DNA of 57,669 bases from an uncultured Erysipelotrichaceae bacterium (lineage in GTDB: Bacteria; Bacillota_I; Bacilli_A; RF39; UBA660). Shown one piece after another: positions 1 to 57,669 of this stretch; within the stretch, counting starts at the first letter, position 1; every line of letters begins with the position of its first letter. The notes under the pieces are model-generated. The model saw only the letters and a list, made by a program, of their open reading frames with translations, was not told the origin of the DNA and searched no databases. The DNA lies in NCBI GenBank assembly GCA_902795975.1, contig CADBNE010000008.1, forward strand, positions 1 through 57,669. The letters are read 5' to 3'. Position numbers and translations under genes: made by a program.

Positions 1-66
1 CTCAGTTGGTAGAGCATCCGGCTGTTAACCGGCAGGTCGTAGGTCCGAGTCCTACATCAAGCGCCA
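1..66 (+). tRNA. tRNA-Asn (GTT), 5' end outside window
   Basis: The visible part starts inside the D-arm. The anticodon loop carries GTT at 24-26, flanked by CCGG/CCGG stem arms. The T-arm is GTAGG-TCCGAGT-CCTAC, followed by a 7-nt acceptor strand (56-62), discriminator G63 and an encoded CCA (64-66). About 10 bases of the 5' end lie before the window. G73 and GTT fit tRNA-Asn. It sits directly upstream of the Asn/Asp/Gln-tRNA charging genes. Confidence 0.93.
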
Positions 67-77
67 TTAAGTAATTA

Positions 78-102
78 ACAAGTCCCTAGGGACTTGTTTT
101 TT
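78..102 (+). terminator. Rho-independent terminator after tRNA-Asn
   Basis: A perfect 20-base palindrome, ACAAGTCCCTAGGGACTTGT, is followed by a T-run at 97-102. It closes the tRNA unit before gatC. Confidence 0.85.
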
Positions 103-121
103 GTTATAAAGGAGGGTAATT

Positions 122-427
122 ATGGAAGAAAAGACATTTACAAGTGAGCAAGTAGATTTTTATGCAGATAAACTTCTTATAGGTTTATCAGAAGAAGAAA
201 ATAAGATGGTATTAGATGAATTTGAAGATATAGATGCTGATATAGCACGTATTACAAAAATAGAAGGTATTGAAAATGTTGAACCTATGACACATTGTTT
301 AGATGATTTTGTTTTTGAATTAAGAGAAGATGAATATACAGGAGATAATGAAGAAATAGAAGACTTACTTTCAAACTGTGATTCATATGTTGATACAGAA
401 GTTAAAGTACCAAAGGTGGTGGGATAA
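122..427 (+). CDS. gatC: Asp/Glu-tRNA amidotransferase subunit C (GatC)
   Basis: Small subunit of the GatCAB transamidase, which converts Glu-tRNA(Gln) (or Asp-tRNA(Asn)) to the amide form; GatC stabilises the GatA-GatB interface. The 101 aa match the family length (about 95-100). The N-terminal half has the typical helix pattern EEENKMVLDEFEDIDADI followed by an IEGIENVEPM turn. The C-terminal tail is acidic. Recognition rests on that pattern plus its position directly before gatA and gatB. Ribosome site GGAGGG lies at 111-116. GatA starts one base after its stop, so the two are probably translationally coupled. Confidence 0.88.
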   Translation: MEEKTFTSEQVDFYADKLLIGLSEEENKMVLDEFEDIDADIARITKIEGIENVEPMTHCLDDFVFELREDEYTGDNEEIEDLLSNCDSYVDTEVKVPKVVG

Positions 428-428
428 T

Positions 429-1886
429 ATGGAATACATGAGTAAAACTATTAAAGAAATACATGAAGCTTTAAAAAATGGAGAAGTAACAAGTGAAGAA
501 TTAGTTAAAGAATCACTTAGTAAAGCACATGAAGTTCAAGATAAAACAAATGCATTTGTTACTATAATTGATGATGCTAAAGGTACTGAGGTAACAGATA
601 ACTTATTATCAGGTATACCATGTGGTATTAAAGATAATTATTCTACAAAAGGAATTTTATCTACAGGTTCAAGTAATACATTAAAAGATTATGTTCCATT
701 CTTTGATGCTACTGCTGTAACTAAATTAAAAAATGCTGGAGCAGTTATGATTGGTAAATGTGCTATGGACGAATTTGGTATGGGTGGTACAGGTACTACT
801 GGACATACGGGAATTCAAAAAAATCCATGGGATAATGAAAGATTATGTGCAGGTTCATCAAGTGGTTCAGCGGCTTCTGTTGCTGCTGGTGTATATCCAT
901 ATGCTACAGGTTCAGATACTGGAGATTCAATTCGTAAACCAGCTGCTTATTGTGGTATTGTAGGATATAAACCAACATATGGAATGATATCTAGATATGG
1001 TTTATTTGCTTTTGCATCAAGTCTGGATCATTTAGGATGTTTAACTCGTAGTGTAGAAGATGCAGCTATAGTAGTAGATAATATGAAAGGAATTGATCCT
1101 AAAGATATGACAAGTTGGGATTCAAGTAATATTAAATTACAAGAATCATTAACTGGAGATGTTAAAGGAAAGAAATTATGTTATATAAAAGAAATATGTG
1201 ATCCAAGTAATTATCCTGACGCTAGTGATGAGCTAAAAGCTCATTTAGATAATTTCTATAAGACAATAGAATTATGCAAAGAAGCTGGTATGACTGTTGA
1301 AGAAGTATCAGTAGATAGAAAATTATTAGATGCTCTTGGTAGTGTATATGTAGTTATAAGTTGTGCAGAGGCTACAAGTAATATGAGTAATCTTACAGGT
1401 ATTATATTTGGACCTCGTGCAGATGGAGATAACTATATAGATATGATGAAAAAATATCGTACTGAAGGTTTTTCATCACTTATTAAACGTAGATTTATAA
1501 TTGGTTCTTATGTATTACAATCACAAAATAAAGATAGATATTTCAATAATGCTCAAAGAGTAAGAAGATTATTAGTTGATACATGGAAAAAATTATATGA
1601 AGAATATGATGCAGTTATTTTACCAGTAGGTAGTGGTCCTGCTAAATATATAGATGATAGTAAGAATAAAAAATATACTAATAGTCATATATTAGAAGAA
1701 CACTTACAAGTTGGTAACTTTGGTGGATTCCCATCAATAACAATACCTAATGGATTTATAAATAATTTACCTGTAGGTGTTAACATTACTGGTAACTGTT
1801 ATAATGATGCAGATGTATTAAATATAGCATATGCATTAGAAAGTAAAATGAATTATAAAGGACAAGTAGCAAAGGAGGTAAAATAA
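429..1886 (+). CDS. gatA: Asp/Glu-tRNA amidotransferase subunit A (GatA, amidase)
   Basis: Glutaminase subunit of GatCAB; it releases ammonia from glutamine. I start it at ATG 429, ten bases after AAAGGTGG and just after the gatC stop; an in-frame ATG at 378 would lie inside gatC and lacks a ribosome site. The protein is 485 aa, normal for GatA. The Ser-cisSer-Lys triad of amidase-signature enzymes is visible: Lys68 (IPCGIKDNY), Ser143 (AGSSSGSAA) and Ser167 (SDTGDSIRKPA), with the usual 24-residue spacing between the serines. The residue before the nucleophile is Asp where most amidases have Gly. The stop overlaps the gatB start by one base. Confidence 0.95.
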   Translation: MEYMSKTIKEIHEALKNGEVTSEELVKESLSKAHEVQDKTNAFVTIIDDAKGTEVTDNLLSGIPCGIKDNYSTKGILSTGSSNTLKDYVPFFDATAVTKLKNAGAVMIGKCAMDEFGMGGTGTTGHTGIQKNPWDNERLCAGSSSGSAASVAAGVYPYATGSDTGDSIRKPAAYCGIVGYKPTYGMISRYGLFAFASSLDHLGCLTRSVEDAAIVVDNMKGIDPKDMTSWDSSNIKLQESLTGDVKGKKLCYIKEICDPSNYPDASDELKAHLDNFYKTIELCKEAGMTVEEVSVDRKLLDALGSVYVVISCAEATSNMSNLTGIIFGPRADGDNYIDMMKKYRTEGFSSLIKRRFIIGSYVLQSQNKDRYFNNAQRVRRLLVDTWKKLYEEYDAVILPVGSGPAKYIDDSKNKKYTNSHILEEHLQVGNFGGFPSITIPNGFINNLPVGVNITGNCYNDADVLNIAYALESKMNYKGQVAKEVK

Positions 1887-3343
1887 TGGATGATTACAAA
1901 GTAATGATTGGTTTGGAAATGCACTGTGAAATTAGTGAAACAAATACAAAAGTATTTAGTGGCGCTAAAAATGAATATACAGATATTCCAAATAGCAATG
2001 TAAGTGCTGTAGATATGGCATTTCCAGGAGTTTTACCTGTACTTAATAAAAAGTGTGTAGAACATGCTTTAATGGCAAGTATTATATTAGGATGTAAACA
2101 ACCAGAATATATGTATTTTGAAAGAAAAAATTATTATTATCCTGATATGCCTAAGAACTATCAAATAACACAAGAAACAAAACCTATTCCAGTAGGTATA
2201 TATGGTTCTATCAATTATGAATGCAAGGGTGAAATTAAAACAGCACGTATAAATAATATTCACTTAGAGGAAGATGCAGCAAGTCAAGATCACTATGCTA
2301 ACTTTTCTACAATTGATTATAACCGTGCTGGAGTACCTTTACTTGAATTAGTTACAGAACCTGATTTTAGAAGTGCTGAAGAAGCAGTAGCATTCCTTGA
2401 AACTATGAGAAGTATTTATCAATATGCAGGTATATCTGAAGCAGATTCTAGAAAAGGACAAATTAGATGTGATGTCAATGTATCTATTATGGATAAAAAC
2501 TTAGATGAAACTGATCCTAAAAATTGGGGTACTAAAGTAGAAATTAAGAATGTTAACTCTTTTGGCGGAGTAAGAGATGCTATTAACTTTGAAATAGAAA
2601 GACAAATAGAAGCAAAAGAGAATGGTACATATGATTCTATGGAACAACAAACAAGAAGATGGGATGAAGATACATTTACTACTATATTTATGCGTAGTAA
2701 AGTAGATGCTATTGATTATAAATATTTTGTTGAACCAAATATACCAAAATATAAGATTAGTGATTCTTGGTTAGAAAAAATAAGAAGTAACATACCTAAA
2801 TTAGCTAGTGAAAGAAAAGATATTTATATGAATCAATATGGATTATCTGAATATGATGCAACAATTATTGTAAAAGATAAAGCTATATCTGATTATTATG
2901 AAAAAACATTAGAGTTAGGTGGAGATGCTAAAAACTCAGCTAACTGGTTAACTAGTGTTATATTAGGACATTTAAATAAAACGGAAACAGATATTAAAGA
3001 TTTATATTTAACACCTCAAATGTTAGTTGATTTAATGGAAATGGTATCAAGTGGAAAGATATCTTCTAAACAAAGTAAAGAGGTTATGCATAAGGCATTA
3101 GAAGAAGAAAAGGAACCTAAAGCAATTGTTAAAGAGCTTGGGGTTGAGCAAATTAGTGATGATAAAACTATAAGAGATATAGTAGTTCCAATCTTAGATG
3201 AACATCCAGACTTAATTGAAGATCATAAAAAGGGTAAAAATACATTTGACTTCTTTGTGGGTCAAGTAATGAAGGCTACACGTGGTAAAGCTAATCCATC
3301 GTTAACAGCCCAAATAATACGTGAAGAAATGGAAAAGAGATAA
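1886..3343 (+). CDS. gatB: Asp/Glu-tRNA amidotransferase subunit B (GatB)
   Basis: tRNA-binding and kinase-like subunit of GatCAB, which phosphorylates the misacylated Glu/Asp and amidates it with GatA-derived ammonia. The 485 aa are full length. The N-terminus MIGLEMHCEI is the family hallmark; YYPDMPKNYQITQ and the acidic LEEDAASQDH stretch belong to the catalytic cradle, and the last 150 residues form the helical YqeY-like tail. It starts at ATG 1886 inside the gatA stop (TAATG), with AAAGGAGG at 1871-1878. As asnS follows, the complex probably serves Gln-tRNA mainly (inference). Confidence 0.96.
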   Translation: MDDYKVMIGLEMHCEISETNTKVFSGAKNEYTDIPNSNVSAVDMAFPGVLPVLNKKCVEHALMASIILGCKQPEYMYFERKNYYYPDMPKNYQITQETKPIPVGIYGSINYECKGEIKTARINNIHLEEDAASQDHYANFSTIDYNRAGVPLLELVTEPDFRSAEEAVAFLETMRSIYQYAGISEADSRKGQIRCDVNVSIMDKNLDETDPKNWGTKVEIKNVNSFGGVRDAINFEIERQIEAKENGTYDSMEQQTRRWDEDTFTTIFMRSKVDAIDYKYFVEPNIPKYKISDSWLEKIRSNIPKLASERKDIYMNQYGLSEYDATIIVKDKAISDYYEKTLELGGDAKNSANWLTSVILGHLNKTETDIKDLYLTPQMLVDLMEMVSSGKISSKQSKEVMHKALEEEKEPKAIVKELGVEQISDDKTIRDIVVPILDEHPDLIEDHKKGKNTFDFFVGQVMKATRGKANPSLTAQIIREEMEKR

Positions 3344-3348
3344 TATAT

Positions 3349-4722
3349 ATGAAAATAGACTTAATGGATTTATTTAAAAATAGTGAAGAATATATAGATA
3401 AAGATGTAACCGTACAAGGATGGATTAGAAACCACCGTAAACAAAAAAAATTTGGCTTTATAGATTTTAGTGATGGTACTTATCAAACTCATTTACAAAT
3501 AGTATATGATGATACTTTAGCAGATTTTGAAGATATTTCTAAATTACATATAGGAAGTGCTATTACAGTTACTGGTAAGATTATTAAATCACCTAAAGAA
3601 GGACAACCAGTAGAAATGCAAGCTATTAGTGTAGTATTAGAAGGAGATTGTCCAGAAGATTATCCTATACAACCAAAAAGACATACTAGAGAATTTTTAC
3701 GTGAAAATGCATATTTAAGACCAAGAACTAATTTGTTTAATGCAGTATTTAGAGTAAGAAGTTTAGCTGCATATGCTATTCATAAATATTTTCAAGAAAG
3801 AGGATATGTTTATTTCCATGCTCCATTAATTACAGCTAGTGATTGTGAAGGTGCTGGTGAAATGTTCCATATAACTAATCAAGACTTAGACAATTTTGAT
3901 GGTAAAATAGACTATTCTAAGGAAATATTTGGTAAGAAAACATCTTTAACTGTATCAGGACAATTAGAAGCTGAAACATGGGCTATGTGTTATAAAAAAA
4001 CATATACATTTGGTCCAACATTTAGAGCAGAAAATTCAAATACTAAGACACATGCTAATGAGTTCTGGATGATTGAACCTGAAATAGCATTCTGTGATTT
4101 AGAGCAAGATATGAATATAATGGAAGATATGCTTAAGTATGTAGTTAAATATGTTTTAGATAATGCTAAAGAAGAAATTAATTTATTTGATTCATTTGTA
4201 GAAAATGGATTAAAAGATAAATTAACTAATTTAGTAAATAGTGATTTTGTAAGAATAGATCATGAAGAAGTAATTAGAATACTTAAAGAAGCAGATGTTA
4301 AATGGGAATTTGAACCAGAATATGGTGAAGATATTGCTAAAGAACATGAAAAATATATTACAGAATACTTTGGAAAACCAGTATTTATTAAAAACTGGCC
4401 AAAGGATATTAAAGCATTCTATATGAAATTAAATGAGGATGGTAAAACAGTTGCTGCTGTTGACTTAGAAGTTCCAGGTGTAGGTGAGCTTATGGGTGGT
4501 TCTCAAAGAGAGGAAAACTATGATGTATTAGTTGAACGTATGGATGCATTTGGAGTACCAAAAGATGAATTATATTGGTATCTAAATTTAAGAAAATTTG
4601 GTGGTTGTGTACATTCAGGATTTGGTATGGGATTTGAAAGATTATTAATATATTTAACAGGTGTTGAAAATATTAGAGATGTTATTCCATATCCACGTAC
4701 ACCAAATAACTGTGATTTCTAA
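3349..4722 (+). CDS. asnS: Asparaginyl-tRNA synthetase
   Basis: Class IIb synthetase that charges tRNA-Asn, cytoplasmic. The 457 aa match bacterial AsnRS. An N-terminal OB-fold anticodon-binding domain (about 15-105, with VQGWIRNHRKQKKFGFIDFSDG) precedes the class II core. Motif 2 is seen as FGPTFRAENSN, and motif 3 as GFGMGFERLLIYLTG near the end, followed by the family C-terminus IPYPRTPNNCDF. It lies 5 bases after gatB in the same transcription unit. It has no GAD insertion, which separates it from the neighbouring bacterial AspRS. Confidence 0.95.
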   Translation: MKIDLMDLFKNSEEYIDKDVTVQGWIRNHRKQKKFGFIDFSDGTYQTHLQIVYDDTLADFEDISKLHIGSAITVTGKIIKSPKEGQPVEMQAISVVLEGDCPEDYPIQPKRHTREFLRENAYLRPRTNLFNAVFRVRSLAAYAIHKYFQERGYVYFHAPLITASDCEGAGEMFHITNQDLDNFDGKIDYSKEIFGKKTSLTVSGQLEAETWAMCYKKTYTFGPTFRAENSNTKTHANEFWMIEPEIAFCDLEQDMNIMEDMLKYVVKYVLDNAKEEINLFDSFVENGLKDKLTNLVNSDFVRIDHEEVIRILKEADVKWEFEPEYGEDIAKEHEKYITEYFGKPVFIKNWPKDIKAFYMKLNEDGKTVAAVDLEVPGVGELMGGSQREENYDVLVERMDAFGVPKDELYWYLNLRKFGGCVHSGFGMGFERLLIYLTGVENIRDVIPYPRTPNNCDF

Positions 4723-4749
4723 TTTGTAGAAAGAAAAAGGGGGATTTTT

Positions 4750-6492
4750 ATGAACGAAAAATACCGAACTATCTATTGTGGAGATATAACTGAAAAAGAA
4801 ATAGATTCTTATGTAAGAGTATCAGGTTGGATAGAAAATATTCGTGACCATGGTGGTGTTATATTTCTAGATATAAGAGATGAACATGGTATTGTTCAAA
4901 TAGTAAGTAATGATGATTCAATATTTAGTGGAATGACTAAAGAATCATGTGTTACTGTTTACGGATTAGTGCGTAAAAGAGATGAAGATGATTATAATGA
5001 AAAAATATCTACAGGTACTATAGAAATACTTGTAGATAGTATAAAAATGCTTAGTAAAGCACCAAATGAACTACCATTTGATATTAAATCTAGTACTAGT
5101 GTAAATGAAGAAACTAGATTAAAATATAGATATTTAGATTTACGTAATGAAAAAGTACATAGTAATATTAAACTAAGAAGTGAAGTATTAAAGTTTTTAC
5201 GTAATAAAATGGATAGTATGGGATTTACTGAAGTACAAACACCTATTATTACAGCATCTTCTCCAGAAGGGGCTAGAGATTTTATTATTCCATCTAGAAA
5301 GTTTAAAGGTAAGTTTTACGCATTACCTCAAGCACCACAAGTATTTAAAGAAATATTGATGGTATCTGGATTTGATAAATATTATCAAATAGCACCTTGT
5401 TTTAGAGATGAAGATACTAGAGCAGATAGAGCATTAGAATTTTATCAATTAGATTTTGAAATGGCTTTTGCTGAAGAAGAAGATGTATATAAAGTAGGTG
5501 AAGAGATATTTTACTCAGTATTTACTAAGTTTAGTAAAAAAAATGTTTCACCTAAACCATTTAGAAGAATTTCTTATAAAGATGCAATGCTTAAATATGG
5601 TACTGATAAACCAGATTTAAGAAATCCATTAGAAATAATTGATATTAGTGAAATATTTAAAGAATCAAGTTTTAAACCATTTAGAGGAGTAGTAGTAAGA
5701 GCTATTAAGGTAGATGATATAGCATCAAAATCTAACTCATGGTTTAATGAAATAGTAGAGTATGCTAAAAAAATAGGTATGCCTGGTATTGGATATATTT
5801 CTGTTATGGATGATATGACTTTTAAAGGACCTATTGATAAGTTTTTAACTGATGAAGATAGAAAAGATTTAATTAGTAAAGCGGATTTAAAGGAGAATAG
5901 TGTATTATTCTTTATTGCAGATAGAAAAGAAAGTGTAGCTGCTAAATTTGCTGGATTAATTAGAACAGAACTTGGAAATAGATTGGACTTAATAGATAAT
6001 GATAAATTAGAATTATGTATTATAAATGACTTTCCAATGTTTGAATATGATGAAGAAAATAAAAAATATGAATTTTGTCATAACCCATTTAGTCTTCCAC
6101 ATGGTGGTATAAGTGATTATGATAATAAAGATATTGAAGATATAATAGCTTATCAATATGATTTTGTATGTAATGGTTATGAACTTGCTAGTGGTGCAGT
6201 AAGAAATACTGATTTAGATTCTTTAGTAAAAGGATTTGAAGTAGTAGGTTATACTCGTGAAGAAGTAGAAGAAAAATTTAAATCATTATTTAGTGCATTT
6301 AAATATGGTGTTCCACCACATGCAGGAATGGGTCCTGGAATAGATAGAATATTAATGTTAATAAGTGATGCTTCAAACTTAAGAGAAGTACAAGCATTTC
6401 CTACAAGTGCTAGTGGAGAGGATAAAATGATGGGATGTCCATCAACATTATCTGAACAACAATTAAGAGAAGTACATATCAAATTAAGATAA
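4750..6492 (+). CDS. aspS: Aspartyl-tRNA synthetase (bacterial type)
   Basis: Class IIb synthetase charging tRNA-Asp. The 580 aa are normal for the bacterial form: N-terminal OB fold (WIENIRDHGGVIFLDIRDEHG), class II motif 2 (FRDEDTRADR), an inserted GAD domain around residues 285-410, and motif 3 (GPGIDRILMLI) before the conserved end FPTSASGEDKMMGCPS. Ribosome site AAAAAGGGGG lies before ATG 4750. It ends the gatCAB-asnS-aspS unit at a strong terminator that begins inside its stop codon. The sequence alone does not tell whether the enzyme discriminates tRNA-Asp from tRNA-Asn. Confidence 0.95.
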   Translation: MNEKYRTIYCGDITEKEIDSYVRVSGWIENIRDHGGVIFLDIRDEHGIVQIVSNDDSIFSGMTKESCVTVYGLVRKRDEDDYNEKISTGTIEILVDSIKMLSKAPNELPFDIKSSTSVNEETRLKYRYLDLRNEKVHSNIKLRSEVLKFLRNKMDSMGFTEVQTPIITASSPEGARDFIIPSRKFKGKFYALPQAPQVFKEILMVSGFDKYYQIAPCFRDEDTRADRALEFYQLDFEMAFAEEEDVYKVGEEIFYSVFTKFSKKNVSPKPFRRISYKDAMLKYGTDKPDLRNPLEIIDISEIFKESSFKPFRGVVVRAIKVDDIASKSNSWFNEIVEYAKKIGMPGIGYISVMDDMTFKGPIDKFLTDEDRKDLISKADLKENSVLFFIADRKESVAAKFAGLIRTELGNRLDLIDNDKLELCIINDFPMFEYDEENKKYEFCHNPFSLPHGGISDYDNKDIEDIIAYQYDFVCNGYELASGAVRNTDLDSLVKGFEVVGYTREEVEEKFKSLFSAFKYGVPPHAGMGPGIDRILMLISDASNLREVQAFPTSASGEDKMMGCPSTLSEQQLREVHIKLR

Positions 6493-6517
6493 AGGGTTTA
6501 ATTAAACCCTTTTTTTT
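6491..6517 (+). terminator. Terminator after aspS
   Basis: AAAGGGTTTAA paired with TTAAACCCTTT, followed by a T-run to 6517. It overlaps the aspS stop codon. Confidence 0.9.
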
Positions 6518-6548
6518 GGTAAAATGGTATATAGAGTAGGTGGATATA

Positions 6549-9500
6549 ATGATAATAGTTCCAAGAGATGAAAAAGAAAGTGCATTAGATAAATTATATA
6601 GAGTACGTGATAAATTTAAAGAAGAATATAAAGATATATCTGATATTGAATTAATGATAGATGTATTAGAACATGATGATGAATCATTATTAGATAAAAT
6701 GACATTAGAAGGTTGTGCATATTTCTTTAAATTTGTAAACTATGAATATTATTATGATATATTTGTAGGATTATTATTTGAAATTTTTGCATCAGATAAA
6801 GATGAAATTAAAAAAACATATATTTCTACAAATTTAATTCCATCTAAATTATTAAATGAAGAAGATTTTTTAGAATTAGTTTTAAAACAAAGTGATGAAA
6901 TTTTAGATAATTTTCGTTATTATAAATTTGATAGTACTTCTTTAGATGTACTATGTAAAATATTAAACAGAATGAGTAAAATAGATTGTGATTTTTTTAG
7001 AATACAATGTGATTCTAAAAAAGCTTTTATATCACAAAATATAGATTATTCTAAAAAAATAGTAACTAGTGAAGATTTTATAGAAAAATCTAAATATATT
7101 GAATCAATATATTTAAAGAAGATGTTTAATAATTGCAAGACAGAATTTTTAAATTATTCTATAGAAAATAAGATATTACTTGTTGATAAAATAGATAATA
7201 AAAAATTTCAAAAAGAATTATTTGATTGTTTTGATTTAAAAAAATATCCAAATAAACTTACAGTTAATTTAGTATCATTATTAGATAAAAAAACATTAAT
7301 AAATAAAATAATAGAGGGAGAATATAATTATATAAGTTATTTAAATTCTAATGAACAATTAGAATTATTAAATGATGAAAGAATAAGCCCTGAGTATATT
7401 GTTAAATATTTAAATGATGAAGTAATTATTGCTAATTTAAGTATTAATCCTACAATAGTTCCACCTAGCATATATATAAGAGTTTATAATAATGGAAGAA
7501 ATATAAAAGTAGAAGAATATTTAAAAGAATTATTAATAAATGCTAAATATATAGAAGATGATGGAATAATATTATCTCTTATAGATAGTTCATTATTAAA
7601 AACCTTTTCAGATGAAGAAATAGATAATTTAGTTAAAAAAATAAGAAAGATTGATTCTCCTTTTGTATATTTTAATATTGAAAAAGTTTCTAATGAGAGA
7701 TTATATAATGATATATTAGAATTAATTTTTAATACAGTTGATTTTAGTAGTTATAGTCAAAAAATTAAATTATCATTATCTGATTTATATAAATTTCCAC
7801 AAGAATATCGTGAGAAAATATTAGATAATTTAGATAAAAGTTATTTATTATCTTGTAGTTTAGTAGATAATGAAGAATTTAAGATGTTATGTGAATTATT
7901 AAATTGGAACAATAAATATTTTGAAGATGAAACTTTTGAATCACATATTAATATTCCTAAAATAGAAAACTCTAATTTTGATAAGAAATATTTAATATTA
8001 AAAGATTATTTAACAGAAAATCAAATAAGTAATATATTTTTCTCAAATAAAACAATATTAGAAAATTCAAAGGTAATTAAATCAGAATTTATTTCATATG
8101 TAAATAAAGAAAAAGATAATATTAAAAATGTTTCATTAGTAAGATTTTTACCAGAAAAAATGCATGATAATATTCTTTTGAATATGCCTATTGATTTATT
8201 TGTTGAAACAATACCATGTGATTATGATAAATATTTTAATGTAAATATAGTAGATGAAAGATATGATGAAATTGTTAATTATGTTAACATACATAATGTA
8301 ATGGTTTATACAATTGAATTTATTTATAATTTATTTAGTGATAATAATAAAAATAAATTTATAAGTAGTATACCATTTGATTTTGCATTTTACATTTATA
8401 AAAATGCTATTTACGATAAAATAGATAAAAAGAGGGTATTTAGAAAATTATTTTCAGCTAAAGATAAATTAATTGATTTCGATGAAAATGTATTTTGTAG
8501 TTTTGATTCAGATGAATATGAATTATTTACTGAAATAGCATCGTTAGGAAATATTGTTAAAGCATGTTTAATAACTGATAATAAATATTTAAAAGATGAT
8601 TTTTCTAGTAAAATTAAAGATAATTACGAATTATTATTAGATCCACATGTTTATATCAATATAGATAATTTAGTTACAATTTTAGATGAAGAAACAGTAA
8701 TGTATATTAAGGATAATGCTTTAAAAAATTTAAATAATATTGCATTTTATTATAATTTAAAAAATAAAGAAGAATTAACTATAGGAGGTATGTTATCTAT
8801 TTTATATGGTATTACTTCATCATATATAACAGAAGATAATACAACATATTTATATAGTATGTATTCAAAAGATAAATATTTCTTTGCTAATTTAGATTTT
8901 AGATTATTTAGAAAAGATATATATAATTTAGGAAATAAGTTTGTATCTAATTTAGTAAGATATCCTGAAATAGTGAATGAGGTATATAATATATTTAATT
9001 CAGATAAATGCGATGAATTAAAGAGTATTATATTATATTTAGATGATTTTGATTTATCATTTGAAGTATATGCTAGTATATTGGATATATTAATTTATTA
9101 TTGTAATACTAATAAAGACAATAATAATTGCGATAATCCTAAAGCATTATTAGACTATATAATATCATCATCTTTTTCAACAGATAAATTATTGTCTAAA
9201 TTAAAATTTGATTCTAAATATTTAGAAAGTAAAGAAAAAATAATAGACCATTGGATACATAAAAATACTGATTTAAATGAATTAAAAAATCTTGTATATG
9301 AAAAAATATATGGTATAGATAGTGACGCTGTTAAAAATGTTATTAAAAAATTTAAAACAGATATAGAATTAGTTCAAACATATTTAGAAAATAGTTTTTG
9401 TAATATATATATAAGTATTCAAGAAGCAATTGATGACTTAGAGAGTGTAGAAGAATTACATAAATTCTGTAATGAAGTAAAAACAAGATATACAGTTATG

Positions 9501-10550
9501 GACTATTATATATTTGAAGATAGTATGAAAAAAGCTTATGGTAAATTAATAGAAAAACAAAATGAAGAAAAGAATCCTGTAGTTGAGCAAAAAGTTATTA
9601 CAATTGATAATAATACAATAGAGGTTACAGAGTATATTGATAATTTTGGAATATTTACTCATAGTACATGTTCATATGGAAGTATGAAATTAATAGATAA
9701 TGATTATTATATTTCATGGAATAACAATCCATGTACTAATAATAATGGTATTTGTACAGCATATATTACTAATTCAAATATGTCTTCAGCACCTATTTCT
9801 AAAAATGGAGTATTATTTGGATTTACAAAAATTAAAGGTAATCAAATTGGACTTTATGCACCATATGACTTAAATTCAGTAAACACATATTTTGGACTAT
9901 TAAATTCTAATAATGAACATTATGTATCATTAAATAATTTACCAAGTTATACAAGACATACACATAATGAAGTGGTTTTATACAGAAAAAATAATGATAT
10001 AAATTTACAACCTGATTGTGTAATTATATTTGATGATATGTCTGAAAGTATTAAAATGAATTCATTAAAAGCTGTTGAAGATTTTAAACAACATGGTATA
10101 GATTTAAAAATAATCTATATAGATAGAACTAGAGTATTATCAAATGAAGTTGTTGCTTTAGCACATGATATAAAAGAATATTTATATACATATGATTTAG
10201 AATTATTAGGTAATATTTTAAATAGATATAATACAAATATGTGTAGTTTAGTATATATGAATAATATAGATTGTGATGAATTATTTATTACTAATTCTAT
10301 GAAGCAATTATTAAATGATACAGTAGACCATATAATGGAGATAGATGATGCTAACTTAAAAAGTAGTGAAATAATTGGCTTTATAGATATAATAAATCAT
10401 GAACAAAGTAAATATGATTTACTTAAATCAAATTATAATGGAATAAGTAATAAATTTGATTTATATACTCTTGATTTAAAAAATAAAATATCTGAATTAG
10501 AAAAAATGCTATTAAGTAGTTATAAAAAAAGAATTGGTTTATTAAAATAA
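6549..10550 (+). CDS. Giant protein with helical-repeat body and conserved C-terminal domain (paralogue 1)
   Basis: I do not recognise a named family. ATG 6549 is chosen because AGGTGG (6539-6544) sits ahead of it; a GTG at 6540 lacks one. The product is 1333 aa, with no signal peptide or membrane segment, so it is probably cytoplasmic. Residues 1 to about 950 are Leu/Ile/Asp/Lys-rich and read as consecutive short helices, as in HEAT-like solenoids (inference). From about residue 1015 to 1220 it aligns by eye with the 1386-aa protein at 13923: a DNFGIFTHSTCSYG block (His1038), a YITNS block, RHTHNEVVLYR (His1137, His1139, Glu1141), LQPDCVIIFDDM and IIYIDRTRV. The shared His/Asn/Glu/Arg residues look catalytic or ligand-binding, but the function is unknown. 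Confidence 0.85.
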   Translation: MIIVPRDEKESALDKLYRVRDKFKEEYKDISDIELMIDVLEHDDESLLDKMTLEGCAYFFKFVNYEYYYDIFVGLLFEIFASDKDEIKKTYISTNLIPSKLLNEEDFLELVLKQSDEILDNFRYYKFDSTSLDVLCKILNRMSKIDCDFFRIQCDSKKAFISQNIDYSKKIVTSEDFIEKSKYIESIYLKKMFNNCKTEFLNYSIENKILLVDKIDNKKFQKELFDCFDLKKYPNKLTVNLVSLLDKKTLINKIIEGEYNYISYLNSNEQLELLNDERISPEYIVKYLNDEVIIANLSINPTIVPPSIYIRVYNNGRNIKVEEYLKELLINAKYIEDDGIILSLIDSSLLKTFSDEEIDNLVKKIRKIDSPFVYFNIEKVSNERLYNDILELIFNTVDFSSYSQKIKLSLSDLYKFPQEYREKILDNLDKSYLLSCSLVDNEEFKMLCELLNWNNKYFEDETFESHINIPKIENSNFDKKYLILKDYLTENQISNIFFSNKTILENSKVIKSEFISYVNKEKDNIKNVSLVRFLPEKMHDNILLNMPIDLFVETIPCDYDKYFNVNIVDERYDEIVNYVNIHNVMVYTIEFIYNLFSDNNKNKFISSIPFDFAFYIYKNAIYDKIDKKRVFRKLFSAKDKLIDFDENVFCSFDSDEYELFTEIASLGNIVKACLITDNKYLKDDFSSKIKDNYELLLDPHVYINIDNLVTILDEETVMYIKDNALKNLNNIAFYYNLKNKEELTIGGMLSILYGITSSYITEDNTTYLYSMYSKDKYFFANLDFRLFRKDIYNLGNKFVSNLVRYPEIVNEVYNIFNSDKCDELKSIILYLDDFDLSFEVYASILDILIYYCNTNKDNNNCDNPKALLDYIISSSFSTDKLLSKLKFDSKYLESKEKIIDHWIHKNTDLNELKNLVYEKIYGIDSDAVKNVIKKFKTDIELVQTYLENSFCNIYISIQEAIDDLESVEELHKFCNEVKTRYTVMDYYIFEDSMKKAYGKLIEKQNEEKNPVVEQKVITIDNNTIEVTEYIDNFGIFTHSTCSYGSMKLIDNDYYISWNNNPCTNNNGICTAYITNSNMSSAPISKNGVLFGFTKIKGNQIGLYAPYDLNSVNTYFGLLNSNNEHYVSLNNLPSYTRHTHNEVVLYRKNNDINLQPDCVIIFDDMSESIKMNSLKAVEDFKQHGIDLKIIYIDRTRVLSNEVVALAHDIKEYLYTYDLELLGNILNRYNTNMCSLVYMNNIDCDELFITNSMKQLLNDTVDHIMEIDDANLKSSEIIGFIDIINHEQSKYDLLKSNYNGISNKFDLYTLDLKNKISELEKMLLSSYKKRIGLLK

Positions 10551-10562
10551 ATCAATTCTTTT
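10529..10562 (+). terminator. Terminator overlapping the 3' end of giant gene 1
   Basis: AAGAATTGGTTTATT pairs with AATAAATCAATTCTT (one G-T wobble), followed by a short T-rich tail. The stem's left arm lies inside the coding sequence. Confidence 0.65.
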
Positions 10563-10615
10563 ATTTACTATAAAATAATATTATGATAGTATAATTATTT
10601 AAAGTGAGTGATTTT

Positions 10616-11752
10616 ATGATATATAATTGGACATATGATGATATTAAAAATGATTTAAAAAAAATAAAAAAGATTATAGATGATGAAAAAGATAGTAATA
10701 AAAAAAATTATTATAAATATATATTAAATAGAATGGAAGAAGAATATTCTTGTATATTTGTGAGTAATCATTTGCCTAAATTATCATCTCAATCATATAT
10801 GATAGATTTAAATAGTGAGTATTTAATGAATAATAGATATTATGAATTTATAAATATGTTCAACGATTTATTAAATAAAAATGATAAATTATTTAATTTG
10901 TGTTGTGATAAATATTTAAGTTTAAAACATATTGATTCTTACATGATACCAGATAAAAAATGTGTTGAAATGGTAAGTGATGTGTTTACAAATTTAGATG
11001 AAAATTTTTCAAATATCTATATGAATTTTTATAAGAATATCAATACTTCAATTAAGTTTTCTAAAAAATTAGATAATATTGATGAAGATGTTTCAGATGG
11101 ATTTAATATATTTATTAGTATACTCAATAAAAATTATATATTAGTTAGAGATGAATTAGGAATATCTAAACCAATTAATTTAGCACATGAATGTGGCCAT
11201 GTTTTAGCTATTAATTATTGTCCAGAAAATTATTATAATACTATAAATACATTTTTTGATGAAATACCATCTTTATTTTTTGAACTAATTTTTGAATATG
11301 AATATTCTTATAAATATGATTCATTAAGTACATCTTTATTTAATATAGAAAAAATTTATTTTTTAGAAGATTCAACAGATAAAATATTATTACATGATTG
11401 TATAGTAGAAGAATGGAAAAATAATAATTATGAAGTTAATAATAATTTATTAAATATACTTAATAATAAGTATAAAATAAATAGAAATGATTTTTTAAAT
11501 ATAATTAAATCATCAATATGTACTAATGGAAAATATATAATTGGTTATGTTACAGCACTTAATTTATTTCATATATATAAACAAGATAAGAATGAGGCAT
11601 TTAAATTACTTAGAACATTACTTAAATTACAATATAAAGATTCATATTTATTAATTAATCAAATAATTAATTATGATTATATTAATGAAGAAGTTTACAC
11701 ATTACTAAAAACTGCATCAGAAGATGTTCAAAAAAAGTTAACTTTAAAATAA
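10616..11752 (+). CDS. M3-like zinc metallopeptidase (divergent)
   Basis: A 378-aa cytoplasmic protein with a gluzincin zinc site: AHECGH (His191, Glu192, His195), then DEIPSLFFEL with Glu216 as the likely third ligand, 21 residues downstream. That spacing and the E-I-P-S-x-F-x-E pattern resemble oligoendopeptidase F/M3 peptidases. The protein is much shorter than typical M3 enzymes (550-600 aa), so the N-terminal lid is reduced. Start ATG 10616 follows GAGTGATTTT; a GTG at 10604 is less likely. A TATAAT box lies at 10590-10595. It sits between the two giant paralogues, but no sequence link to them is visible. Confidence 0.72.
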   Translation: MIYNWTYDDIKNDLKKIKKIIDDEKDSNKKNYYKYILNRMEEEYSCIFVSNHLPKLSSQSYMIDLNSEYLMNNRYYEFINMFNDLLNKNDKLFNLCCDKYLSLKHIDSYMIPDKKCVEMVSDVFTNLDENFSNIYMNFYKNINTSIKFSKKLDNIDEDVSDGFNIFISILNKNYILVRDELGISKPINLAHECGHVLAINYCPENYYNTINTFFDEIPSLFFELIFEYEYSYKYDSLSTSLFNIEKIYFLEDSTDKILLHDCIVEEWKNNNYEVNNNLLNILNNKYKINRNDFLNIIKSSICTNGKYIIGYVTALNLFHIYKQDKNEAFKLLRTLLKLQYKDSYLLINQIINYDYINEEVYTLLKTASEDVQKKLTLK

Positions 11753-11794
11753 AAAAATGTTAAAATTATGATAGAAATAATTAAAGGAGATACT

Positions 11795-12448
11795 ATGAAA
11801 AATTTGGATATTAATGGTGTTAATGAACAATATAAGATATATATTAAAGAAGCATTAGAGGATATTAAAACAAAAGGTAGAAGGTATAGACAAATTCCTA
11901 ATATAATAACTTCTTCTAGGCTTATTGCTGCTCCATTTTTTATAATTCCAGCAGCATTATGTAAAAATTTACTTCTTTTAGTTATCTTTGTAACATTCTT
12001 TTCTTTAACAGATGCATTTGATGGATTTATAGCGCGTAAATATAAATTAGTTAGTGAATTAGGTAAAGATTTGGATGCTATATGTGATAAAGTATTTGCA
12101 CTATCTCTTTTAATTGCTGCCTCTATATTTGAACCTATATTAGTTATTAATATAGTAGCAGAAGTCATTATAGCAATTATAAATATTAGACAAAAATTAC
12201 ATGGATATACACCTAAATCATTAATGATAGGTAAAATAAAAACATGGGTATTATATCCTTTATTAGGTTTAGCATTTTTAGGAACAATAGTTAATTCTAA
12301 AGAAATATTTCTTATCTTTTTAGCTGCATCTTTTACAATGCAAGTGTTTACTATAGCTTCATATTTAATAAAATATGAAGGAAAAAAAGAAGACAAATCT
12401 GAATTGTCTGAATTGATGACTAAAGAAGCTACACATATAATTAAGTAA
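11795..12448 (+). CDS. CDP-alcohol phosphatidyltransferase (PgsA/Cls-like)
   Basis: Integral membrane enzyme that transfers a phosphatidyl group from CDP-diacylglycerol to an alcohol. The family signature D-G-x2-A-R-x8-G-x3-D-x3-D is complete in DGFIARKYKLVSELGKDLD plus the next four residues. Several hydrophobic segments follow. The 217 aa are in the family range (about 180-220). The N-terminal 45 residues are a soluble, charged extension. ATG 11795 is chosen for its AAAGGAG at 11784-11790. Phosphatidylglycerophosphate synthase is the commonest member in such genomes, but the substrate cannot be fixed from sequence. Confidence 0.85.
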   Translation: MKNLDINGVNEQYKIYIKEALEDIKTKGRRYRQIPNIITSSRLIAAPFFIIPAALCKNLLLLVIFVTFFSLTDAFDGFIARKYKLVSELGKDLDAICDKVFALSLLIAASIFEPILVINIVAEVIIAIINIRQKLHGYTPKSLMIGKIKTWVLYPLLGLAFLGTIVNSKEIFLIFLAASFTMQVFTIASYLIKYEGKKEDKSELSELMTKEATHIIK

Positions 12449-12449
12449 T

Positions 12450-12809
12450 ATGAATCATATTGAAATGTTAAATAAATTATCTACTTCTAAGTTTAGAAAT
12501 AGTTTTCATCTTAGAAAGTATATGATTAATTATATAGATGAAAAGGGTATGAGTACAATAGTTAGTCATGCATATGATTTTATTAATAAGAATTTAAGAC
12601 CTAAAGATATACCAAATGATGGTAAACAAACACCTATGAAAGGACATCCTGTTTTTATCGCACAACATGCATGTGCTTGTTGTTGTAGAGGTTGCTTGTA
12701 TAAATGGCATAAGATACCTAAAGGAAGAGAATTAACAGATAATGAAGTAAATTATATAGTTAGTTTATTAATGGAATGGATAAAAAGAGAATATAAAAAT
12801 GTAAAGTAG
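12450..12809 (+). CDS. DUF4186 family protein
   Basis: A 119-aa soluble protein with the DUF4186 signature: GHPVFIAQHACACCCRGCLY followed by KWHKIPKGREL. The four-cysteine cluster and the adjacent His and Trp suggest a metal-binding site (inference). The function of the family is not known to me. It begins two bases after the preceding stop, so it is co-transcribed with the phosphatidyltransferase, and ends at a strong terminator. Confidence 0.85.
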   Translation: MNHIEMLNKLSTSKFRNSFHLRKYMINYIDEKGMSTIVSHAYDFINKNLRPKDIPNDGKQTPMKGHPVFIAQHACACCCRGCLYKWHKIPKGRELTDNEVNYIVSLLMEWIKREYKNVK

Positions 12810-12829
12810 AATATATTTCTACTTTTTTT
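12803..12829 (+). terminator. Terminator after the DUF4186 gene
   Basis: AAAGTAGA pairs with TCTACTTT across a short AT loop, followed by T's to 12829. Confidence 0.85.
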
Positions 12830-12879
12830 ATTGAAGCATATATATCTATATGTTATTATAAAAAAAAGGGGAGATATAG

Positions 12880-13479
12880 ATGAAAAAATATTTATTCGCA
12901 CTTATTATTAGTTTTACATTATTCATAACAGGATGTGGAGTAAATAAAACTAAAGAAATAGAAGGAATTAAATTAGATAAGAAATATACTACATATGGTT
13001 TTATTATAAACCCAACAAGCACTGACAAAGAGGGAAGTAGAGTTATATTAAGATATGATAAGGCAGGTAATTTAAAATATCTTGAATACAACTATGTATA
13101 TGATATTGATCTTGAAGAAGAACATTCTCAATATGATTTAAAAAATAAATCTGACAAAGAACTAAAAAAACTTTTAGAAACAGAAGGAAAGTGCTCTAGA
13201 ATAAAAAAATTATCGTTTAAAGATTATAATATAGTATGTGATGTAAATAAAAGAAAAGCATACATTGGTATATCTATTACTGATAAAACTATTAGTGATG
13301 GTTTATTTGATACTAGAGATGGAAGTATTTTTGAAAGTTCTATTACAAGAAATTTGTATGAGAATTCTACAACAGAAGAAAAAGTTAAAGAATTATTAAA
13401 TGGTTCTGAAATAAGAGAAACGTTAAAGCGTAAGAATGCTATACTTATTATGGCTGATAAAAAAGTGAATTTAAATTAA
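12880..13479 (+). CDS. Predicted lipoprotein
   Basis: A 199-aa exported protein. MKKYLFALIISFTLFITGCG is a textbook lipoprotein signal peptide with lipobox ITGC (lipidated Cys at residue 20), so it should be anchored on the outer face of the membrane. The mature part contains two further cysteines (about 107 and 120) that could form a disulfide, and charged Lys/Asp/Glu-rich stretches. No named domain is recognised. Ribosome site AGGGGAG lies just before ATG 12880. It is monocistronic, bounded by terminators. Confidence 0.8.
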   Translation: MKKYLFALIISFTLFITGCGVNKTKEIEGIKLDKKYTTYGFIINPTSTDKEGSRVILRYDKAGNLKYLEYNYVYDIDLEEEHSQYDLKNKSDKELKKLLETEGKCSRIKKLSFKDYNIVCDVNKRKAYIGISITDKTISDGLFDTRDGSIFESSITRNLYENSTTEEKVKELLNGSEIRETLKRKNAILIMADKKVNLN

Positions 13480-13504
13480 AAGGTAATAATACATTACCTT
13501 TTTT
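13478..13504 (+). terminator. Terminator after the lipoprotein gene
   Basis: AAAAGGTAAT pairs with ATTACCTTTT around a short loop, followed by T's. Confidence 0.85.
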
Positions 13505-13549
13505 ATTATGTAAAAATGTGGTATAGTTATTATAGAATGGAGAAAATAT

Positions 13550-13915
13550 ATGACATTAGAAGATAAATTAAATATAAGTAACAAAAATATTGATGAATTA
13601 TTAGAAGGTACAGTTGAAGCTAAATTAATTTGTATATTTAATGATAAAATCTTATTAGATATTAATAATAAATTATTACCTTGTTTTTGCTTAAGAAAGG
13701 GTAGTATAAATAAAGATAATATATTTAATTATTCAAAAGATCTACTTAATATAGATATTGAAGATATAAAAATAGTTATTAATGATGATTTTAATGTAAG
13801 ATATTATTTATTAAAAATTAATCTAGAAGATATAGTAAATATAAATAAATTTTTTGAATTTTTTGAAATAGATGAAATGGGTAATGATATAGAAAGAAAT
13901 ATAATAAGTAAGTAG
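13550..13915 (+). CDS. Hypothetical protein upstream of giant gene 2
   Basis: A 121-aa soluble, acidic protein rich in Ile, Asn and Asp, with no recognised domain. A beta-rich centre (EAKLICIFNDKILLDINNKLLPCF) and C-terminal helices (FFEFFEIDEMGNDI) are all that can be read. It starts at ATG 13550 after GGAGAAA. Only 7 bases separate it from the 1386-aa gene, so the two are probably one transcript and may act together; giant gene 1 has no such partner. Confidence 0.6.
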   Translation: MTLEDKLNISNKNIDELLEGTVEAKLICIFNDKILLDINNKLLPCFCLRKGSINKDNIFNYSKDLLNIDIEDIKIVINDDFNVRYYLLKINLEDIVNINKFFEFFEIDEMGNDIERNIISK

Positions 13916-13922
13916 GTGTATT

Positions 13923-16900
13923 ATGCATTTAAGTGAACAAATAATAGAAGAAACAATAGAATATATAAAATCATTTAGTGCATCAAATGATGAGAATGAA
14001 AGAATTATAAATATTTTATCTAGTAGGGATGAAGATAAAATAAAAGATTTAATGTTTAATAATACTTTGGAGATGTTTACAACTCCAATAATAAAAGAAT
14101 TATATAAAAATGAAGAATTAGTAACAGATATGCTTAGATACCTTATATTTAAAAATAAACCTATAAGGGAACATTATATTGGTCAGTTTAGTAAATGGAT
14201 TGATTTAAAAGATTTATTTAATCAACCAATTGTAATAGATTTTTTGAACGATGAAAGTAATTTTAAAAGCTTTTTATACTCTGATATAATTTTAAAAAAT
14301 ATAAATGATATTGATAGAAATCGTTTGATTGATAACTATATGTCAAAAAAAGAAATAACAGGTCTTTCTGATATAGCTTATATTGCAGATAGTTGTTTTT
14401 TGCATGTTTATAATAATTTACCAGATAGTACTAAAGATAAAATAAAAGAAAGTTTTGTTCATAGATATTATAGTAAGTTTAGTGAATATGCTGAAGAAAT
14501 AATGTGGAATGAAGTTAAAGATGATATTAAAAATATAGCTGTAACAGAGAAAATAAGTTTTATAAAAAGTATTGGTTCTGAAAGTTTAAAAAAAGAGGTA
14601 TTTAAATATTTTGAATTTGATAAAAATTTAGATTTAGTTATTAATGAATACGATTTTAATATAGAAAATTATGTTTCAGAAGATGTTTTATTTGAAAAGT
14701 TTAAAAGCTTAATAGATATCGATAAATATCAACCATATTTTAGTGTTTTATCAGAAAAAAAACAGTTTGAAGGAATAAAATTATTAACAGAGAAAAAGGT
14801 TCCTTTTTATAAATTTTCATCACTTTTAAAATTAGGTACATATAAATTATTATTTGATGTAGCACCTAAAATGCTAGATACACATAAATTATATGGTTTA
14901 TATAAAGAATATGGTGATATTAAATATTTAGAAAGAATTAAAGAAATATATTTAAAAAGTACATCTTTTTATTTAGAGATATTGTGTGAAGATGATTTTG
15001 TTAATTTATTAAATGAAGAAGAAAAAAAATATATAATAGATAATCTAAAAAAAGATGAGTCTATAAAAGATATTTCTGGTGTAAAAAAATATAATAATTA
15101 TTTCTTTAAATATTATGTAAAGAATGCTATAGAAGATTTAGAAAAAAATCCAGATAAAAGAGTATTTATTACTCTTAATGAATTGTTCGAATATTATACT
15201 GAAGAAGAACAAATGATTTTGATTAGGCGTATACCATTAGCTGATATGATATCTTCTGCTATGGATAATTATGATGACTGTTTTAATAAATTGATGAATT
15301 TATTAGAAAAAAATGAAAATTTATTAAAAAATTTACCAAATATAACTTATGGTCAAATGTCATATTATGGTAGTGAAGAAAAAAATGCTAGATTTAATAA
15401 AATAATTAAATATATTGATGAAAAAGATTTATATAAATTGATTTCATCAGATATTATAAAAAGTAATGAATACTTAAAAAATTATTATATAGAAAACGTT
15501 TTAAATATGCCATCAATGGTAACTAGTTTTGAACTATTTGATATACTTTCTAAAGAAACAAAAGAAAAAATTGTAGAATTAATTGATATAAAATATTTAA
15601 AATATTTTACAGAAAAAGCCCTTTTGAAATTAGAAAATAATGATGAAAATAAAAATATACTTTTAAGTGCTTTATATAAAAGATTTTATGAATATATAGA
15701 ATATAATGATCTTATAAATTATTTTAGTTATTCTAAAAAAGATAAATTATTATATTTTGAATTAGACGATGAACATAAAAATTTATTTATTGAGAAAACT
15801 GCAAATATTAATTCTTTATTTGATATTGTTAGATTATCTAATTTTAAAGATGAAAATGCTATGAATAAAATATTAAAATTATATGATATTACAAATATTG
15901 ATATATATGTGAATTCTCTTACATCAACAAATAGAAAAATATCTTTTTCAGAATTAGATGATGAATTTAAAAATTATATAATTAGTAAGATGAATTTTAA
16001 TGAATTATTATATACATTTACATATTATAGAGATTCACATATATTAAATTTATTAATAGAAAAAATCCATGAAGATAATTCTTGTTTAATTGATGAAAGT
16101 GTTATAAGAAATATAGATGTACTATATTATTTGGTAGATGATAATGAAAAAGAATATATAGTTAATTCTATAAAAAATATGTTAGGAAAAAATGAGTTAT
16201 TTACATCAAAATATAAATTTAAAGTTAAAGATATGAATATGAATGATGGTATTAATTACTTAAATTTATATAAAAAAGGTTGTATAGAAAATAATCAAGA
16301 TTTATTAGAAAAATTATTAGATAGTAATCCTTTTTTATTTAAATCTATTAGAAGTATCTTTTTTAATCCTTATATAACAGAATTAAATTTTAATTTTTTA
16401 GATAAGTTAAGTAAATATAATGATTTACAAGAGGGTTTAAAAATAATTTCATTAAATGAAGATAGAATGATTTTATTTAATAGAATAGCTAAATATTTAG
16501 AAGAGAAAATAGATAATAAAATTGTATACGATATTGAGATATCAGAAATTATAGAATATTTATCAAATGAAAAAGTTTATGAAAAATTAAATTTAAAAAA
16601 TGTAGATTATTCTAATATAGCCGATATTGTAAATTATATTTTATGTGATTATATTAATTGTGTTCAATATAGATATAAGGATAAGTATGAAACAATAAAT
16701 GAGATGTGTGATTTAGGATTTGATAATTTTATAGAAAAGAAAAAGAATAAATGTGATGAATTATTTGAAAAAGCAACTGAAATAAAAGAAATGAAAAATA
16801 TTTATTTTAATAAGTTTTTTTCATTATCATTAACACAAGCTGAAGACTTTTATAAAACTTATGCTATGAATTACCAAAAAGTAAGTGAGTATGCATCAAG

Positions 16901-18083
16901 TAATTTACCATTATTATTTATAGATTTATTGACTAAGATAATTCATATAGATGATCTTATTACTTTAAAAGAAATGTATGTATCTAATGAAATATATTTT
17001 GATTTAACTGATATATATGAAATTGAAGCAATTATGAAAGATGCATATTCATTATCACTTTGTAATCAGTATCAAAATAAACAAAATGGAACACTTATTA
17101 GAAAGTCTATTAAAGATAAAGATGGTAATATAGAAGAGTACGAAATGACAGAACTATTAGATAATTTTGGATTAATAGTTCATAGTACATGTGCATATGG
17201 AGAAATGCCTCTTAAGGATAATGATTATTATGTTTCATGGAATTATAATCCTAATACAGAAAATCATGGTATATGTTGTAGCTATATTACTAATTCAAGC
17301 TATGGTACTGCAGCAGTTACAGGTAATGGTGTAATGTTAGGCTTTACAAATATTACACCAACTACAATAGCAGCATATTCACCATATGATTTATCAACTA
17401 AAAATACAGGTTTTAATATTGAATGTAGATATACCCCTTATTGTACTGTATTAGATGAAATAGATGATTATACAAGACATACACATAATGAATTTAATCT
17501 TGAACGAAGAATAAGTGATGGAAAGAATTTTTGCTTACAACCAGATTGTATAATTATATTAGAAGATATGGATGAAAGTATAAAAGCTAATAGTATAAAG
17601 GCATATAATGACTTTAAAAAGCATAATCCAAATACTAAATTAATATATATAGATAGAGTTAAGATTGCTAAAATGGAATCAGATAAATTAGATATGATGA
17701 TAAAAGAATATTTAAGTAGTAAAGATTTATCTTTATTAGCACAAATAATTAATAAATATGAATCTAACTTATGTAGTAGTGATTTTTTAGCAATAGGAGT
17801 TGAAAACTCTAAAGAACTATATGATATGAATGAAATGTTTAAAACTGATATAATAACTAAATTATTATTTGATACATTGGATGAAATAACTATTTTACAA
17901 GATAAAGAAAAATTATTAACTTTTATTAATATAATGGAAAATGAGCAATTTAAATTTGATTTAATTGATGATAAAAATCCAGATAGAAAACATACATTTA
18001 AATTATATAGTTATGAATTAAAAGAAAAAATTGATAATTCTTTAAATTTATTAAATACTAATAGTAAAGAAAATACTAAATGA
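13923..18083 (+). CDS. Giant protein with helical-repeat body and conserved C-terminal domain (paralogue 2)
   Basis: A 1386-aa paralogue of the protein at 6549-10550, with no signal peptide or membrane segment. Residues 1 to about 1000 are helix-forming, Leu/Asp/Lys/Tyr-rich repeats. The C-terminal domain (about 1060-1275) repeats the motifs of paralogue 1: DNFGLIVHSTCAYGEM (His1087), NDYYVSW, YITNSSYGTAAVTGNGV, RHTHNEFNLERR (His1186, His1188, Glu1190), LQPDCIIILEDMDES and LIYIDRVKI. The domain is far more alike between the two than the bodies, as expected if the repeats give specificity and the C-terminus the activity (inference). Its function is unknown. Confidence 0.85.
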   Translation: MHLSEQIIEETIEYIKSFSASNDENERIINILSSRDEDKIKDLMFNNTLEMFTTPIIKELYKNEELVTDMLRYLIFKNKPIREHYIGQFSKWIDLKDLFNQPIVIDFLNDESNFKSFLYSDIILKNINDIDRNRLIDNYMSKKEITGLSDIAYIADSCFLHVYNNLPDSTKDKIKESFVHRYYSKFSEYAEEIMWNEVKDDIKNIAVTEKISFIKSIGSESLKKEVFKYFEFDKNLDLVINEYDFNIENYVSEDVLFEKFKSLIDIDKYQPYFSVLSEKKQFEGIKLLTEKKVPFYKFSSLLKLGTYKLLFDVAPKMLDTHKLYGLYKEYGDIKYLERIKEIYLKSTSFYLEILCEDDFVNLLNEEEKKYIIDNLKKDESIKDISGVKKYNNYFFKYYVKNAIEDLEKNPDKRVFITLNELFEYYTEEEQMILIRRIPLADMISSAMDNYDDCFNKLMNLLEKNENLLKNLPNITYGQMSYYGSEEKNARFNKIIKYIDEKDLYKLISSDIIKSNEYLKNYYIENVLNMPSMVTSFELFDILSKETKEKIVELIDIKYLKYFTEKALLKLENNDENKNILLSALYKRFYEYIEYNDLINYFSYSKKDKLLYFELDDEHKNLFIEKTANINSLFDIVRLSNFKDENAMNKILKLYDITNIDIYVNSLTSTNRKISFSELDDEFKNYIISKMNFNELLYTFTYYRDSHILNLLIEKIHEDNSCLIDESVIRNIDVLYYLVDDNEKEYIVNSIKNMLGKNELFTSKYKFKVKDMNMNDGINYLNLYKKGCIENNQDLLEKLLDSNPFLFKSIRSIFFNPYITELNFNFLDKLSKYNDLQEGLKIISLNEDRMILFNRIAKYLEEKIDNKIVYDIEISEIIEYLSNEKVYEKLNLKNVDYSNIADIVNYILCDYINCVQYRYKDKYETINEMCDLGFDNFIEKKKNKCDELFEKATEIKEMKNIYFNKFFSLSLTQAEDFYKTYAMNYQKVSEYASSNLPLLFIDLLTKIIHIDDLITLKEMYVSNEIYFDLTDIYEIEAIMKDAYSLSLCNQYQNKQNGTLIRKSIKDKDGNIEEYEMTELLDNFGLIVHSTCAYGEMPLKDNDYYVSWNYNPNTENHGICCSYITNSSYGTAAVTGNGVMLGFTNITPTTIAAYSPYDLSTKNTGFNIECRYTPYCTVLDEIDDYTRHTHNEFNLERRISDGKNFCLQPDCIIILEDMDESIKANSIKAYNDFKKHNPNTKLIYIDRVKIAKMESDKLDMMIKEYLSSKDLSLLAQIINKYESNLCSSDFLAIGVENSKELYDMNEMFKTDIITKLLFDTLDEITILQDKEKLLTFINIMENEQFKFDLIDDKNPDRKHTFKLYSYELKEKIDNSLNLLNTNSKENTK

Positions 18084-18102
18084 TTTAGTATTTTCTTTTT
18101 TT
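18070..18102 (+). terminator. Terminator after giant gene 2
   Basis: AAAATACTAAAT and ATTTAGTATTTT form a perfect 12-bp stem spanning the stop codon, followed by a T-run. Confidence 0.85.
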
Positions 18103-18105
18103 ACA

Positions 18106-18114
18106 TGATATAAT
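18106..18114 (+). promoter_or_regulatory. Extended -10 promoter (TGATATAAT)
   Basis: TG-A-TATAAT lies 15 bases before ATG 18130. The predicted transcript start falls at the ribosome site GGTGAT. Confidence 0.6.
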
Positions 18115-18129
18115 TGTTGTGGTGATAAA

Positions 18130-18633
18130 ATGAATTATATTATAAGAACTGCTACAGAAGAAGATGCATATGAGTTATCAAAATTAAAATTAAAAATATG
18201 GAATCAGGTATATATAGATATATATCCTAAATATAAATTTGATAATTATGATATAGATAAAAATAGAGATAAATTTATAACTATTATGAATAATCCAAAT
18301 ATAAATTTATTAGTTGTAGAAGTTGATAATAAAATAATAGGATATATGTCATATGGTGAACCATATAGAAAATATAAAGATTATAAACAAGAAATAGGAT
18401 TATTATATTTAGATCAAGAATATCCAAAAATTGGATTAGGAACTAAATTATTTAATATAGCTTATGAAGCTATTATGAAAGAATATGATGAATTTTTTAT
18501 TTCTTGTAATAAATATAATTATAATGCTAGAAAATTTTATGAAAAAATGGGTGGAATATTAATACATGAAGATGACGATAATGAGGATAAATCTTTAGTT
18601 CAAGTTAAATATTTATATGGAAAGAAGGAATAA
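18130..18633 (+). CDS. GNAT family N-acetyltransferase
   Basis: A 167-aa protein with the GNAT fold. N-terminal IIRTATEEDAYELSKLKLKIW is the first strand and helix. The acetyl-CoA loop is degenerate (LDQEYPKIGLGTKLFNIAYE, with G-L-G-T replacing the usual R/Q-x-x-G-x-G/A core). NARKFYEKMGG is the C-terminal acceptor-side motif. The substrate is unknown; the layout resembles ribosomal-protein or small-molecule acetylases. The next gene starts two bases after its stop. Confidence 0.85.
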   Translation: MNYIIRTATEEDAYELSKLKLKIWNQVYIDIYPKYKFDNYDIDKNRDKFITIMNNPNINLLVVEVDNKIIGYMSYGEPYRKYKDYKQEIGLLYLDQEYPKIGLGTKLFNIAYEAIMKEYDEFFISCNKYNYNARKFYEKMGGILIHEDDDNEDKSLVQVKYLYGKKE

Positions 18634-18634
18634 T

Positions 18635-19306
18635 ATGTATGATGAATCATATGAAAGAAAAGTAGGTAGAGGTAGTAATTTTAATTATGATTTATTTCCA
18701 TTAATAAATAATTTTTCATTTTGTGATTTAGTAGATTATGCATTAGAACAAGATAAAAAAGATACAGAAGAAAAATTGGAAGACTATGGAGCATTCTTTG
18801 TTATAACAGATAAACAATATATAATTGGTTATACCGCAGGTAATGGAGCAGGAACACATAAAAGTGCATTTGCTAGAGTACAAAAAGAATTACAAGGTGG
18901 AGGAGTAATAGCTACACTTAGTGAAGCTAAAATATTAACAGAAAAATGTTTGAAAAATAATATAACAGCTAGAATATATTATGCTAAAAGCTATTTAAAT
19001 AATTTTTTAAATTATAGTGGACATATTGATATAGATTTAACAGATTCAATTATTACACCAGAAAAATTTGAATTATTTAAACAGTTATATTATAAATATA
19101 ATGATGAATTATTATATTTAAGTAGTAAAGGTAAAGGTTTTCAGGTAGAATATATATACTTAGAAAAAAATAAAGTATTAAGACATGAATCAACTAGTTT
19201 AGATAGTTTATATTTATATTTAGAACAAAATATAAATAAAGAAAATACAAATAATTCTAATGATGAAATTATTATAGGTGAAACAATAAAAAAAATAACA
19301 AAATAG
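18635..19306 (+). CDS. Hypothetical protein
   Basis: A 223-aa soluble protein. ATG 18635 (AAGGAA at 18626-18631) is preferred over an in-frame ATG at 18617 that lies inside the acetyltransferase gene. The middle has a Gly-rich segment, IIGYTAGNGAGTHKSAFARV, followed by QKELQGGGVIATLSEA, which could bind a nucleotide or phosphate (inference; no Walker motif is present). The C-terminus is Asn-rich. The protein family is not recognised. It is co-transcribed with the upstream GNAT. Confidence 0.65.
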   Translation: MYDESYERKVGRGSNFNYDLFPLINNFSFCDLVDYALEQDKKDTEEKLEDYGAFFVITDKQYIIGYTAGNGAGTHKSAFARVQKELQGGGVIATLSEAKILTEKCLKNNITARIYYAKSYLNNFLNYSGHIDIDLTDSIITPEKFELFKQLYYKYNDELLYLSSKGKGFQVEYIYLEKNKVLRHESTSLDSLYLYLEQNINKENTNNSNDEIIIGETIKKITK

Positions 19307-19357
19307 AGATTTTATATTTTATAAAAAAATGATACAATATTATTATATGGAGGATAT

Positions 19358-20848
19358 ATGAATAGATTAAGTAAAATTTTATTCAGTGGGGTTATAAGTT
19401 TAATGGTTTTACCTATTTCTGTTTTAGCATTACCAAAAGAAAATCTAGTAGATAATAAAGCTCCAATGAAGGAGAATATAACAAAGATTACATATAAAGG
19501 TAATACTGAACTAAATAGCAATATAGAAGAAAAAAATACAAAATATAATAGTACTACAGCTGGAGAAAATTCTATTTTAATTTCAGGTGGAACAGTATCA
19601 TTAATAAATCCACAAGTAAATAAGAGTGGAGATTCAAATGGAGATGCAGCAGATTTTTATGGAACTAACGCAGCTATTTTAGTATATAATGGCGCTAAAG
19701 CAAATATTAGTGGTGGTGAAATTAATACTAAAGGATTACATGCTAATGCAGTATTTTCATATGGAAAAGGTACTTTAAATATTGATAATGCAAATATTAA
19801 TACTAGTGAAAATTTCTCAGGTGGATTAATGGTTGCAGGAGGAGGTACTTTAACTGCAAATAATGTTACAGTAAAAACAAAAGGTAATTCATCAGCTTCA
19901 ATAAGAAGTGATAAAGGTGGAGGAGAATTACTTGTAAATGGTGGTTCATTTGAAACATCAGGAGTAGGATCACCTACTATATATTCAACAGCAAATATAG
20001 TTGTTAATAAAGCAACTCTTATATCAAAAGCATCAGAAGGAGTAGTTATTGAAGGAAAAAATTCAGTAACACTAAATAATGTAGTATTAACAGATACTAA
20101 TAATAAATTAAACGGTAATTCAGAAACATATAAAAATATATTTATGTATCAATCAATGTCTGGAGATGCAACAAGTGGTACTTCTACATTTTTAGCTAAG
20201 AATAGTACAATAACTACAAATAAAGGAGATACAATATTTGTTACAAATACAAGTGCTGTTATAGCATTAGATAATAATGTTTTAGTAAATAATGATGGTG
20301 AATTTTTAAGAATTCAAAAAGGTAAATGGGGAACTAATGGCCAAAATGGTGGTCAAGTAAAATTAAATTGTTATAGACAAAAAATAAAAGGTGATATTAT
20401 TGTTGATGATATATCTACTTTAGAAGCAATTTTTAAATCAAAAAGCTTATTTAAAGGTAGTATAGATAAAGATAATAAAGCTAAAAAAATAGATTTAACT
20501 CTTTCTAAAGATTCAATTATTGTTCTTACTGGAAATTCTTACGTAGATAGTTTAACAAATGAATTAAAAGATAATTCTAATATATATTTAAATGGATATA
20601 AACTATATGTTAATGGTAAAGAAGTATCAGGTAATACAGGTAAATATGATGAATCAGCAATTACAGAAGAAACTGATACAACAAATGAGAAAAGTAATGT
20701 AGTTAGTAATGATACAAGTGATAAAAAAAGTAATACTAATAAAAAAACAACTTCTAACAAAAGTACAGAAGTATATTGTTTATGTGGTTCTTTAGCACTT
20801 ATACTTATTGCTGCTATAGTAATTGTTTCAAAATCAAAAAAAGATTAA
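19358..20848 (+). CDS. Secreted beta-helix-like surface protein with C-terminal membrane anchor
   Basis: A 496-aa exported protein. An N-terminal signal peptide runs to about residue 24 (ISLMVLPISVLA). Residues 60-300 are made of short Gly/Asn/Thr-rich turns that keep repeating an I-x-N-A-x-I pattern (ANISGGEINTKG, TLNIDNANINTS, TLTANNVTVKTKG, ELLVNGGSFETSG), as in right-handed parallel beta-helices of adhesins and pectate lyases. A Thr/Asn/Lys-rich stalk precedes a C-terminal transmembrane helix (about 470-491) and a SKSKKD tail. There is no LPXTG, so it is probably membrane-held. An adhesin-like role is inferred. Ribosome site GGAGG precedes ATG 19358. Confidence 0.78.
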   Translation: MNRLSKILFSGVISLMVLPISVLALPKENLVDNKAPMKENITKITYKGNTELNSNIEEKNTKYNSTTAGENSILISGGTVSLINPQVNKSGDSNGDAADFYGTNAAILVYNGAKANISGGEINTKGLHANAVFSYGKGTLNIDNANINTSENFSGGLMVAGGGTLTANNVTVKTKGNSSASIRSDKGGGELLVNGGSFETSGVGSPTIYSTANIVVNKATLISKASEGVVIEGKNSVTLNNVVLTDTNNKLNGNSETYKNIFMYQSMSGDATSGTSTFLAKNSTITTNKGDTIFVTNTSAVIALDNNVLVNNDGEFLRIQKGKWGTNGQNGGQVKLNCYRQKIKGDIIVDDISTLEAIFKSKSLFKGSIDKDNKAKKIDLTLSKDSIIVLTGNSYVDSLTNELKDNSNIYLNGYKLYVNGKEVSGNTGKYDESAITEETDTTNEKSNVVSNDTSDKKSNTNKKTTSNKSTEVYCLCGSLALILIAAIVIVSKSKKD

Positions 20849-20856
20849 TTAAAATA

Positions 20857-20865
20857 TGATATAAT
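20857..20865 (+). promoter_or_regulatory. Extended -10 promoter (TGATATAAT)
   Basis: It lies 23 bases before the zinc-ribbon membrane protein start. No terminator is visible after the upstream surface-protein gene, so read-through is also possible. Confidence 0.5.
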
Positions 20866-20888
20866 ATTATTTCAAAGAGGGATGTAAT

Positions 20889-21263
20889 ATGAAAAAGTGT
20901 TTAAATTGTAATAAAATGTTAGAAGATAATGTAGCTTTTTGTTCTGAATGTGGAAGTAATAACTTTTTATATGAAAATAATAATCAAATGAATTATAATC
21001 AAAATTATCAATATAATAATCAATATAATCAATATCCATATCAACAACAAAATAATTCAGGTTCTAATTTAGGTCATCCTATTATTTGGGGTGTAGTTGG
21101 ATATTTTGTTCCTATAGCAGGTATAGTATTATATTTTGTTTGGAAGAATAGTAATCCAGAACAAGCTAAAGGAGCAGGAATAGGTGCATTAATTAATATA
21201 GTTTTAACTGTTATAATTTGTGTATTTTATTTTATAATGTTTGCAAGTCTTATGGATTTTTAA
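20889..21263 (+). CDS. Zinc-ribbon membrane protein
   Basis: A 124-aa protein. The N-terminal zinc ribbon is CxxC-x12-CxxC (MKKCLNCNKMLEDNVAFCSE, then C-G), like the zinc_ribbon_2 fold found on many Gram-positive membrane proteins. Residues 32-57 are an Asn/Gln/Tyr-rich linker. Two hydrophobic segments follow (about 64-86 and 96-122). The cytoplasmic ribbon may sense or hold zinc; the role is unknown. It lies just before the Fur-regulated metal genes but is separated from them by a terminator. Confidence 0.75.
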   Translation: MKKCLNCNKMLEDNVAFCSECGSNNFLYENNNQMNYNQNYQYNNQYNQYPYQQQNNSGSNLGHPIIWGVVGYFVPIAGIVLYFVWKNSNPEQAKGAGIGALINIVLTVIICVFYFIMFASLMDF

Positions 21264-21290
21264 AAAAAGATAATTAATTTATCTTTTTTT
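21262..21290 (+). terminator. Terminator after the zinc-ribbon gene
   Basis: AAAAAAGATAA pairs with TTATCTTTTTT across TTAAT; the right arm runs into the T-run. Confidence 0.8.
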
Positions 21291-21291
21291 A

Positions 21292-21319
21292 TTGCATTTA
21301 AAAAAATAAATGATATAAT
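21292..21319 (+). promoter_or_regulatory. Promoter of the Fur-family operon
   Basis: The -35 TTGCAT (21292-21297), a 16-base spacer and the extended -10 TGATATAAT (21311-21319) form a good sigma-A promoter. Transcription should start inside the adjacent 7-1-7 operator. Confidence 0.75.
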
Positions 21320-21324
21320 GAATA

Positions 21325-21339
21325 TGAAAATGATTTTCA
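21325..21339 (+). promoter_or_regulatory. Fur/Zur/PerR-type 7-1-7 operator
   Basis: TGAAAAT-G-ATTTTCA is a perfect 7-1-7 inverted repeat, the canonical geometry of Fur-family boxes. It covers the predicted transcript start and ends 13 bases before the regulator's ATG. Binding here would repress the regulator and the downstream permease. Confidence 0.8.
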
Positions 21340-21352
21340 AATTGGAGGAAGT

Positions 21353-21739
21353 ATGTCATACAATACAAAACAAAAAGATATTATTATTGATTTAATAAAA
21401 AAACAAAAGCATGAATTTACAATTAAAGATATACATGAAAAAATTAAAGATACAGTAGGTCTTACTACAATATATAGAGTAGTAGATAAAATGGTTAAAG
21501 AAGGTACAATTAATAAATATATTAATGATGAAAATATTACATATTATCAATATTTAGAAAAATGTGAAGAAGAGAATCATTTTTATTTAAAATGTGAATC
21601 TTGTGGAACTTTAATACATGTAGATTGTGATTGTATTAATGATTTAACAAAACATATATTAGTTGATCACGAGTTTATGCTAAATAAAGAACATATAATT
21701 ATTAATGGTTTATGTAAAAAATGTAAGGATGTGAAATAA
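21353..21739 (+). CDS. Fur-family metal-responsive repressor (Zur/PerR-like)
   Basis: A 128-aa DNA-binding regulator. The N-terminal winged helix (IKDIHEKIKDTVGLTTIYRV, with the family's T-T-I-Y-R recognition helix) is followed by a dimerisation domain with two CxxC pairs (CESC near residue 83 and CKKC near 124) for the structural zinc, plus His residues in NHFYLKC and LVDHEFML. It is slightly shorter than usual, with a trimmed N-terminus. The perfect 7-1-7 box in its own promoter indicates autoregulation. The sequence does not settle Fur against Zur or PerR; the permease partner suggests a zinc or other divalent-metal response. Confidence 0.88.
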   Translation: MSYNTKQKDIIIDLIKKQKHEFTIKDIHEKIKDTVGLTTIYRVVDKMVKEGTINKYINDENITYYQYLEKCEEENHFYLKCESCGTLIHVDCDCINDLTKHILVDHEFMLNKEHIIINGLCKKCKDVK

Positions 21740-22587
21740 TGTTAGATGCTATAATGGATGGATTAATAGATACATTAAAATTAATACCATTCCTACTTGT
21801 TACATTTTTGTTATTAGAATTTATAGAACATAAATTAAGTAAGAAAAATGAAAAAATATTAACTAAAAATAAAAAGTTTGGACCTATACTTGGAGGATTA
21901 TTAGGTGCTGTACCACAATGTGGTTTTAGTTCAATGGCAGCTAATTTGTTTTCAGCAAGAGTAATTACTATGGGAACATTAATAGCTGTTTTTTTATCTA
22001 CAAGTGATGAAATGTTACCTATAATGATAGGAGAACATAGAAATATTAAAGAATTACTTCTTATAGTAGGATTTAAAGTAATTGTAGGTATAATAATTGG
22101 TTTTATTGTTGATATAATATTTAAGCATAAAGAACATGCTGAAGATGAACATGAACACATAGAGGAAATGTGTAAACATGAACATTGTAATTGTGAGCAT
22201 GAAAATATATTTATATCAAGTATTAAACATACTATAAAAATATGTTTATTTATATTAATAGCTAATGTAGGTATTAATTTAATAATATATTTTATAGGTG
22301 AAGATAATATATCTAATATATTAAAAAATCAAAATATATTCTCATATTTTATAGCATGTTTTATAGGATTAATACCTAATTGTGCTAGTAGTGTTATTAT
22401 GACTGAATTATATTTAAATAATTTGATATCTATAGGTACATTAATATCAGGATTACTTACAGGTAGTGGATTAGGTATATTATTACTATTTAAAACTAAT
22501 AAAAATATAAAACAAAATATAACTATTTTATCTATTATATATATAGTAGGTGTAGTAGTAGGTATATTAGTAGATATAATATTATAA
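21739..22587 (+). CDS. Putative metal permease with His-rich loop (ArsP_2-like)
   Basis: A 282-aa polytopic membrane protein with two related halves. Each has a conserved turn: LGAVPQCGFSSMAANLFSAR in the first and GLIPNCASSVIMTELYLNN in the second (P-x-C-x-x-S), as in the putative 10-TM heavy-metal exporter/ArsP_2-like family. The cytosolic linker (about 125-155) is packed with His, Cys and Glu (HKEHAEDEHEHIEEMCKHEH), suiting metal capture. It starts at ATG 21739 overlapping the repressor's stop (TAATG), so it is in the same operon and under the same operator. Transport direction and metal are unproven. Confidence 0.78.
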   Translation: MLDAIMDGLIDTLKLIPFLLVTFLLLEFIEHKLSKKNEKILTKNKKFGPILGGLLGAVPQCGFSSMAANLFSARVITMGTLIAVFLSTSDEMLPIMIGEHRNIKELLLIVGFKVIVGIIIGFIVDIIFKHKEHAEDEHEHIEEMCKHEHCNCEHENIFISSIKHTIKICLFILIANVGINLIIYFIGEDNISNILKNQNIFSYFIACFIGLIPNCASSVIMTELYLNNLISIGTLISGLLTGSGLGILLLFKTNKNIKQNITILSIIYIVGVVVGILVDIIL

Positions 22588-22609
22588 GAGAAGAAATTCT
22601 CTTTTTTTT
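22586..22609 (+). terminator. Terminator after the metal permease
   Basis: AAGAGAA and TTCTCTT stem with an A-rich loop and a long T-run. It overlaps the stop codon. Confidence 0.85.
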
Positions 22610-22672
22610 ATTTCACAAAGTTTTCATTTTTAAAACATATAAAACTCAAATATTATTAATATAATTTAATAA

Positions 22673-22735
22673 AATTTAGATGAATCTAAAATAGATAGTA
22701 TAACTATAGGTATGCGTGCTAATGTAACTATATAA
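22673..22735 (+). pseudogene. Possible gene remnant (18-20 codons)
   Basis: A short frame reading NLDESKIDSITIGMRANVTI, then a stop, looks like the C-terminus of a real protein. It has no start codon, and two stops sit directly upstream in frame (22667-22672). It may be the end of a decayed gene in the 200-base gap before pyrB. The rest of the gap is AT-rich and featureless apart from the pyrB promoter. Confidence 0.3.
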
Positions 22736-22760
22736 AATACTCTATATTTATAATTTTATA

Positions 22761-22789
22761 TTGATAATTTTGTATCAATTTGATAAAAT
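22761..22789 (+). promoter_or_regulatory. pyrB promoter with inverted repeat at the -35
   Basis: TTGATA (22761-22766), a 17-base spacer and TAAAAT (22784-22789) preceded by TGA make an extended -10 promoter. TTGATA-N6-TATCAA (22761-22778) is an inverted repeat covering the -35, a possible operator. Confidence 0.6.
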
Positions 22790-22810
22790 GATAAAAATGG
22801 AGGTAAGGAT

Positions 22811-23731
22811 ATGACAGCAAAGAACTTAATTGACATAAAAGATTTATCAGTTCGTGAAATAAATGATTTAATAAAAGTAGCTAATGATATTATCAAATCA
22901 CCTAGCAAATATTCTAGTAAGTGTAATGGTAATATAATGGCTACTTTATTTTTTGAACCAAGTACTAGAACAAGACTTAGTTTTACATCAGCTATGATGA
23001 GATTAGGAGGAAATGTATTAGGATTTTCCGAGGCAGCTTCGTCTAGTACATCTAAGGGAGAATCTTTAGCAGATACAATTACAGTAGTAGGAGGATATAG
23101 TGATATTATTGTAATGAGACATCCTAAAGAAGGAGCACCATTAGTAGCTTGTAAGAATTCTTCTGTACCTGTGATTAATGCAGGAGATGGTGGACATAAT
23201 CATCCTACACAAACATTAACAGATTTACTTACTATAAGTAGAGAAAAAGGAAGATTAGATAATTTAGTAATAGGATTATGTGGAGATTTAAAATTTGGTA
23301 GAACAGTACATTCACTTATTACAGCAATGTCTAGATATAAGAATATTAAATTTATACTTATATCACCAGATGAATTAAAATTGCCAGAATATGTAAAAAA
23401 AGAAGTATTAGAAAAGAATAATATAGAGTATGTAGAAACTAATAGTTTAGAAGAATATATGAGTGAACTTGATATTCTTTATATGACTAGAGTACAAAAA
23501 GAAAGATTCTTTAATGAAGAAGATTATGTAAGATTAAAAGATTATTATATATTAACTAAAGATAAATTAGAGAGTGCTAAAAAAGATTTATGTATATTAC
23601 ATCCACTACCTAGAGTTAATGAAATATCTACAGATGTAGATACAGATCCTAGAGCATGTTATTTTAAACAAGCTAATTATGGTGTATATATAAGAATGGC
23701 ATTAATACTTAAGTTATTGGGGGTAAAATAA
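22811..23731 (+). CDS. pyrB: Aspartate carbamoyltransferase catalytic subunit
   Basis: It makes N-carbamoyl-L-aspartate from carbamoyl phosphate and aspartate, the committed step of pyrimidine synthesis. The 306 aa are full length. The carbamoyl-phosphate loop [12 protein letters not shown] (about 48-59) is intact, as are [13 protein letters not shown], the MRHP motif, the [13 protein letters not shown] active-site stretch, and HPLPR near the C-terminus. Ribosome site GGAGG precedes ATG 22811. It overlaps pyrI by one base, so the two chains are co-translated and should form the E. coli-type holoenzyme. No other pyr gene is in the window. Confidence 0.96.
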
Positions 23732-24147
23732 TGAATATAGATACAATAAAAAATGGATATGTAATAGATCATATAAAAGCAGGAAATGCTATGAAAATAT
23801 ATGAATTGCTAAATTTAGGAGATTTAGATTGTCAGGTAGCACTTATTACTAATGCTAAATCAAAAAAAACTAAAGTTAAAGATATAATAAAAATAGGAGA
23901 ATTAATTAATATAGATTTAGATAAATTAGCATTTATTGATTCTAATATAACTATTAATGTAGTAAAAAATGATAAAATAATAGAAAAGAAAAAATTAAAT
24001 TTACCAGAAAAATTAATTAATGTACATAAATGTAATAATCCAAGATGTATTACATCTTCAGAAAGGGATTTAGAACAAGTATTTATATTAAGTGAAGATG
24101 GTATATATAGATGTATGTATTGTGAAAATACATTAAATAAGATATAG
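23731..24147 (+). CDS. pyrI: Aspartate carbamoyltransferase regulatory subunit
   Basis: Allosteric chain that binds nucleotide effectors and contacts PyrB through a zinc domain. The 138 aa are slightly shorter than E. coli PyrI (about 150). The N-terminal effector-binding domain starts NGYVIDHIKAGNAMKIYELL. The zinc domain is complete: CNNPRC (about 110-115) and CMYC near the C-terminus give the four cysteines in C-x4-C...C-x2-C order. It starts inside the pyrB stop (TAATG). Its presence implies feedback control of the enzyme by nucleotides. Confidence 0.95.
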   Translation: MNIDTIKNGYVIDHIKAGNAMKIYELLNLGDLDCQVALITNAKSKKTKVKDIIKIGELINIDLDKLAFIDSNITINVVKNDKIIEKKKLNLPEKLINVHKCNNPRCITSSERDLEQVFILSEDGIYRCMYCENTLNKI

Positions 24148-24159
24148 ATAGGAGATATT

Positions 24160-24711
24160 ATGAGTAATATAGAATTGTTACAAGGTTCAAGTGTAGATGC
24201 AGAAGTAGATGCTATTGTTAACGCAGCAAATAAATATTTATTAGCAGGTTCAGGTGTATGTGGTGCTATATTTGCTAAAGCAGGTAAAGAACAATTACAA
24301 GAGGAATGCAATAGATATAATTTACCATTAAATGATGGAGATGCAGTTATAACAAGTTCATATAATATTCCAAATTGTTCATACATTATACACGCTGTAG
24401 GGCCTAATTTTAATGAAAATCCAAATGCTTTTGATAAACTTTTTTTAGCATACTATAATACTTTTATGGTATTAATGAATAATAATTTACATTCAGTATC
24501 ACTTCCACTTATAAGTTCTGGTATATATGGTGGTAAGTTAGAAAGACCAGTATATGAATCAGCTAAATATTGTGCTCTTGCATATAATCAATTTACAAGT
24601 GATTATCCAGATTATGACATAAATGTAAAATTATATTCTTTCTTAGAAAATACTTTATCTGATTGTGAAGAAGCATTTGCTGATAATTTAATAAAGAATA
24701 AAACAAAATAA
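24160..24711 (+). CDS. Macro domain protein (ADP-ribose binding or hydrolysis)
   Basis: A 183-aa stand-alone macro domain. Family features are the VDAIVNAANKYLLAGSGVCG loop (Asn and Gly residues that hold ADP-ribose; the usual GGGV is AGSGV here), YIIHAVGPNF, and PLISSGIYGGKLER, the diphosphate loop. Such proteins remove ADP-ribose from proteins or act on O-acetyl-ADP-ribose. It lies 12 bases after pyrI and may be co-transcribed, but no functional link to pyrimidine synthesis is evident. It ends at a two-way terminator. Confidence 0.92.
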   Translation: MSNIELLQGSSVDAEVDAIVNAANKYLLAGSGVCGAIFAKAGKEQLQEECNRYNLPLNDGDAVITSSYNIPNCSYIIHAVGPNFNENPNAFDKLFLAYYNTFMVLMNNNLHSVSLPLISSGIYGGKLERPVYESAKYCALAYNQFTSDYPDYDINVKLYSFLENTLSDCEEAFADNLIKNKTK

Positions 24712-24733
24712 TTGCACTAGCAATTATTTTTTT
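24708..24733. terminator. Shared terminator between convergent genes
   Basis: ATAATTGC-ACTA-GCAATTAT, with T's on the + side and A's upstream. It serves the macro-domain gene and possibly the reverse-strand gene that ends at 24724. Confidence 0.75.
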
Positions 24734-25206
24734 ATACCATAACTATTATTAGTTGTATCTTTAAATAAAAATGTTTTAATTGGTTTATATGTTAAATATG
24801 TAAAAATACTATATATTAATATAATAATTAATATACTAGTTTTTTTATTAGTATTTATATTAATTCTAGTAATAAGTATTTCACTTATAAATATAGAAAT
24901 AAATAATATGATTAATGTTACTATTAATATTTCACCTAATATTAATCTAAATGGCATATATATTATTAATAAAATAATATTTGTAATAATTCCTCGTAAA
25001 TAGTAATTACTATATTTTTTATCTTTTATAATTAATGAATATATAAGTGTTGATGTAAATATTAATTTTAAATGCTCAAATATACTTTCATTTACAGGAG
25101 TAAATATACTTGTTATAAATGATGGAAATATATTATATATAAAATGAATTATACTAGATATAACAAATATACTTATAGTATTAATTAATATTTTTTTATA
25201 ATTCAT
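24724..25206 (-). CDS. DUF6512-like small membrane protein
   Basis: A 160-aa protein with four or five hydrophobic segments. The loop FTPVNESIFEHLKLIFTSTL after the first helix matches my memory of the DUF6512 family hallmark PVNESxWEHLK. The family function is unknown. The start is preceded on the reverse strand by GGTGAT. It is one of only two reverse-strand genes in the window, and it converges with the macro-domain gene. Confidence 0.7.
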   Translation of the reverse strand: MNYKKILINTISIFVISSIIHFIYNIFPSFITSIFTPVNESIFEHLKLIFTSTLIYSLIIKDKKYSNYYLRGIITNIILLIIYMPFRLILGEILIVTLIILFISIFISEILITRININTNKKTSILIIILIYSIFTYLTYKPIKTFLFKDTTNNSYGIKK

Positions 25207-25257
25207 ATAATCACCATTATAATAATATGAAAAAATATGATAAAATATTTATAGAAA

Positions 25258-25359
25258 TTGAGTGTAATTATAGATTATAATACAGAAGATTTATTAAAGC
25301 ATAATATAGGAGAAGATGTAAAAGATTATGTAATAGATTGTTGGATAAAAAATAATTAA
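25258..25359 (+). pseudogene. Short reading frame, possible gene remnant or small protein
   Basis: From TTG 25258 the frame reads SVIIDYNTEDLLKHNIGEDV and then KDYVIDCWIKNN before TAA. The composition is convincingly protein-like, but the only start is TTG without a ribosome site, and a stop (25252-25254) closes the frame upstream. A TGATAAAAT box at 25238-25246 could drive it. It is either a 33-aa peptide or the end of a lost gene. Confidence 0.3.
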
Positions 25360-25369
25360 TGGAGGATTT

Positions 25370-25807
25370 ATGAAGTACGAATTTTTTATAGCAGGAAAGA
25401 TGAGAAATAAAGATAATATATTAAAAATATGTAGTTTATTTGATAAATATAATATTTCATACTATTGCTTTTTAACTAATGCTAAATCAAGTGATAGTTA
25501 CGCTAAAGATGTAGATAATGTAGAAAATAAAATGCAAATATTTGAATCATTAAGTTTAAAGAGTGATACAGTATTAAATGTTTTTAATGAAGATTTAGAA
25601 AATCAAAAACAATCAAAGAACTTTTTATTAGTATTACCAGCAGGTAATTCAGGACATATAGAAGCAGGAATATCATATGGTATGGGTAAGAAATGTTATG
25701 CTATAGGTGATTATGAAGCTACTGATTCATTATATAATATATTTGAAAATATATTTTCTAATGAAGAAGAATTAGAAAACTTTTTAAAGGAGTATATTAA
25801 TGAATAA
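25370..25807 (+). CDS. Nucleoside 2-deoxyribosyltransferase-like protein
   Basis: A 145-aa soluble protein. N-terminal KYEFFIAGKMRNKDNI is the first strand of the flavodoxin-like NDT fold. LLVLPAGNSGHIEAGISYGM followed by GKKCYAIG matches the substrate loop with catalytic Glu in H-I-E-A-G and the D/P-A-G-N-S-G turn seen in this superfamily (also called nucleotide-sugar or MazG-associated 'DUF4406/NDT-like' proteins). The substrate is unknown. It overlaps the CutA gene by 8 bases, so the two are coupled. GGAGG precedes ATG 25370. Confidence 0.75.
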   Translation: MKYEFFIAGKMRNKDNILKICSLFDKYNISYYCFLTNAKSSDSYAKDVDNVENKMQIFESLSLKSDTVLNVFNEDLENQKQSKNFLLVLPAGNSGHIEAGISYGMGKKCYAIGDYEATDSLYNIFENIFSNEEELENFLKEYINE

Positions 25808-26117
25808 TTATATAGTAGTTACAACATTATGTGATAAAGAAGAAATAGCTAATAAAATTATAGATACATTACTTGAAAAAAGATTAGTTTCTGGTACACA
25901 AGTAAATATTGTACATTCTAAATATTGGTGGAATAATGAATTAGAAGAATGTGATGAATATAAGATAGAATTAAGAACTAAATTAAATTTATATGACAAA
26001 ATATATGAAGTAATTAAAGAAATACATGATTATGAAGTATTTGAATTATCATATAGAAAAATAGATGGTGGTAATACAGAATTTTTAAATTGGATAGAGG
26101 ATAATACCAATATTTAA
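25800..26117 (+). CDS. cutA: CutA1 family protein
   Basis: A 105-aa member of the CutA1 trimeric family (divalent-cation tolerance; exact function uncertain). The order of family elements is seen: NNYIVVTTLCDKEEIANKI, then a VSGTQVNIVHSKYWWNNELE strand with the conserved Trp pair, EYKIELRTK, HDYEVFE, and a C-terminal FLNWIED. It is somewhat divergent from E. coli CutA. It starts 8 bases inside the preceding gene and ends at a terminator. Confidence 0.82.
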   Translation: MNNYIVVTTLCDKEEIANKIIDTLLEKRLVSGTQVNIVHSKYWWNNELEECDEYKIELRTKLNLYDKIYEVIKEIHDYEVFELSYRKIDGGNTEFLNWIEDNTNI

Positions 26118-26142
26118 AGAGTTTTAAAATAGCTCTTTTTTT
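26116..26142 (+). terminator. Terminator after cutA
   Basis: AAAGAG and CTCTTT stem with an AT loop, running into T's. Confidence 0.75.
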
Positions 26143-26179
26143 ATTATTAAATATATATTGTTAAATTAAAGTATAATCA

Positions 26180-26188
26180 TGTTATAAT
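26180..26188 (+). promoter_or_regulatory. Extended -10 promoter (TGTTATAAT)
   Basis: TG-T-TATAAT is 15 bases before ATG 26204. The predicted start lies at the GGTGAT ribosome site. A second TATAAT is at 26172-26177. Confidence 0.6.
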
Positions 26189-26203
26189 TAAATTGGTGAT
26201 AAA

Positions 26204-26722
26204 ATGAATGATATAAATTTAGCAGGAAACTCAAAAAGTTGTATAGATATTTTAGGTAATACATGGACTTATGATTGTATGGGATGTGCTGTTACAAGTG
26301 GAAATATAAAAGTTCCAGGAGGAGTAATATATGATGGAAAATATTGTATATTAGCATGTGATCCTGAAGTTCCAATTCCAGGATTTTTAATAGTAAATAT
26401 AAAAAGACATATTAAGTCATATAGAGAGTTAACAAAAGAAGAAAGATATGAAATAAGTGATGTTATATCATGTGCTGAAAATGCATTAAAAGATTTAAAT
26501 ATATGTAGTGAATTTACTTTAGTACAAGAAGAACGTTCTAGACATTTACATATATGGATATTTCCAAATTATGAATGGATGAATGAAAAATTTGATAAAG
26601 GGATAACTAATTTAAGAAGTATATGTGAATATGCTACAAACAATATTAAAGATATAGATAGTATTTTAGATGTTGTTAATAAAGTAAGACTATATTTTAA
26701 TGATAATTTTAATAAGGAGTAA
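26204..26722 (+). CDS. HIT family protein
   Basis: A 172-aa nucleotide-binding protein of the histidine triad superfamily. The signature is RSRHLHIWIFP: His114 and the nucleophilic His116 are present, while the third triad position is Trp. GVIYDGKYCILACDPEVPIP and GFLIVNIKRHIKSYREL match the HIT core strands. Likely reactions are hydrolysis of dinucleoside polyphosphates or nucleoside phosphoramidates. An N-terminal CMGC might bind metal. The alpha/beta hydrolase follows after 2 bases. Confidence 0.85.
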   Translation: MNDINLAGNSKSCIDILGNTWTYDCMGCAVTSGNIKVPGGVIYDGKYCILACDPEVPIPGFLIVNIKRHIKSYRELTKEERYEISDVISCAENALKDLNICSEFTLVQEERSRHLHIWIFPNYEWMNEKFDKGITNLRSICEYATNNIKDIDSILDVVNKVRLYFNDNFNKE

Positions 26723-26724
26723 TT

Positions 26725-27531
26725 ATGTTTAATAATGCTAAAAATTGTAAATTAAAAATAGATGATACTTATGTACAATATATTACTTTTGGAAAAGGAA
26801 GTAAGAATTTAATAATTCTTCCTGGTGTAGGTGATGGATTTAAAACAGTTAAGGGAACTGCTATTCCATTTTCTATATTGTATAAAAAATATGCTAAAGA
26901 TTATAAAGTATATGTATTTAGTAGAAGAGATAAGTTAGAAGATAATTTTAGTGTAGATGATATGGCTAATGATATAATTAGCCATATGAAACAATTAAAT
27001 ATAAATAAAACTTCTATAATTGGTGTTTCACAAGGTGGGATGATAGCGCAATCTGTTGCTCTTAAAGCACCTGAATTAATTGAAAAATTAGTATTAGTTG
27101 TTACAACATCTAGATCAAATGATATATTAAATGATTCAATTAATAGATGGATTTTACAAGCAAAAAATAGAGATTATAAAGGTATTATGATTTCTACAGC
27201 AGAAAAATCATATACAGGAAAGTACTTAGAAAAAAGTAAAAAGATATATAAGTTTTTATCATTATTTGGGAAAAATGCTACATACGATAGATTTATTATC
27301 GAAGCTAAGGCTTGTCTTGGACATAATGTTTATGATAGACTAAATAATATTACATGTCCTACACTAGTAATAGGTGGAAGAAAAGATAAAGTATTGGGTT
27401 GTGATGCTTCTGTAGAGATAAGTAATCAGATAAATAATAGTGAGTTATATATATATGAAGAATATAGTCATGGGCTATATGAACAAGCAAAGGATTTTAA
27501 TGATAGAGTATTAAATTTTTTAAATAAATAA
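26725..27531 (+). CDS. Alpha/beta hydrolase
   Basis: A 268-aa cytoplasmic hydrolase with a complete triad: Ser102 in the nucleophile elbow GVSQGG, Asp221 in GGRKDKVLG and His249 in EYSHGLYE. The oxyanion region is ILPGVGDG near residue 36. The layout resembles carboxylesterase/peptidase-33-like enzymes; the substrate is unknown. It is in an operon with the HIT protein gene (2-base gap, AAGGAG before the ATG). Confidence 0.9.
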   Translation: MFNNAKNCKLKIDDTYVQYITFGKGSKNLIILPGVGDGFKTVKGTAIPFSILYKKYAKDYKVYVFSRRDKLEDNFSVDDMANDIISHMKQLNINKTSIIGVSQGGMIAQSVALKAPELIEKLVLVVTTSRSNDILNDSINRWILQAKNRDYKGIMISTAEKSYTGKYLEKSKKIYKFLSLFGKNATYDRFIIEAKACLGHNVYDRLNNITCPTLVIGGRKDKVLGCDASVEISNQINNSELYIYEEYSHGLYEQAKDFNDRVLNFLNK

Positions 27532-27553
27532 TTAATATGCTAGGGGGGATATT

Positions 27554-28417
27554 ATGTATTTACCATTTAATAAAAATATAGTAAATGATAGAGAATTAAC
27601 AAGTGAAAATTTTAATGGTTGTAGTACTTTTGTAGGTTTTATTACTCCGTTAACAGCACTATCAATAGAAAGAAAGTTTCCTTTTGGTATAGGTGGTCAT
27701 GATTGTAATTCATTTACAAATAAATTTTATAAATATTTTATAAAAAGATATTATGATTGTTATATACATGGTAATAAAGAAATGCAAGATAAAGCAGAAA
27801 GAGAAACAATAGAGTTTAAGATGGATGATTTAAAAGAAGCATTAGAAAGTAAAAAAAGTACTAAAGAGTTTGATTATAGAAATGGTTTTTATTATAGTGA
27901 TTATAATGAAGTAGAATTAAGAATGTATCAATTCTTTTATAATTGTTATTCAAATGGATTATTTTCAGAAGGATATGGTAAAGAAATATTATTTATGGAT
28001 TTTGAAATATTTGAAGAACAAATTAGACATTCTATTAATAAGATATATGGTGCTAATTATTCAGATGTATATGATGAAATTGAATATAGATATAAACAAT
28101 ATGTAAATAGTAAAATGTTAGATATTATTAAAGAAACTTATATACAGTATTTAGGACTACATTCAGTAGAAAGAACTAAAAAGACTATTACAACATCAAA
28201 TAGTAATATATATGAAACATTTTATAATTATTTATTAAATGATTATACTATATATCAAATACCTAGTATGGTATTTGATGAGAAAAATAAAAAGTATGTA
28301 GAATATAATCCTAATAGATATTTTTTATCTAGTAAAGAACAAAAATTAAAAGAAGAAATTGAATCAATTAAAAGACTAGTAAAAGTTAATGATAGATATA
28401 AATATTATAGAGAATAA
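27554..28417 (+). CDS. Hypothetical protein
   Basis: A 287-aa soluble, Tyr-rich protein of unknown family. The N-terminal part has FVGFITPLTALSIERKFPFG and GGHDCNSFTNKFYKYF; the rest is helical, with many aromatic and charged residues and a coiled end (KEQKLKEEIESIKRLVKV). No signal peptide or membrane segment is present. A strong ribosome site, AGGGGGG, lies 8 bases before ATG 27554. It is probably co-transcribed with the hydrolase and ends at a terminator. Confidence 0.65.
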   Translation: MYLPFNKNIVNDRELTSENFNGCSTFVGFITPLTALSIERKFPFGIGGHDCNSFTNKFYKYFIKRYYDCYIHGNKEMQDKAERETIEFKMDDLKEALESKKSTKEFDYRNGFYYSDYNEVELRMYQFFYNCYSNGLFSEGYGKEILFMDFEIFEEQIRHSINKIYGANYSDVYDEIEYRYKQYVNSKMLDIIKETYIQYLGLHSVERTKKTITTSNSNIYETFYNYLLNDYTIYQIPSMVFDEKNKKYVEYNPNRYFLSSKEQKLKEEIESIKRLVKVNDRYKYYRE

Positions 28418-28433
28418 TTATATATAGATTTAT

Positions 28434-28456
28434 AAACAGATTTTATCTGTTTTTTT
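28434..28456 (+). terminator. Terminator
   Basis: AAACAGA and TCTGTTT stem, followed by T's to 28456. The next promoter begins immediately. Confidence 0.8.
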
Positions 28457-28457
28457 A

Positions 28458-28466
28458 TGATATAAT
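28458..28466 (+). promoter_or_regulatory. Extended -10 promoter (TGATATAAT) abutting the terminator
   Basis: It begins two bases after the preceding T-run and drives the HD-domain gene at 28502. Confidence 0.6.
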
Positions 28467-28501
28467 TATTAGTAGTTGAGATAAATAGATAGGGAAGTTT
28501 T

Positions 28502-29062
28502 ATGGATATAAATGAATTATATGAAATATTATTAAGTGAAAAACCTAGTACAGGTATAATATTAAATGAAGATAGAATATTTGCCATGATACCAGAATTA
28601 GAAGAATGTAAAGGTTTTAATCAAAATAGTGTATGGCATATATATGATGTATATAATCATATATTAAAAGTAGTTGATAATGTACCTTGTAATTTACCTT
28701 TAAGATTAGCAGCACTTTTTCATGATGCTGGTAAACCAAAAAGATATACAGAAGATGAAAGAGGTGGACATTTTTATGGACATTGGGAAGAGTCAAGAAA
28801 AATATTTTATAGGTTTGCTGAAGAGAATAGATTAAATGTTAATTTAGAATTATTAGTTTCTAAATTAATATTACATCACGATATAAATTTAGAAAAAATG
28901 ACTGATGAAGGAATAAAACATTTATTAGAAATATTTAGTAAAGAAGAATTAGAAATGTTATTTGAATTAAAAAAAGCAGATCTTTTAGCACAAAATTCAG
29001 AATATCATTATTTATTAGATACATATGAAAATCAAAAACAAAAATTAATGAAAAAATATTAG
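28502..29062 (+). CDS. HD-domain phosphohydrolase
   Basis: A 186-aa metal-dependent phosphohydrolase. HD-superfamily ligands are seen in WHIYDVYNH, LRLAALFHDAGKPKRY (His74, Asp75), HFYGHWEESRK and ILHHD. The PELEECKGFNQ lead-in and the GHFYGH pattern are those of the C-terminal HD domain of bacterial CCA-adding enzymes, but the nucleotidyltransferase half is absent, so this is a stand-alone HD. 2'-nucleotidase or 2',3'-cyclic phosphodiesterase activity is plausible (inference). The next gene follows after 14 bases. Confidence 0.85.
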   Translation: MDINELYEILLSEKPSTGIILNEDRIFAMIPELEECKGFNQNSVWHIYDVYNHILKVVDNVPCNLPLRLAALFHDAGKPKRYTEDERGGHFYGHWEESRKIFYRFAEENRLNVNLELLVSKLILHHDINLEKMTDEGIKHLLEIFSKEELEMLFELKKADLLAQNSEYHYLLDTYENQKQKLMKKY

Positions 29063-29076
29063 ATAGGAGAGGTATA

Positions 29077-30309
29077 ATGCCTTCAGCACGTATACATGAA
29101 TCAATAATAAGAGAGATAAATGCATATTATAATTATGATGATTTACTATTGAGAATAGGTACTGTAAGTCCTGATTGTTGGAGAAATTCTGGAGAAAAGA
29201 ATAAATATTTAACACATTTTTGGAATCATAGAATAAAAAGTGGAGAAGCAAATGATTATTTAGAATTTTATTTAAAATATTATAATGATTTGAATAATCC
29301 ATTTACATTTGGATATTTAGTACATTTAATAGTTGATCAATATTGGAAAACATATATTAGTCCTAAATATCAATTTGTTAAGGATGGTAAGACTTATTAT
29401 AATTTAAAAGATGGTACAGTATATGAGGAAAAAGAAGATGAATATTTTGGCTATCATGAATCAAAAAAAATACAAAAGCTTTTAGCACGTCATTATAATT
29501 TAGGAACATTTCCTATAAATAGTGAAGAAATAAATAATTTTAAATGTAATATTGATGAATTAAATTTAAAAGGATTATTTGGTAGTCATGGTACTTTAAA
29601 TTATATAAATAATAATTTAGTTCCAGATAGTAATTTAGAAGAATCTAAGTTGGTTAATTTAGAAGATGTATTAAATGATATATATGAGACAACTAACTTT
29701 GTAAAAGAAGAATTAAAAAGATTAGATATAATAAAAAAAGAAAATGATTCAAAAATAAAGATTGCTATTGATATAGATGATACTATATTAAATACTAAAG
29801 AATTAAAAGATTATTATTGGAATATATATTTAAATGAAAATCCTAGTATTGATCCAAATAAAAATTATGTTTGGGGAGATATAGAACTTGCTAATTTTTG
29901 GACAGAATATCGGGAAAAAATGGCTTTTGGTAAAGTTAAAGATGGTGTACAAGATGCTATAAATAGTTTAATTAATAAAGATTATATAGTTGATTTATTA
30001 TCGGCAAGACCACTTGATAAATATGCACCATTGAAACCTAAAATGGTAAAATATTTTGAAGATAATAATATAAATTATAATTATTTACATTTGGGATTTC
30101 ATTCTAAATCGAAATTTTTAAAAGAACATAATTATAATATATTAATTGATAATGATATAGAAAATGTTAAAGAGGCATCTAATGTTGGTGTTATAGCAAT
30201 TCTATATGGAAAAAATGATATGTATGATGGATATCAAACTGATAATTGGAATGAAATACCAAAAATAATAGATTTAATTTTAAATAAAACAAGTAAAAAA
30301 ATTAATTAA
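29077..30309 (+). CDS. Fusion of zinc-dependent phospholipase C-like and HAD phosphatase domains
   Basis: A 410-aa protein with two parts. Residues 1-215 resemble the all-helical zinc-dependent PLC/S1-P1-like fold: RIHESIIREI, GTVSPDCWRNSG, THFWNHR and FGYLVHLIVDQYW supply the spaced His and Asp ligands. Residues 225-405 are a HAD phosphatase: KIAIDIDDTIL holds the nucleophile Asp232 and acid Asp234, DLLSARP is motif II, and NILIDNDIENV is motif IV, as in NT5C-type 5'-nucleotidases. There is no signal peptide, so it is cytoplasmic. A role in hydrolysing nucleotides or phosphate esters is inferred. It is in an operon with the HD gene. Confidence 0.8.
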   Translation: MPSARIHESIIREINAYYNYDDLLLRIGTVSPDCWRNSGEKNKYLTHFWNHRIKSGEANDYLEFYLKYYNDLNNPFTFGYLVHLIVDQYWKTYISPKYQFVKDGKTYYNLKDGTVYEEKEDEYFGYHESKKIQKLLARHYNLGTFPINSEEINNFKCNIDELNLKGLFGSHGTLNYINNNLVPDSNLEESKLVNLEDVLNDIYETTNFVKEELKRLDIIKKENDSKIKIAIDIDDTILNTKELKDYYWNIYLNENPSIDPNKNYVWGDIELANFWTEYREKMAFGKVKDGVQDAINSLINKDYIVDLLSARPLDKYAPLKPKMVKYFEDNNINYNYLHLGFHSKSKFLKEHNYNILIDNDIENVKEASNVGVIAILYGKNDMYDGYQTDNWNEIPKIIDLILNKTSKKIN

Positions 30310-30366
30310 CTATTGAAGAATATATACTTAATTTGTATAATAAAATTATGAAGGAGAGGTTTAGGT

Positions 30367-31098
30367 ATGGGATATAAGTATAAAATAGATGATTCAACAG
30401 GAAAGGCATTAGGTGAAGAATTAGAAAAATATAAATGTATTTTTTCTAAAAATTTATATAATTATTTAGAATCAATAGTAAATTTAGAAGTATCAGCACT
30501 TCGTCAAGATAATATTACTTCTGAACAAGTTTCTGCACTTTCAGAATTTAAGATATTTAAAGAAATATTATATTATAATATTTGTGCTAGAGCACTTAAA
30601 TATAAAGAGTCAGATAATGTTAAATATTATGTTGATGATTTTTGGAAAACATTTGGAATTAATTATGGTGATGTAGTAAATAATGTTTCTTTAATTAATG
30701 TTAATCAAACTGATAGTTATAATGTTAATGTTAGTTTAGGATATTTTTATGAACCAACATTTGAAGATGTTGTTATGTCATATAATGATAAAATTGAATC
30801 TTTAGAAGAATCAATTGCTTCATATAGAAAGAATTTTAGAGGAACTAATGGTTCATCAAATTCTGAGGAATTATGTAAAAGATTAAAAAATTATTCATTA
30901 GAAGATTTAGAAAAAATTTGGATTAGAGAATTAGAATTTGCTAAAAGACAAAATGACTTTTATAAGAAATTTATGGATGATACAAATTTAGAATATACAT
31001 CTGATTTTGAATTAATGAATGATGGTTCATTAATTTTGGCAGAAGATGCTTGTAAAATATATATTAAAAAGCAAGTAAAAACTCCTATTTATAGATAG
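30367..31098 (+). CDS. Hypothetical protein
   Basis: A 243-aa soluble, acidic, mostly helical protein, with a charged helix around residues 145-160 (YNDKIESLEESIASYRKN). No recognised domain, signal peptide or membrane segment. GGAGAGG precedes ATG 30367. It is expressed alone or with the upstream unit and ends at a terminator shared with the reverse-strand flippase gene. Confidence 0.65.
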   Translation: MGYKYKIDDSTGKALGEELEKYKCIFSKNLYNYLESIVNLEVSALRQDNITSEQVSALSEFKIFKEILYYNICARALKYKESDNVKYYVDDFWKTFGINYGDVVNNVSLINVNQTDSYNVNVSLGYFYEPTFEDVVMSYNDKIESLEESIASYRKNFRGTNGSSNSEELCKRLKNYSLEDLEKIWIRELEFAKRQNDFYKKFMDDTNLEYTSDFELMNDGSLILAEDACKIYIKKQVKTPIYR

Positions 31099-31107
31099 GA
31101 GTTTTTT
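31077..31107. terminator. Bidirectional terminator
   Basis: ACTCCTAT and ATAGGAGT stem with A's on the left and T's on the right, ending both the 243-aa gene (+) and the flippase gene (-). Confidence 0.9.
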
Positions 31108-32747
31108 TAATCTTCTTTTAATTTAATTAAACCAAATGTACATTTTTTTACTAGAGTTGCAACTGTCTTTTTACCCATTATTTTATCTAATAATCCTAAT
31201 TTGATAGATATAACTATATATGTAGTAGCACCAATAACAAAGTTAATAAGTATTTTAATAATTGCAGATGATCTTCTATAATCATTAAATACAAATACTT
31301 TATTTATAATTAATAAAATTACTAACATACTAATTGCAGGTATTAATGTTTTACACCATAATTCAAAAGCTTCTCTATATGAGTATTTAGATTCTTTTCT
31401 AAGTAATATTAATCCTACAAATGCTGATGCTGAGAATCCTATAATTGAAGCTGTTAAACTTCCTAAATAAGTAGGTATTCCTATTTTATTATAGAATAAC
31501 ATAATAGGTACATCTAATAATGCATTAATTAAGAAACCTAGTCCTGATACTTTATATACTGAACTATATTTATTAACACTTTGACATATAGCTGATATAG
31601 TTAAATATATGTTAGCACATAGTGCTGAATAGGCAGCTAAACTAAGTATTTCACCACCTATAGGATTTGTATCATAGAATAGAGTCCAAATACTATGAGA
31701 TAATATTGATACACCTATACTTAATGGTAATGATATAAATACTATCATAGCTAAAGCTTTATTAATTTTATTTTCAACTTCTTCATGATCTTTTTTAGCA
31801 AATGCAGATACTATAGTAGGTACTAAACTCATTGTTAATCCCATTACCATAGCATTTATTACCATACATATTTTAGGTGCTAAAGTAGCTATAGATGATG
31901 CTATATATTCTACTTCATGAGGATCTACATTTAAGCTTTCTAATGTTCTTAATACTAATATTTGATCTGTTTCATTATATATAGTAGTTATTATACTTAT
32001 TACAACAAAAGGTAATGCATAAATAACTATTTTCTTTAATATTTCTTTATTACTTATATTTTCGTTTGTTTTTTCTACATTGAGTAGTTTTTCTTTCTTT
32101 ATAACTCTTCTAAGATATATATATGCTCCAAGTCCTCCAAAGAATGCACCTGTAAGAGCTATACCTACAGCAAGTGATAATGTTCCATTTAATGTTTTTC
32201 TTACTAAGAATGAACCAACAAGTATAATTAATATTCTTATTACTTGTTCTATAAGTTGACTCATTGATGATGCACTTATAAATTTATGTCCTTGTAAATA
32301 TCCTTTAGTAATACTTAAGAATGGAATTAATAATACTGAAGGTGATATACATCTTATAACAAATGCTATATCCTTATATGTATTTGTTCCTTTTAAATTA
32401 CCAATAATAAATTTACCTATTTCTTCAGCAAATACAAATAATATTAGGAATGAAACGATAGATATTATTGTAATTAAATTTCTTCCAATTTTGTACGCTC
32501 GTATTTTAGCATCATTATATCCTAATGTATTATATTCAGATATTATTTTAGCAATCGCATCGGGTAATCCTGCACTAGATATACTTAAGAATATTAAATA
32601 TATATTATATGCATAACTATATAATGCTGTTCCATCAGAACCTACTATTTGATAAAATGGAATAACATATAACATTCCAAGTATCTTTATAATAATTATT
32701 ATTGAAGTAGCTATTAATGTTCCTTCTATAAAACCATTTTTCTTCAT
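31107..32747 (-). CDS. SpoVB/MurJ-type lipid flippase (MOP superfamily)
   Basis: A 546-aa polytopic membrane protein with about 14 transmembrane segments. The N-terminal pattern (GTLIATSIIIIIKILGMLYV, then PFYQIVGSDGTALYSYAYNI) and SSAGLPDAIAKIISEYN are typical of the SpoVB/YtgP branch of the MATE-like MVF family, which moves lipid-linked peptidoglycan or polysaccharide precursors. AAAGGAG lies at a good distance before its ATG on the reverse strand. A TGATATACT extended -10 is upstream (32782-32790). It could be the cell's lipid II flippase or a paralogue. Confidence 0.88.
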   Translation of the reverse strand: MKKNGFIEGTLIATSIIIIIKILGMLYVIPFYQIVGSDGTALYSYAYNIYLIFLSISSAGLPDAIAKIISEYNTLGYNDAKIRAYKIGRNLITIISIVSFLILFVFAEEIGKFIIGNLKGTNTYKDIAFVIRCISPSVLLIPFLSITKGYLQGHKFISASSMSQLIEQVIRILIILVGSFLVRKTLNGTLSLAVGIALTGAFFGGLGAYIYLRRVIKKEKLLNVEKTNENISNKEILKKIVIYALPFVVISIITTIYNETDQILVLRTLESLNVDPHEVEYIASSIATLAPKICMVINAMVMGLTMSLVPTIVSAFAKKDHEEVENKINKALAMIVFISLPLSIGVSILSHSIWTLFYDTNPIGGEILSLAAYSALCANIYLTISAICQSVNKYSSVYKVSGLGFLINALLDVPIMLFYNKIGIPTYLGSLTASIIGFSASAFVGLILLRKESKYSYREAFELWCKTLIPAISMLVILLIINKVFVFNDYRRSSAIIKILINFVIGATTYIVISIKLGLLDKIMGKKTVATLVKKCTFGLIKLKED

Positions 32748-32781
32748 ATTATCTCCTTTATTTTTTCTCTTTGCTTACTAA

Positions 32782-32790
32782 AGTATATCA
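32782..32790 (-). promoter_or_regulatory. Extended -10 promoter for the flippase gene
   Basis: Read on the reverse strand: TG-A-TATACT, 34 bases before the start codon. Confidence 0.5.
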
Positions 32791-32862
32791 AATATTTTAC
32801 ATAAAGTGAATATTTATTAAGTTAACAATTTATCAATTTACTGTAAATTTTTAATATAAGTA

Positions 32863-32871
32863 TGATATAAT
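32863..32871 (+). promoter_or_regulatory. Extended -10 promoter (TGATATAAT)
   Basis: It points to a decayed frame at 32899-32997 and the membrane gene at 33025. A ribosome-like GGGGGA follows at 32885-32890. Confidence 0.5.
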
Positions 32872-32898
32872 TATATTGAAAATAGGGGGAAGTATTAA

Positions 32899-32997
32899 AA
32901 GACACAATATAATTTTTATGAATTATATGATGCTAATAACAATATTATTTGAATAATATATATTACTAATGATTCTATAGAAGATAAAATAATTTAA
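32899..32997 (+). pseudogene. Possible gene remnant with internal stop
   Basis: The frame reads KTQYNFYELYDANNNII, a TGA stop (32950-32952), then IIYITNDSIEDKII and TAA. It has no start codon but follows a promoter and a GGGGGA element, as if the 5' end of a small gene has been lost. Otherwise the 32748-33024 gap holds only the two divergent promoters. Confidence 0.35.
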
Positions 32998-33024
32998 ATA
33001 TAAAAAAATAAAGTAGGAGGTTGT

Positions 33025-33681
33025 ATGAAAAAAATTAAAATATCATTAATTTTAAATTTACTTATAGTATTATTTGTATCCATAGGAACAGTACTTATGT
33101 TTCTAGGAATAAAATTTATGCCTGATAAAACTTTATTACAAACTTCTAAAATGGGAATGTTTAAGTTTTATACTGTAGATTCAAATATACTTATAGGAAT
33201 TATTTCTTTAATACTTTCAATTAAAGAAATAAAATTATTAAAAAATAAAATAGAAGAAATACCAAAATCAGTATATGTTTTAAAATTAGTTGGAACATCA
33301 TCTATAGCAATTACATTTTTAGTTACATTATTATTTTTAGCACCACAATATGGTTTTTATGAAATGTATAATAATAGTAATTTATTCTTTCATTTAATAG
33401 TTCCTGTTTTAGCACTTATTTCGTTTATATTATTTGAAAAATTTGAAAGTAAATATAAATATACATTGTATGGATTAATACCTATGGTATTATATTCATT
33501 ATATTATTGTGCTACAATATTTTATCATTTTAATGGTAAAGAGTCATTGCTAAAATATGATTTTTATGGCTTTTTACATGGTAATATAAATAATGTATAC
33601 ATATCATTACCTTTAATGTTTATTATTGGTTATGTGGTAAATATATTAATCCTATTTTTAAATAAAAAGTTTGCTAAGTAG
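33025..33681 (+). CDS. Polytopic membrane protein (Pr6Pr/FAR-17a-like)
   Basis: A 218-aa protein with six predicted transmembrane segments. MFKFYTVDSNILIGIISLIL and NLFFHLIVPVLALISFILFE resemble the Pr6Pr/AIG1-FAR-17a-like membrane family (an Asn-rich TxxSN and FxHxxxP pattern). AIG1-type homologues hydrolyse fatty-acid esters, but bacterial function is unproven. GGAGG precedes ATG 33025. It ends at a terminator. Confidence 0.7.
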   Translation: MKKIKISLILNLLIVLFVSIGTVLMFLGIKFMPDKTLLQTSKMGMFKFYTVDSNILIGIISLILSIKEIKLLKNKIEEIPKSVYVLKLVGTSSIAITFLVTLLFLAPQYGFYEMYNNSNLFFHLIVPVLALISFILFEKFESKYKYTLYGLIPMVLYSLYYCATIFYHFNGKESLLKYDFYGFLHGNINNVYISLPLMFIIGYVVNILILFLNKKFAK

Positions 33682-33703
33682 AATGCTTTTATGCATTCTT
33701 TTT
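33681..33703 (+). terminator. Terminator after the membrane protein gene
   Basis: GAATGC and GCATTC stem, then T's. Confidence 0.8.
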
Positions 33704-33705
33704 AT

Positions 33706-33734
33706 TTGACTTTTAATATTATTTATAATAAAAT
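33706..33734 (+). promoter_or_regulatory. Promoter of the coiled-coil gene
   Basis: TTGACT (33706-33711), a 17-base spacer and TAAAAT (33729-33734) lie just after the terminator and 24 bases before ATG 33759. Confidence 0.55.
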
Positions 33735-33758
33735 ATTTCAAAAAAAAGAGGGGATAAT

Positions 33759-34847
33759 ATGTATATATATGGGTTAGGAGAAAATACTAAAAATTTAATT
33801 ATTAAATTATTAGATGAAATAGATAATAAAAAGAAAAATATAAAGGAAAATAGAAGATTAATAGAACAATATTTAAAATTAGTTAAATTATTAAATAAAA
33901 TAATTCCATTATATGAAAATGAAAGAGCAGAAGTATTAGATTTTTTAAAAAATTATAATGATTCAGGATTAAAAGAATATGATTGCTTATGTACTAAAAT
34001 AAAAGAAATAAATAGTCATAGTTTAAATAAAGGAATAAAAGATGATAGCATTTTATCTAGGTTTAGTTATATACTTAGTTTTTTAGAAAATGGAGATTTT
34101 GTAGATGAAACAAATGCTATATGTTTTACAGATAAAAAATCTAATATTGAGTTACTTAATATACCTTTAGTAAACGAAACATGTGCTATATATAATGATA
34201 ATGATTTTTTGAATGAATATAGAAATGTTAATAATCAATATAAATATTTTATTAAGTTAAAAGAATTTATTAATAAGTATTTAAGTTATCAAGCTTCTTT
34301 AAAAAATAAAAAGTTAACTATTACTGAAAGAAGTTGTATAAAGAACGAAATAAGTTTTTATTCTAAAGAAATCAGAATAACAAAATCTATTATTAAAGAT
34401 TTCTTAGATGAAGATCCAAGTTTAAAGAAAAAATTATTTGATATGTTTGATAATAATGAAAAAATGATTTGGTCTAAGTTAGTAGATAATGCTATTGATT
34501 TTTATGAAAATACTTATTTAAAGGAAACTATAGATAATTTAGCTGATACATTAGAAGAAAAAAATCAAAAATCAAAAGTTTATTGTAATAATATAAAAAT
34601 ATGTTTATATCAAAAAATTCAAAATAAAATAGATTTAATTAAGGATGATGCTACTTTTTTTGAACAAAAATATATATTAGATTATATAGATAGTATATAT
34701 CCAGGAATAAAAATGGAGTTGATTGATTCATTAATTAGTTGTGATATAGAAAGAATTAATTATTTAAAAAGTGTAATAGCATGTACATTATACTTAGAAG
34801 ATACTGATTATGAAGATAAAATAACAAATAAAATAAAATGCCTTTAA
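33759..34847 (+). CDS. Hypothetical helical/coiled-coil protein
   Basis: A 362-aa soluble protein, Lys/Glu/Asn/Ile-rich. Heptad-like helices occur at about 10-60 (KLLDEIDNKKKNIKENRRLI) and again near 255-290. No catalytic motif, signal peptide or membrane segment is seen, and no family is recognised. GAGGGG precedes ATG 33759. It is monocistronic, with its own promoter and terminator. Confidence 0.65.
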   Translation: MYIYGLGENTKNLIIKLLDEIDNKKKNIKENRRLIEQYLKLVKLLNKIIPLYENERAEVLDFLKNYNDSGLKEYDCLCTKIKEINSHSLNKGIKDDSILSRFSYILSFLENGDFVDETNAICFTDKKSNIELLNIPLVNETCAIYNDNDFLNEYRNVNNQYKYFIKLKEFINKYLSYQASLKNKKLTITERSCIKNEISFYSKEIRITKSIIKDFLDEDPSLKKKLFDMFDNNEKMIWSKLVDNAIDFYENTYLKETIDNLADTLEEKNQKSKVYCNNIKICLYQKIQNKIDLIKDDATFFEQKYILDYIDSIYPGIKMELIDSLISCDIERINYLKSVIACTLYLEDTDYEDKITNKIKCL

Positions 34848-34860
34848 TGGCATTTTTTTT
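34835..34860 (+). terminator. Terminator
   Basis: AAAATGCC and GGCATTTT stem running into T's; it spans the stop codon. Confidence 0.85.
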
Positions 34861-34868
34861 GTTTAGTA

Positions 34869-34877
34869 TGATATAAT
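34869..34877 (+). promoter_or_regulatory. Extended -10 promoter (TGATATAAT)
   Basis: It is 16 bases before ATG 34894. The predicted start coincides with GGGTGAT, leaving almost no leader; this argues against the alternative ATG at 34882. Confidence 0.6.
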
Positions 34878-34893
34878 CAATATGGGTGATAAT

Positions 34894-35361
34894 ATGAATA
34901 ATTATAATATTAATCCATTTGAAAAATTTAATAAAGAATGGGCATTAGTAACAGCAGGTACAAAAGATAAATTTAATTCCATGACTATATCATGGGGTTC
35001 TATGGGAACATTATGGTTTAAAGATATAATAACTATATATATAAGACCAAGTAGATATACATTTGAATTTTTAAATAATAATGATACATTTACTATTTCA
35101 TTTTATGATGAAAAATATAAAAATGAATTAGGCGTATTTGGTAAATATTCAGGTAGAGATACTAATAAATTAGAACTTACTAAATTTAATCCTAAAATAT
35201 TAGAAGATGGTATTACATATGAAGAAGCATATGAGACTATAGTGCTTAAGAAAATATATGTACAACAATTAGATAGTAATTGTTTTGTAAATAGTGAAGA
35301 TAATACATATAATAATGATGAACATTATATGATAATAGGAGAAGTAATAAGGAGGATATAA
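34894..35361 (+). CDS. Flavin reductase-like (FMN-binding split barrel) protein
   Basis: A 155-aa protein of the flavin reductase-like domain family. The order WALVTAGTKDKFNSMTISWG, then MGTLWFKDIITIYIRPSRYT, FTISFYDEKY and KYSGRDTNKLE matches the FMN-binding barrel. It probably uses NAD(P)H to reduce flavin or a flavin-dependent substrate. ATG 34894 is chosen over 34882 because the promoter and GGGTGAT lie directly before it. It overlaps the following RibD-C-like gene by one base (TAATG), so a joint role in flavin or pterin chemistry is plausible. Confidence 0.85.
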   Translation: MNNYNINPFEKFNKEWALVTAGTKDKFNSMTISWGSMGTLWFKDIITIYIRPSRYTFEFLNNNDTFTISFYDEKYKNELGVFGKYSGRDTNKLELTKFNPKILEDGITYEEAYETIVLKKIYVQQLDSNCFVNSEDNTYNNDEHYMIIGEVIRRI

Positions 35362-36056
35362 TGAATAGACCAATAACTACTTTATTTATGCTAGAATCAT
35401 TAGATGGAAAAATAAGTACAGGTAATAATGATAGATTAGATGTTGATAAAGATTATTCAAAAATTGATGGAGTAAAAGAAGGATTACATCAGTATTATGA
35501 AATAGAAAGTAATACAGATTTATTTTCACTTAATACAGGAAGAGTAATGGCAAAAATAGGTGTTAATGAAAAAAATAATATACCAGAAAAAATGGATGAT
35601 ATTACATTTGTAATAATAGATAGTAAACCACATTTAAAAGAATCAGGAATAAACTATTTATGTAATTGGACAGGAAGATTAATATTAGTTACTACAAATA
35701 TTAATCATCCAGCATTTAATATTAAAGATAAATATAGTAATTTAGAAATATTATATTATGATGAATTAAATTTAAGTAAATTATTAGAAGATTTGTATAG
35801 TAAATATAATGCTGATAGATTAACTATACAATCTGGTGGTAATTTAAATGGATTATTCCTAAGAGAAAATTTAATAGATTATGTAAATATTGTTGTAGCA
35901 CCTATATTAGTAGGTGGTTCTGATGTATCTACATTAATAGATGGAGAATCCATTAAAGATGAAACTGAACTAGATAAATTAAAAACATTAGAATTATTAG
36001 AGTGTAATAAACTAAATGATTCTTATGTACAACTTGTATATAAAGTAAGAAAATAA
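35361..36056 (+). CDS. RibD C-terminal/DHFR-fold reductase
   Basis: A 231-aa NADPH-dependent reductase of the RibD_C family. PITTLFMLESLDGKISTG matches the S-x-D-G-x-I/T start, LNTGRVMAKIG the nucleotide loop, and IQSGGNLNGLFLRENLIDYV plus VAPILVGG the substrate side. Homologues reduce the riboflavin precursor diaminoribosylaminopyrimidinone phosphate, but no deaminase domain or rib genes are nearby, so it may act on another pteridine-like compound. It is translationally coupled to the flavin reductase-like gene. Confidence 0.85.
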   Translation: MNRPITTLFMLESLDGKISTGNNDRLDVDKDYSKIDGVKEGLHQYYEIESNTDLFSLNTGRVMAKIGVNEKNNIPEKMDDITFVIIDSKPHLKESGINYLCNWTGRLILVTTNINHPAFNIKDKYSNLEILYYDELNLSKLLEDLYSKYNADRLTIQSGGNLNGLFLRENLIDYVNIVVAPILVGGSDVSTLIDGESIKDETELDKLKTLELLECNKLNDSYVQLVYKVRK

Positions 36057-36066
36057 TGGAGTATAT

Positions 36067-36498
36067 ATGAAATATAAATTAATAAATTCTACTATTCATG
36101 ATATAGATAGATTAATAAAATATAAAAAGAAAACTATATATGAATATGCACCAAAACTTAGTATAGAAGAAGTAAATAAAATAGAAAATTATGTTAGTAA
36201 AAAAGTACCAGAATTATTAGAGTATTATTCTAATATAGTAGTTGATAATAATATAGTTGGATGTTTACTTATATATAGTAAAGATGATGGAATGTTATTA
36301 GATGAAATATATATAGAAGAAAATTATAGAAATAAAGGAATAGGTACTGATATTATAAAAAATATATTAGAAAAAAATAATATAATATATCTATATGTAT
36401 ATAAAGATAATATTAAAGCATTTAATTTATATAAAAGATTAGGATTTAATATAATTGAAGAAACAGAAAGTAGATATTATATGAAATATATGAGGTAG
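36067..36498 (+). CDS. GNAT family N-acetyltransferase
   Basis: A 143-aa compact acetyltransferase. The acetyl-CoA motif is clear: LDEIYIEENYRNKGIGTDII (R-N-K-G-I-G). DNIKAFNLYKRLGFNII is the acceptor-side helix and strand. The substrate is unknown. It is the third gene of a tight operon (10-base gap before, 2 after). Confidence 0.9.
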   Translation: MKYKLINSTIHDIDRLIKYKKKTIYEYAPKLSIEEVNKIENYVSKKVPELLEYYSNIVVDNNIVGCLLIYSKDDGMLLDEIYIEENYRNKGIGTDIIKNILEKNNIIYLYVYKDNIKAFNLYKRLGFNIIEETESRYYMKYMR

Positions 36499-36500
36499 AT

Positions 36501-36788
36501 ATGGAACATTATATAATAGTAAAATTTATAGATAATTATAATTATTTAGATGAAATAAATAATATAAAAGAATTATTTAATGAATCATTAAATATAAATG
36601 GTATAAATAAAATAGATATTTATATATCAAATTCTAAACTATCTAATAGATATGACTTGATGATAAAAATGAATTTATCACATGATGCATTAATAGAATT
36701 TGATAATTCATGGATACATAAAAAATGGAAAGAAGATTATGGAAAGTATATAGAAAGTAAAACAATATTTGATTGTGATAATAGGTGA
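36501..36788 (+). CDS. Stress-responsive A/B barrel (Dabb) domain protein
   Basis: A 95-aa ferredoxin-like dimeric barrel. MEHYIIVKFIDN, the NINGINKIDIYIS strand, and SNRYDLMIKMNLSHDALIEF followed by SWIHKKWKEDYG match the Dabb pattern (R-Y-D-x-x-I ... L-x-x-F ... H-x-x-W/F). Members are often small cofactorless enzymes or of unknown role. In an operon; it ends just before the next ribosome site. Confidence 0.8.
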   Translation: MEHYIIVKFIDNYNYLDEINNIKELFNESLNINGINKIDIYISNSKLSNRYDLMIKMNLSHDALIEFDNSWIHKKWKEDYGKYIESKTIFDCDNR

Positions 36789-36791
36789 TTG

Positions 36792-37574
36792 ATGAAAACA
36801 TATAATAATACGATAAAATATTATGAATTATTAATGATATTTAATGATACATCTAAATATACTAAGTATGAATTACCTAATGGATATCATTTTGAATATT
36901 ATAAACAAGGTGATGAATATGATTGGATAGATATTCATATATCTACAGGTGAGTTTACTTCTATAGATATGGGATTAGAATATTTTCATACATTCTTTGA
37001 TTCATTTATAAACGAGTTAGATAAAAGACTTATATTTATTGTAGAAGATAATACTAATTTAAAAGTTGGAACTTCTACAATATCATTATTAAATAATGGA
37101 GAATGCGCTGTAGATTGGTTAGCAATAAGAAGAGAATATCAAGGAAAAAAATTATCTAAACCTTTGATAAGTAAAACTGTAGAACTTGCTAAAGAATTAG
37201 GACATAATAAAATAACATTACATACTCAAACTACTACATGGTTAGCAGCTATTATTTATCTTGATTATGGATTTGAAATATTAAACAAAGAAGAAAAAGA
37301 AGGATGGGGAATATTAAAAACATTGACACATCATCCTAAATTAAATGAATTTGAAGAATTAGAATATGATGATATATTTGATAAAAGAAATATAGAAATT
37401 CAAAATATATTAACTGATATGTATAAAACAGAAGACTTTAATTATTCAGTATGGTATAAAAATGGATTACATAATGTTTATACATATTTAGATGGTAAGA
37501 CTTATGAATATGAGTATTATGAAGAAAATAATAATATAGTTTTAAAAGAAGTAAGTAGTAAATATAAAAAATAA
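36792..37574 (+). CDS. GNAT acetyltransferase with C-terminal extension
   Basis: A 260-aa protein. Residues 85-165 hold a GNAT core: CAVDWLAIRREYQGKKLSKP (R-x-Y-Q-G-K-x-L, acetyl-CoA loop) and WLAAIIYLDYGFEIL. An N-terminal part of about 85 residues and a C-terminal tail of about 80 (ending in a Tyr/Glu-rich YEYEYYEENN) flank it. ATG 36792 is chosen; the alternative TTG at 36789 is too close to GGTG. The substrate is unknown. Last gene of the 34.9-37.6 kb operon. Confidence 0.82.
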   Translation: MKTYNNTIKYYELLMIFNDTSKYTKYELPNGYHFEYYKQGDEYDWIDIHISTGEFTSIDMGLEYFHTFFDSFINELDKRLIFIVEDNTNLKVGTSTISLLNNGECAVDWLAIRREYQGKKLSKPLISKTVELAKELGHNKITLHTQTTTWLAAIIYLDYGFEILNKEEKEGWGILKTLTHHPKLNEFEELEYDDIFDKRNIEIQNILTDMYKTEDFNYSVWYKNGLHNVYTYLDGKTYEYEYYEENNNIVLKEVSSKYKK

Positions 37575-37583
37575 TTATATTTA

Positions 37584-37592
37584 TGCTATAAT
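37584..37592 (+). promoter_or_regulatory. Extended -10 promoter (TGCTATAAT)
   Basis: It lies 22 bases before the methyltransferase start; GGAGG follows at 37606-37610. Confidence 0.6.
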
Positions 37593-37614
37593 TTAGGTAA
37601 TATTAGGAGGATTT

Positions 37615-38292
37615 ATGGATATAAATGTAGAATATATTAATCCCTTTGATGAAAAATATGATTATTTTATGAGAGTAGAACATTTAGGTAGATACTATTT
37701 TGCATCAAAAGTATTAAAAGATTTTGAAAATGTATTAGATGTAGCATGTGCTGATGGATATGGAGTAAATCTATTAAGTAAGCATGTAAAAAAAATAGTA
37801 GGTGTTGATAGAAAAAAAGAATATTTAGATATCGCTAAAAAAAGATATAAAAGTCCAAATATTGAGTTTTATCAGATAGATGTAGATTTAGAACCAATAC
37901 CTGGAAAGTATGATGGAATAGCATGTTTTGAAACAATAGAACATGTAAGATATCCAGAAAAGTTTTTAAATACTTTATACAATATATTAGAAAATAATGG
38001 AACACTAATATTATCTGTACCAAATTCAAAATATGAAGTAATAGAAAATGGTAAGAATAAAGATACATATCACTTACATGTATTTGATATAAATGAATTA
38101 CAAGAATTAATAAAAAAAATAGGTTTTAAAATAGAGGAAATATATGGTCAATCATATATAAATAAAATAGTTAATAAAGATATAACTGATTACTATATTA
38201 CTAATGTTAGTGATGATGCTAAAATAGTAGGATATCCTAACAAAGAAGATGTAGATAAGACATATTCATATATATTTTTATTAAAAAAATAA
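37615..38292 (+). CDS. Class I SAM-dependent methyltransferase
   Basis: A 225-aa methyltransferase. Motif I is VLDVACADGYGVNLLSKHV (about 41-59), motif II is KKIVGVDRKKEYLDIAKKRY with the acidic Asp that binds SAM ribose, IEFYQIDVD binds adenine, and FETIEHVRYPEKFL is motif IV. It resembles Methyltransf_11/23 enzymes that modify sugars or small molecules. It opens a unit with a GT2 glycosyltransferase, GtrA and a GT-C-like protein, so a glycan substrate is plausible. Confidence 0.88.
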   Translation: MDINVEYINPFDEKYDYFMRVEHLGRYYFASKVLKDFENVLDVACADGYGVNLLSKHVKKIVGVDRKKEYLDIAKKRYKSPNIEFYQIDVDLEPIPGKYDGIACFETIEHVRYPEKFLNTLYNILENNGTLILSVPNSKYEVIENGKNKDTYHLHVFDINELQELIKKIGFKIEEIYGQSYINKIVNKDITDYYITNVSDDAKIVGYPNKEDVDKTYSYIFLLKK

Positions 38293-38316
38293 TATAATTC
38301 AGGGAGTAGTGTAATA

Positions 38317-39189
38317 ATGATTTCAGTAGTAATACCAGCATATAATGAGGAACAATCTATAGAAGCAACAATAGATGAAATAAAAAAAGTAATGAAGAAA
38401 AATAAAATATATAAAAAATCAGAGATTATTATAGTAAATGATGGATCAAGTGATAATACAGCATCTATAGCACAAAAATGTGGTGCTGTTGTAATAACTA
38501 ATCCAACAAATATGGGTTATGGTTTTTCTTTAAAAAGAGGAATCAAAGCAGCAAAAAATGAAACAATTGTTATAACAGATGCTGATTTAACATATCCATT
38601 TGATGTGGTCCCTGAAATGTTAGAAAAGAAAAAAGAAGGATTTGATTTAGTAGTAGCTGCACGTACAGGTAAATATTATAGACAAAGTATATTTAAAAGT
38701 ATATTAAGAAAAATGCTAAAAAGATTGGTAGAATTTGTATCTGAAAAAAAGATAAAAGATATTAATTCAGGGTTACGTATATTTGATAAATCATTGGTAA
38801 TTAAATATTTTCCAAGATTATGTGATACATTTAGTTTTACAACATCACAAACTTTAGCATATTTTATGAATAATCATTTTGTTACATATATTGATATTCC
38901 ATATAATAAAAGAGTAGGTAAATCTAAAATAAAATTATTTAGAGACTCATTAAAATCAATGAAATATATATTAGAATCTTGTGTATATTATAATCCTTTA
39001 AAAATCTTTACAGCACTTTCTATGTTTTGCATTGTGCTATCAATAATAGGATTTATATTTTCACACTTTATAGGTATTAAAGCAGGATATATATTAGGTT
39101 TAGGTGGACTATTAGTATCTGTTATAGTATTTTCTATAGGTTTATTAGCAGTTATATTAAAACAAATAATGGATAAAAATAATGATTAA
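38317..39189 (+). CDS. GT2 glycosyltransferase (DPM1/ArnC-like)
   Basis: A 290-aa membrane-anchored GT-A enzyme that should transfer sugar from a nucleotide donor to polyprenyl phosphate. Visible are SVVIPAYNEEQSIEATI, IIIVNDGSSDNT, the metal motif DADLTYPFD (D-x-D) and DINSGLRIFDK. Two C-terminal transmembrane helices start at about residue 228. It overlaps gtrA-like 39182 by 8 bases; such pairs typically make and flip polyprenyl-phosphate sugars. Confidence 0.92.
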   Translation: MISVVIPAYNEEQSIEATIDEIKKVMKKNKIYKKSEIIIVNDGSSDNTASIAQKCGAVVITNPTNMGYGFSLKRGIKAAKNETIVITDADLTYPFDVVPEMLEKKKEGFDLVVAARTGKYYRQSIFKSILRKMLKRLVEFVSEKKIKDINSGLRIFDKSLVIKYFPRLCDTFSFTTSQTLAYFMNNHFVTYIDIPYNKRVGKSKIKLFRDSLKSMKYILESCVYYNPLKIFTALSMFCIVLSIIGFIFSHFIGIKAGYILGLGGLLVSVIVFSIGLLAVILKQIMDKNND

Positions 39190-39592
39190 TATTATAAAAA
39201 AGAATAAAGAATTTATTAGTTATGGTATAGGTGGAGTAATAACTACTTTATTACATATATTATTATTTGATGTATTACTACTATTTAAAATAGATTATAA
39301 AATAGCTAATATAATTACATTAATAAGTATTAAAACTATAGCGTATTTTATAAATAAAATATTTGTATTTAAATCTAAATGTAATAATAATAAAGAACTA
39401 TCTAAAGAAATATTTAAATATATATTTTCAAGATTTATAACTATGATTATTGATTACTTTGGATTAATATTATTAGTTGAAATATTTAAAGTGGATGCTT
39501 TAATAGGTAAAATAGTTATATTAATACTAGTTGTATTAATTAACTATATATTATGTAAGAAATATGTATATAAAAAGGTGAAGTATGATTGA
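39182..39592 (+). CDS. GtrA-like flippase
   Basis: A 136-aa protein with four transmembrane segments. FISYGIGGVITTLLHILLFD and AYFINKIFVFKSK are the hallmarks of the GtrA/DPMS family, which helps move polyprenyl-phosphate sugars across the membrane. It overlaps both neighbours by 8 bases, forming a GT2-GtrA-GT-C cassette. Confidence 0.9.
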   Translation: MINIIKKNKEFISYGIGGVITTLLHILLFDVLLLFKIDYKIANIITLISIKTIAYFINKIFVFKSKCNNNKELSKEIFKYIFSRFITMIIDYFGLILLVEIFKVDALIGKIVILILVVLINYILCKKYVYKKVKYD

Positions 39593-41147
39593 ATTTATTA
39601 AAAAACATAGATTTATATTTTGTATAGTATTAGTAAGTATGTTTAGATTTTTATTATCGTTTAAATTACCGTGTTTTTATATAAGCAGTATGCAATATGA
39701 TGATTATTTAATGATAATAAATGCTAACAGTTTGTTTGAGCATAATTACTTAGGTATTGATTATTCTATTAGAGCTCTTATTAAAGGACCAATATTTCCT
39801 TTTTTTCTATTTATAACAAGATTATATAGAATAAAATATACAGTATTGTTAACTATATTATATATTCTTTCATTATTATATTTTTCATCCTCTTTAAAGA
39901 ATATTGTAAAAAGTAAAAAAGTAATTTTTGTAATATATTTAGTATTATTATTTAATCCAGTAACATTTTCACAAGATTTATTTCAAAGACTATATAGAAA
40001 TAGTATATCTATAATAGAATTATTATTATTTTTAGGTGCTACCATAAGAGTATTATTTAATGATAAAAATAAAATACTTAATAATATTATATTAGGAATA
40101 TCACTTATTTTAATGTTTTTAACAAGAGAGGATAATATCTGGACATATCCTACATTATTAATCATCTTTATTTATCCTATATTTAAATATAGGAAAATAA
40201 AGAATGTATTAATATCATGTATTCCGTTTGTATTACTAATATTATCTCTTAATATTGTATCTTTAATTAATTATAAACATTATGGAATATATACTTATAA
40301 TGAAATACAAAAATCTGAATTTCATAATACTTATAAGAAAATATTACAAATAAAAGAAGATGAGAAAAAAGAAAAAATATCTATAAATAAAAGTACTTTA
40401 TATGCTTTAGCAGATAATACAAAGACTTTTAATTTTACTCATGAAGAAATAGATAATTATTATAAAGAAGTAGCAAACTCTAATGGTGAAATATATAATG
40501 GCAATATTATATGGTATTTAAGAAATATGATTAATCAAAAAAATGAATTTAAAACAGGTAAAGAAAGTGAAGAATATTATAGAAAATTAGGAGAAGAAAT
40601 AGATAAACTATTTAAAGATGGTACTTTAAAAAAAGAGTTTATTATGCCATCTATATTTATGAGTGTACCTTCTTCGAAAGAAATAAAAATTATACCAAAA
40701 AATGTATTATATACAATATATTATGTTACAACTTATAAAGAAATTAAAACTATGACAGATACTAATGGATATAAATATGATAAAAATTACAATGCATATT
40801 TCTTTGCTTATAATGATTATCATCATACAGTTAATATAGTTGATAAGAATCCTATACAATATGAAATAATAAGAAATATATATAAGTATGTATCTATAGT
40901 ATTTAGTTTAATCGCACTTATAGTATATTTTAGATATATATTTAAGTTTGATAATATAAGTATCATTAGTCATATACTTATTATTAGTTATTTATTAATT
41001 ATAGGTGGAGTAGCTTATACTCATACTACATCATTTCATGCTATTAGACCTATATATTTAGGAAATGCATATATATTACAAACTATATTTATTTTATTAA
41101 ACGTATATAGATTATTAAATATTATTAAAGAAAAAATTAAAAATTAA
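39585..41147 (+). CDS. Polytopic membrane protein, probable GT-C glycosyltransferase
   Basis: A 520-aa membrane protein with about 10 hydrophobic segments and a large loop (about 225-430). The first loop has SMQYDDYLMIINANSLFEHN, with an Asp-Asp pair as in GT-C enzymes that use polyprenyl-phosphate sugars. TREDNIWTYPTL (about 180) is a second conserved-looking acidic loop. Its position directly after GT2 and GtrA supports the role of the extracellular transferase, adding the sugar to a surface polymer. No exact family is recognised. Confidence 0.75.
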   Translation: MIEFIKKHRFIFCIVLVSMFRFLLSFKLPCFYISSMQYDDYLMIINANSLFEHNYLGIDYSIRALIKGPIFPFFLFITRLYRIKYTVLLTILYILSLLYFSSSLKNIVKSKKVIFVIYLVLLFNPVTFSQDLFQRLYRNSISIIELLLFLGATIRVLFNDKNKILNNIILGISLILMFLTREDNIWTYPTLLIIFIYPIFKYRKIKNVLISCIPFVLLILSLNIVSLINYKHYGIYTYNEIQKSEFHNTYKKILQIKEDEKKEKISINKSTLYALADNTKTFNFTHEEIDNYYKEVANSNGEIYNGNIIWYLRNMINQKNEFKTGKESEEYYRKLGEEIDKLFKDGTLKKEFIMPSIFMSVPSSKEIKIIPKNVLYTIYYVTTYKEIKTMTDTNGYKYDKNYNAYFFAYNDYHHTVNIVDKNPIQYEIIRNIYKYVSIVFSLIALIVYFRYIFKFDNISIISHILIISYLLIIGGVAYTHTTSFHAIRPIYLGNAYILQTIFILLNVYRLLNIIKEKIKN

Positions 41148-41166
41148 TTTTTTCTTTCTTTTTTGT
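41130..41166 (+). terminator. Terminator after the glycosyltransferase operon
   Basis: GAAAAAATTAA and TTAATTTTTTC stem across AAA, with a T/C-rich tail. It overlaps the end of the coding sequence. Confidence 0.7.
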
Positions 41167-41169
41167 TTG

Positions 41170-41198
41170 TTTACATATAAAAATTAATGTGTTAAAAT
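41170..41198 (+). promoter_or_regulatory. Promoter of the TasA/SipW operon
   Basis: TTTACA (41170-41175), a 17-base spacer, TAAAAT (41193-41198). The leader of about 75 nt is unusually long for this window and can pair AGAATAG (41207-41213) with CTATTCT (41246-41252). Confidence 0.65.
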
Positions 41199-41278
41199 TA
41201 TATTGTAGAATAGACTAGTATGATAATAAACAACGTTATGTGTGACTATTCTAATGATTCTTGAAAGGTGGTGAAATA

Positions 41279-41833
41279 ATGAAAAATAAAAAGAAATTAA
41301 CTATTGGAATCTTAGCTGCTGTTGCTTTAGTAGGAACTGCTGGTTATGGTGCTTATTCTTACTATTGGGCAAAAGGAGATTTCTCAACAAATTCAGATAC
41401 AATCAAAGTTACATCATTTAATCCAACAGTATATAATGGTTCATTTATCTCTAGTGGTTATACTAGTATTTCATTTGATTGTGATAAAGAATACGCTGGA
41501 GGAAATGACTTAGTTACTTGTACTGCTACACAAGATGTAAAAAATGATGGTGGTACTAATATTACAGTTGGAGAATATGATTTAAATATATCTAATGAAA
41601 ATAATAATTCATCTATAGGATATACAGTTGGTACTCCAGAAACTTCTTGGAGTAGTACTAATTTAGCTCCAGGGGAGACAGGTACTTTAACAATAACTGT
41701 ACCAGTTCAATTTGCTAATGGTTCTACTGATGGAACTAGTTCATCTCCAGAAGAGGTAACAAGTCCAGTAGAAGGTGGAGAAATAGAATTATCAGCTACA
41801 TTTAAAATTAGAGCAACTCAAGTACATGATTAA
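41279..41833 (+). CDS. TasA/camelysin-like major matrix-fibre protein
   Basis: A 184-aa secreted protein. The signal segment KLTIGILAAVALVGTAGYG is followed by AYSYYWAKGDFS, the SipW-type processing region, also seen as CFSYFTAAGNFS in the paralogue at 43379. The mature part is a Gly/Thr/Ser-rich beta sandwich with LAPGETGTLTITVPVQF, and ends in a RATQVHD strand, as in TasA/CalY. Such proteins form extracellular fibres in biofilms. ATG 41279 follows AAAGGTGGTG. Codons are richer in C than in neighbours, and a long leader and a stable downstream hairpin suggest high expression. Two cysteines (CDKEY..., VTCTAT) may form a disulfide. Confidence 0.85.
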   Translation: MKNKKKLTIGILAAVALVGTAGYGAYSYYWAKGDFSTNSDTIKVTSFNPTVYNGSFISSGYTSISFDCDKEYAGGNDLVTCTATQDVKNDGGTNITVGEYDLNISNENNNSSIGYTVGTPETSWSSTNLAPGETGTLTITVPVQFANGSTDGTSSSPEEVTSPVEGGEIELSATFKIRATQVHD

Positions 41834-41888
41834 GAATAATTATTTATTCTTAATTTAAGAATCTAAAATGTCTTAGATTCTTAAATTA
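41830..41888 (+). promoter_or_regulatory. Two overlapping, mutually exclusive hairpins after the tasA-like gene
   Basis: Hairpin A is TTAAGAATAA-TTAT-TTATTCTTAA (41830-41853, 10 bp). Hairpin B is TAATTTAAGAATCTAA, loop AATGTC, and its exact complement (41851-41888, 16 bp). They share 41851-41853, and all arms carry the TTAAGAAT core, so swapped pairing is possible. No T-run follows. It looks like an mRNA stabiliser or processing site, or an attenuator separating high expression of the major subunit from the rest of the operon. Confidence 0.7.
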
Positions 41889-41914
41889 GGAATAAGTTAA
41901 GAAAGGTGAAATAT

Positions 41915-42913
41915 ATGAAAAATAAAATATTTATTGGAGTTATACTTAGTGTAATAGTATTAGGCGTTTTTACTTATATATATTTCACTAATAGTCATAA
42001 AAAAGAAGATAAAAATGTAATAAATATTGAATGTACAGGAAGTAATTGTAATAAAGGTGTAAAAGGTTCAAACGAAACAAATAGTAATAAAGTAAGCAAT
42101 ACTTCTAATGTAAATAGTAATATTACATCTAATGTTATAAGTAATTCAAATGTAACTAGTAATATAGCTAGTAATTCAAATATAACATCTAATGATAATT
42201 CAAATAAAACATCTAATAGTAAATCAACTATTAATTCAAATAAAACAAGTAATAAAGTAAGTAATATATCTAGTAATCAAATAATAGATAGTAATAATAA
42301 TTCTAATGTAACTAGTAATAGTAATACAACAAGTAATTCTAATTTTGTTGTAGATGAAAATGGAGATTTAACTATTACTGATTATGAAGATGGATGGAAT
42401 CAAGATGTAGAATTAAAAATATTCGATGTAGATTATGTATCACCTGGAGATAAAGGTAGTTATGACTTTGTAGTAAATAATAATACTAAAGGTATATATA
42501 AATATAAATTAAGTCTTGATGAAACAAATATTTATAATGTTAATATGAGATATAAAATTAAGAGAAATGGAAAATATATAGTTGGTAATAGTAATACTTA
42601 TGTTAAAATATCTGATATGAATATAGAAGATAAGATATTAAAAAGTAATGAAAAAGATAACTATACTATAGAGTGGAAATGGGTAGATGCTGCTAATGAT
42701 ACTGAAGTAGGAAGAACAGATGGAGCATACTATACATTAAAATTAAATATCCAATCATATAGAGCAACAGGTGTAGAAAAGAAAGTAAAAGGTGCTAGTG
42801 AAGAATCACCAATGACATTAGATAATATATTTGTATATATAAATATTTGTTTATTTTCAATAATTATGTTAATTACTTTATTTACTATAAAATATAGAAA
42901 GAATAATGTATGA
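41915..42913 (+). CDS. Anchored TasA-like protein with Asn/Ser-rich repeat stalk
   Basis: A 332-aa protein. An N-terminal membrane segment (FIGVILSVIVLGVFTYIYF) is followed by residues 50-145 of low-complexity S-N-x-x-S-N repeats. Next comes a TasA-like domain of about 140 residues (LKIFDVDYVSPGDKGSYDFV, then the IEWKWVDAANDTEVG block typical of this family), and a C-terminal transmembrane helix with KYRKNNV. This is a stalked, membrane-held domain, a candidate anchor for the fibre. ATG 41915 is preferred to a GTG at 41906, being 8 bases after GAAAGG. It overlaps sipW by 4 bases. Confidence 0.82.
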   Translation: MKNKIFIGVILSVIVLGVFTYIYFTNSHKKEDKNVINIECTGSNCNKGVKGSNETNSNKVSNTSNVNSNITSNVISNSNVTSNIASNSNITSNDNSNKTSNSKSTINSNKTSNKVSNISSNQIIDSNNNSNVTSNSNTTSNSNFVVDENGDLTITDYEDGWNQDVELKIFDVDYVSPGDKGSYDFVVNNNTKGIYKYKLSLDETNIYNVNMRYKIKRNGKYIVGNSNTYVKISDMNIEDKILKSNEKDNYTIEWKWVDAANDTEVGRTDGAYYTLKLNIQSYRATGVEKKVKGASEESPMTLDNIFVYINICLFSIIMLITLFTIKYRKNNV

Positions 42914-43389
42914 AAATATTAAATATTATAAAGAATATAATATTAGATACTATTATAGTCCTTTTAATTGGAATAATAATTATATCTAATATGAATAAAA
43001 ATAAACCAGTATCATTCTTTAATTATTATTTATTTACTGTTTTATCAGGTAGTATGGAAGATACATTAAAAATTGGAGATAATATCATAGTAAAAAGAGT
43101 AGATGAATATAAAGTAGGAGATATTGTAACATTTAAACATGATAATATATATGTTACACATAGAATAACAAAAATAGATGGTGATATGGTCACTACTAAA
43201 GGTGATGCTAATACAGTAGAAGATGAACCATTTAATAAAAATTTAATTATTGGTAAATTTGTTTTTAAAAGTGATTTATTAAATTTCTTAATTAATAATA
43301 AAATAATAGTTATAATTATTCTTATAGCGTTATTAGCTTTAGATTATATTATCGGAAGTAAGAAGAAGGTGAGAGAAAGTGCTACATAA
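42910..43389 (+). CDS. sipW: SipW-type signal peptidase I (S26B)
   Basis: A 159-aa membrane protease that removes TasA-family signal peptides. VLSGSMEDTLKIGDNIIV contains catalytic Ser48; YVTHRITK has His84 in place of the Lys of ordinary signal peptidases, marking the ER/archaeal type; TKGDANTVEDEP supplies Asp99. Transmembrane helices lie at both ends (about 8-27 and 132-150). It is embedded among TasA-like genes, overlapping the upstream gene by 4 bases and the downstream one by 11. Its likely substrates are the four or five exported neighbours. Confidence 0.93.
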   Translation: MKILNIIKNIILDTIIVLLIGIIIISNMNKNKPVSFFNYYLFTVLSGSMEDTLKIGDNIIVKRVDEYKVGDIVTFKHDNIYVTHRITKIDGDMVTTKGDANTVEDEPFNKNLIIGKFVFKSDLLNFLINNKIIVIIILIALLALDYIIGSKKKVRESAT

Positions 43390-44245
43390 AATATCATTTA
43401 CTAAATTCGATAAAATAAGGATATTTATTATTATATGTATATCTTTATTTATAGTATCTGGATTTGCATGTTTTTCATATTTTACAGCAGCTGGAAACTT
43501 TAGTGGTTCAACTAAAATAATAGCACTTGGTTTTTCACCTAAAGTAAATAATAGTGTGTTAAATAATCAAAGTATAGATTTATCTAGTACAATTACTAAT
43601 GGTAAAAATTTATCCCCAGGTGCTAAAGGAGTATTTAAAATAGATTTAGATTTTAGTGATATATATACTGATACATTTTATGAAATAACTTTTGATCGTA
43701 CTAATATACCTTTAAATATTCATTTTTATGCAGATGAAGAATTAACTAGTGAAATTACTTCTTTAGAAGGTGTACATATAAAAGATTATGCTAAAAAATC
43801 TGCTGAACATTTTATATATTGGGAATGGAAATATATAGATTCTTCAAATGCTAATAGTAATGATAGTTATTATATGGATAGAGAAATATCTGTTCCATTT
43901 AATGTACGTTTTTCACAACATTTAGATGGTAGAACTATTGTTGTTAATGATATAGAAAGACCTACAGGAAGAATTAGTTTAGATGGATTAGAAGGAAGTT
44001 TTACATTAAATTTAGATTTTACTAATTTATCAAATACTAATTATAGAATACATTTTAATCCTAGTGAAGTATCAAATACATTACATTTATATTCAGACTC
44101 ATTATTTACTAATGAAATTACAAGTATAGAAGATATATATAATGCTAATACTAGTCCAACAGAAGTGAGTAAAACTATATATTGGAAATTCAGTGATTCT
44201 ACTGTAACAAGTGGAAATTTATATTATATATTTTATAAATATTAG
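43379..44245 (+). CDS. TasA-like protein with two tandem modules
   Basis: A 288-aa exported protein. A GTG start at 43379 lies within sipW, preceded by AGAAGGTGAG. The signal region ends CFSYFTAAGNFSGS, aligning with the major subunit's AYSYYWAKGDFS. Two related modules follow: GVFKIDLDFSDIYTDTFYEI...IHFYADEELTSEITSLEG...YWEWKYIDSS, then SFTLNLDFTNLSNTNYRIHF...LYSDSLFTNEITSIED...IYWKFSDS. The internal duplication is plain. It probably is a minor fibre component or assembly factor like TapA (inference). Confidence 0.8.
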   Translation: MLHKISFTKFDKIRIFIIICISLFIVSGFACFSYFTAAGNFSGSTKIIALGFSPKVNNSVLNNQSIDLSSTITNGKNLSPGAKGVFKIDLDFSDIYTDTFYEITFDRTNIPLNIHFYADEELTSEITSLEGVHIKDYAKKSAEHFIYWEWKYIDSSNANSNDSYYMDREISVPFNVRFSQHLDGRTIVVNDIERPTGRISLDGLEGSFTLNLDFTNLSNTNYRIHFNPSEVSNTLHLYSDSLFTNEITSIEDIYNANTSPTEVSKTIYWKFSDSTVTSGNLYYIFYKY

Positions 44246-44259
44246 AAATTGGTGATATT

Positions 44260-44709
44260 GTGAAAAAAAAGATTATTTTAATATTATTATTACTTACCAT
44301 TGTATTAATAAGTGGTAATATTACATATTCATATTATATAAGAAATATGCATGTAACTATTGTTTCAACTAGTGCTAATGTAATTTGTGATGCTGAAATA
44401 GCTGAAGTAGAAAATTCAGAAAAAAGTATATATGGATATTCAGAGTTTAAAGTAATAGTAAAAAATTATAATAGTTCAAATTTATTAACAAAAGAACCAA
44501 TTAAATATGTATTAACATTTGAAGAAAATAATACTTCAAATGCAGTATTTGGATATAACAATGAATTTAATGATAATTTATCTATAAATGGTACTATATC
44601 TAATGACATGAGAAGATATAATACACATATTATTCAAGTTAAAAGTAAAAATGGTTCAAGTCAAAATATAAATTATAAAGCAAAAGTTAAGTGTATTCAA
44701 GATAATTAA
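44260..44709 (+). CDS. Minor secreted protein of the TasA locus
   Basis: A 149-aa protein with a strong N-terminal hydrophobic helix (IILILLLLTIVLISGNITYS) and a mature beta-rich part. Two cysteines (VICDAEIA and VKCIQDN) may join the ends. A GTG start at 44260 follows GGTGAT. It ends SYY-like after the helix (YSYYIRN), similar to SipW-processed partners, so it is probably exported by the same route. The family is not recognised. Confidence 0.7.
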   Translation: MKKKIILILLLLTIVLISGNITYSYYIRNMHVTIVSTSANVICDAEIAEVENSEKSIYGYSEFKVIVKNYNSSNLLTKEPIKYVLTFEENNTSNAVFGYNNEFNDNLSINGTISNDMRRYNTHIIQVKSKNGSSQNINYKAKVKCIQDN

Positions 44710-44727
44710 TTGAAGGAAGATGATTAA

Positions 44728-45084
44728 ATGAATAAATTAAAATTATTATTAATTTATGTATTAATTATAGGTATAGTAGGTACAACTTATTGTGCATTTA
44801 CTTTATCAGTAGAAAAAACAAGTAGTATTCAAACTAAAGAATTGTCTGCTAAATTTTTAGATAATGCAGAACTTTTAACTAAAGTTCAAAATTTAGATTC
44901 ATCAATTACTTCAATTGATAAGAATAATGATTTGAATAGAATATTAACTTTACCAACCGTTACTTTAACAGAAGATAATTTAGTATCAACAAATGATTCA
45001 AGTATGCCTATATATTTATGGATAGATAATAATACTATATATTATTACACAGGCGCTACAAATATTGATTTAAATAATATTTAA
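44728..45084 (+). CDS. Minor secreted protein of the TasA locus
   Basis: A 118-aa protein with an N-terminal signal/anchor helix (LLLIYVLIIGIVGTTYCAFT) and a Thr/Asn/Asp-rich mature part ending PIYLWIDNNTIYYYTGATNI. GAAGGAAG precedes ATG 44728. Last gene of the TasA operon, closed by a terminator. No domain is recognised; by position it is a pilin-like or accessory matrix protein. Confidence 0.68.
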   Translation: MNKLKLLLIYVLIIGIVGTTYCAFTLSVEKTSSIQTKELSAKFLDNAELLTKVQNLDSSITSIDKNNDLNRILTLPTVTLTEDNLVSTNDSSMPIYLWIDNNTIYYYTGATNIDLNNI

Positions 45085-45108
45085 ACTAGATTTAATCTAG
45101 TTTTTTTT
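45083..45108 (+). terminator. Terminator of the TasA/SipW operon
   Basis: AAACTAGATT and AATCTAGTTT stem with a single-base loop, followed by a long T-run. Confidence 0.88.
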
Positions 45109-45116
45109 GTTATAAT
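45108..45116 (+). promoter_or_regulatory. Extended -10 promoter (TGTTATAAT) abutting the terminator
   Basis: The last T of the terminator run is also the T of the TGN element; it is 25 bases before ATG 45142. Confidence 0.6.
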
Positions 45117-45141
45117 TATTTTGGTGTAAGGATTGATATAT

Positions 45142-46098
45142 ATGAAAACATACTTAATAACAGGTGGTGCTGGATTTATAGGATCTAGCTTAGTACAAAA
45201 GTTAATTAATGATAATAATATAATTGTGATAGATAATTTTAATGATTATTATAATCCTGATATAAAAGAAAATAATATAGGAGATTATATAGGTTATAAA
45301 AATTTTAAATTATATCGAGGAGATATAAGAGATAAAGAATTACTAGATACTATTTTTTCTAATCATCAAATTGATGTTGTAATACATTTAGCTGCTATGG
45401 CAGGTGTTAGAAATTCAATTATTAATCCAAGATTATATCATGATGTTAATTGTACAGGTACTTTGAATTTATTAGAAAAAATGAAGGATTATTGTATAAA
45501 TAAATTTATATTTATATCGTCTAGTAGTGTATATGCTAATTGCAGAGAAAAATTATTTAAAGAAAATTGTTGTGTTGATTCTGTTATTAGTCCATATGCA
45601 GCAACTAAAAAGTATGGTGAGGAGATTACTTATTTATATCATAATCTATATAATATAGATTCTATTATACTTAGATTATTTACAGTATATGGTCCAAGAC
45701 AAAGACCAGATTTAGCTATAAGTAAATTTACTAATTTAATATTAAATGATCAAGCTATAGATATGTATGGAGATGGTAGTACATATAGAGATTATACTTA
45801 TATAGAAGATACTTTAAGTGGTATTATTTCGTCAATAAAATATTTAGAAAATAATAAAGATGTATGTGAAATAATAAATATTGGTAATTCTAATCCAGTA
45901 AAATTAATTGATATGATTAATATTTTGGGTAAAAAACTTAATAAACATGTAATAATTAATCGATTAGGTATGCAACCAGGAGATGTTAATTATACATGGG
46001 CTGATATATCTAAAGCTAAAAGATTACTTGATTATGAGCCTAAAATAACATTTGAAGAAGGAATAGAAAGATATGTAAAAAGTTTAAAATTTAAATAA
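45142..46098 (+). CDS. NAD-dependent nucleotide-sugar epimerase (UDP-glucuronate/UDP-galactose 4-epimerase-like)
   Basis: A 318-aa extended SDR enzyme. GGAGFIGSS is the NAD loop, AAMAGVRNSI matches the 4-epimerase active-site loop of the uronate/galactose group, SSSSVYAN and YAATKKYGE give Ser and the Tyr-x-x-x-Lys pair, and RLFTVYGPRQRPDLAISKF is the sugar-binding stretch typical of UDP-glucuronate epimerases. It probably supplies activated sugar for surface glycans. ATG 45142 is used; the in-frame TTG at 45133 is less likely. It is transcribed separately from the TasA locus. Confidence 0.88.
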   Translation: MKTYLITGGAGFIGSSLVQKLINDNNIIVIDNFNDYYNPDIKENNIGDYIGYKNFKLYRGDIRDKELLDTIFSNHQIDVVIHLAAMAGVRNSIINPRLYHDVNCTGTLNLLEKMKDYCINKFIFISSSSVYANCREKLFKENCCVDSVISPYAATKKYGEEITYLYHNLYNIDSIILRLFTVYGPRQRPDLAISKFTNLILNDQAIDMYGDGSTYRDYTYIEDTLSGIISSIKYLENNKDVCEIINIGNSNPVKLIDMINILGKKLNKHVIINRLGMQPGDVNYTWADISKAKRLLDYEPKITFEEGIERYVKSLKFK

Positions 46099-46151
46099 AA
46101 TATTTACATATTTTTTTTAATGCTTTATAATATATTTGGGAGGTAGTTAAG

Positions 46152-46391
46152 ATGGAAAAAAGATTTAATAAGCATCTATTCTGTTGGGTATTTACTTGGT
46201 TACTAGGTGGACTTGGTGTTGACAGATTCGCTAGAGGACAAGTTGGACTTGGTGTTTTAAAACTTATCACTTGTGGTGGATGTGGAATATGGGCTTTAAT
46301 TGACTGGGTTATTTGCTTAACTAAAGTTTATGGTTCTGCAATGGCTAATCAAGAAGAAATCGTATTTGTTGACGGAAATTATACTGTTTAA
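46152..46391 (+). CDS. TM2 domain protein
   Basis: A 79-aa membrane protein with two helices joined by the TM2 turn: [20 protein letters not shown], then [20 protein letters not shown]. The D-R-F motif and the Gly pattern define the family; the function is unclear. Codons use C and G more than its neighbours, suggesting high expression. GGAGGT lies 6-11 bases before ATG 46152. Confidence 0.9.
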
Positions 46392-46409
46392 TTTTCAAAC
46401 ATCTAACTT

Positions 46410-46438
46410 AAAGTCACATAGTATGTGGCTTTTCCTTT
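46410..46438 (+). terminator. Terminator after the TM2 gene
   Basis: AAAGTCACAT and ATGTGGCTTT stem with one wobble, then a T-rich tail broken by CC. Confidence 0.7.
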
Positions 46439-46463
46439 TGTATAAAATAAGGAGTAGTTTTTT

Positions 46464-46937
46464 ATGAATAAATATATGGAAATAGCTAACAATTTATCAA
46501 AAAATAATTTATTCACTAATAATGGAGGACCATTTGGTGCCTGTATAGTAAAAAATGGTGAAATAATTGGTAAAGGAAGTAATCAAGTTTTAATTAATAA
46601 TGATCCTACAGCGCATGCTGAAATAACCGCTATAAGAGAAGCATGCAAGAATATTAATTCATATGATTTAAGTGATTGCGAACTTTATACGAGTTGTTTT
46701 CCTTGTCCTATGTGTATGTCAGCTATAATATGGTCAAATATAAAAAAAGTATATTATGGTAATACTAAAGAAGATGCAGCACATATAGGATTTAGAGATG
46801 ATTTTATATATGATTATATAGAGAATAAAAAATATAATACTAATAATGAAATATTAAATTTAAGTAGTTTAGATAGAGAAGAAACTATAAAAGTATTTGA
46901 AGAATATAAAAATAAAGAAAATAAAACATTATACTAG
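46464..46937 (+). CDS. guaD: Guanine deaminase (cytidine-deaminase fold)
   Basis: A 157-aa zinc deaminase converting guanine to xanthine. The zinc and acid residues are HAEITAIREAC (His51, Glu53) and CFPCPMCMSAIIW (Cys81, Cys84). The long tail DAAHIGFRDDFIYDYI matches the Bacillus GuaD type and separates it from TadA and CDA. It belongs to purine salvage in the cytoplasm. AAGGAG lies 10 bases before ATG 46464. tRNA adenosine deaminase is the main alternative, less likely given the tail. Confidence 0.85.
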   Translation: MNKYMEIANNLSKNNLFTNNGGPFGACIVKNGEIIGKGSNQVLINNDPTAHAEITAIREACKNINSYDLSDCELYTSCFPCPMCMSAIIWSNIKKVYYGNTKEDAAHIGFRDDFIYDYIENKKYNTNNEILNLSSLDREETIKVFEEYKNKENKTLY

Positions 46938-46960
46938 GTAGATTATATAATCTACCTTTT
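46935..46960 (+). terminator. Terminator after guaD
   Basis: TAGGTAGATT and AATCTACCTTT stem around ATAT; only a short T tail before the next promoter. Confidence 0.8.
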
Positions 46961-46961
46961 A

Positions 46962-46970
46962 TGTTATAAT
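46962..46970 (+). promoter_or_regulatory. Extended -10 promoter (TGTTATAAT)
   Basis: It lies 18 bases before ATG 46989; the predicted start is at the GTGAGG ribosome site. Confidence 0.6.
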
Positions 46971-46988
46971 AAAAAAGTGAGGCTTATT

Positions 46989-47528
46989 ATGGAATTAATT
47001 GATGTATATGATGAAAATAATAATTATTTAGGAATTGCTAAAGATAGAGATGAGGTACATGAAAGAAAATTATGGCATCGTCATGTATCAGCATGGATTA
47101 TGAATAATAATGGTGAAGTTTTATTACAACAAAGGGCATTATCAAAAAAGAAAAATCCAGGTAAATGGTCAAGGACAGGTGGACATGTAGATTCAAAAGA
47201 AACATGTGATGAAGCAATAAAAAGAGAAATATATGAAGAAATAGGATTATTAGTAGATGATAAAGATATTAATAATATAGAAATATTTAAAAGTATAGAT
47301 CCTTTGGAAAATTATTATTCGTATGGATATATATTTTTTACTGATAAAAAAGAAGATGAATTTATTTTACAAAAAGAAGAGGTAAATAAAGTAAAATATT
47401 TTAGTATAGAAGAATTAGAAAAATTAAAAAAAGATAATAATCCAGATTATACATTTAGCAAATGGGATATAGAAGGATTTAATAAACAAATGAGTTTATT
47501 AAAAAAATATAGAGAATTAATTAAGTAG
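46989..47528 (+). CDS. Nudix hydrolase (IPP isomerase-like/YfcD-like)
   Basis: A 179-aa Nudix protein. The box GGHVDSKETCDEAIKREIYE followed by EIG fits G-x5-E-x7-R-E-x-x-E-E-x-G (Lys-Glu spacing intact). N-terminal LIDVYDENNNYLGIAKDRDE with VHERKLWHRHVSAWIM is the arrangement of isopentenyl-diphosphate isomerase-like and YfcD proteins. It lacks the conserved Cys of true IDI, so it is more likely a hydrolase of a nucleotide or related pyrophosphate. ATG 46989 is chosen since GTG 46977 is part of the ribosome site. Confidence 0.88.
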   Translation: MELIDVYDENNNYLGIAKDRDEVHERKLWHRHVSAWIMNNNGEVLLQQRALSKKKNPGKWSRTGGHVDSKETCDEAIKREIYEEIGLLVDDKDINNIEIFKSIDPLENYYSYGYIFFTDKKEDEFILQKEEVNKVKYFSIEELEKLKKDNNPDYTFSKWDIEGFNKQMSLLKKYRELIK

Positions 47529-47548
47529 AATAAATTCTACTTTTTTTT
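47523..47548 (+). terminator. Terminator after the Nudix gene
   Basis: AAGTAGAA and TTCTACTT stem with a TAAA loop and a run of T's; it spans the stop codon. Confidence 0.85.
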
Positions 47549-47549
47549 A

Positions 47550-47558
47550 TGTTATAAT
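47550..47558 (+). promoter_or_regulatory. Extended -10 promoter (TGTTATAAT) abutting the terminator
   Basis: It lies 27 bases before ATG 47586, one base after the T-run. Confidence 0.6.
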
Positions 47559-47585
47559 AAATATAGTTATTAAAAGGTGGTTTAT

Positions 47586-49151
47586 ATGGCACGTGAAAGT
47601 GAATGTATTAAAGATATAAATACCTTAGAAAAGGTATTAAACGAGTTAGAATGTACTAAATTATTTAATATTTCCTTTGGCATTTCTAAAGATTATTATG
47701 ATGAAAATAAGAGTAAAAAAAGTTATAAATATTCAGTTGTATCACCTAATTTTTATACTTTAGTATTACATCCTAATTTAGTTAATTCTAATAGGGAAGA
47801 ATTAGAAAAAATTTTTTTAGAAAATGGTAATTTAAGAAAACAAAAAATAATAGAAAAATTAAAACAATCTGATGAAAATATTACATTACATATAGATAAG
47901 TATTTAAATGATGAAGAATTTTTAAAAGATGTAATTAATTTATGTAGAAATAGACAATTAACTTTATTATTTTACAATATATCTCCATCATATAATTTGA
48001 AATTTTTATTTCAAAAAGAGAAAGTTACTGTAATTTTAAGAGGTTTAAATGATGAATATGTTACAATAAGCCATGATTGGTTTACTAAAGAAGATTTTGA
48101 ATATTGGAAAAAAGAAGATAGTTATAGTTCTATTTCATATAAACAATTATTAAATGGATTAGATTGCTTTGATGAATTATCAAAATTATCAGACATGTCA
48201 ATTACTAATATTACTGATTCTATATTAGTAAAAGTAAATACAAATAGAAAAGATATATTAGAACGCAAAATGGAAATTAATAGTATTTATCTTGATAAGT
48301 TATTTGATATAATTAGAAAATATAGAAGTTATGGATATAGTAATAAAATAAATATTATGTGTGATAGTTTATATGATATATCTTGTTCTAAATTTATTTA
48401 TGAAACATATGGAGTAACATTTACTGAATCAGAATTTGATATTGATACTGTTAAAAGATTTGTAAATATGTATAAAAGAGATATAAGAAATAATATAGAT
48501 AGTAATTTTTCATTAAGTGATAAATTACATTATATATTTAAATATTTATATACAGGAGTTAAAGCACAAAAAAATAAGAAAAATTCTTTAGAGACTCTTT
48601 TTATAAAACAACAAATATATGAATTTGCTTATGATTTATGTAAATTTGCAGGATTAAAACCTATTAAGGTACCTGGAAAGAATTTATTTTATTTTTTTGA
48701 AGAACATAGTAGAGATATAGTTGAATTTAATCCACATTTTATTGAAATGATATATGAAAGTGCTGAACTTGATGATAAGTTAATGAATTCTAATATTGAA
48801 GCATCATTATGGAATATAGCATTTGAAGATCTAAATAAACAAAATACACCATTAAATAATTATAAGAAATATTTAGTATGTAACAGTGTAGATGAAATAA
48901 TTGATGTATATAAAAAAAGCTTAGACAATAGTGATAATTTATATTTTCGAGATATAGATAAATATGAAGAAGAATTAAGTTATATTATTAATATATTAAT
49001 GGATTTATCAGAAGAAGATTATATAGATTATATGAAAAATCATAGTAATAATAAAACTATAGAAGATGTATTAAATGATGTATCCTTAGTAGCACAACAA
49101 GTTATAAAAAATAAGAATAAACAAATAGGAATAGTGATGAATCATAAATAA
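47586..49151 (+). CDS. Hypothetical 521-aa protein
   Basis: A soluble protein of unknown family with start ATG 47586 (AAAGGTGG ahead). The N-terminal third mixes strands and helices (LFNISFGISKDYYDENKSKK, LTLLFYNISPSYNLKFLFQK); the middle is helical (DKLHYIFKYLYTGVKAQKNK). FAGLKPIKVPGKNLFYFFEE is the most motif-like stretch. There are no membrane segments. The last four codons (MNHK) come from a frame that would run on into the following GNAT if one base were removed near 49140, so the stop may be the result of a frameshift (see findings). Confidence 0.65.
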   Translation: MARESECIKDINTLEKVLNELECTKLFNISFGISKDYYDENKSKKSYKYSVVSPNFYTLVLHPNLVNSNREELEKIFLENGNLRKQKIIEKLKQSDENITLHIDKYLNDEEFLKDVINLCRNRQLTLLFYNISPSYNLKFLFQKEKVTVILRGLNDEYVTISHDWFTKEDFEYWKKEDSYSSISYKQLLNGLDCFDELSKLSDMSITNITDSILVKVNTNRKDILERKMEINSIYLDKLFDIIRKYRSYGYSNKINIMCDSLYDISCSKFIYETYGVTFTESEFDIDTVKRFVNMYKRDIRNNIDSNFSLSDKLHYIFKYLYTGVKAQKNKKNSLETLFIKQQIYEFAYDLCKFAGLKPIKVPGKNLFYFFEEHSRDIVEFNPHFIEMIYESAELDDKLMNSNIEASLWNIAFEDLNKQNTPLNNYKKYLVCNSVDEIIDVYKKSLDNSDNLYFRDIDKYEEELSYIINILMDLSEEDYIDYMKNHSNNKTIEDVLNDVSLVAQQVIKNKNKQIGIVMNHK

Positions 49152-49281
49152 TTTTTACTCAGATAAAAGTAATATATTACTTGATGATAAATTTTTTGAT
49201 GAACTAAGAGATAATTATAGTAATTTTAATATATGGTTTAATAAAATAATCAATCAAAAAAATACTATAGTATTTTATACT
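49141..49281 (+). other. N-terminal part of the GNAT frame without a start codon
   Basis: The reading frame of the GNAT at 49282 stays open back to 49141 and reads like its natural start (IINNFYSDKSNILLDDKFFD, then ELRDNYSNFNIWF), but has no ATG, GTG or TTG. An ATG at 49137, 7 bases after AGG, is one base out of frame. This points to a one-base indel near 49140. Confidence 0.6.
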
Positions 49282-49590
49282 ATGAATAATAATTCAATTT
49301 CATCTATAGTAATTTTAAAAATTAATGAGAAAGATTCTAAAGAATTTTTTGAAGAAGGAAATATATTAAAAATTAGAACATTATTGGTAAAAGATAAAAA
49401 TAAAGGAATAGGTAGTTACTATTTAAAAATTATAGATGATTTATGTAATGAATATAATATAAATTATGTATATTTAACTATTAAAAAAGAGAATATAGAA
49501 TTAATTAATTTTATGATAAAAAATAATTATAAAAAGTATAAGGAAATAAATGATGAATTTGTTTATTATAAAAAAATGATTAGGAGATAA
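49282..49590 (+). CDS. GNAT acetyltransferase, N-terminally truncated or frameshifted
   Basis: From the first in-frame ATG the product is 102 aa: IVILKINEKDSKEFFEEG, LKIRTLLVKDKNKGIGSYYL (acetyl-CoA loop K-N-K-G-I-G) and INFMIKNNYKKYKEI. This lacks the first strand and helix of a GNAT, which are encoded just upstream in the same frame (49141-49281) without a start. The intact form would have about 150 aa. As it stands it may be made from ATG 49282 or be inactive. The metallopeptidase gene follows after 4 bases. Confidence 0.7.
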   Translation: MNNNSISSIVILKINEKDSKEFFEEGNILKIRTLLVKDKNKGIGSYYLKIIDDLCNEYNINYVYLTIKKENIELINFMIKNNYKKYKEINDEFVYYKKMIRR

Positions 49591-49594
49591 TATT

Positions 49595-50254
49595 ATGAAG
49601 TATTTTTTACAAAATAAAAATTCAGATTATTATAAAGTAGTAGATAATATAATTAAAACTAAAAGTAAAATAATATTTGATTTTTTTAATAGTGAAGAAA
49701 TAGAAATACCGTTTAATATATATATTTATGATTCAATAAAAGATTTAGTTAGTGGATTAAGAAGTAGAGGATATACTGGTGATCCAGATTATATGTGTGC
49801 ATGTCATAAAGACGAAGATAATTCCTTAAATTTTTTCGAGCCTAAAGGAAATTTAGGAGAATTTGAATGGTTAAGATATGAATATGATAAAATAATATTT
49901 CATGAATTAATACATGGAATACAGTATACATTATTTGGTACTACACCAGAATGGATTAATGAAGGAATTGCTAAATATTTAGATGGTATGTTTGATTTAA
50001 ATTATATATTGGTAAATTATATAAATAATAAACCTATACCAGAACAATATGAAATAGAGAATGAATTTGGAGAACATAAAGAATATGATAGTTATCATTA
50101 TGCTTATATAATGATTTGTTATTATATAGAAGTATATGGTAAAGATAAATTAATAGAAGGATTAAAAGATATATCTAAATTAAATAAAGATAACTTATTA
50201 ATAGATTCTATTAATTACTATAATAATATATATGGATTAAATAAGGTGAGATAA
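49595..50254 (+). CDS. Peptidase MA-like zinc metallopeptidase
   Basis: A 219-aa cytoplasmic protein with a gluzincin site: IIFHELIHGIQYTLFG (His103, Glu104, His107) and PEWINEGIAKYLDG (Glu123 as third ligand). The HExxH-x15-E spacing and W-x-x-E-G-x-A motif are those of the M1/MA-clan 'peptidase MA-like' proteins. The N-terminal half (FNIYIYDSIKDLVSGLRSRG) is a small domain often seen with them. The substrate is unknown. ATG 49595 follows AGGAG within the GNAT end. Confidence 0.82.
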   Translation: MKYFLQNKNSDYYKVVDNIIKTKSKIIFDFFNSEEIEIPFNIYIYDSIKDLVSGLRSRGYTGDPDYMCACHKDEDNSLNFFEPKGNLGEFEWLRYEYDKIIFHELIHGIQYTLFGTTPEWINEGIAKYLDGMFDLNYILVNYINNKPIPEQYEIENEFGEHKEYDSYHYAYIMICYYIEVYGKDKLIEGLKDISKLNKDNLLIDSINYYNNIYGLNKVR

Positions 50255-50255
50255 T

Positions 50256-50765
50256 ATGTATAAAAAAATATATATTATTGGGCCATGTGGAAGTGGTAAA
50301 ACTACGTTTGCTACAAAATTATCAAAAAAATATAATATTAATTATTATGAATTAGATAAAGTAATATGGGATGATGATAATGGTAATATTAAACGTACTG
50401 ATAAAGAAGTAGATAAAATGTTTAATGATATATTAAAAAATAAGTCTTGGATAATTGAAGATGTAGGAAGAGATAAGTTTAAAAAAGGTAGAAAAAAAGC
50501 AGATATTATATATTATATAAAAATGAATAGATTTAAAGGATATTATAGAGTTGTAAAAAGATGGATTAAACAAAAAATAGGTATAGAAAGATATAATCAT
50601 TATCCTGATTTAAAACAATTTAAATATTTTATATCTATAGTAAATATGTATTATAAGGGTGAAAAAGATAAATTAAAAATTTTAGAAGAATATAAAAATA
50701 AAATAATATTTGTAAATAAAAGAAAAATTAAAAAGATAATAAAAGAGGAAGTTTATGATTCATGA
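50256..50765 (+). CDS. P-loop kinase-like ATPase (adenylate-kinase-like/FlaR type)
   Basis: A 169-aa nucleotide-binding protein. Walker A is IIGPCGSGKTTFA (about 8-20). ELDKVIWDDD is the acceptor-side element, and NKSWIIEDVGRD holds the second acidic strand. The family includes shikimate-kinase-like and 'DNA topology modulation protein FlaR' proteins; the substrate is not known. The Lys/Arg-rich C-terminal half is typical. It overlaps the next gene by 11 bases. Confidence 0.85.
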   Translation: MYKKIYIIGPCGSGKTTFATKLSKKYNINYYELDKVIWDDDNGNIKRTDKEVDKMFNDILKNKSWIIEDVGRDKFKKGRKKADIIYYIKMNRFKGYYRVVKRWIKQKIGIERYNHYPDLKQFKYFISIVNMYYKGEKDKLKILEEYKNKIIFVNKRKIKKIIKEEVYDS

Positions 50766-51117
50766 TTTAAAATTATATAGAGAAAACTTTGATGAATTAG
50801 AATCTGGTAGTAAAATAAGAGAATATAGATTATATGATGAAAAGAGAAAATTAATAAATATTGGAGATACTATTAGGTTTGTAAGATTACCAAATATGGA
50901 TAAATATGTTTATGCAGATGTTATAAATATAGAAATATTTAATAATTGGTATGATTGTTATAGTAAGTATTTTAATGATGATTTTAAAGATAATTATAAT
51001 AATATAGATGATGTTGTAAATGATACATATAATGGTTATTATACTAAAGAAGATAGTGATAAATATGGATGTTGTTGTTTAACATTATCTAATATAAGAA
51101 AATGTATTAATAAATAG
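50755..51117 (+). CDS. ASCH/DUF3850-like domain protein
   Basis: A 120-aa RNA-binding-fold (PUA-like) protein. HDLKLYRENFDELESGSKIR gives the ASCH pattern H-x-L-x-L-x(3)-F-x(2)-I/L-x-x-G-x-K-x-x-E/R-x-R, and INIGDTIRFVRL is the following strand. A C-terminal CCC and CxxxLxxI could bind metal. Some ASCH proteins bind or hydrolyse modified nucleosides; the role here is unknown. Start ATG 50755 lies in the upstream gene. Confidence 0.78.
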   Translation: MIHDLKLYRENFDELESGSKIREYRLYDEKRKLINIGDTIRFVRLPNMDKYVYADVINIEIFNNWYDCYSKYFNDDFKDNYNNIDDVVNDTYNGYYTKEDSDKYGCCCLTLSNIRKCINK

Positions 51118-51124
51118 GTGATTT

Positions 51125-51580
51125 ATGGGATATATAATGAATTTAAGAAAATATGTAGGGCATGAACCATTAATTGGATTGGGCGCTACTACACTAGTAT
51201 TTAATGATAAACAAGAATTATTATTAAATTTAAGAACTGACACTAATACATGGGGAATACCTGGTGGTTCTATGGAATTGCATGAAACTATAGAACAAAC
51301 AGCAATAAGAGAATTAAAAGAAGAAGCAGGTATTACTGCAGAAGATTTAGAACTTGTTACTGTTTTATCAGGTGATGAGTATTATTTTGAGTATCCAAAT
51401 GGTGATAAAATGTGTACAGTTATTGTTTTATTTAAAGTAAAAAATTATACTGGAGAAATAAAAGTATCAGATAATGAAAGTAAAAAATTACAATTTTTTT
51501 CATTAGATAATTTACCAAATATGGAATCTAGAGCTAAAGCTATTATTGATAAAATAAATGATGGAAAAATAAGTATATAG
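51125..51580 (+). CDS. Nudix hydrolase
   Basis: A 151-aa enzyme with a perfect Nudix box: GGSMELHETIEQTAIRELKE then EAGI. LGATTLVFNDKQELLLNLRT and TNTWGIPGG match the MutT/ADP-ribose type. It probably cleaves a nucleoside diphosphate derivative. ATG 51125 is four bases after AGGTG; an ATG at 51137 is a possible alternative. Last gene of a unit that starts at 47.6 kb. Confidence 0.9.
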   Translation: MGYIMNLRKYVGHEPLIGLGATTLVFNDKQELLLNLRTDTNTWGIPGGSMELHETIEQTAIRELKEEAGITAEDLELVTVLSGDEYYFEYPNGDKMCTVIVLFKVKNYTGEIKVSDNESKKLQFFSLDNLPNMESRAKAIIDKINDGKISI

Positions 51581-51621
51581 TAGATAATATTATTATCTTA
51601 TTCATTAAAGTGTAAACTTTT

Positions 51622-51651
51622 AGTAGATTAATAAAAAATCTACTTTTTTTT
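51622..51651 (+). terminator. Terminator after the Nudix gene
   Basis: AGTAGATT and AATCTACT stem with an A-rich loop and a long T-run. Confidence 0.85.
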
Positions 51652-51658
51652 ATATGTT

Positions 51659-51697
51659 AAATGTCTTTGACAAAGTTCCAAAGACATTTGATAGAAT
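51659..51697 (+). promoter_or_regulatory. Candidate promoter-operator of the CPBP protease gene
   Basis: An 11-bp inverted repeat, AAATGTCTTTG-N9-CAAAGACATTT (51659-51689), includes a -35-like TTGACA (51667-51672) and the inner repeat CTTTG-A-CAAAG. TAGAAT (51692-51697) could be the -10, with a long 19-base spacer. The symmetry covers the -35, as expected for a repressor site. Confidence 0.6.
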
Positions 51698-51744
51698 ATT
51701 TATATAAAAAAATATAAAATTATAATTGATGAGGGAGGAAGAAA

Positions 51745-52662
51745 ATGAAAAAAATTTTAAATAAAGTATTTGATATAGTTAAATCAATAAATCCATTTAG
51801 CAATAAGGATACAGATAATAAAATAATATATGTTATAAAAATATTACTTACAACACAATTAATACATTTTATTAGTCTAATATTTAGTGAAGCATTAATT
51901 ATAGGAGTATCATATTTATTTGGATATAATGCTACAGATAAACAATTACCTGAAAATATTATATTAATGGTTAGTTTTTTTGGATATATTGTTCCAATAT
52001 TAGCATTTATAATATATACAAAAAAAATTAATAAATCTAATATAGATAGAATAGGATTAAATAAAAATTATAAATCATTTTTTAAAGGAGTATTTATTGG
52101 GATAATAACATTATTACTAATAATTATTCCATTAATATTATTTGGTATAGTAAAATTTAATGGAATAAATAAAGATATAAATTGGTTATTTATTATATTA
52201 TTTTTATTAGCATATTTAATTCAAAGTACTATGGAAGAATTAATATGCAGAGGATTTATATTACATAGATTAAAAGAAAAAATACCTACCATTTTTGCTG
52301 TAGCAATCAATATTTCCTTTTTTATGATTGGACATGTCTCAAAAATGTTTAGTGATGGTACTTTAATAGGTCTAATAGGTATTACAAATGCTATATTAAT
52401 AGGATTAATATTTTCTCTGTTAACATTAAAAGATAAAAATATTTATTCTGCTATAGGTTTTCATTATATATGGAATATTGCATTATATTGTGTTATTGGA
52501 TTAAATCTAAGTGGTAATGAAGTATCTAATTCAATATTTAAAATGTCACCTGTAAATAACTTTCTTACTGGTAGTAGTTATGGAATAGAATCAAGTATTA
52601 TTACAACACTAGTATATTTATTTGCTTTATTATTTATTAGTATAAGAAAATTTGACAAATAA
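51745..52662 (+). CDS. CPBP-family intramembrane metalloprotease
   Basis: A 305-aa membrane protease with about eight transmembrane segments. The CPBP (Abi/Rce1) motifs are complete: MEELICRGF (Glu164, Glu165, Arg169), FFMIGHVSKMF (His197) and GFHYIWNIA (His240, Asn244). Members cleave membrane proteins or peptides, often in bacteriocin self-immunity or signalling. It is monocistronic, with an inverted-repeat operator at its promoter, so it is probably induced by a specific signal. GAGGGAGG precedes ATG 51745. Confidence 0.92.
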   Translation: MKKILNKVFDIVKSINPFSNKDTDNKIIYVIKILLTTQLIHFISLIFSEALIIGVSYLFGYNATDKQLPENIILMVSFFGYIVPILAFIIYTKKINKSNIDRIGLNKNYKSFFKGVFIGIITLLLIIIPLILFGIVKFNGINKDINWLFIILFLLAYLIQSTMEELICRGFILHRLKEKIPTIFAVAINISFFMIGHVSKMFSDGTLIGLIGITNAILIGLIFSLLTLKDKNIYSAIGFHYIWNIALYCVIGLNLSGNEVSNSIFKMSPVNNFLTGSSYGIESSIITTLVYLFALLFISIRKFDK

Positions 52663-52732
52663 TTAAATAAAATATATTATACACCTTAATAAATGACTAA
52701 ATATTGTTGTTTAAAAAGGGGTAAGTATAAAA

Positions 52733-53611
52733 ATGTTAAATTCAACAGAAATAGAAATTTCAAAAAAAAGATGTATTAAAACATTGAATTCTAAATGGTT
52801 TAAAAATGCATATATTAAATTTGATGAAGAAATATCAAAATGTAGTACTGAAAAGTATAATATAGCTTATAATCATATAATAAATAAAACGATTAAATTA
52901 ATGCGTAATGAATTAAAACTTGAAGATGCTATTGATATATCGTTAGTATATAGATATATGCTTTTAAATGGTTATTTTTCAAAGAATAATATATTTGAAT
53001 TTAAAGATAAAAATCTTGTTAGAGAGTTTAGTAATTATGGTGCTGACATAATGCGTGGTAGAGGTGTATGTTTAAATGTTTCTACTATGCTTAATGATAT
53101 ATTAAATAATTATGGAATAGAATCATATAGAGTTGGTTGTGATTTATCTTATACAATAGAAAGATTCTCATATAAAAGATTTAAAAAATATTATAATTCA
53201 TTATTACCTAAAATATATGATTCTATTATTGGAAAAACGTTTATAAGTGGTAGTCACGCAGCAGTACTTACTAAAACTAATGGTAATATGTTTGTTATAG
53301 ATCCAACTTATTCTTTATATTATCATTTTATAGCATTCCTAGTTGCTACGGATTCTAATTCATCTATTATATGTGATATTAAACCATTTTCATGTGGTCT
53401 ATTCTTTGGAGTAGAACCAGAGAAAATGTTAAAAATATTATTAGAAACAGAATCACATAATTATATAGATAGTATTCAATCTACAAATATATTAAGAGAA
53501 AAAAAAGAGTATTATTCTGATTTATGTGCTAATAAAACTAAATTATTTGAAGAATTTCATAATGATATTGAAAAAGAAATAAATGTTGTATGTAAAACAT
53601 TAAAAAAATAA
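52733..53611 (+). CDS. Papain/transglutaminase-like protein
   Basis: A 292-aa soluble protein. The Cys-His-Asp order of the transglutaminase-like/papain fold is visible: GRGVCLNVSTMLNDILNNYG with Cys113 at a helix start, GSHAAVLTK with His175, and MFVIDPTYS with Asp190. These spacings (about 62 and 15 residues) fit the superfamily. It may be a peptidase, transglutaminase or deamidase. The C-terminal 90 residues form helices. AAAAGGGG precedes ATG 52733. It has no signal peptide. Confidence 0.78.
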   Translation: MLNSTEIEISKKRCIKTLNSKWFKNAYIKFDEEISKCSTEKYNIAYNHIINKTIKLMRNELKLEDAIDISLVYRYMLLNGYFSKNNIFEFKDKNLVREFSNYGADIMRGRGVCLNVSTMLNDILNNYGIESYRVGCDLSYTIERFSYKRFKKYYNSLLPKIYDSIIGKTFISGSHAAVLTKTNGNMFVIDPTYSLYYHFIAFLVATDSNSSIICDIKPFSCGLFFGVEPEKMLKILLETESHNYIDSIQSTNILREKKEYYSDLCANKTKLFEEFHNDIEKEINVVCKTLKK

Positions 53612-53636
53612 ATTATTATATATATATTAAGAAGAT

Positions 53637-53664
53637 GTCCGATTGTAGCAAATCGGCTTTTTTT
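53637..53664 (+). terminator. Terminator
   Basis: CCGATT-GTAGCA-AATCGG stem, followed by T's. Confidence 0.8.
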
Positions 53665-53665
53665 A

Positions 53666-53674
53666 TGCTATAAT
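53666..53674 (+). promoter_or_regulatory. Extended -10 promoter (TGCTATAAT) abutting the terminator
   Basis: It lies directly after the T-run and points at the remnant frame 53681-53851 and the 87-aa gene. Confidence 0.6.
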
Positions 53675-53680
53675 TTTAGT

Positions 53681-53851
53681 GATTTTACTATAACTAATTA
53701 TGAAGAGTTTAAAAATAAATATATTAATGAAATTAATTTTAAATTAATAAGTGGAGAAGGATATGAGATGAAAGAACTTATGGAAGAAGGTAATGAAGTA
53801 AGAACATATTTTTCAAATCCACCATTAGATGAAGAATTAGGAATAAAGTAG
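53681..53851 (+). pseudogene. Possible gene remnant or start-less small gene
   Basis: An open frame reads DFTITNYEEFKNKYINEINF, KLISGEGYEMKELMEEGNEV, RTYFSNPPLDEELGIK, then TAG. It looks like genuine protein but has no start at its head; AGTGATTTT occupies the place of a ribosome site, so the start codon seems lost. An internal ATG at 53768 would give only 27 aa. The stop lies 8 bases before the next ATG. Confidence 0.45.
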
Positions 53852-53859
53852 GTGGAATA

Positions 53860-54123
53860 ATGATGCAAATTATAGAAATAGATGTAGAAGGAAAAAAGTA
53901 TAAAATTGAGTGGGCTTTATCTGAGTATTTTGATGAATTAAAGGGAATGAGTTTTAATCTTAATGAAGTAGCAGCAGATCAAATAGTAATGATTAATTAT
54001 TTATCTGAAACTGCTAAGATATTGTTATCAGCAGTAGCAGGAGCTGTAATACAATATTTAATTGATAATAATTGTAATATCGATAGTATATTCAAAAATG
54101 GTTATTTTGTTATTCAAAAATAA
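53860..54123 (+). CDS. Hypothetical small protein
   Basis: An 87-aa protein of unknown family (ATG 53860, or 53863 which is better spaced from AGGTGG). An N-terminal beta hairpin (MQIIEIDVEGKKYKIEWALS) is followed by helices, including a mildly hydrophobic AKILLSAVAGAVIQYLI that might be buried or membrane-contacting. It is probably co-transcribed with the sialidase-fold gene 24 bases downstream. Confidence 0.6.
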   Translation: MMQIIEIDVEGKKYKIEWALSEYFDELKGMSFNLNEVAADQIVMINYLSETAKILLSAVAGAVIQYLIDNNCNIDSIFKNGYFVIQK

Positions 54124-54147
54124 TTAAATATAAAAGAGGTATGAATT

Positions 54148-55161
54148 ATGATAGATAAGTATATAATTAGTAAAGATGAAAAGTATTATAGAGCTTTTAC
54201 TGATTTAATAGAATTGAATGGTTATTTAATCTGTGTTTTTTCTGAAATGAATAAAGATACTAAAGAAAGTAATATATGTTTTAGTAAATCGTTAGACAAT
54301 GGTATTACTTGGACTGATAGAACAATATTTCAAACAAAATTTGATGATAATGGAAGATGGGATTGTTCAAGATTATCTAAATTAAAAGATGGAAGAATTA
54401 TTATGTTAAGTACTTGGTATTTAAATGATGATAAAACTAAAAAAGATAGTTATGTTTATATGTGGATATTTGATAATAATTTTAATTTAATTAATGGACC
54501 AATTAAAACATCTATTAATGGAATAGTACCTGATAAACTATTAGAATTAGATGATAGATGGATTACATCTACTCAAGAAAATAATAATGGTAGAAGAGAA
54601 ACTTATTTATATACAAGTTATGATAAAGGTAATACATGGAATAAATCATTATTAGCTAAATCAGATGTGTATGATGTATGTGAAACAAGTATTATTTCAA
54701 TTGATAATAATATATTAGTTGCATTAATGAGAGAAAATTCAGGAAAAGGTATAGATTGTTTAAAAGTAATATCATATGATAAAGGTAATACATGGAGTGA
54801 TATATATAGAATGCCTATACCAGCATGTCATAGACCAATAATATCTAAATTAAATAGTGGTAACTATTTAATAACTTATAGATTTGATTATGCTAAAAAC
54901 ATAATTAAAGGAGTTCATGGTAATATATTTATGGGATGTTTTTGTACCAAAGAAGATTTACTAGAAGTAGATAGAGATAAAATAGTATCTAGAATCTTTC
55001 CAATAGATTATGATAGAAATATTAATTCAAATTGTGGATATAGTGGTCAAGTACAATTAGATGATAATTCTATTTATGTAACTGCACATATAGTAGATGA
55101 TAATAAGGTAGCACATATTAGAGGATATAAATTTAAGGAAGAAGATTTAATTATTAAATAG
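54148..55161 (+). CDS. Sialidase-fold (BNR/Asp-box) protein
   Basis: A 337-aa six-bladed propeller protein. Three Asp boxes (S-x-D-x-G-x-T-W) are seen: SLDNGITW (48-55), SYDKGNTW (157-164) and SYDKGNTW (209-216). Arginines that could form the sialidase triad occur in YYRAFTDL, ACHRPIIS and TYRFDYAK; a Tyr/Glu pair is less clear. There is no signal peptide or anchor, so it would act inside the cell, unlike most bacterial sialidases. Together with the EamA transporter downstream it may take in and process a glycoside (inference). Confidence 0.82.
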   Translation: MIDKYIISKDEKYYRAFTDLIELNGYLICVFSEMNKDTKESNICFSKSLDNGITWTDRTIFQTKFDDNGRWDCSRLSKLKDGRIIMLSTWYLNDDKTKKDSYVYMWIFDNNFNLINGPIKTSINGIVPDKLLELDDRWITSTQENNNGRRETYLYTSYDKGNTWNKSLLAKSDVYDVCETSIISIDNNILVALMRENSGKGIDCLKVISYDKGNTWSDIYRMPIPACHRPIISKLNSGNYLITYRFDYAKNIIKGVHGNIFMGCFCTKEDLLEVDRDKIVSRIFPIDYDRNINSNCGYSGQVQLDDNSIYVTAHIVDDNKVAHIRGYKFKEEDLIIK

Positions 55162-55171
55162 AGGTGTTATT

Positions 55172-56023
55172 ATGATAAATACATGGTGGTTTAATATAGT
55201 ATTGTATTTAATACTATATATTGTATTTACACAATCATATAAAATTGCAACAAGAAGTAGTAAAAACGATGGAGCACTAACAGTTTTATTACAATTTATT
55301 GGTGGATTAATTGTACTTATATTTATTCCTTTATTTAAAATTCAATTTCCTAATAATTATATAACATGGATATTTTTAGGAATTGCTTGTATATTTTATG
55401 CTATTACAGATAGAGTTAATACAACAGCAAGAAGAGGATTAGATGTTTCAACATATAGTGTTTTAGGACAATTATCAACTGTTTTTTTAATTATATGGGG
55501 AATAATATTTTTTAAAGAAGCAGTAATTTTAAAAAAATTACTTGGTGCATTATTAATAATAATAGGAAATATTATTGTTTTATATAAAAAAGGAAAATTT
55601 GAATTTAATAAATATGTTATATATAGTTTATTAGGTAATTTAGCAATGTCTATAGGTTTATCTGTAGATGTTGGTATATCTGATAAATTTAATATGCCAA
55701 TTTATGTAGCATTAACATTAATTGTACCTTCGTTATTGATATTTTTATTTGATAGAATTAAAATAAAGGATATCAAAAATGAATTTAAAGATGGTAATAA
55801 AAAATCTATTTTTTTAGTAGGATGTTCTTGGGGTGTAATGATTATAACAATGCTTAGAGCATATCAATTTGGTAGTGTAACTACAATAGCGCCAATTGCT
55901 TCAATAACAACTATATTAAATGTTTTTGTAGCATACTTCTTATTAAAAGAAAAAAATTCATTATTAAAAAAAGTTTTAGCAGCATTAATAGTTATTATTG
56001 GTATAATATTAATAAAAATTTAA
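55172..56023 (+). CDS. EamA/DMT-family transporter
   Basis: A 283-aa membrane protein with about 10 transmembrane segments in two EamA-like halves. LSTVFLIIWGIIFFKEAVIL with KKLLGALLIIIGNIIVLYKK in the first half, and IAPIASITTILNVFVAYFLL followed by KEKNSLLKKVLAALIVIIG in the second, are the repeated signature ends. It may export or import metabolites, sugars or amino acids. It starts 10 bases after the sialidase-fold gene and is probably co-transcribed. Confidence 0.88.
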   Translation: MINTWWFNIVLYLILYIVFTQSYKIATRSSKNDGALTVLLQFIGGLIVLIFIPLFKIQFPNNYITWIFLGIACIFYAITDRVNTTARRGLDVSTYSVLGQLSTVFLIIWGIIFFKEAVILKKLLGALLIIIGNIIVLYKKGKFEFNKYVIYSLLGNLAMSIGLSVDVGISDKFNMPIYVALTLIVPSLLIFLFDRIKIKDIKNEFKDGNKKSIFLVGCSWGVMIITMLRAYQFGSVTTIAPIASITTILNVFVAYFLLKEKNSLLKKVLAALIVIIGIILIKI

Positions 56024-56040
56024 ATAGGTGAGGATAAAAT

Positions 56041-56271
56041 ATGATATTTAATGAAGAGGTAATAAAAAGATGTAGTTGTGGACCATTACTAAAAAAGAGA
56101 AGTTGTGGTGGTAGAGTAATAAAAATTGAAACACTTGATGTAGAAACTGCTGAAAGAATTAATAGAAGAGTAAGTGAATGTGCAAGGCAACATGTTATTG
56201 AATCGCATGCTACTTCCCATTTAGCAGATAAAAATTTTAGAGGACCAGTAAAGGTATTAAAATTTAGATAG
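56041..56271 (+). CDS. Small Cys-containing hypothetical protein
   Basis: A 76-aa basic protein. RCSCGPLLKKRSCGGRVIKI has a C-x-C-G-x6-C-G pattern, and CARQHVIESHATSHL adds a Cys and three His, so metal binding is plausible (inference). Arg content is unusual for this AT-rich genome. No family is recognised. AGGTGAGG lies before ATG 56041. In a run of tightly spaced genes. Confidence 0.55.
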   Translation: MIFNEEVIKRCSCGPLLKKRSCGGRVIKIETLDVETAERINRRVSECARQHVIESHATSHLADKNFRGPVKVLKFR

Positions 56272-56287
56272 AACATATGGAGAAAAG

Positions 56288-56842
56288 ATGATTATAAATA
56301 ATAAAATCGAAAGTGCAGAAACGATAAAAAAGCTTGAATTAAATAAATTTCCTGAACAGATATTCGAAAAAGATAATCAAGAAAAAATAGAAAAATTTAT
56401 AAAAAATAATCCAGCAGATTATTATGCTATAAGAGATAAATCTAAAGCTAGTGGAGTATTTAAATTAAAAGTTGCTGCAGATAAAGTTTTAGATGAAATT
56501 GATGGATATAATCTTTTTTCTATAAATGTTAGTTCAGCAAATTATGTAGATAATCAATTACTTGTTGGTGAAATTGAATTTTTATCAAATGGAGAAGTAT
56601 ATGCAATTTTATCATTAGATCCAAAAGCATCTGTAAGAGATGCCATAAGAGAACCAGATTATAATTTAAAAACTACTATTTTTGATAAAAGATTAAACTA
56701 TATTCCTCATTTTGATTATATTTATAAATATATATCAGATAATAATTTGTACGATGTTATTGTTGAATTTGCATTATTTAATAAAGAAATAGGAGAAAAA
56801 AAGGAAAAAGTAGTAGTATATGAATTAAGAACTAATTATTAA
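56288..56842 (+). CDS. Hypothetical protein
   Basis: A 184-aa soluble protein. Segments RDKSKASGVFKLKVAADKVL and FSINVSSANYVDNQLLVGEI, then ILSLDPKASVRDAIREPDYN, read as an alternating beta/alpha fold, and IVEFALFNKEIG near the end is a typical buried helix/strand pair. I do not recognise the family. GGAGAAA precedes ATG 56288. Confidence 0.62.
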   Translation: MIINNKIESAETIKKLELNKFPEQIFEKDNQEKIEKFIKNNPADYYAIRDKSKASGVFKLKVAADKVLDEIDGYNLFSINVSSANYVDNQLLVGEIEFLSNGEVYAILSLDPKASVRDAIREPDYNLKTTIFDKRLNYIPHFDYIYKYISDNNLYDVIVEFALFNKEIGEKKEKVVVYELRTNY

Positions 56843-56864
56843 GTTAAAGAAAAGTTGTGATAAA

Positions 56865-57494
56865 ATGATAAATTTAGGTAGTAAGACAATAGAAACCGAT
56901 AGATTAATATTAAAAGCACAAACAATGGATGAACAATATTATTTATGGAGTTTATTGATGTTACCAGAAGTAAATAAATATTGTGTTATTACTCCAAAAG
57001 ATCAAATACACACTAAAAAAGAATATATTGAGAAGATAAAAGATTGGTCTAAACAAGAACCTTTATTTAAAGAATTTATAAAAATTGCTAATGAACCATA
57101 TATATACTATTGGAGTATATTCCTTAAAGAAACTGGAGAATGTATAGGAAGAATATCTTGCCAATCATTTTTTGAAGAAGGATATAATGGATTTGATCCT
57201 ACTGTTAGAGATGTAGGGTGGTTTATTGATCCAAAACATATGAGAAAGGGTTATGGAACTGAAGCAGCAAGTGCAATGATTGAATACATGTTTTTAGAGT
57301 GTGATATAGAGTGTTTAATTACATTTGTTGCAGTAGATAATCCTGCATCATGGAAAATAATGAAAAAAATTGGATTTAAAGAAATTGGTAAGACAAAATC
57401 AGAATATACATTTTTAGATGAACCTGTAGATGTATATCAATTATTTTTAACTAAAAAAATGTATTTAGAAAAAAACAATGAAAAAACGAGGTGA
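56865..57494 (+). CDS. GNAT acetyltransferase (RimJ/RimL-like)
   Basis: A 209-aa member of the Acetyltransf_3 group. ETDRLILKAQT is the conserved first strand, DVGWFIDPKHMRKGYGTEAA carries the acetyl-CoA loop (R-K-G-Y-G-T-E-A), and NPASWKIMKKIGFKEIG is the S-x-x-x-M/L-x-K-x-G-F acceptor motif. Substrates in the family are ribosomal N-termini or small amines. TTGTGATAAA lies before ATG 56865. The next gene starts 4 bases after the stop. Confidence 0.92.
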   Translation: MINLGSKTIETDRLILKAQTMDEQYYLWSLLMLPEVNKYCVITPKDQIHTKKEYIEKIKDWSKQEPLFKEFIKIANEPYIYYWSIFLKETGECIGRISCQSFFEEGYNGFDPTVRDVGWFIDPKHMRKGYGTEAASAMIEYMFLECDIECLITFVAVDNPASWKIMKKIGFKEIGKTKSEYTFLDEPVDVYQLFLTKKMYLEKNNEKTR

Positions 57495-57498
57495 GATA

Positions 57499-57669
57499 AT
57501 GAAAAAGATTTATTATCATGTTGTTACAGAAAAGCCAATGGAATTAGGTCAAGAAATTGTATTTGATGAAAATCATCATAGTGGTGTATATGATAGAGTA
57601 TATGCTTTTAAAGATAAAGTAGAGGAAATATATAATAATCCAAAAGAATATGAAAATGTTGAATTAGAC
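57499..57669 (+). CDS. DUF2441-like protein (5' part, runs off the window)
   Basis: The first 57 residues are visible. VVTEKPMELGQEIVFDENHH followed by SGVYDRVYAFKDKVEEIYNNP matches what I recall of the DUF2441 family, whose function is unknown. AGGTGAG at 57490-57496 and the 4-base gap show it is coupled to the acetyltransferase. No stop is reached before 57669. Confidence 0.72.
   Translation, partial: MKKIYYHVVTEKPMELGQEIVFDENHHSGVYDRVYAFKDKVEEIYNNPKEYENVELD

Follow-up and report, generated by a model that had tools for sequence, protein, structure and literature searches.

Two giant proteins of an uncultured bacterium carry a C-terminal domain with a predicted ADP-ribosyltransferase fold

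Two giant genes share a C-terminal domain

Two giant proteins encoded in the 57,669-nucleotide stretch of DNA analysed here (the window) probably belong to a new family of effectors that are NAD+-dependent ADP-ribosyltransferases (ARTs) aimed by a solenoid. Both share one architecture, a divergent helical body followed by a C-terminal ART-like domain. This assignment offers a testable function for a large family of giant genes that has no name, occurs in uncultured Bacilli and Clostridia and gave 90 homologues in a single search.

6540..10550, + strand: copy 1, giant protein, 1336 aa from a GTG start (1333 aa from the ATG at 6549)
13923..18083, + strand: copy 2, giant protein, 1386 aa

A sequence-only reading of the window had described these as open reading frames of 1333 and 1386 aa, and both are present as described, with copy 1 extending upstream to the GTG at 6540. 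The shared motif blocks quoted there are found in both proteins and its shared C-terminal domain of about 200 residues is borne out as a core of ~210 aa, although the alignable region containing this core is longer, at ~490 aa (BLASTP E 4e-79, 36% identity across 493 aa). In global alignments the domains are 51% identical and the two bodies 25% identical, compared with 27% for one shuffled body, in agreement with the differing bodies claimed for the pair. Pfam and NCBIfam yield no real match for either copy (a single Pfam row at E 0.13). The domain is nameless in the libraries searched, as had been proposed, but its predicted fold is already known. An effector or toxin role for both copies, also put forward in that reading, is plausible.

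The C-terminal domain is predicted to adopt an ART fold

Structure prediction makes it likely that the C-terminal domain has an ART fold.

9630..10259, + strand: copy 1 ART-like domain, residues ~1031-1240, placed by alignment with copy 2 and the family
16935..17798, + strand: copy 2 residues 1005-1292, modelled ART-like domain and preceding helices (pLDDT 89.8, pTM 0.86)

The predicted structure shows the ART fold that characterises the ADP-ribosyltransferase superfamily. In a fold comparison with the copy 2 domain model the best eight entries were all ARTs (8/8), and PARP was absent from the 12 entries listed. Foldseek searches against the PDB with both domain models and against viral models returned nothing significant (best E 0.23, 0.57 and 0.40), and a profile search of PDB sequences with the domain gave no match (best E 0.57). 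An initial, weaker model gave 50 rows, most of them ribosomal S15 and other proteins touching the C-terminal helices alone, which were discounted. Pfam matches in 23 domain fragments were scattered over one to three members each, the best being Spindle_Spc25 at 1.5e-4 in a single member, and were treated as chance. Prediction and fold comparison support a CteC/DarT-like ART fold for the C-terminal ~210 residues. The suggestion that the domain is an enzyme and not a scaffold is strengthened by this predicted fold together with the glutamate that 135 of 136 domains have at the catalytic position.

The putative active site differs from those of known ART classes

The residues discussed below are numbered as in copy 2. 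Their counterparts in copy 1, from alignment with copy 2 and the family, give H1041, C1072, D1110, N1115, E1144 and R1149 as key residues.

9969..9971, + strand: predicted catalytic Glu of copy 1, E1144 (column Glu in 135/136 domains)
17181..17183, + strand: H1087, closing a core strand where R-S-E enzymes presumably have their Arg (His in 119/132; equivalence inferred)
17388..17405, + strand: D1156-x4-N1161 (Asp in 131/135, Asn in 122/132), spaced from H1087 as CteC D134/N139 are from R65
17490..17492, + strand: predicted catalytic Glu of copy 2, E1190 (Glu in 135/136; 44/45 after clustering at 60%)

Conservation was counted in 138 aligned domains, with fewer per column owing to gaps and with near-identical proteins and some genes counted twice from overlapping loci, and was recounted in 46 representatives after clustering at 60% identity. 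The best conserved positions are P1207 (132/132; 44/44 after clustering) and E1190, followed by T1184 (132/135), R1195 (132/135; 42/45), D1156 (43/46 after clustering), C1118 (128/134; 39/45), H1188 (126/136) and N1161 (36/43 after clustering). The H1087 column is more variable (H 119, N 7, T 2, Q 2, R 1 and A 1; His in 33/44 after clustering). Of the His, Asn, Glu and Arg read as invariant from the two copies, not every His, Asn and Arg is thus invariant across the family, H1087 and H1188 being the less constant ones. E1190 begins model strand 186-190, where the superfamily carries its third-motif catalytic Glu, and lies 34 residues and one short helix after D1156 in the domain model.

Excerpts of the published work on CteC of Chromobacterium violaceum (PMC10810742) describe a mono-ADP-ribosyltransferase of ubiquitin Thr66 that uses R65, S97 and E220, loses activity without D134 and contacts NAD+ through T66, R113 and N139, with D134 and N139 contacting the nicotinamide ribose and phosphate. 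The CteC intervals R65-D134-N139, 69 and 5 residues, equal those of H1087-D1156-N1161 in copy 2 and of the equivalent residues in copy 1; the likeness came to light only in hindsight and concerns spacing rather than superposed structures. Spacing also varies within the giant family, the His-to-Asp interval being 69 in 70 rows, 67 in 31, 65 in 12 and 71 in 6 and the Asp-to-Asn interval 5 in 118 rows. The position 32 residues after H1087, corresponding to CteC S97, falls at C1118-S1120. The two differ in other respects. Sequence identity is 8%, the essential R65 of CteC is mostly replaced by His (column equivalence inferred), the four-helix ubiquitin-recruiting insertion (157-194) is missing from the giants' domain, and the giant domain, unlike CteC, terminates a helical body of more than 1000 residues.

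The domain likewise departs from the two general ART classes. In R-S-E (cholera-toxin-like) ARTs, CteC included, an Arg ends the first core strand, whereas Arg is found in only 1 of 132 giant-family domains. Of the H-Y-E (diphtheria-like/PARP) triad of His, Tyr and Glu/Asp/Gln, the family keeps the His and the Glu, but Cys occupies the presumed place of the Tyr, a placement based on a pattern match. Judged by eye, the family motifs resemble those of PARP (His; G-I-Y; Y-N-E), Cys standing in for Tyr, and we take the His at the first motif and the N-E strand at the third as the likeness to PARP/diphtheria-like enzymes. DarT, the DNA ADP-ribosyltransferase of DarTG, is a small toxin lacking the giant helical body of the window proteins. 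Because the domain has the predicted ART fold and the Glu but lacks CteC's Arg and insertion as well as the H-Y-E Tyr, it would represent a new family within a known superfamily.

The helical bodies are probably tandem repeats and evolve faster than the domain

Starting from copy 2 seeds, a motif of 21 residues (consensus EFFNLLSDEEKKIIISKIDNK) was built up on 55 family bodies, with P0001, P0002, P0049, P0051, P0052, P0055 and P0062-P0090 dropped from the training set. It gave 141 matches in 57 bodies compared with 3 in reversed and 5 in shuffled sequences, counts that are not independent since the seeds came from copy 2, training bodies were also counted and the proteins are related. An earlier test on only 7 bodies had given 1.1 matches per protein versus 0. 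Of 87 successive repeat gaps, 26 measure 56-67 residues; lesser peaks lie at around 118 and 178.

14400..16202, + strand: copy 2 stretch with 7 matches of a ~60-residue helical repeat (seeds taken from copy 2)
7596..8375, + strand: copy 1 stretch with 3 repeat matches, two of them weak (0 in reversed and shuffled sequence)

The matches and their spacing indicate that each body is probably a tandem array of helical repeats ~60 residues long, from which a solenoid is inferred. The question of whether the bodies are solenoids, raised with the original reading, thereby receives a positive answer for copy 2 and a weaker one for copy 1. Body sequence changes much faster than domain sequence. Relative to copy 2, global alignment gives body and domain identities of 57% and 86% for P0002, 36% and 71% for P0005, and 26% (shuffle 27%) and 60% for P0026. 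Across 14 comparisons, comprising copy 1 and 13 hand-picked members of the 90 homologues with one shuffle each, body identity lies at most 3 points above that of the shuffled body in 8.

The giant family is large and patchily distributed

At E<=0.001, a search with copy 2 residues 1040-1290 identified 90 proteins; of these, 86 span 1273-1675 aa and none carries a precomputed Pfam domain. A profile search with the 23 domain fragments gave 15 shorter proteins of 169-397 aa. One scan of species genomes yielded 19 loci assigned to uncultured Bacilli, Clostridia, Lachnospiraceae, Mollicutes, Bacillota and plain bacterium; going by sample names, some presumably originate from rabbit gut and rumen. 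The 17 genomes behind 17 of these loci (L015 and L017 were left out) contain 1-4 matches each, some of which are pieces of one broken gene. Giant copies thus recur in related genomes, one of the signs that the original reading had proposed to look for. Carrier genomes measure 0.9-1.7 Mb, in which a gene of 4-10 kb is a heavy cost.

Within one family of 98 genomes, 13 have a match, two of these being weak (G061 and G069) and two others (G002 and G007) having themselves supplied alignment sequences. This patchy presence, in genomes of unstated completeness, speaks against a core role. Viral contigs gave no link to phages: 24 of their stretches fit a pattern, but none is a confirmed relative. In a FastTree phylogeny of 133 domains, copy 1 (clade of 5 members, support 0.987) is separated from copy 2 (27 members, 0.985), so the duplication is probably old. 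The longest contig listed is equal within the pairs P0001/P0052 (53864), P0002/P0049 (14426) and P0027/P0032 (33427), which suggests that each pair shares a contig and that giants may recur in pairs.

Proposed function and alternative explanations

As ADP-ribosyltransferase effectors, the giants would act as follows, judging from residue positions and the published CteC residues. His1087 would take the place of the Arg of R-S-E enzymes, Asp1156 and Asn1161 would help hold NAD+, and Glu1190 would drive nicotinamide release and ADP-ribose transfer. Because the body diverges far faster than the enzyme, the helical repeats most likely select a target or sense a trigger while the enzyme is kept constant. 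Small-genome Bacilli and Clostridia could use such effectors against competitors, phages or host cells.

Tankyrase combines a solenoid with a C-terminal ART. We tentatively suggest a tankyrase-like family of giant bacterial ARTs in which a variable helical reader is joined to a constant C-terminal ART with a His-Cys/Ser-Glu site; replacement of the reader by fast evolution could direct one enzyme to many targets, and lineage-specific add-ons would be the small partner protein, type VII-like delivery and HD fusions that perhaps edit or reverse the product. Among the titles and abstract openings listed by text-level rather than sequence-level searches, which covered the literature in part, there is no description of this family. 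If the assignment of the giants as ART effectors is correct, the superfamily would gain a family whose active site is unusual and, in bacteria, a layout of ART on solenoid, which raises the question of the targets at which these bacteria direct ADP-ribosylation.

Conservation of the Asp, Asn and Glu does not separate transfer from hydrolysis, and an ART-fold NAD+ glycohydrolase has to be considered, by which NAD+ is destroyed. The giant would then serve dormancy or killing, with its body sensing a trigger in the manner of abortive-infection proteins. A large, fast-evolving body on a constant enzyme would suit such a sensor, presence is patchy, and a toxin that is an ART-fold NAD(P) glycohydrolase has been published (excerpts of PMC13285283). 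However, PADLOC-DB 2.0.0 (E<=0.1) returned 0 families for both copies, the partner, the peptidase-like gene and P0065, and neighbours in the loci read resemble housekeeping genes (by eye, ORF starts), which leaves this explanation unlikely.

Those same neighbours, which look like core genes, would fit a housekeeping or regulatory ART that modifies the cell's own molecules, uses the solenoid as a substrate scaffold in a tankyrase-like layout and is reversed by the cell's own ADP-ribosyl hydrolases. The giants lack a signal peptide or membrane stretch in a hydropathy scan, and PF03747 (ADP_ribosyl_GH) is found in 8 of 17 carrier genomes, among them all three that have copy-2-type genes; Macro occurs in 3 of 17. 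In the family of 98 genomes, PF03747 occurs in 27 (26 over cut-off), but without a significant link to carriers (6/13 versus 21/85 others, p 0.18; 6/11 versus 21/87, p 0.07, without the two weak carriers). Given also the match in few genomes of that family and the near-shuffled identity of many bodies, we consider this explanation more doubtful still. Least probable is an ART-like fold that serves another NAD- or nucleotide-using reaction, acts as a binding module or is inactive. In its favour, neither the R-S-E Arg nor the H-Y-E Tyr is present, Foldseek matches are not significant and one copy (L045) is degenerate; against it, Glu, Asp and Asn are kept at the presumed NAD-contacting places and the best eight fold-comparison entries are all ARTs.

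A small partner gene accompanies copy-2-type genes

13550..13915, + strand: 121-aa partner protein, 7 bp upstream of copy 2, no known family

The proposed coupling of this protein to copy 2 is reinforced by its repeated linkage. A homologue adjoins the giant gene in all four copy-2-type loci read (4/4), upstream in the window and downstream in L001, L002 and L003, and was not found in the remaining loci examined. The 121-aa gene therefore looks like a real partner of copy-2-type genes, and this conserved linkage suggests a likely regulator, chaperone or immunity protein. A database search with the partner returned 14 proteins, the window's own included. It has no Pfam match at E<=1, and the homologues in L001-L003 have only a chance-level match to DUF6268 (E 0.031). 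DarTG pairs its toxin with a macrodomain antitoxin, whereas neither a macrodomain nor any other Pfam model is matched by the partner at this threshold. A degenerate Nudix domain, suspected by eye, was rejected as unproven after searches gave nothing.

Between the giants, Pfam verifies the DUF4186 and CDP-alcohol transferase genes, which are ordinary families; the gene read as a divergent M3 peptidase has no match at E<=1 in either Pfam or NCBIfam, its HECGH motif being all that is visible. These genes and the lipoprotein gene were not seen beside the copy-2-type genes of L001-L003 (by eye, ORF starts), so of the neighbours expected to recur in relatives the small partner does and the intervening genes do not, and a link to the latter was dropped.

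In a separate locus, L015, the C-terminal domain half and a small ORF are repeated in tandem with a period of 1094 bp (~1.4 kb at 83-100%), an arrangement that resembles orphan toxin tips but is possibly an assembly artefact.

Relatives with a WXG100-like (type VII) substrate or an HD-like domain fit an effector set. A WXG-like N-terminus (by eye) and adjacent WXG100-like genes, as in type VII (WXG100/LXG) toxins, occur in the L050 relative alone, a protein of 3328 aa that ends in the domain and has two such genes upstream (PF06013 E 1.7e-5 and 0.0054, both under cut-off); in the window, neither the giants nor 13 other scanned ORFs, of 65, match WXG100/LXG. WXG100 matches are found in 10 of 17 carrier genomes (8 over cut-off), none of which has a tested core type VII gene over cut-off, and in 4/13 carriers versus 25/85 others of the 98 genomes (p 1). 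In the P0065 group an HD-like domain follows the ART, with three members matching Pfam HD (E 0.0014, 0.051 and 0.0084) and two matching the related Ppx-GppA_III (E 0.00071 and 0.031), all under the gathering score, and in L054 an H..HD..H..D pattern is visible by eye.

Relatives of the ART-like domain in giant, repeated and divergent proteins

Four loci in other genomes carry relatives of the predicted ADP-ribosyltransferase-like (ART) domain shared by the C-termini of the two giant window proteins:

L050:1083-12489, minus strand: protein of 3328 aa that ends in the ART domain
L015:5312-8387: ART gene with a tandem repeat behind it, two copies of a unit made of the gene's own C-terminal half and an 81-aa ORF
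L045 (G016:C3:72739-73611): divergent ART-domain copy
L051:2338-10356: protein of 2672 aa that matches the ART domain weakly

Two WXG100-like genes lie upstream of the 3328-aa gene, and a 242-aa gene accompanies them. Together with a WXG-like N-terminus recognized by eye on the giant protein itself, this gene set suggests a type VII-like toxin cassette; neither EssB nor EssC-N was found in the genome carrying it. The tandem copies at L015 have a period of 1094 bp, in an arrangement resembling orphan toxin/immunity cassettes, and may be an assembly artefact. L045 is likely an inactive paralogue because T replaces the predicted catalytic Glu and the first-motif His is also lost. By eye, a C-terminal stretch of the 2672-aa protein looks like a kinase catalytic loop; Pfam returned no kinase match for this protein.

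The ART domain is also carried by P0063, a 2274-aa homologue from the database search, for which Pfam and NCBIfam gave nothing convincing. Its long N-terminal part is LXG-like and, by eye, a 'YHITS...AILDSG' stretch recalls a second ART-like (DarT-like) module.

Window genes between and downstream of the giants

10604-11752: 382-aa protein between the giants, with an HECGH metallopeptidase motif
18617-19306: 229-aa protein, overlapping the end of a GNAT acetyltransferase gene
19358-20848: 496-aa protein

The 382-aa protein has no match at E<=1 in Pfam or NCBIfam, and the 229- and 496-aa proteins, both downstream of the second giant, have none in Pfam at E<=0.01. Judged from its sequence, the 496-aa protein is possibly a surface protein. 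Inspection by eye shows a signal-like start, an Asn/Gly-rich body and a membrane-like stretch at the C-terminus.
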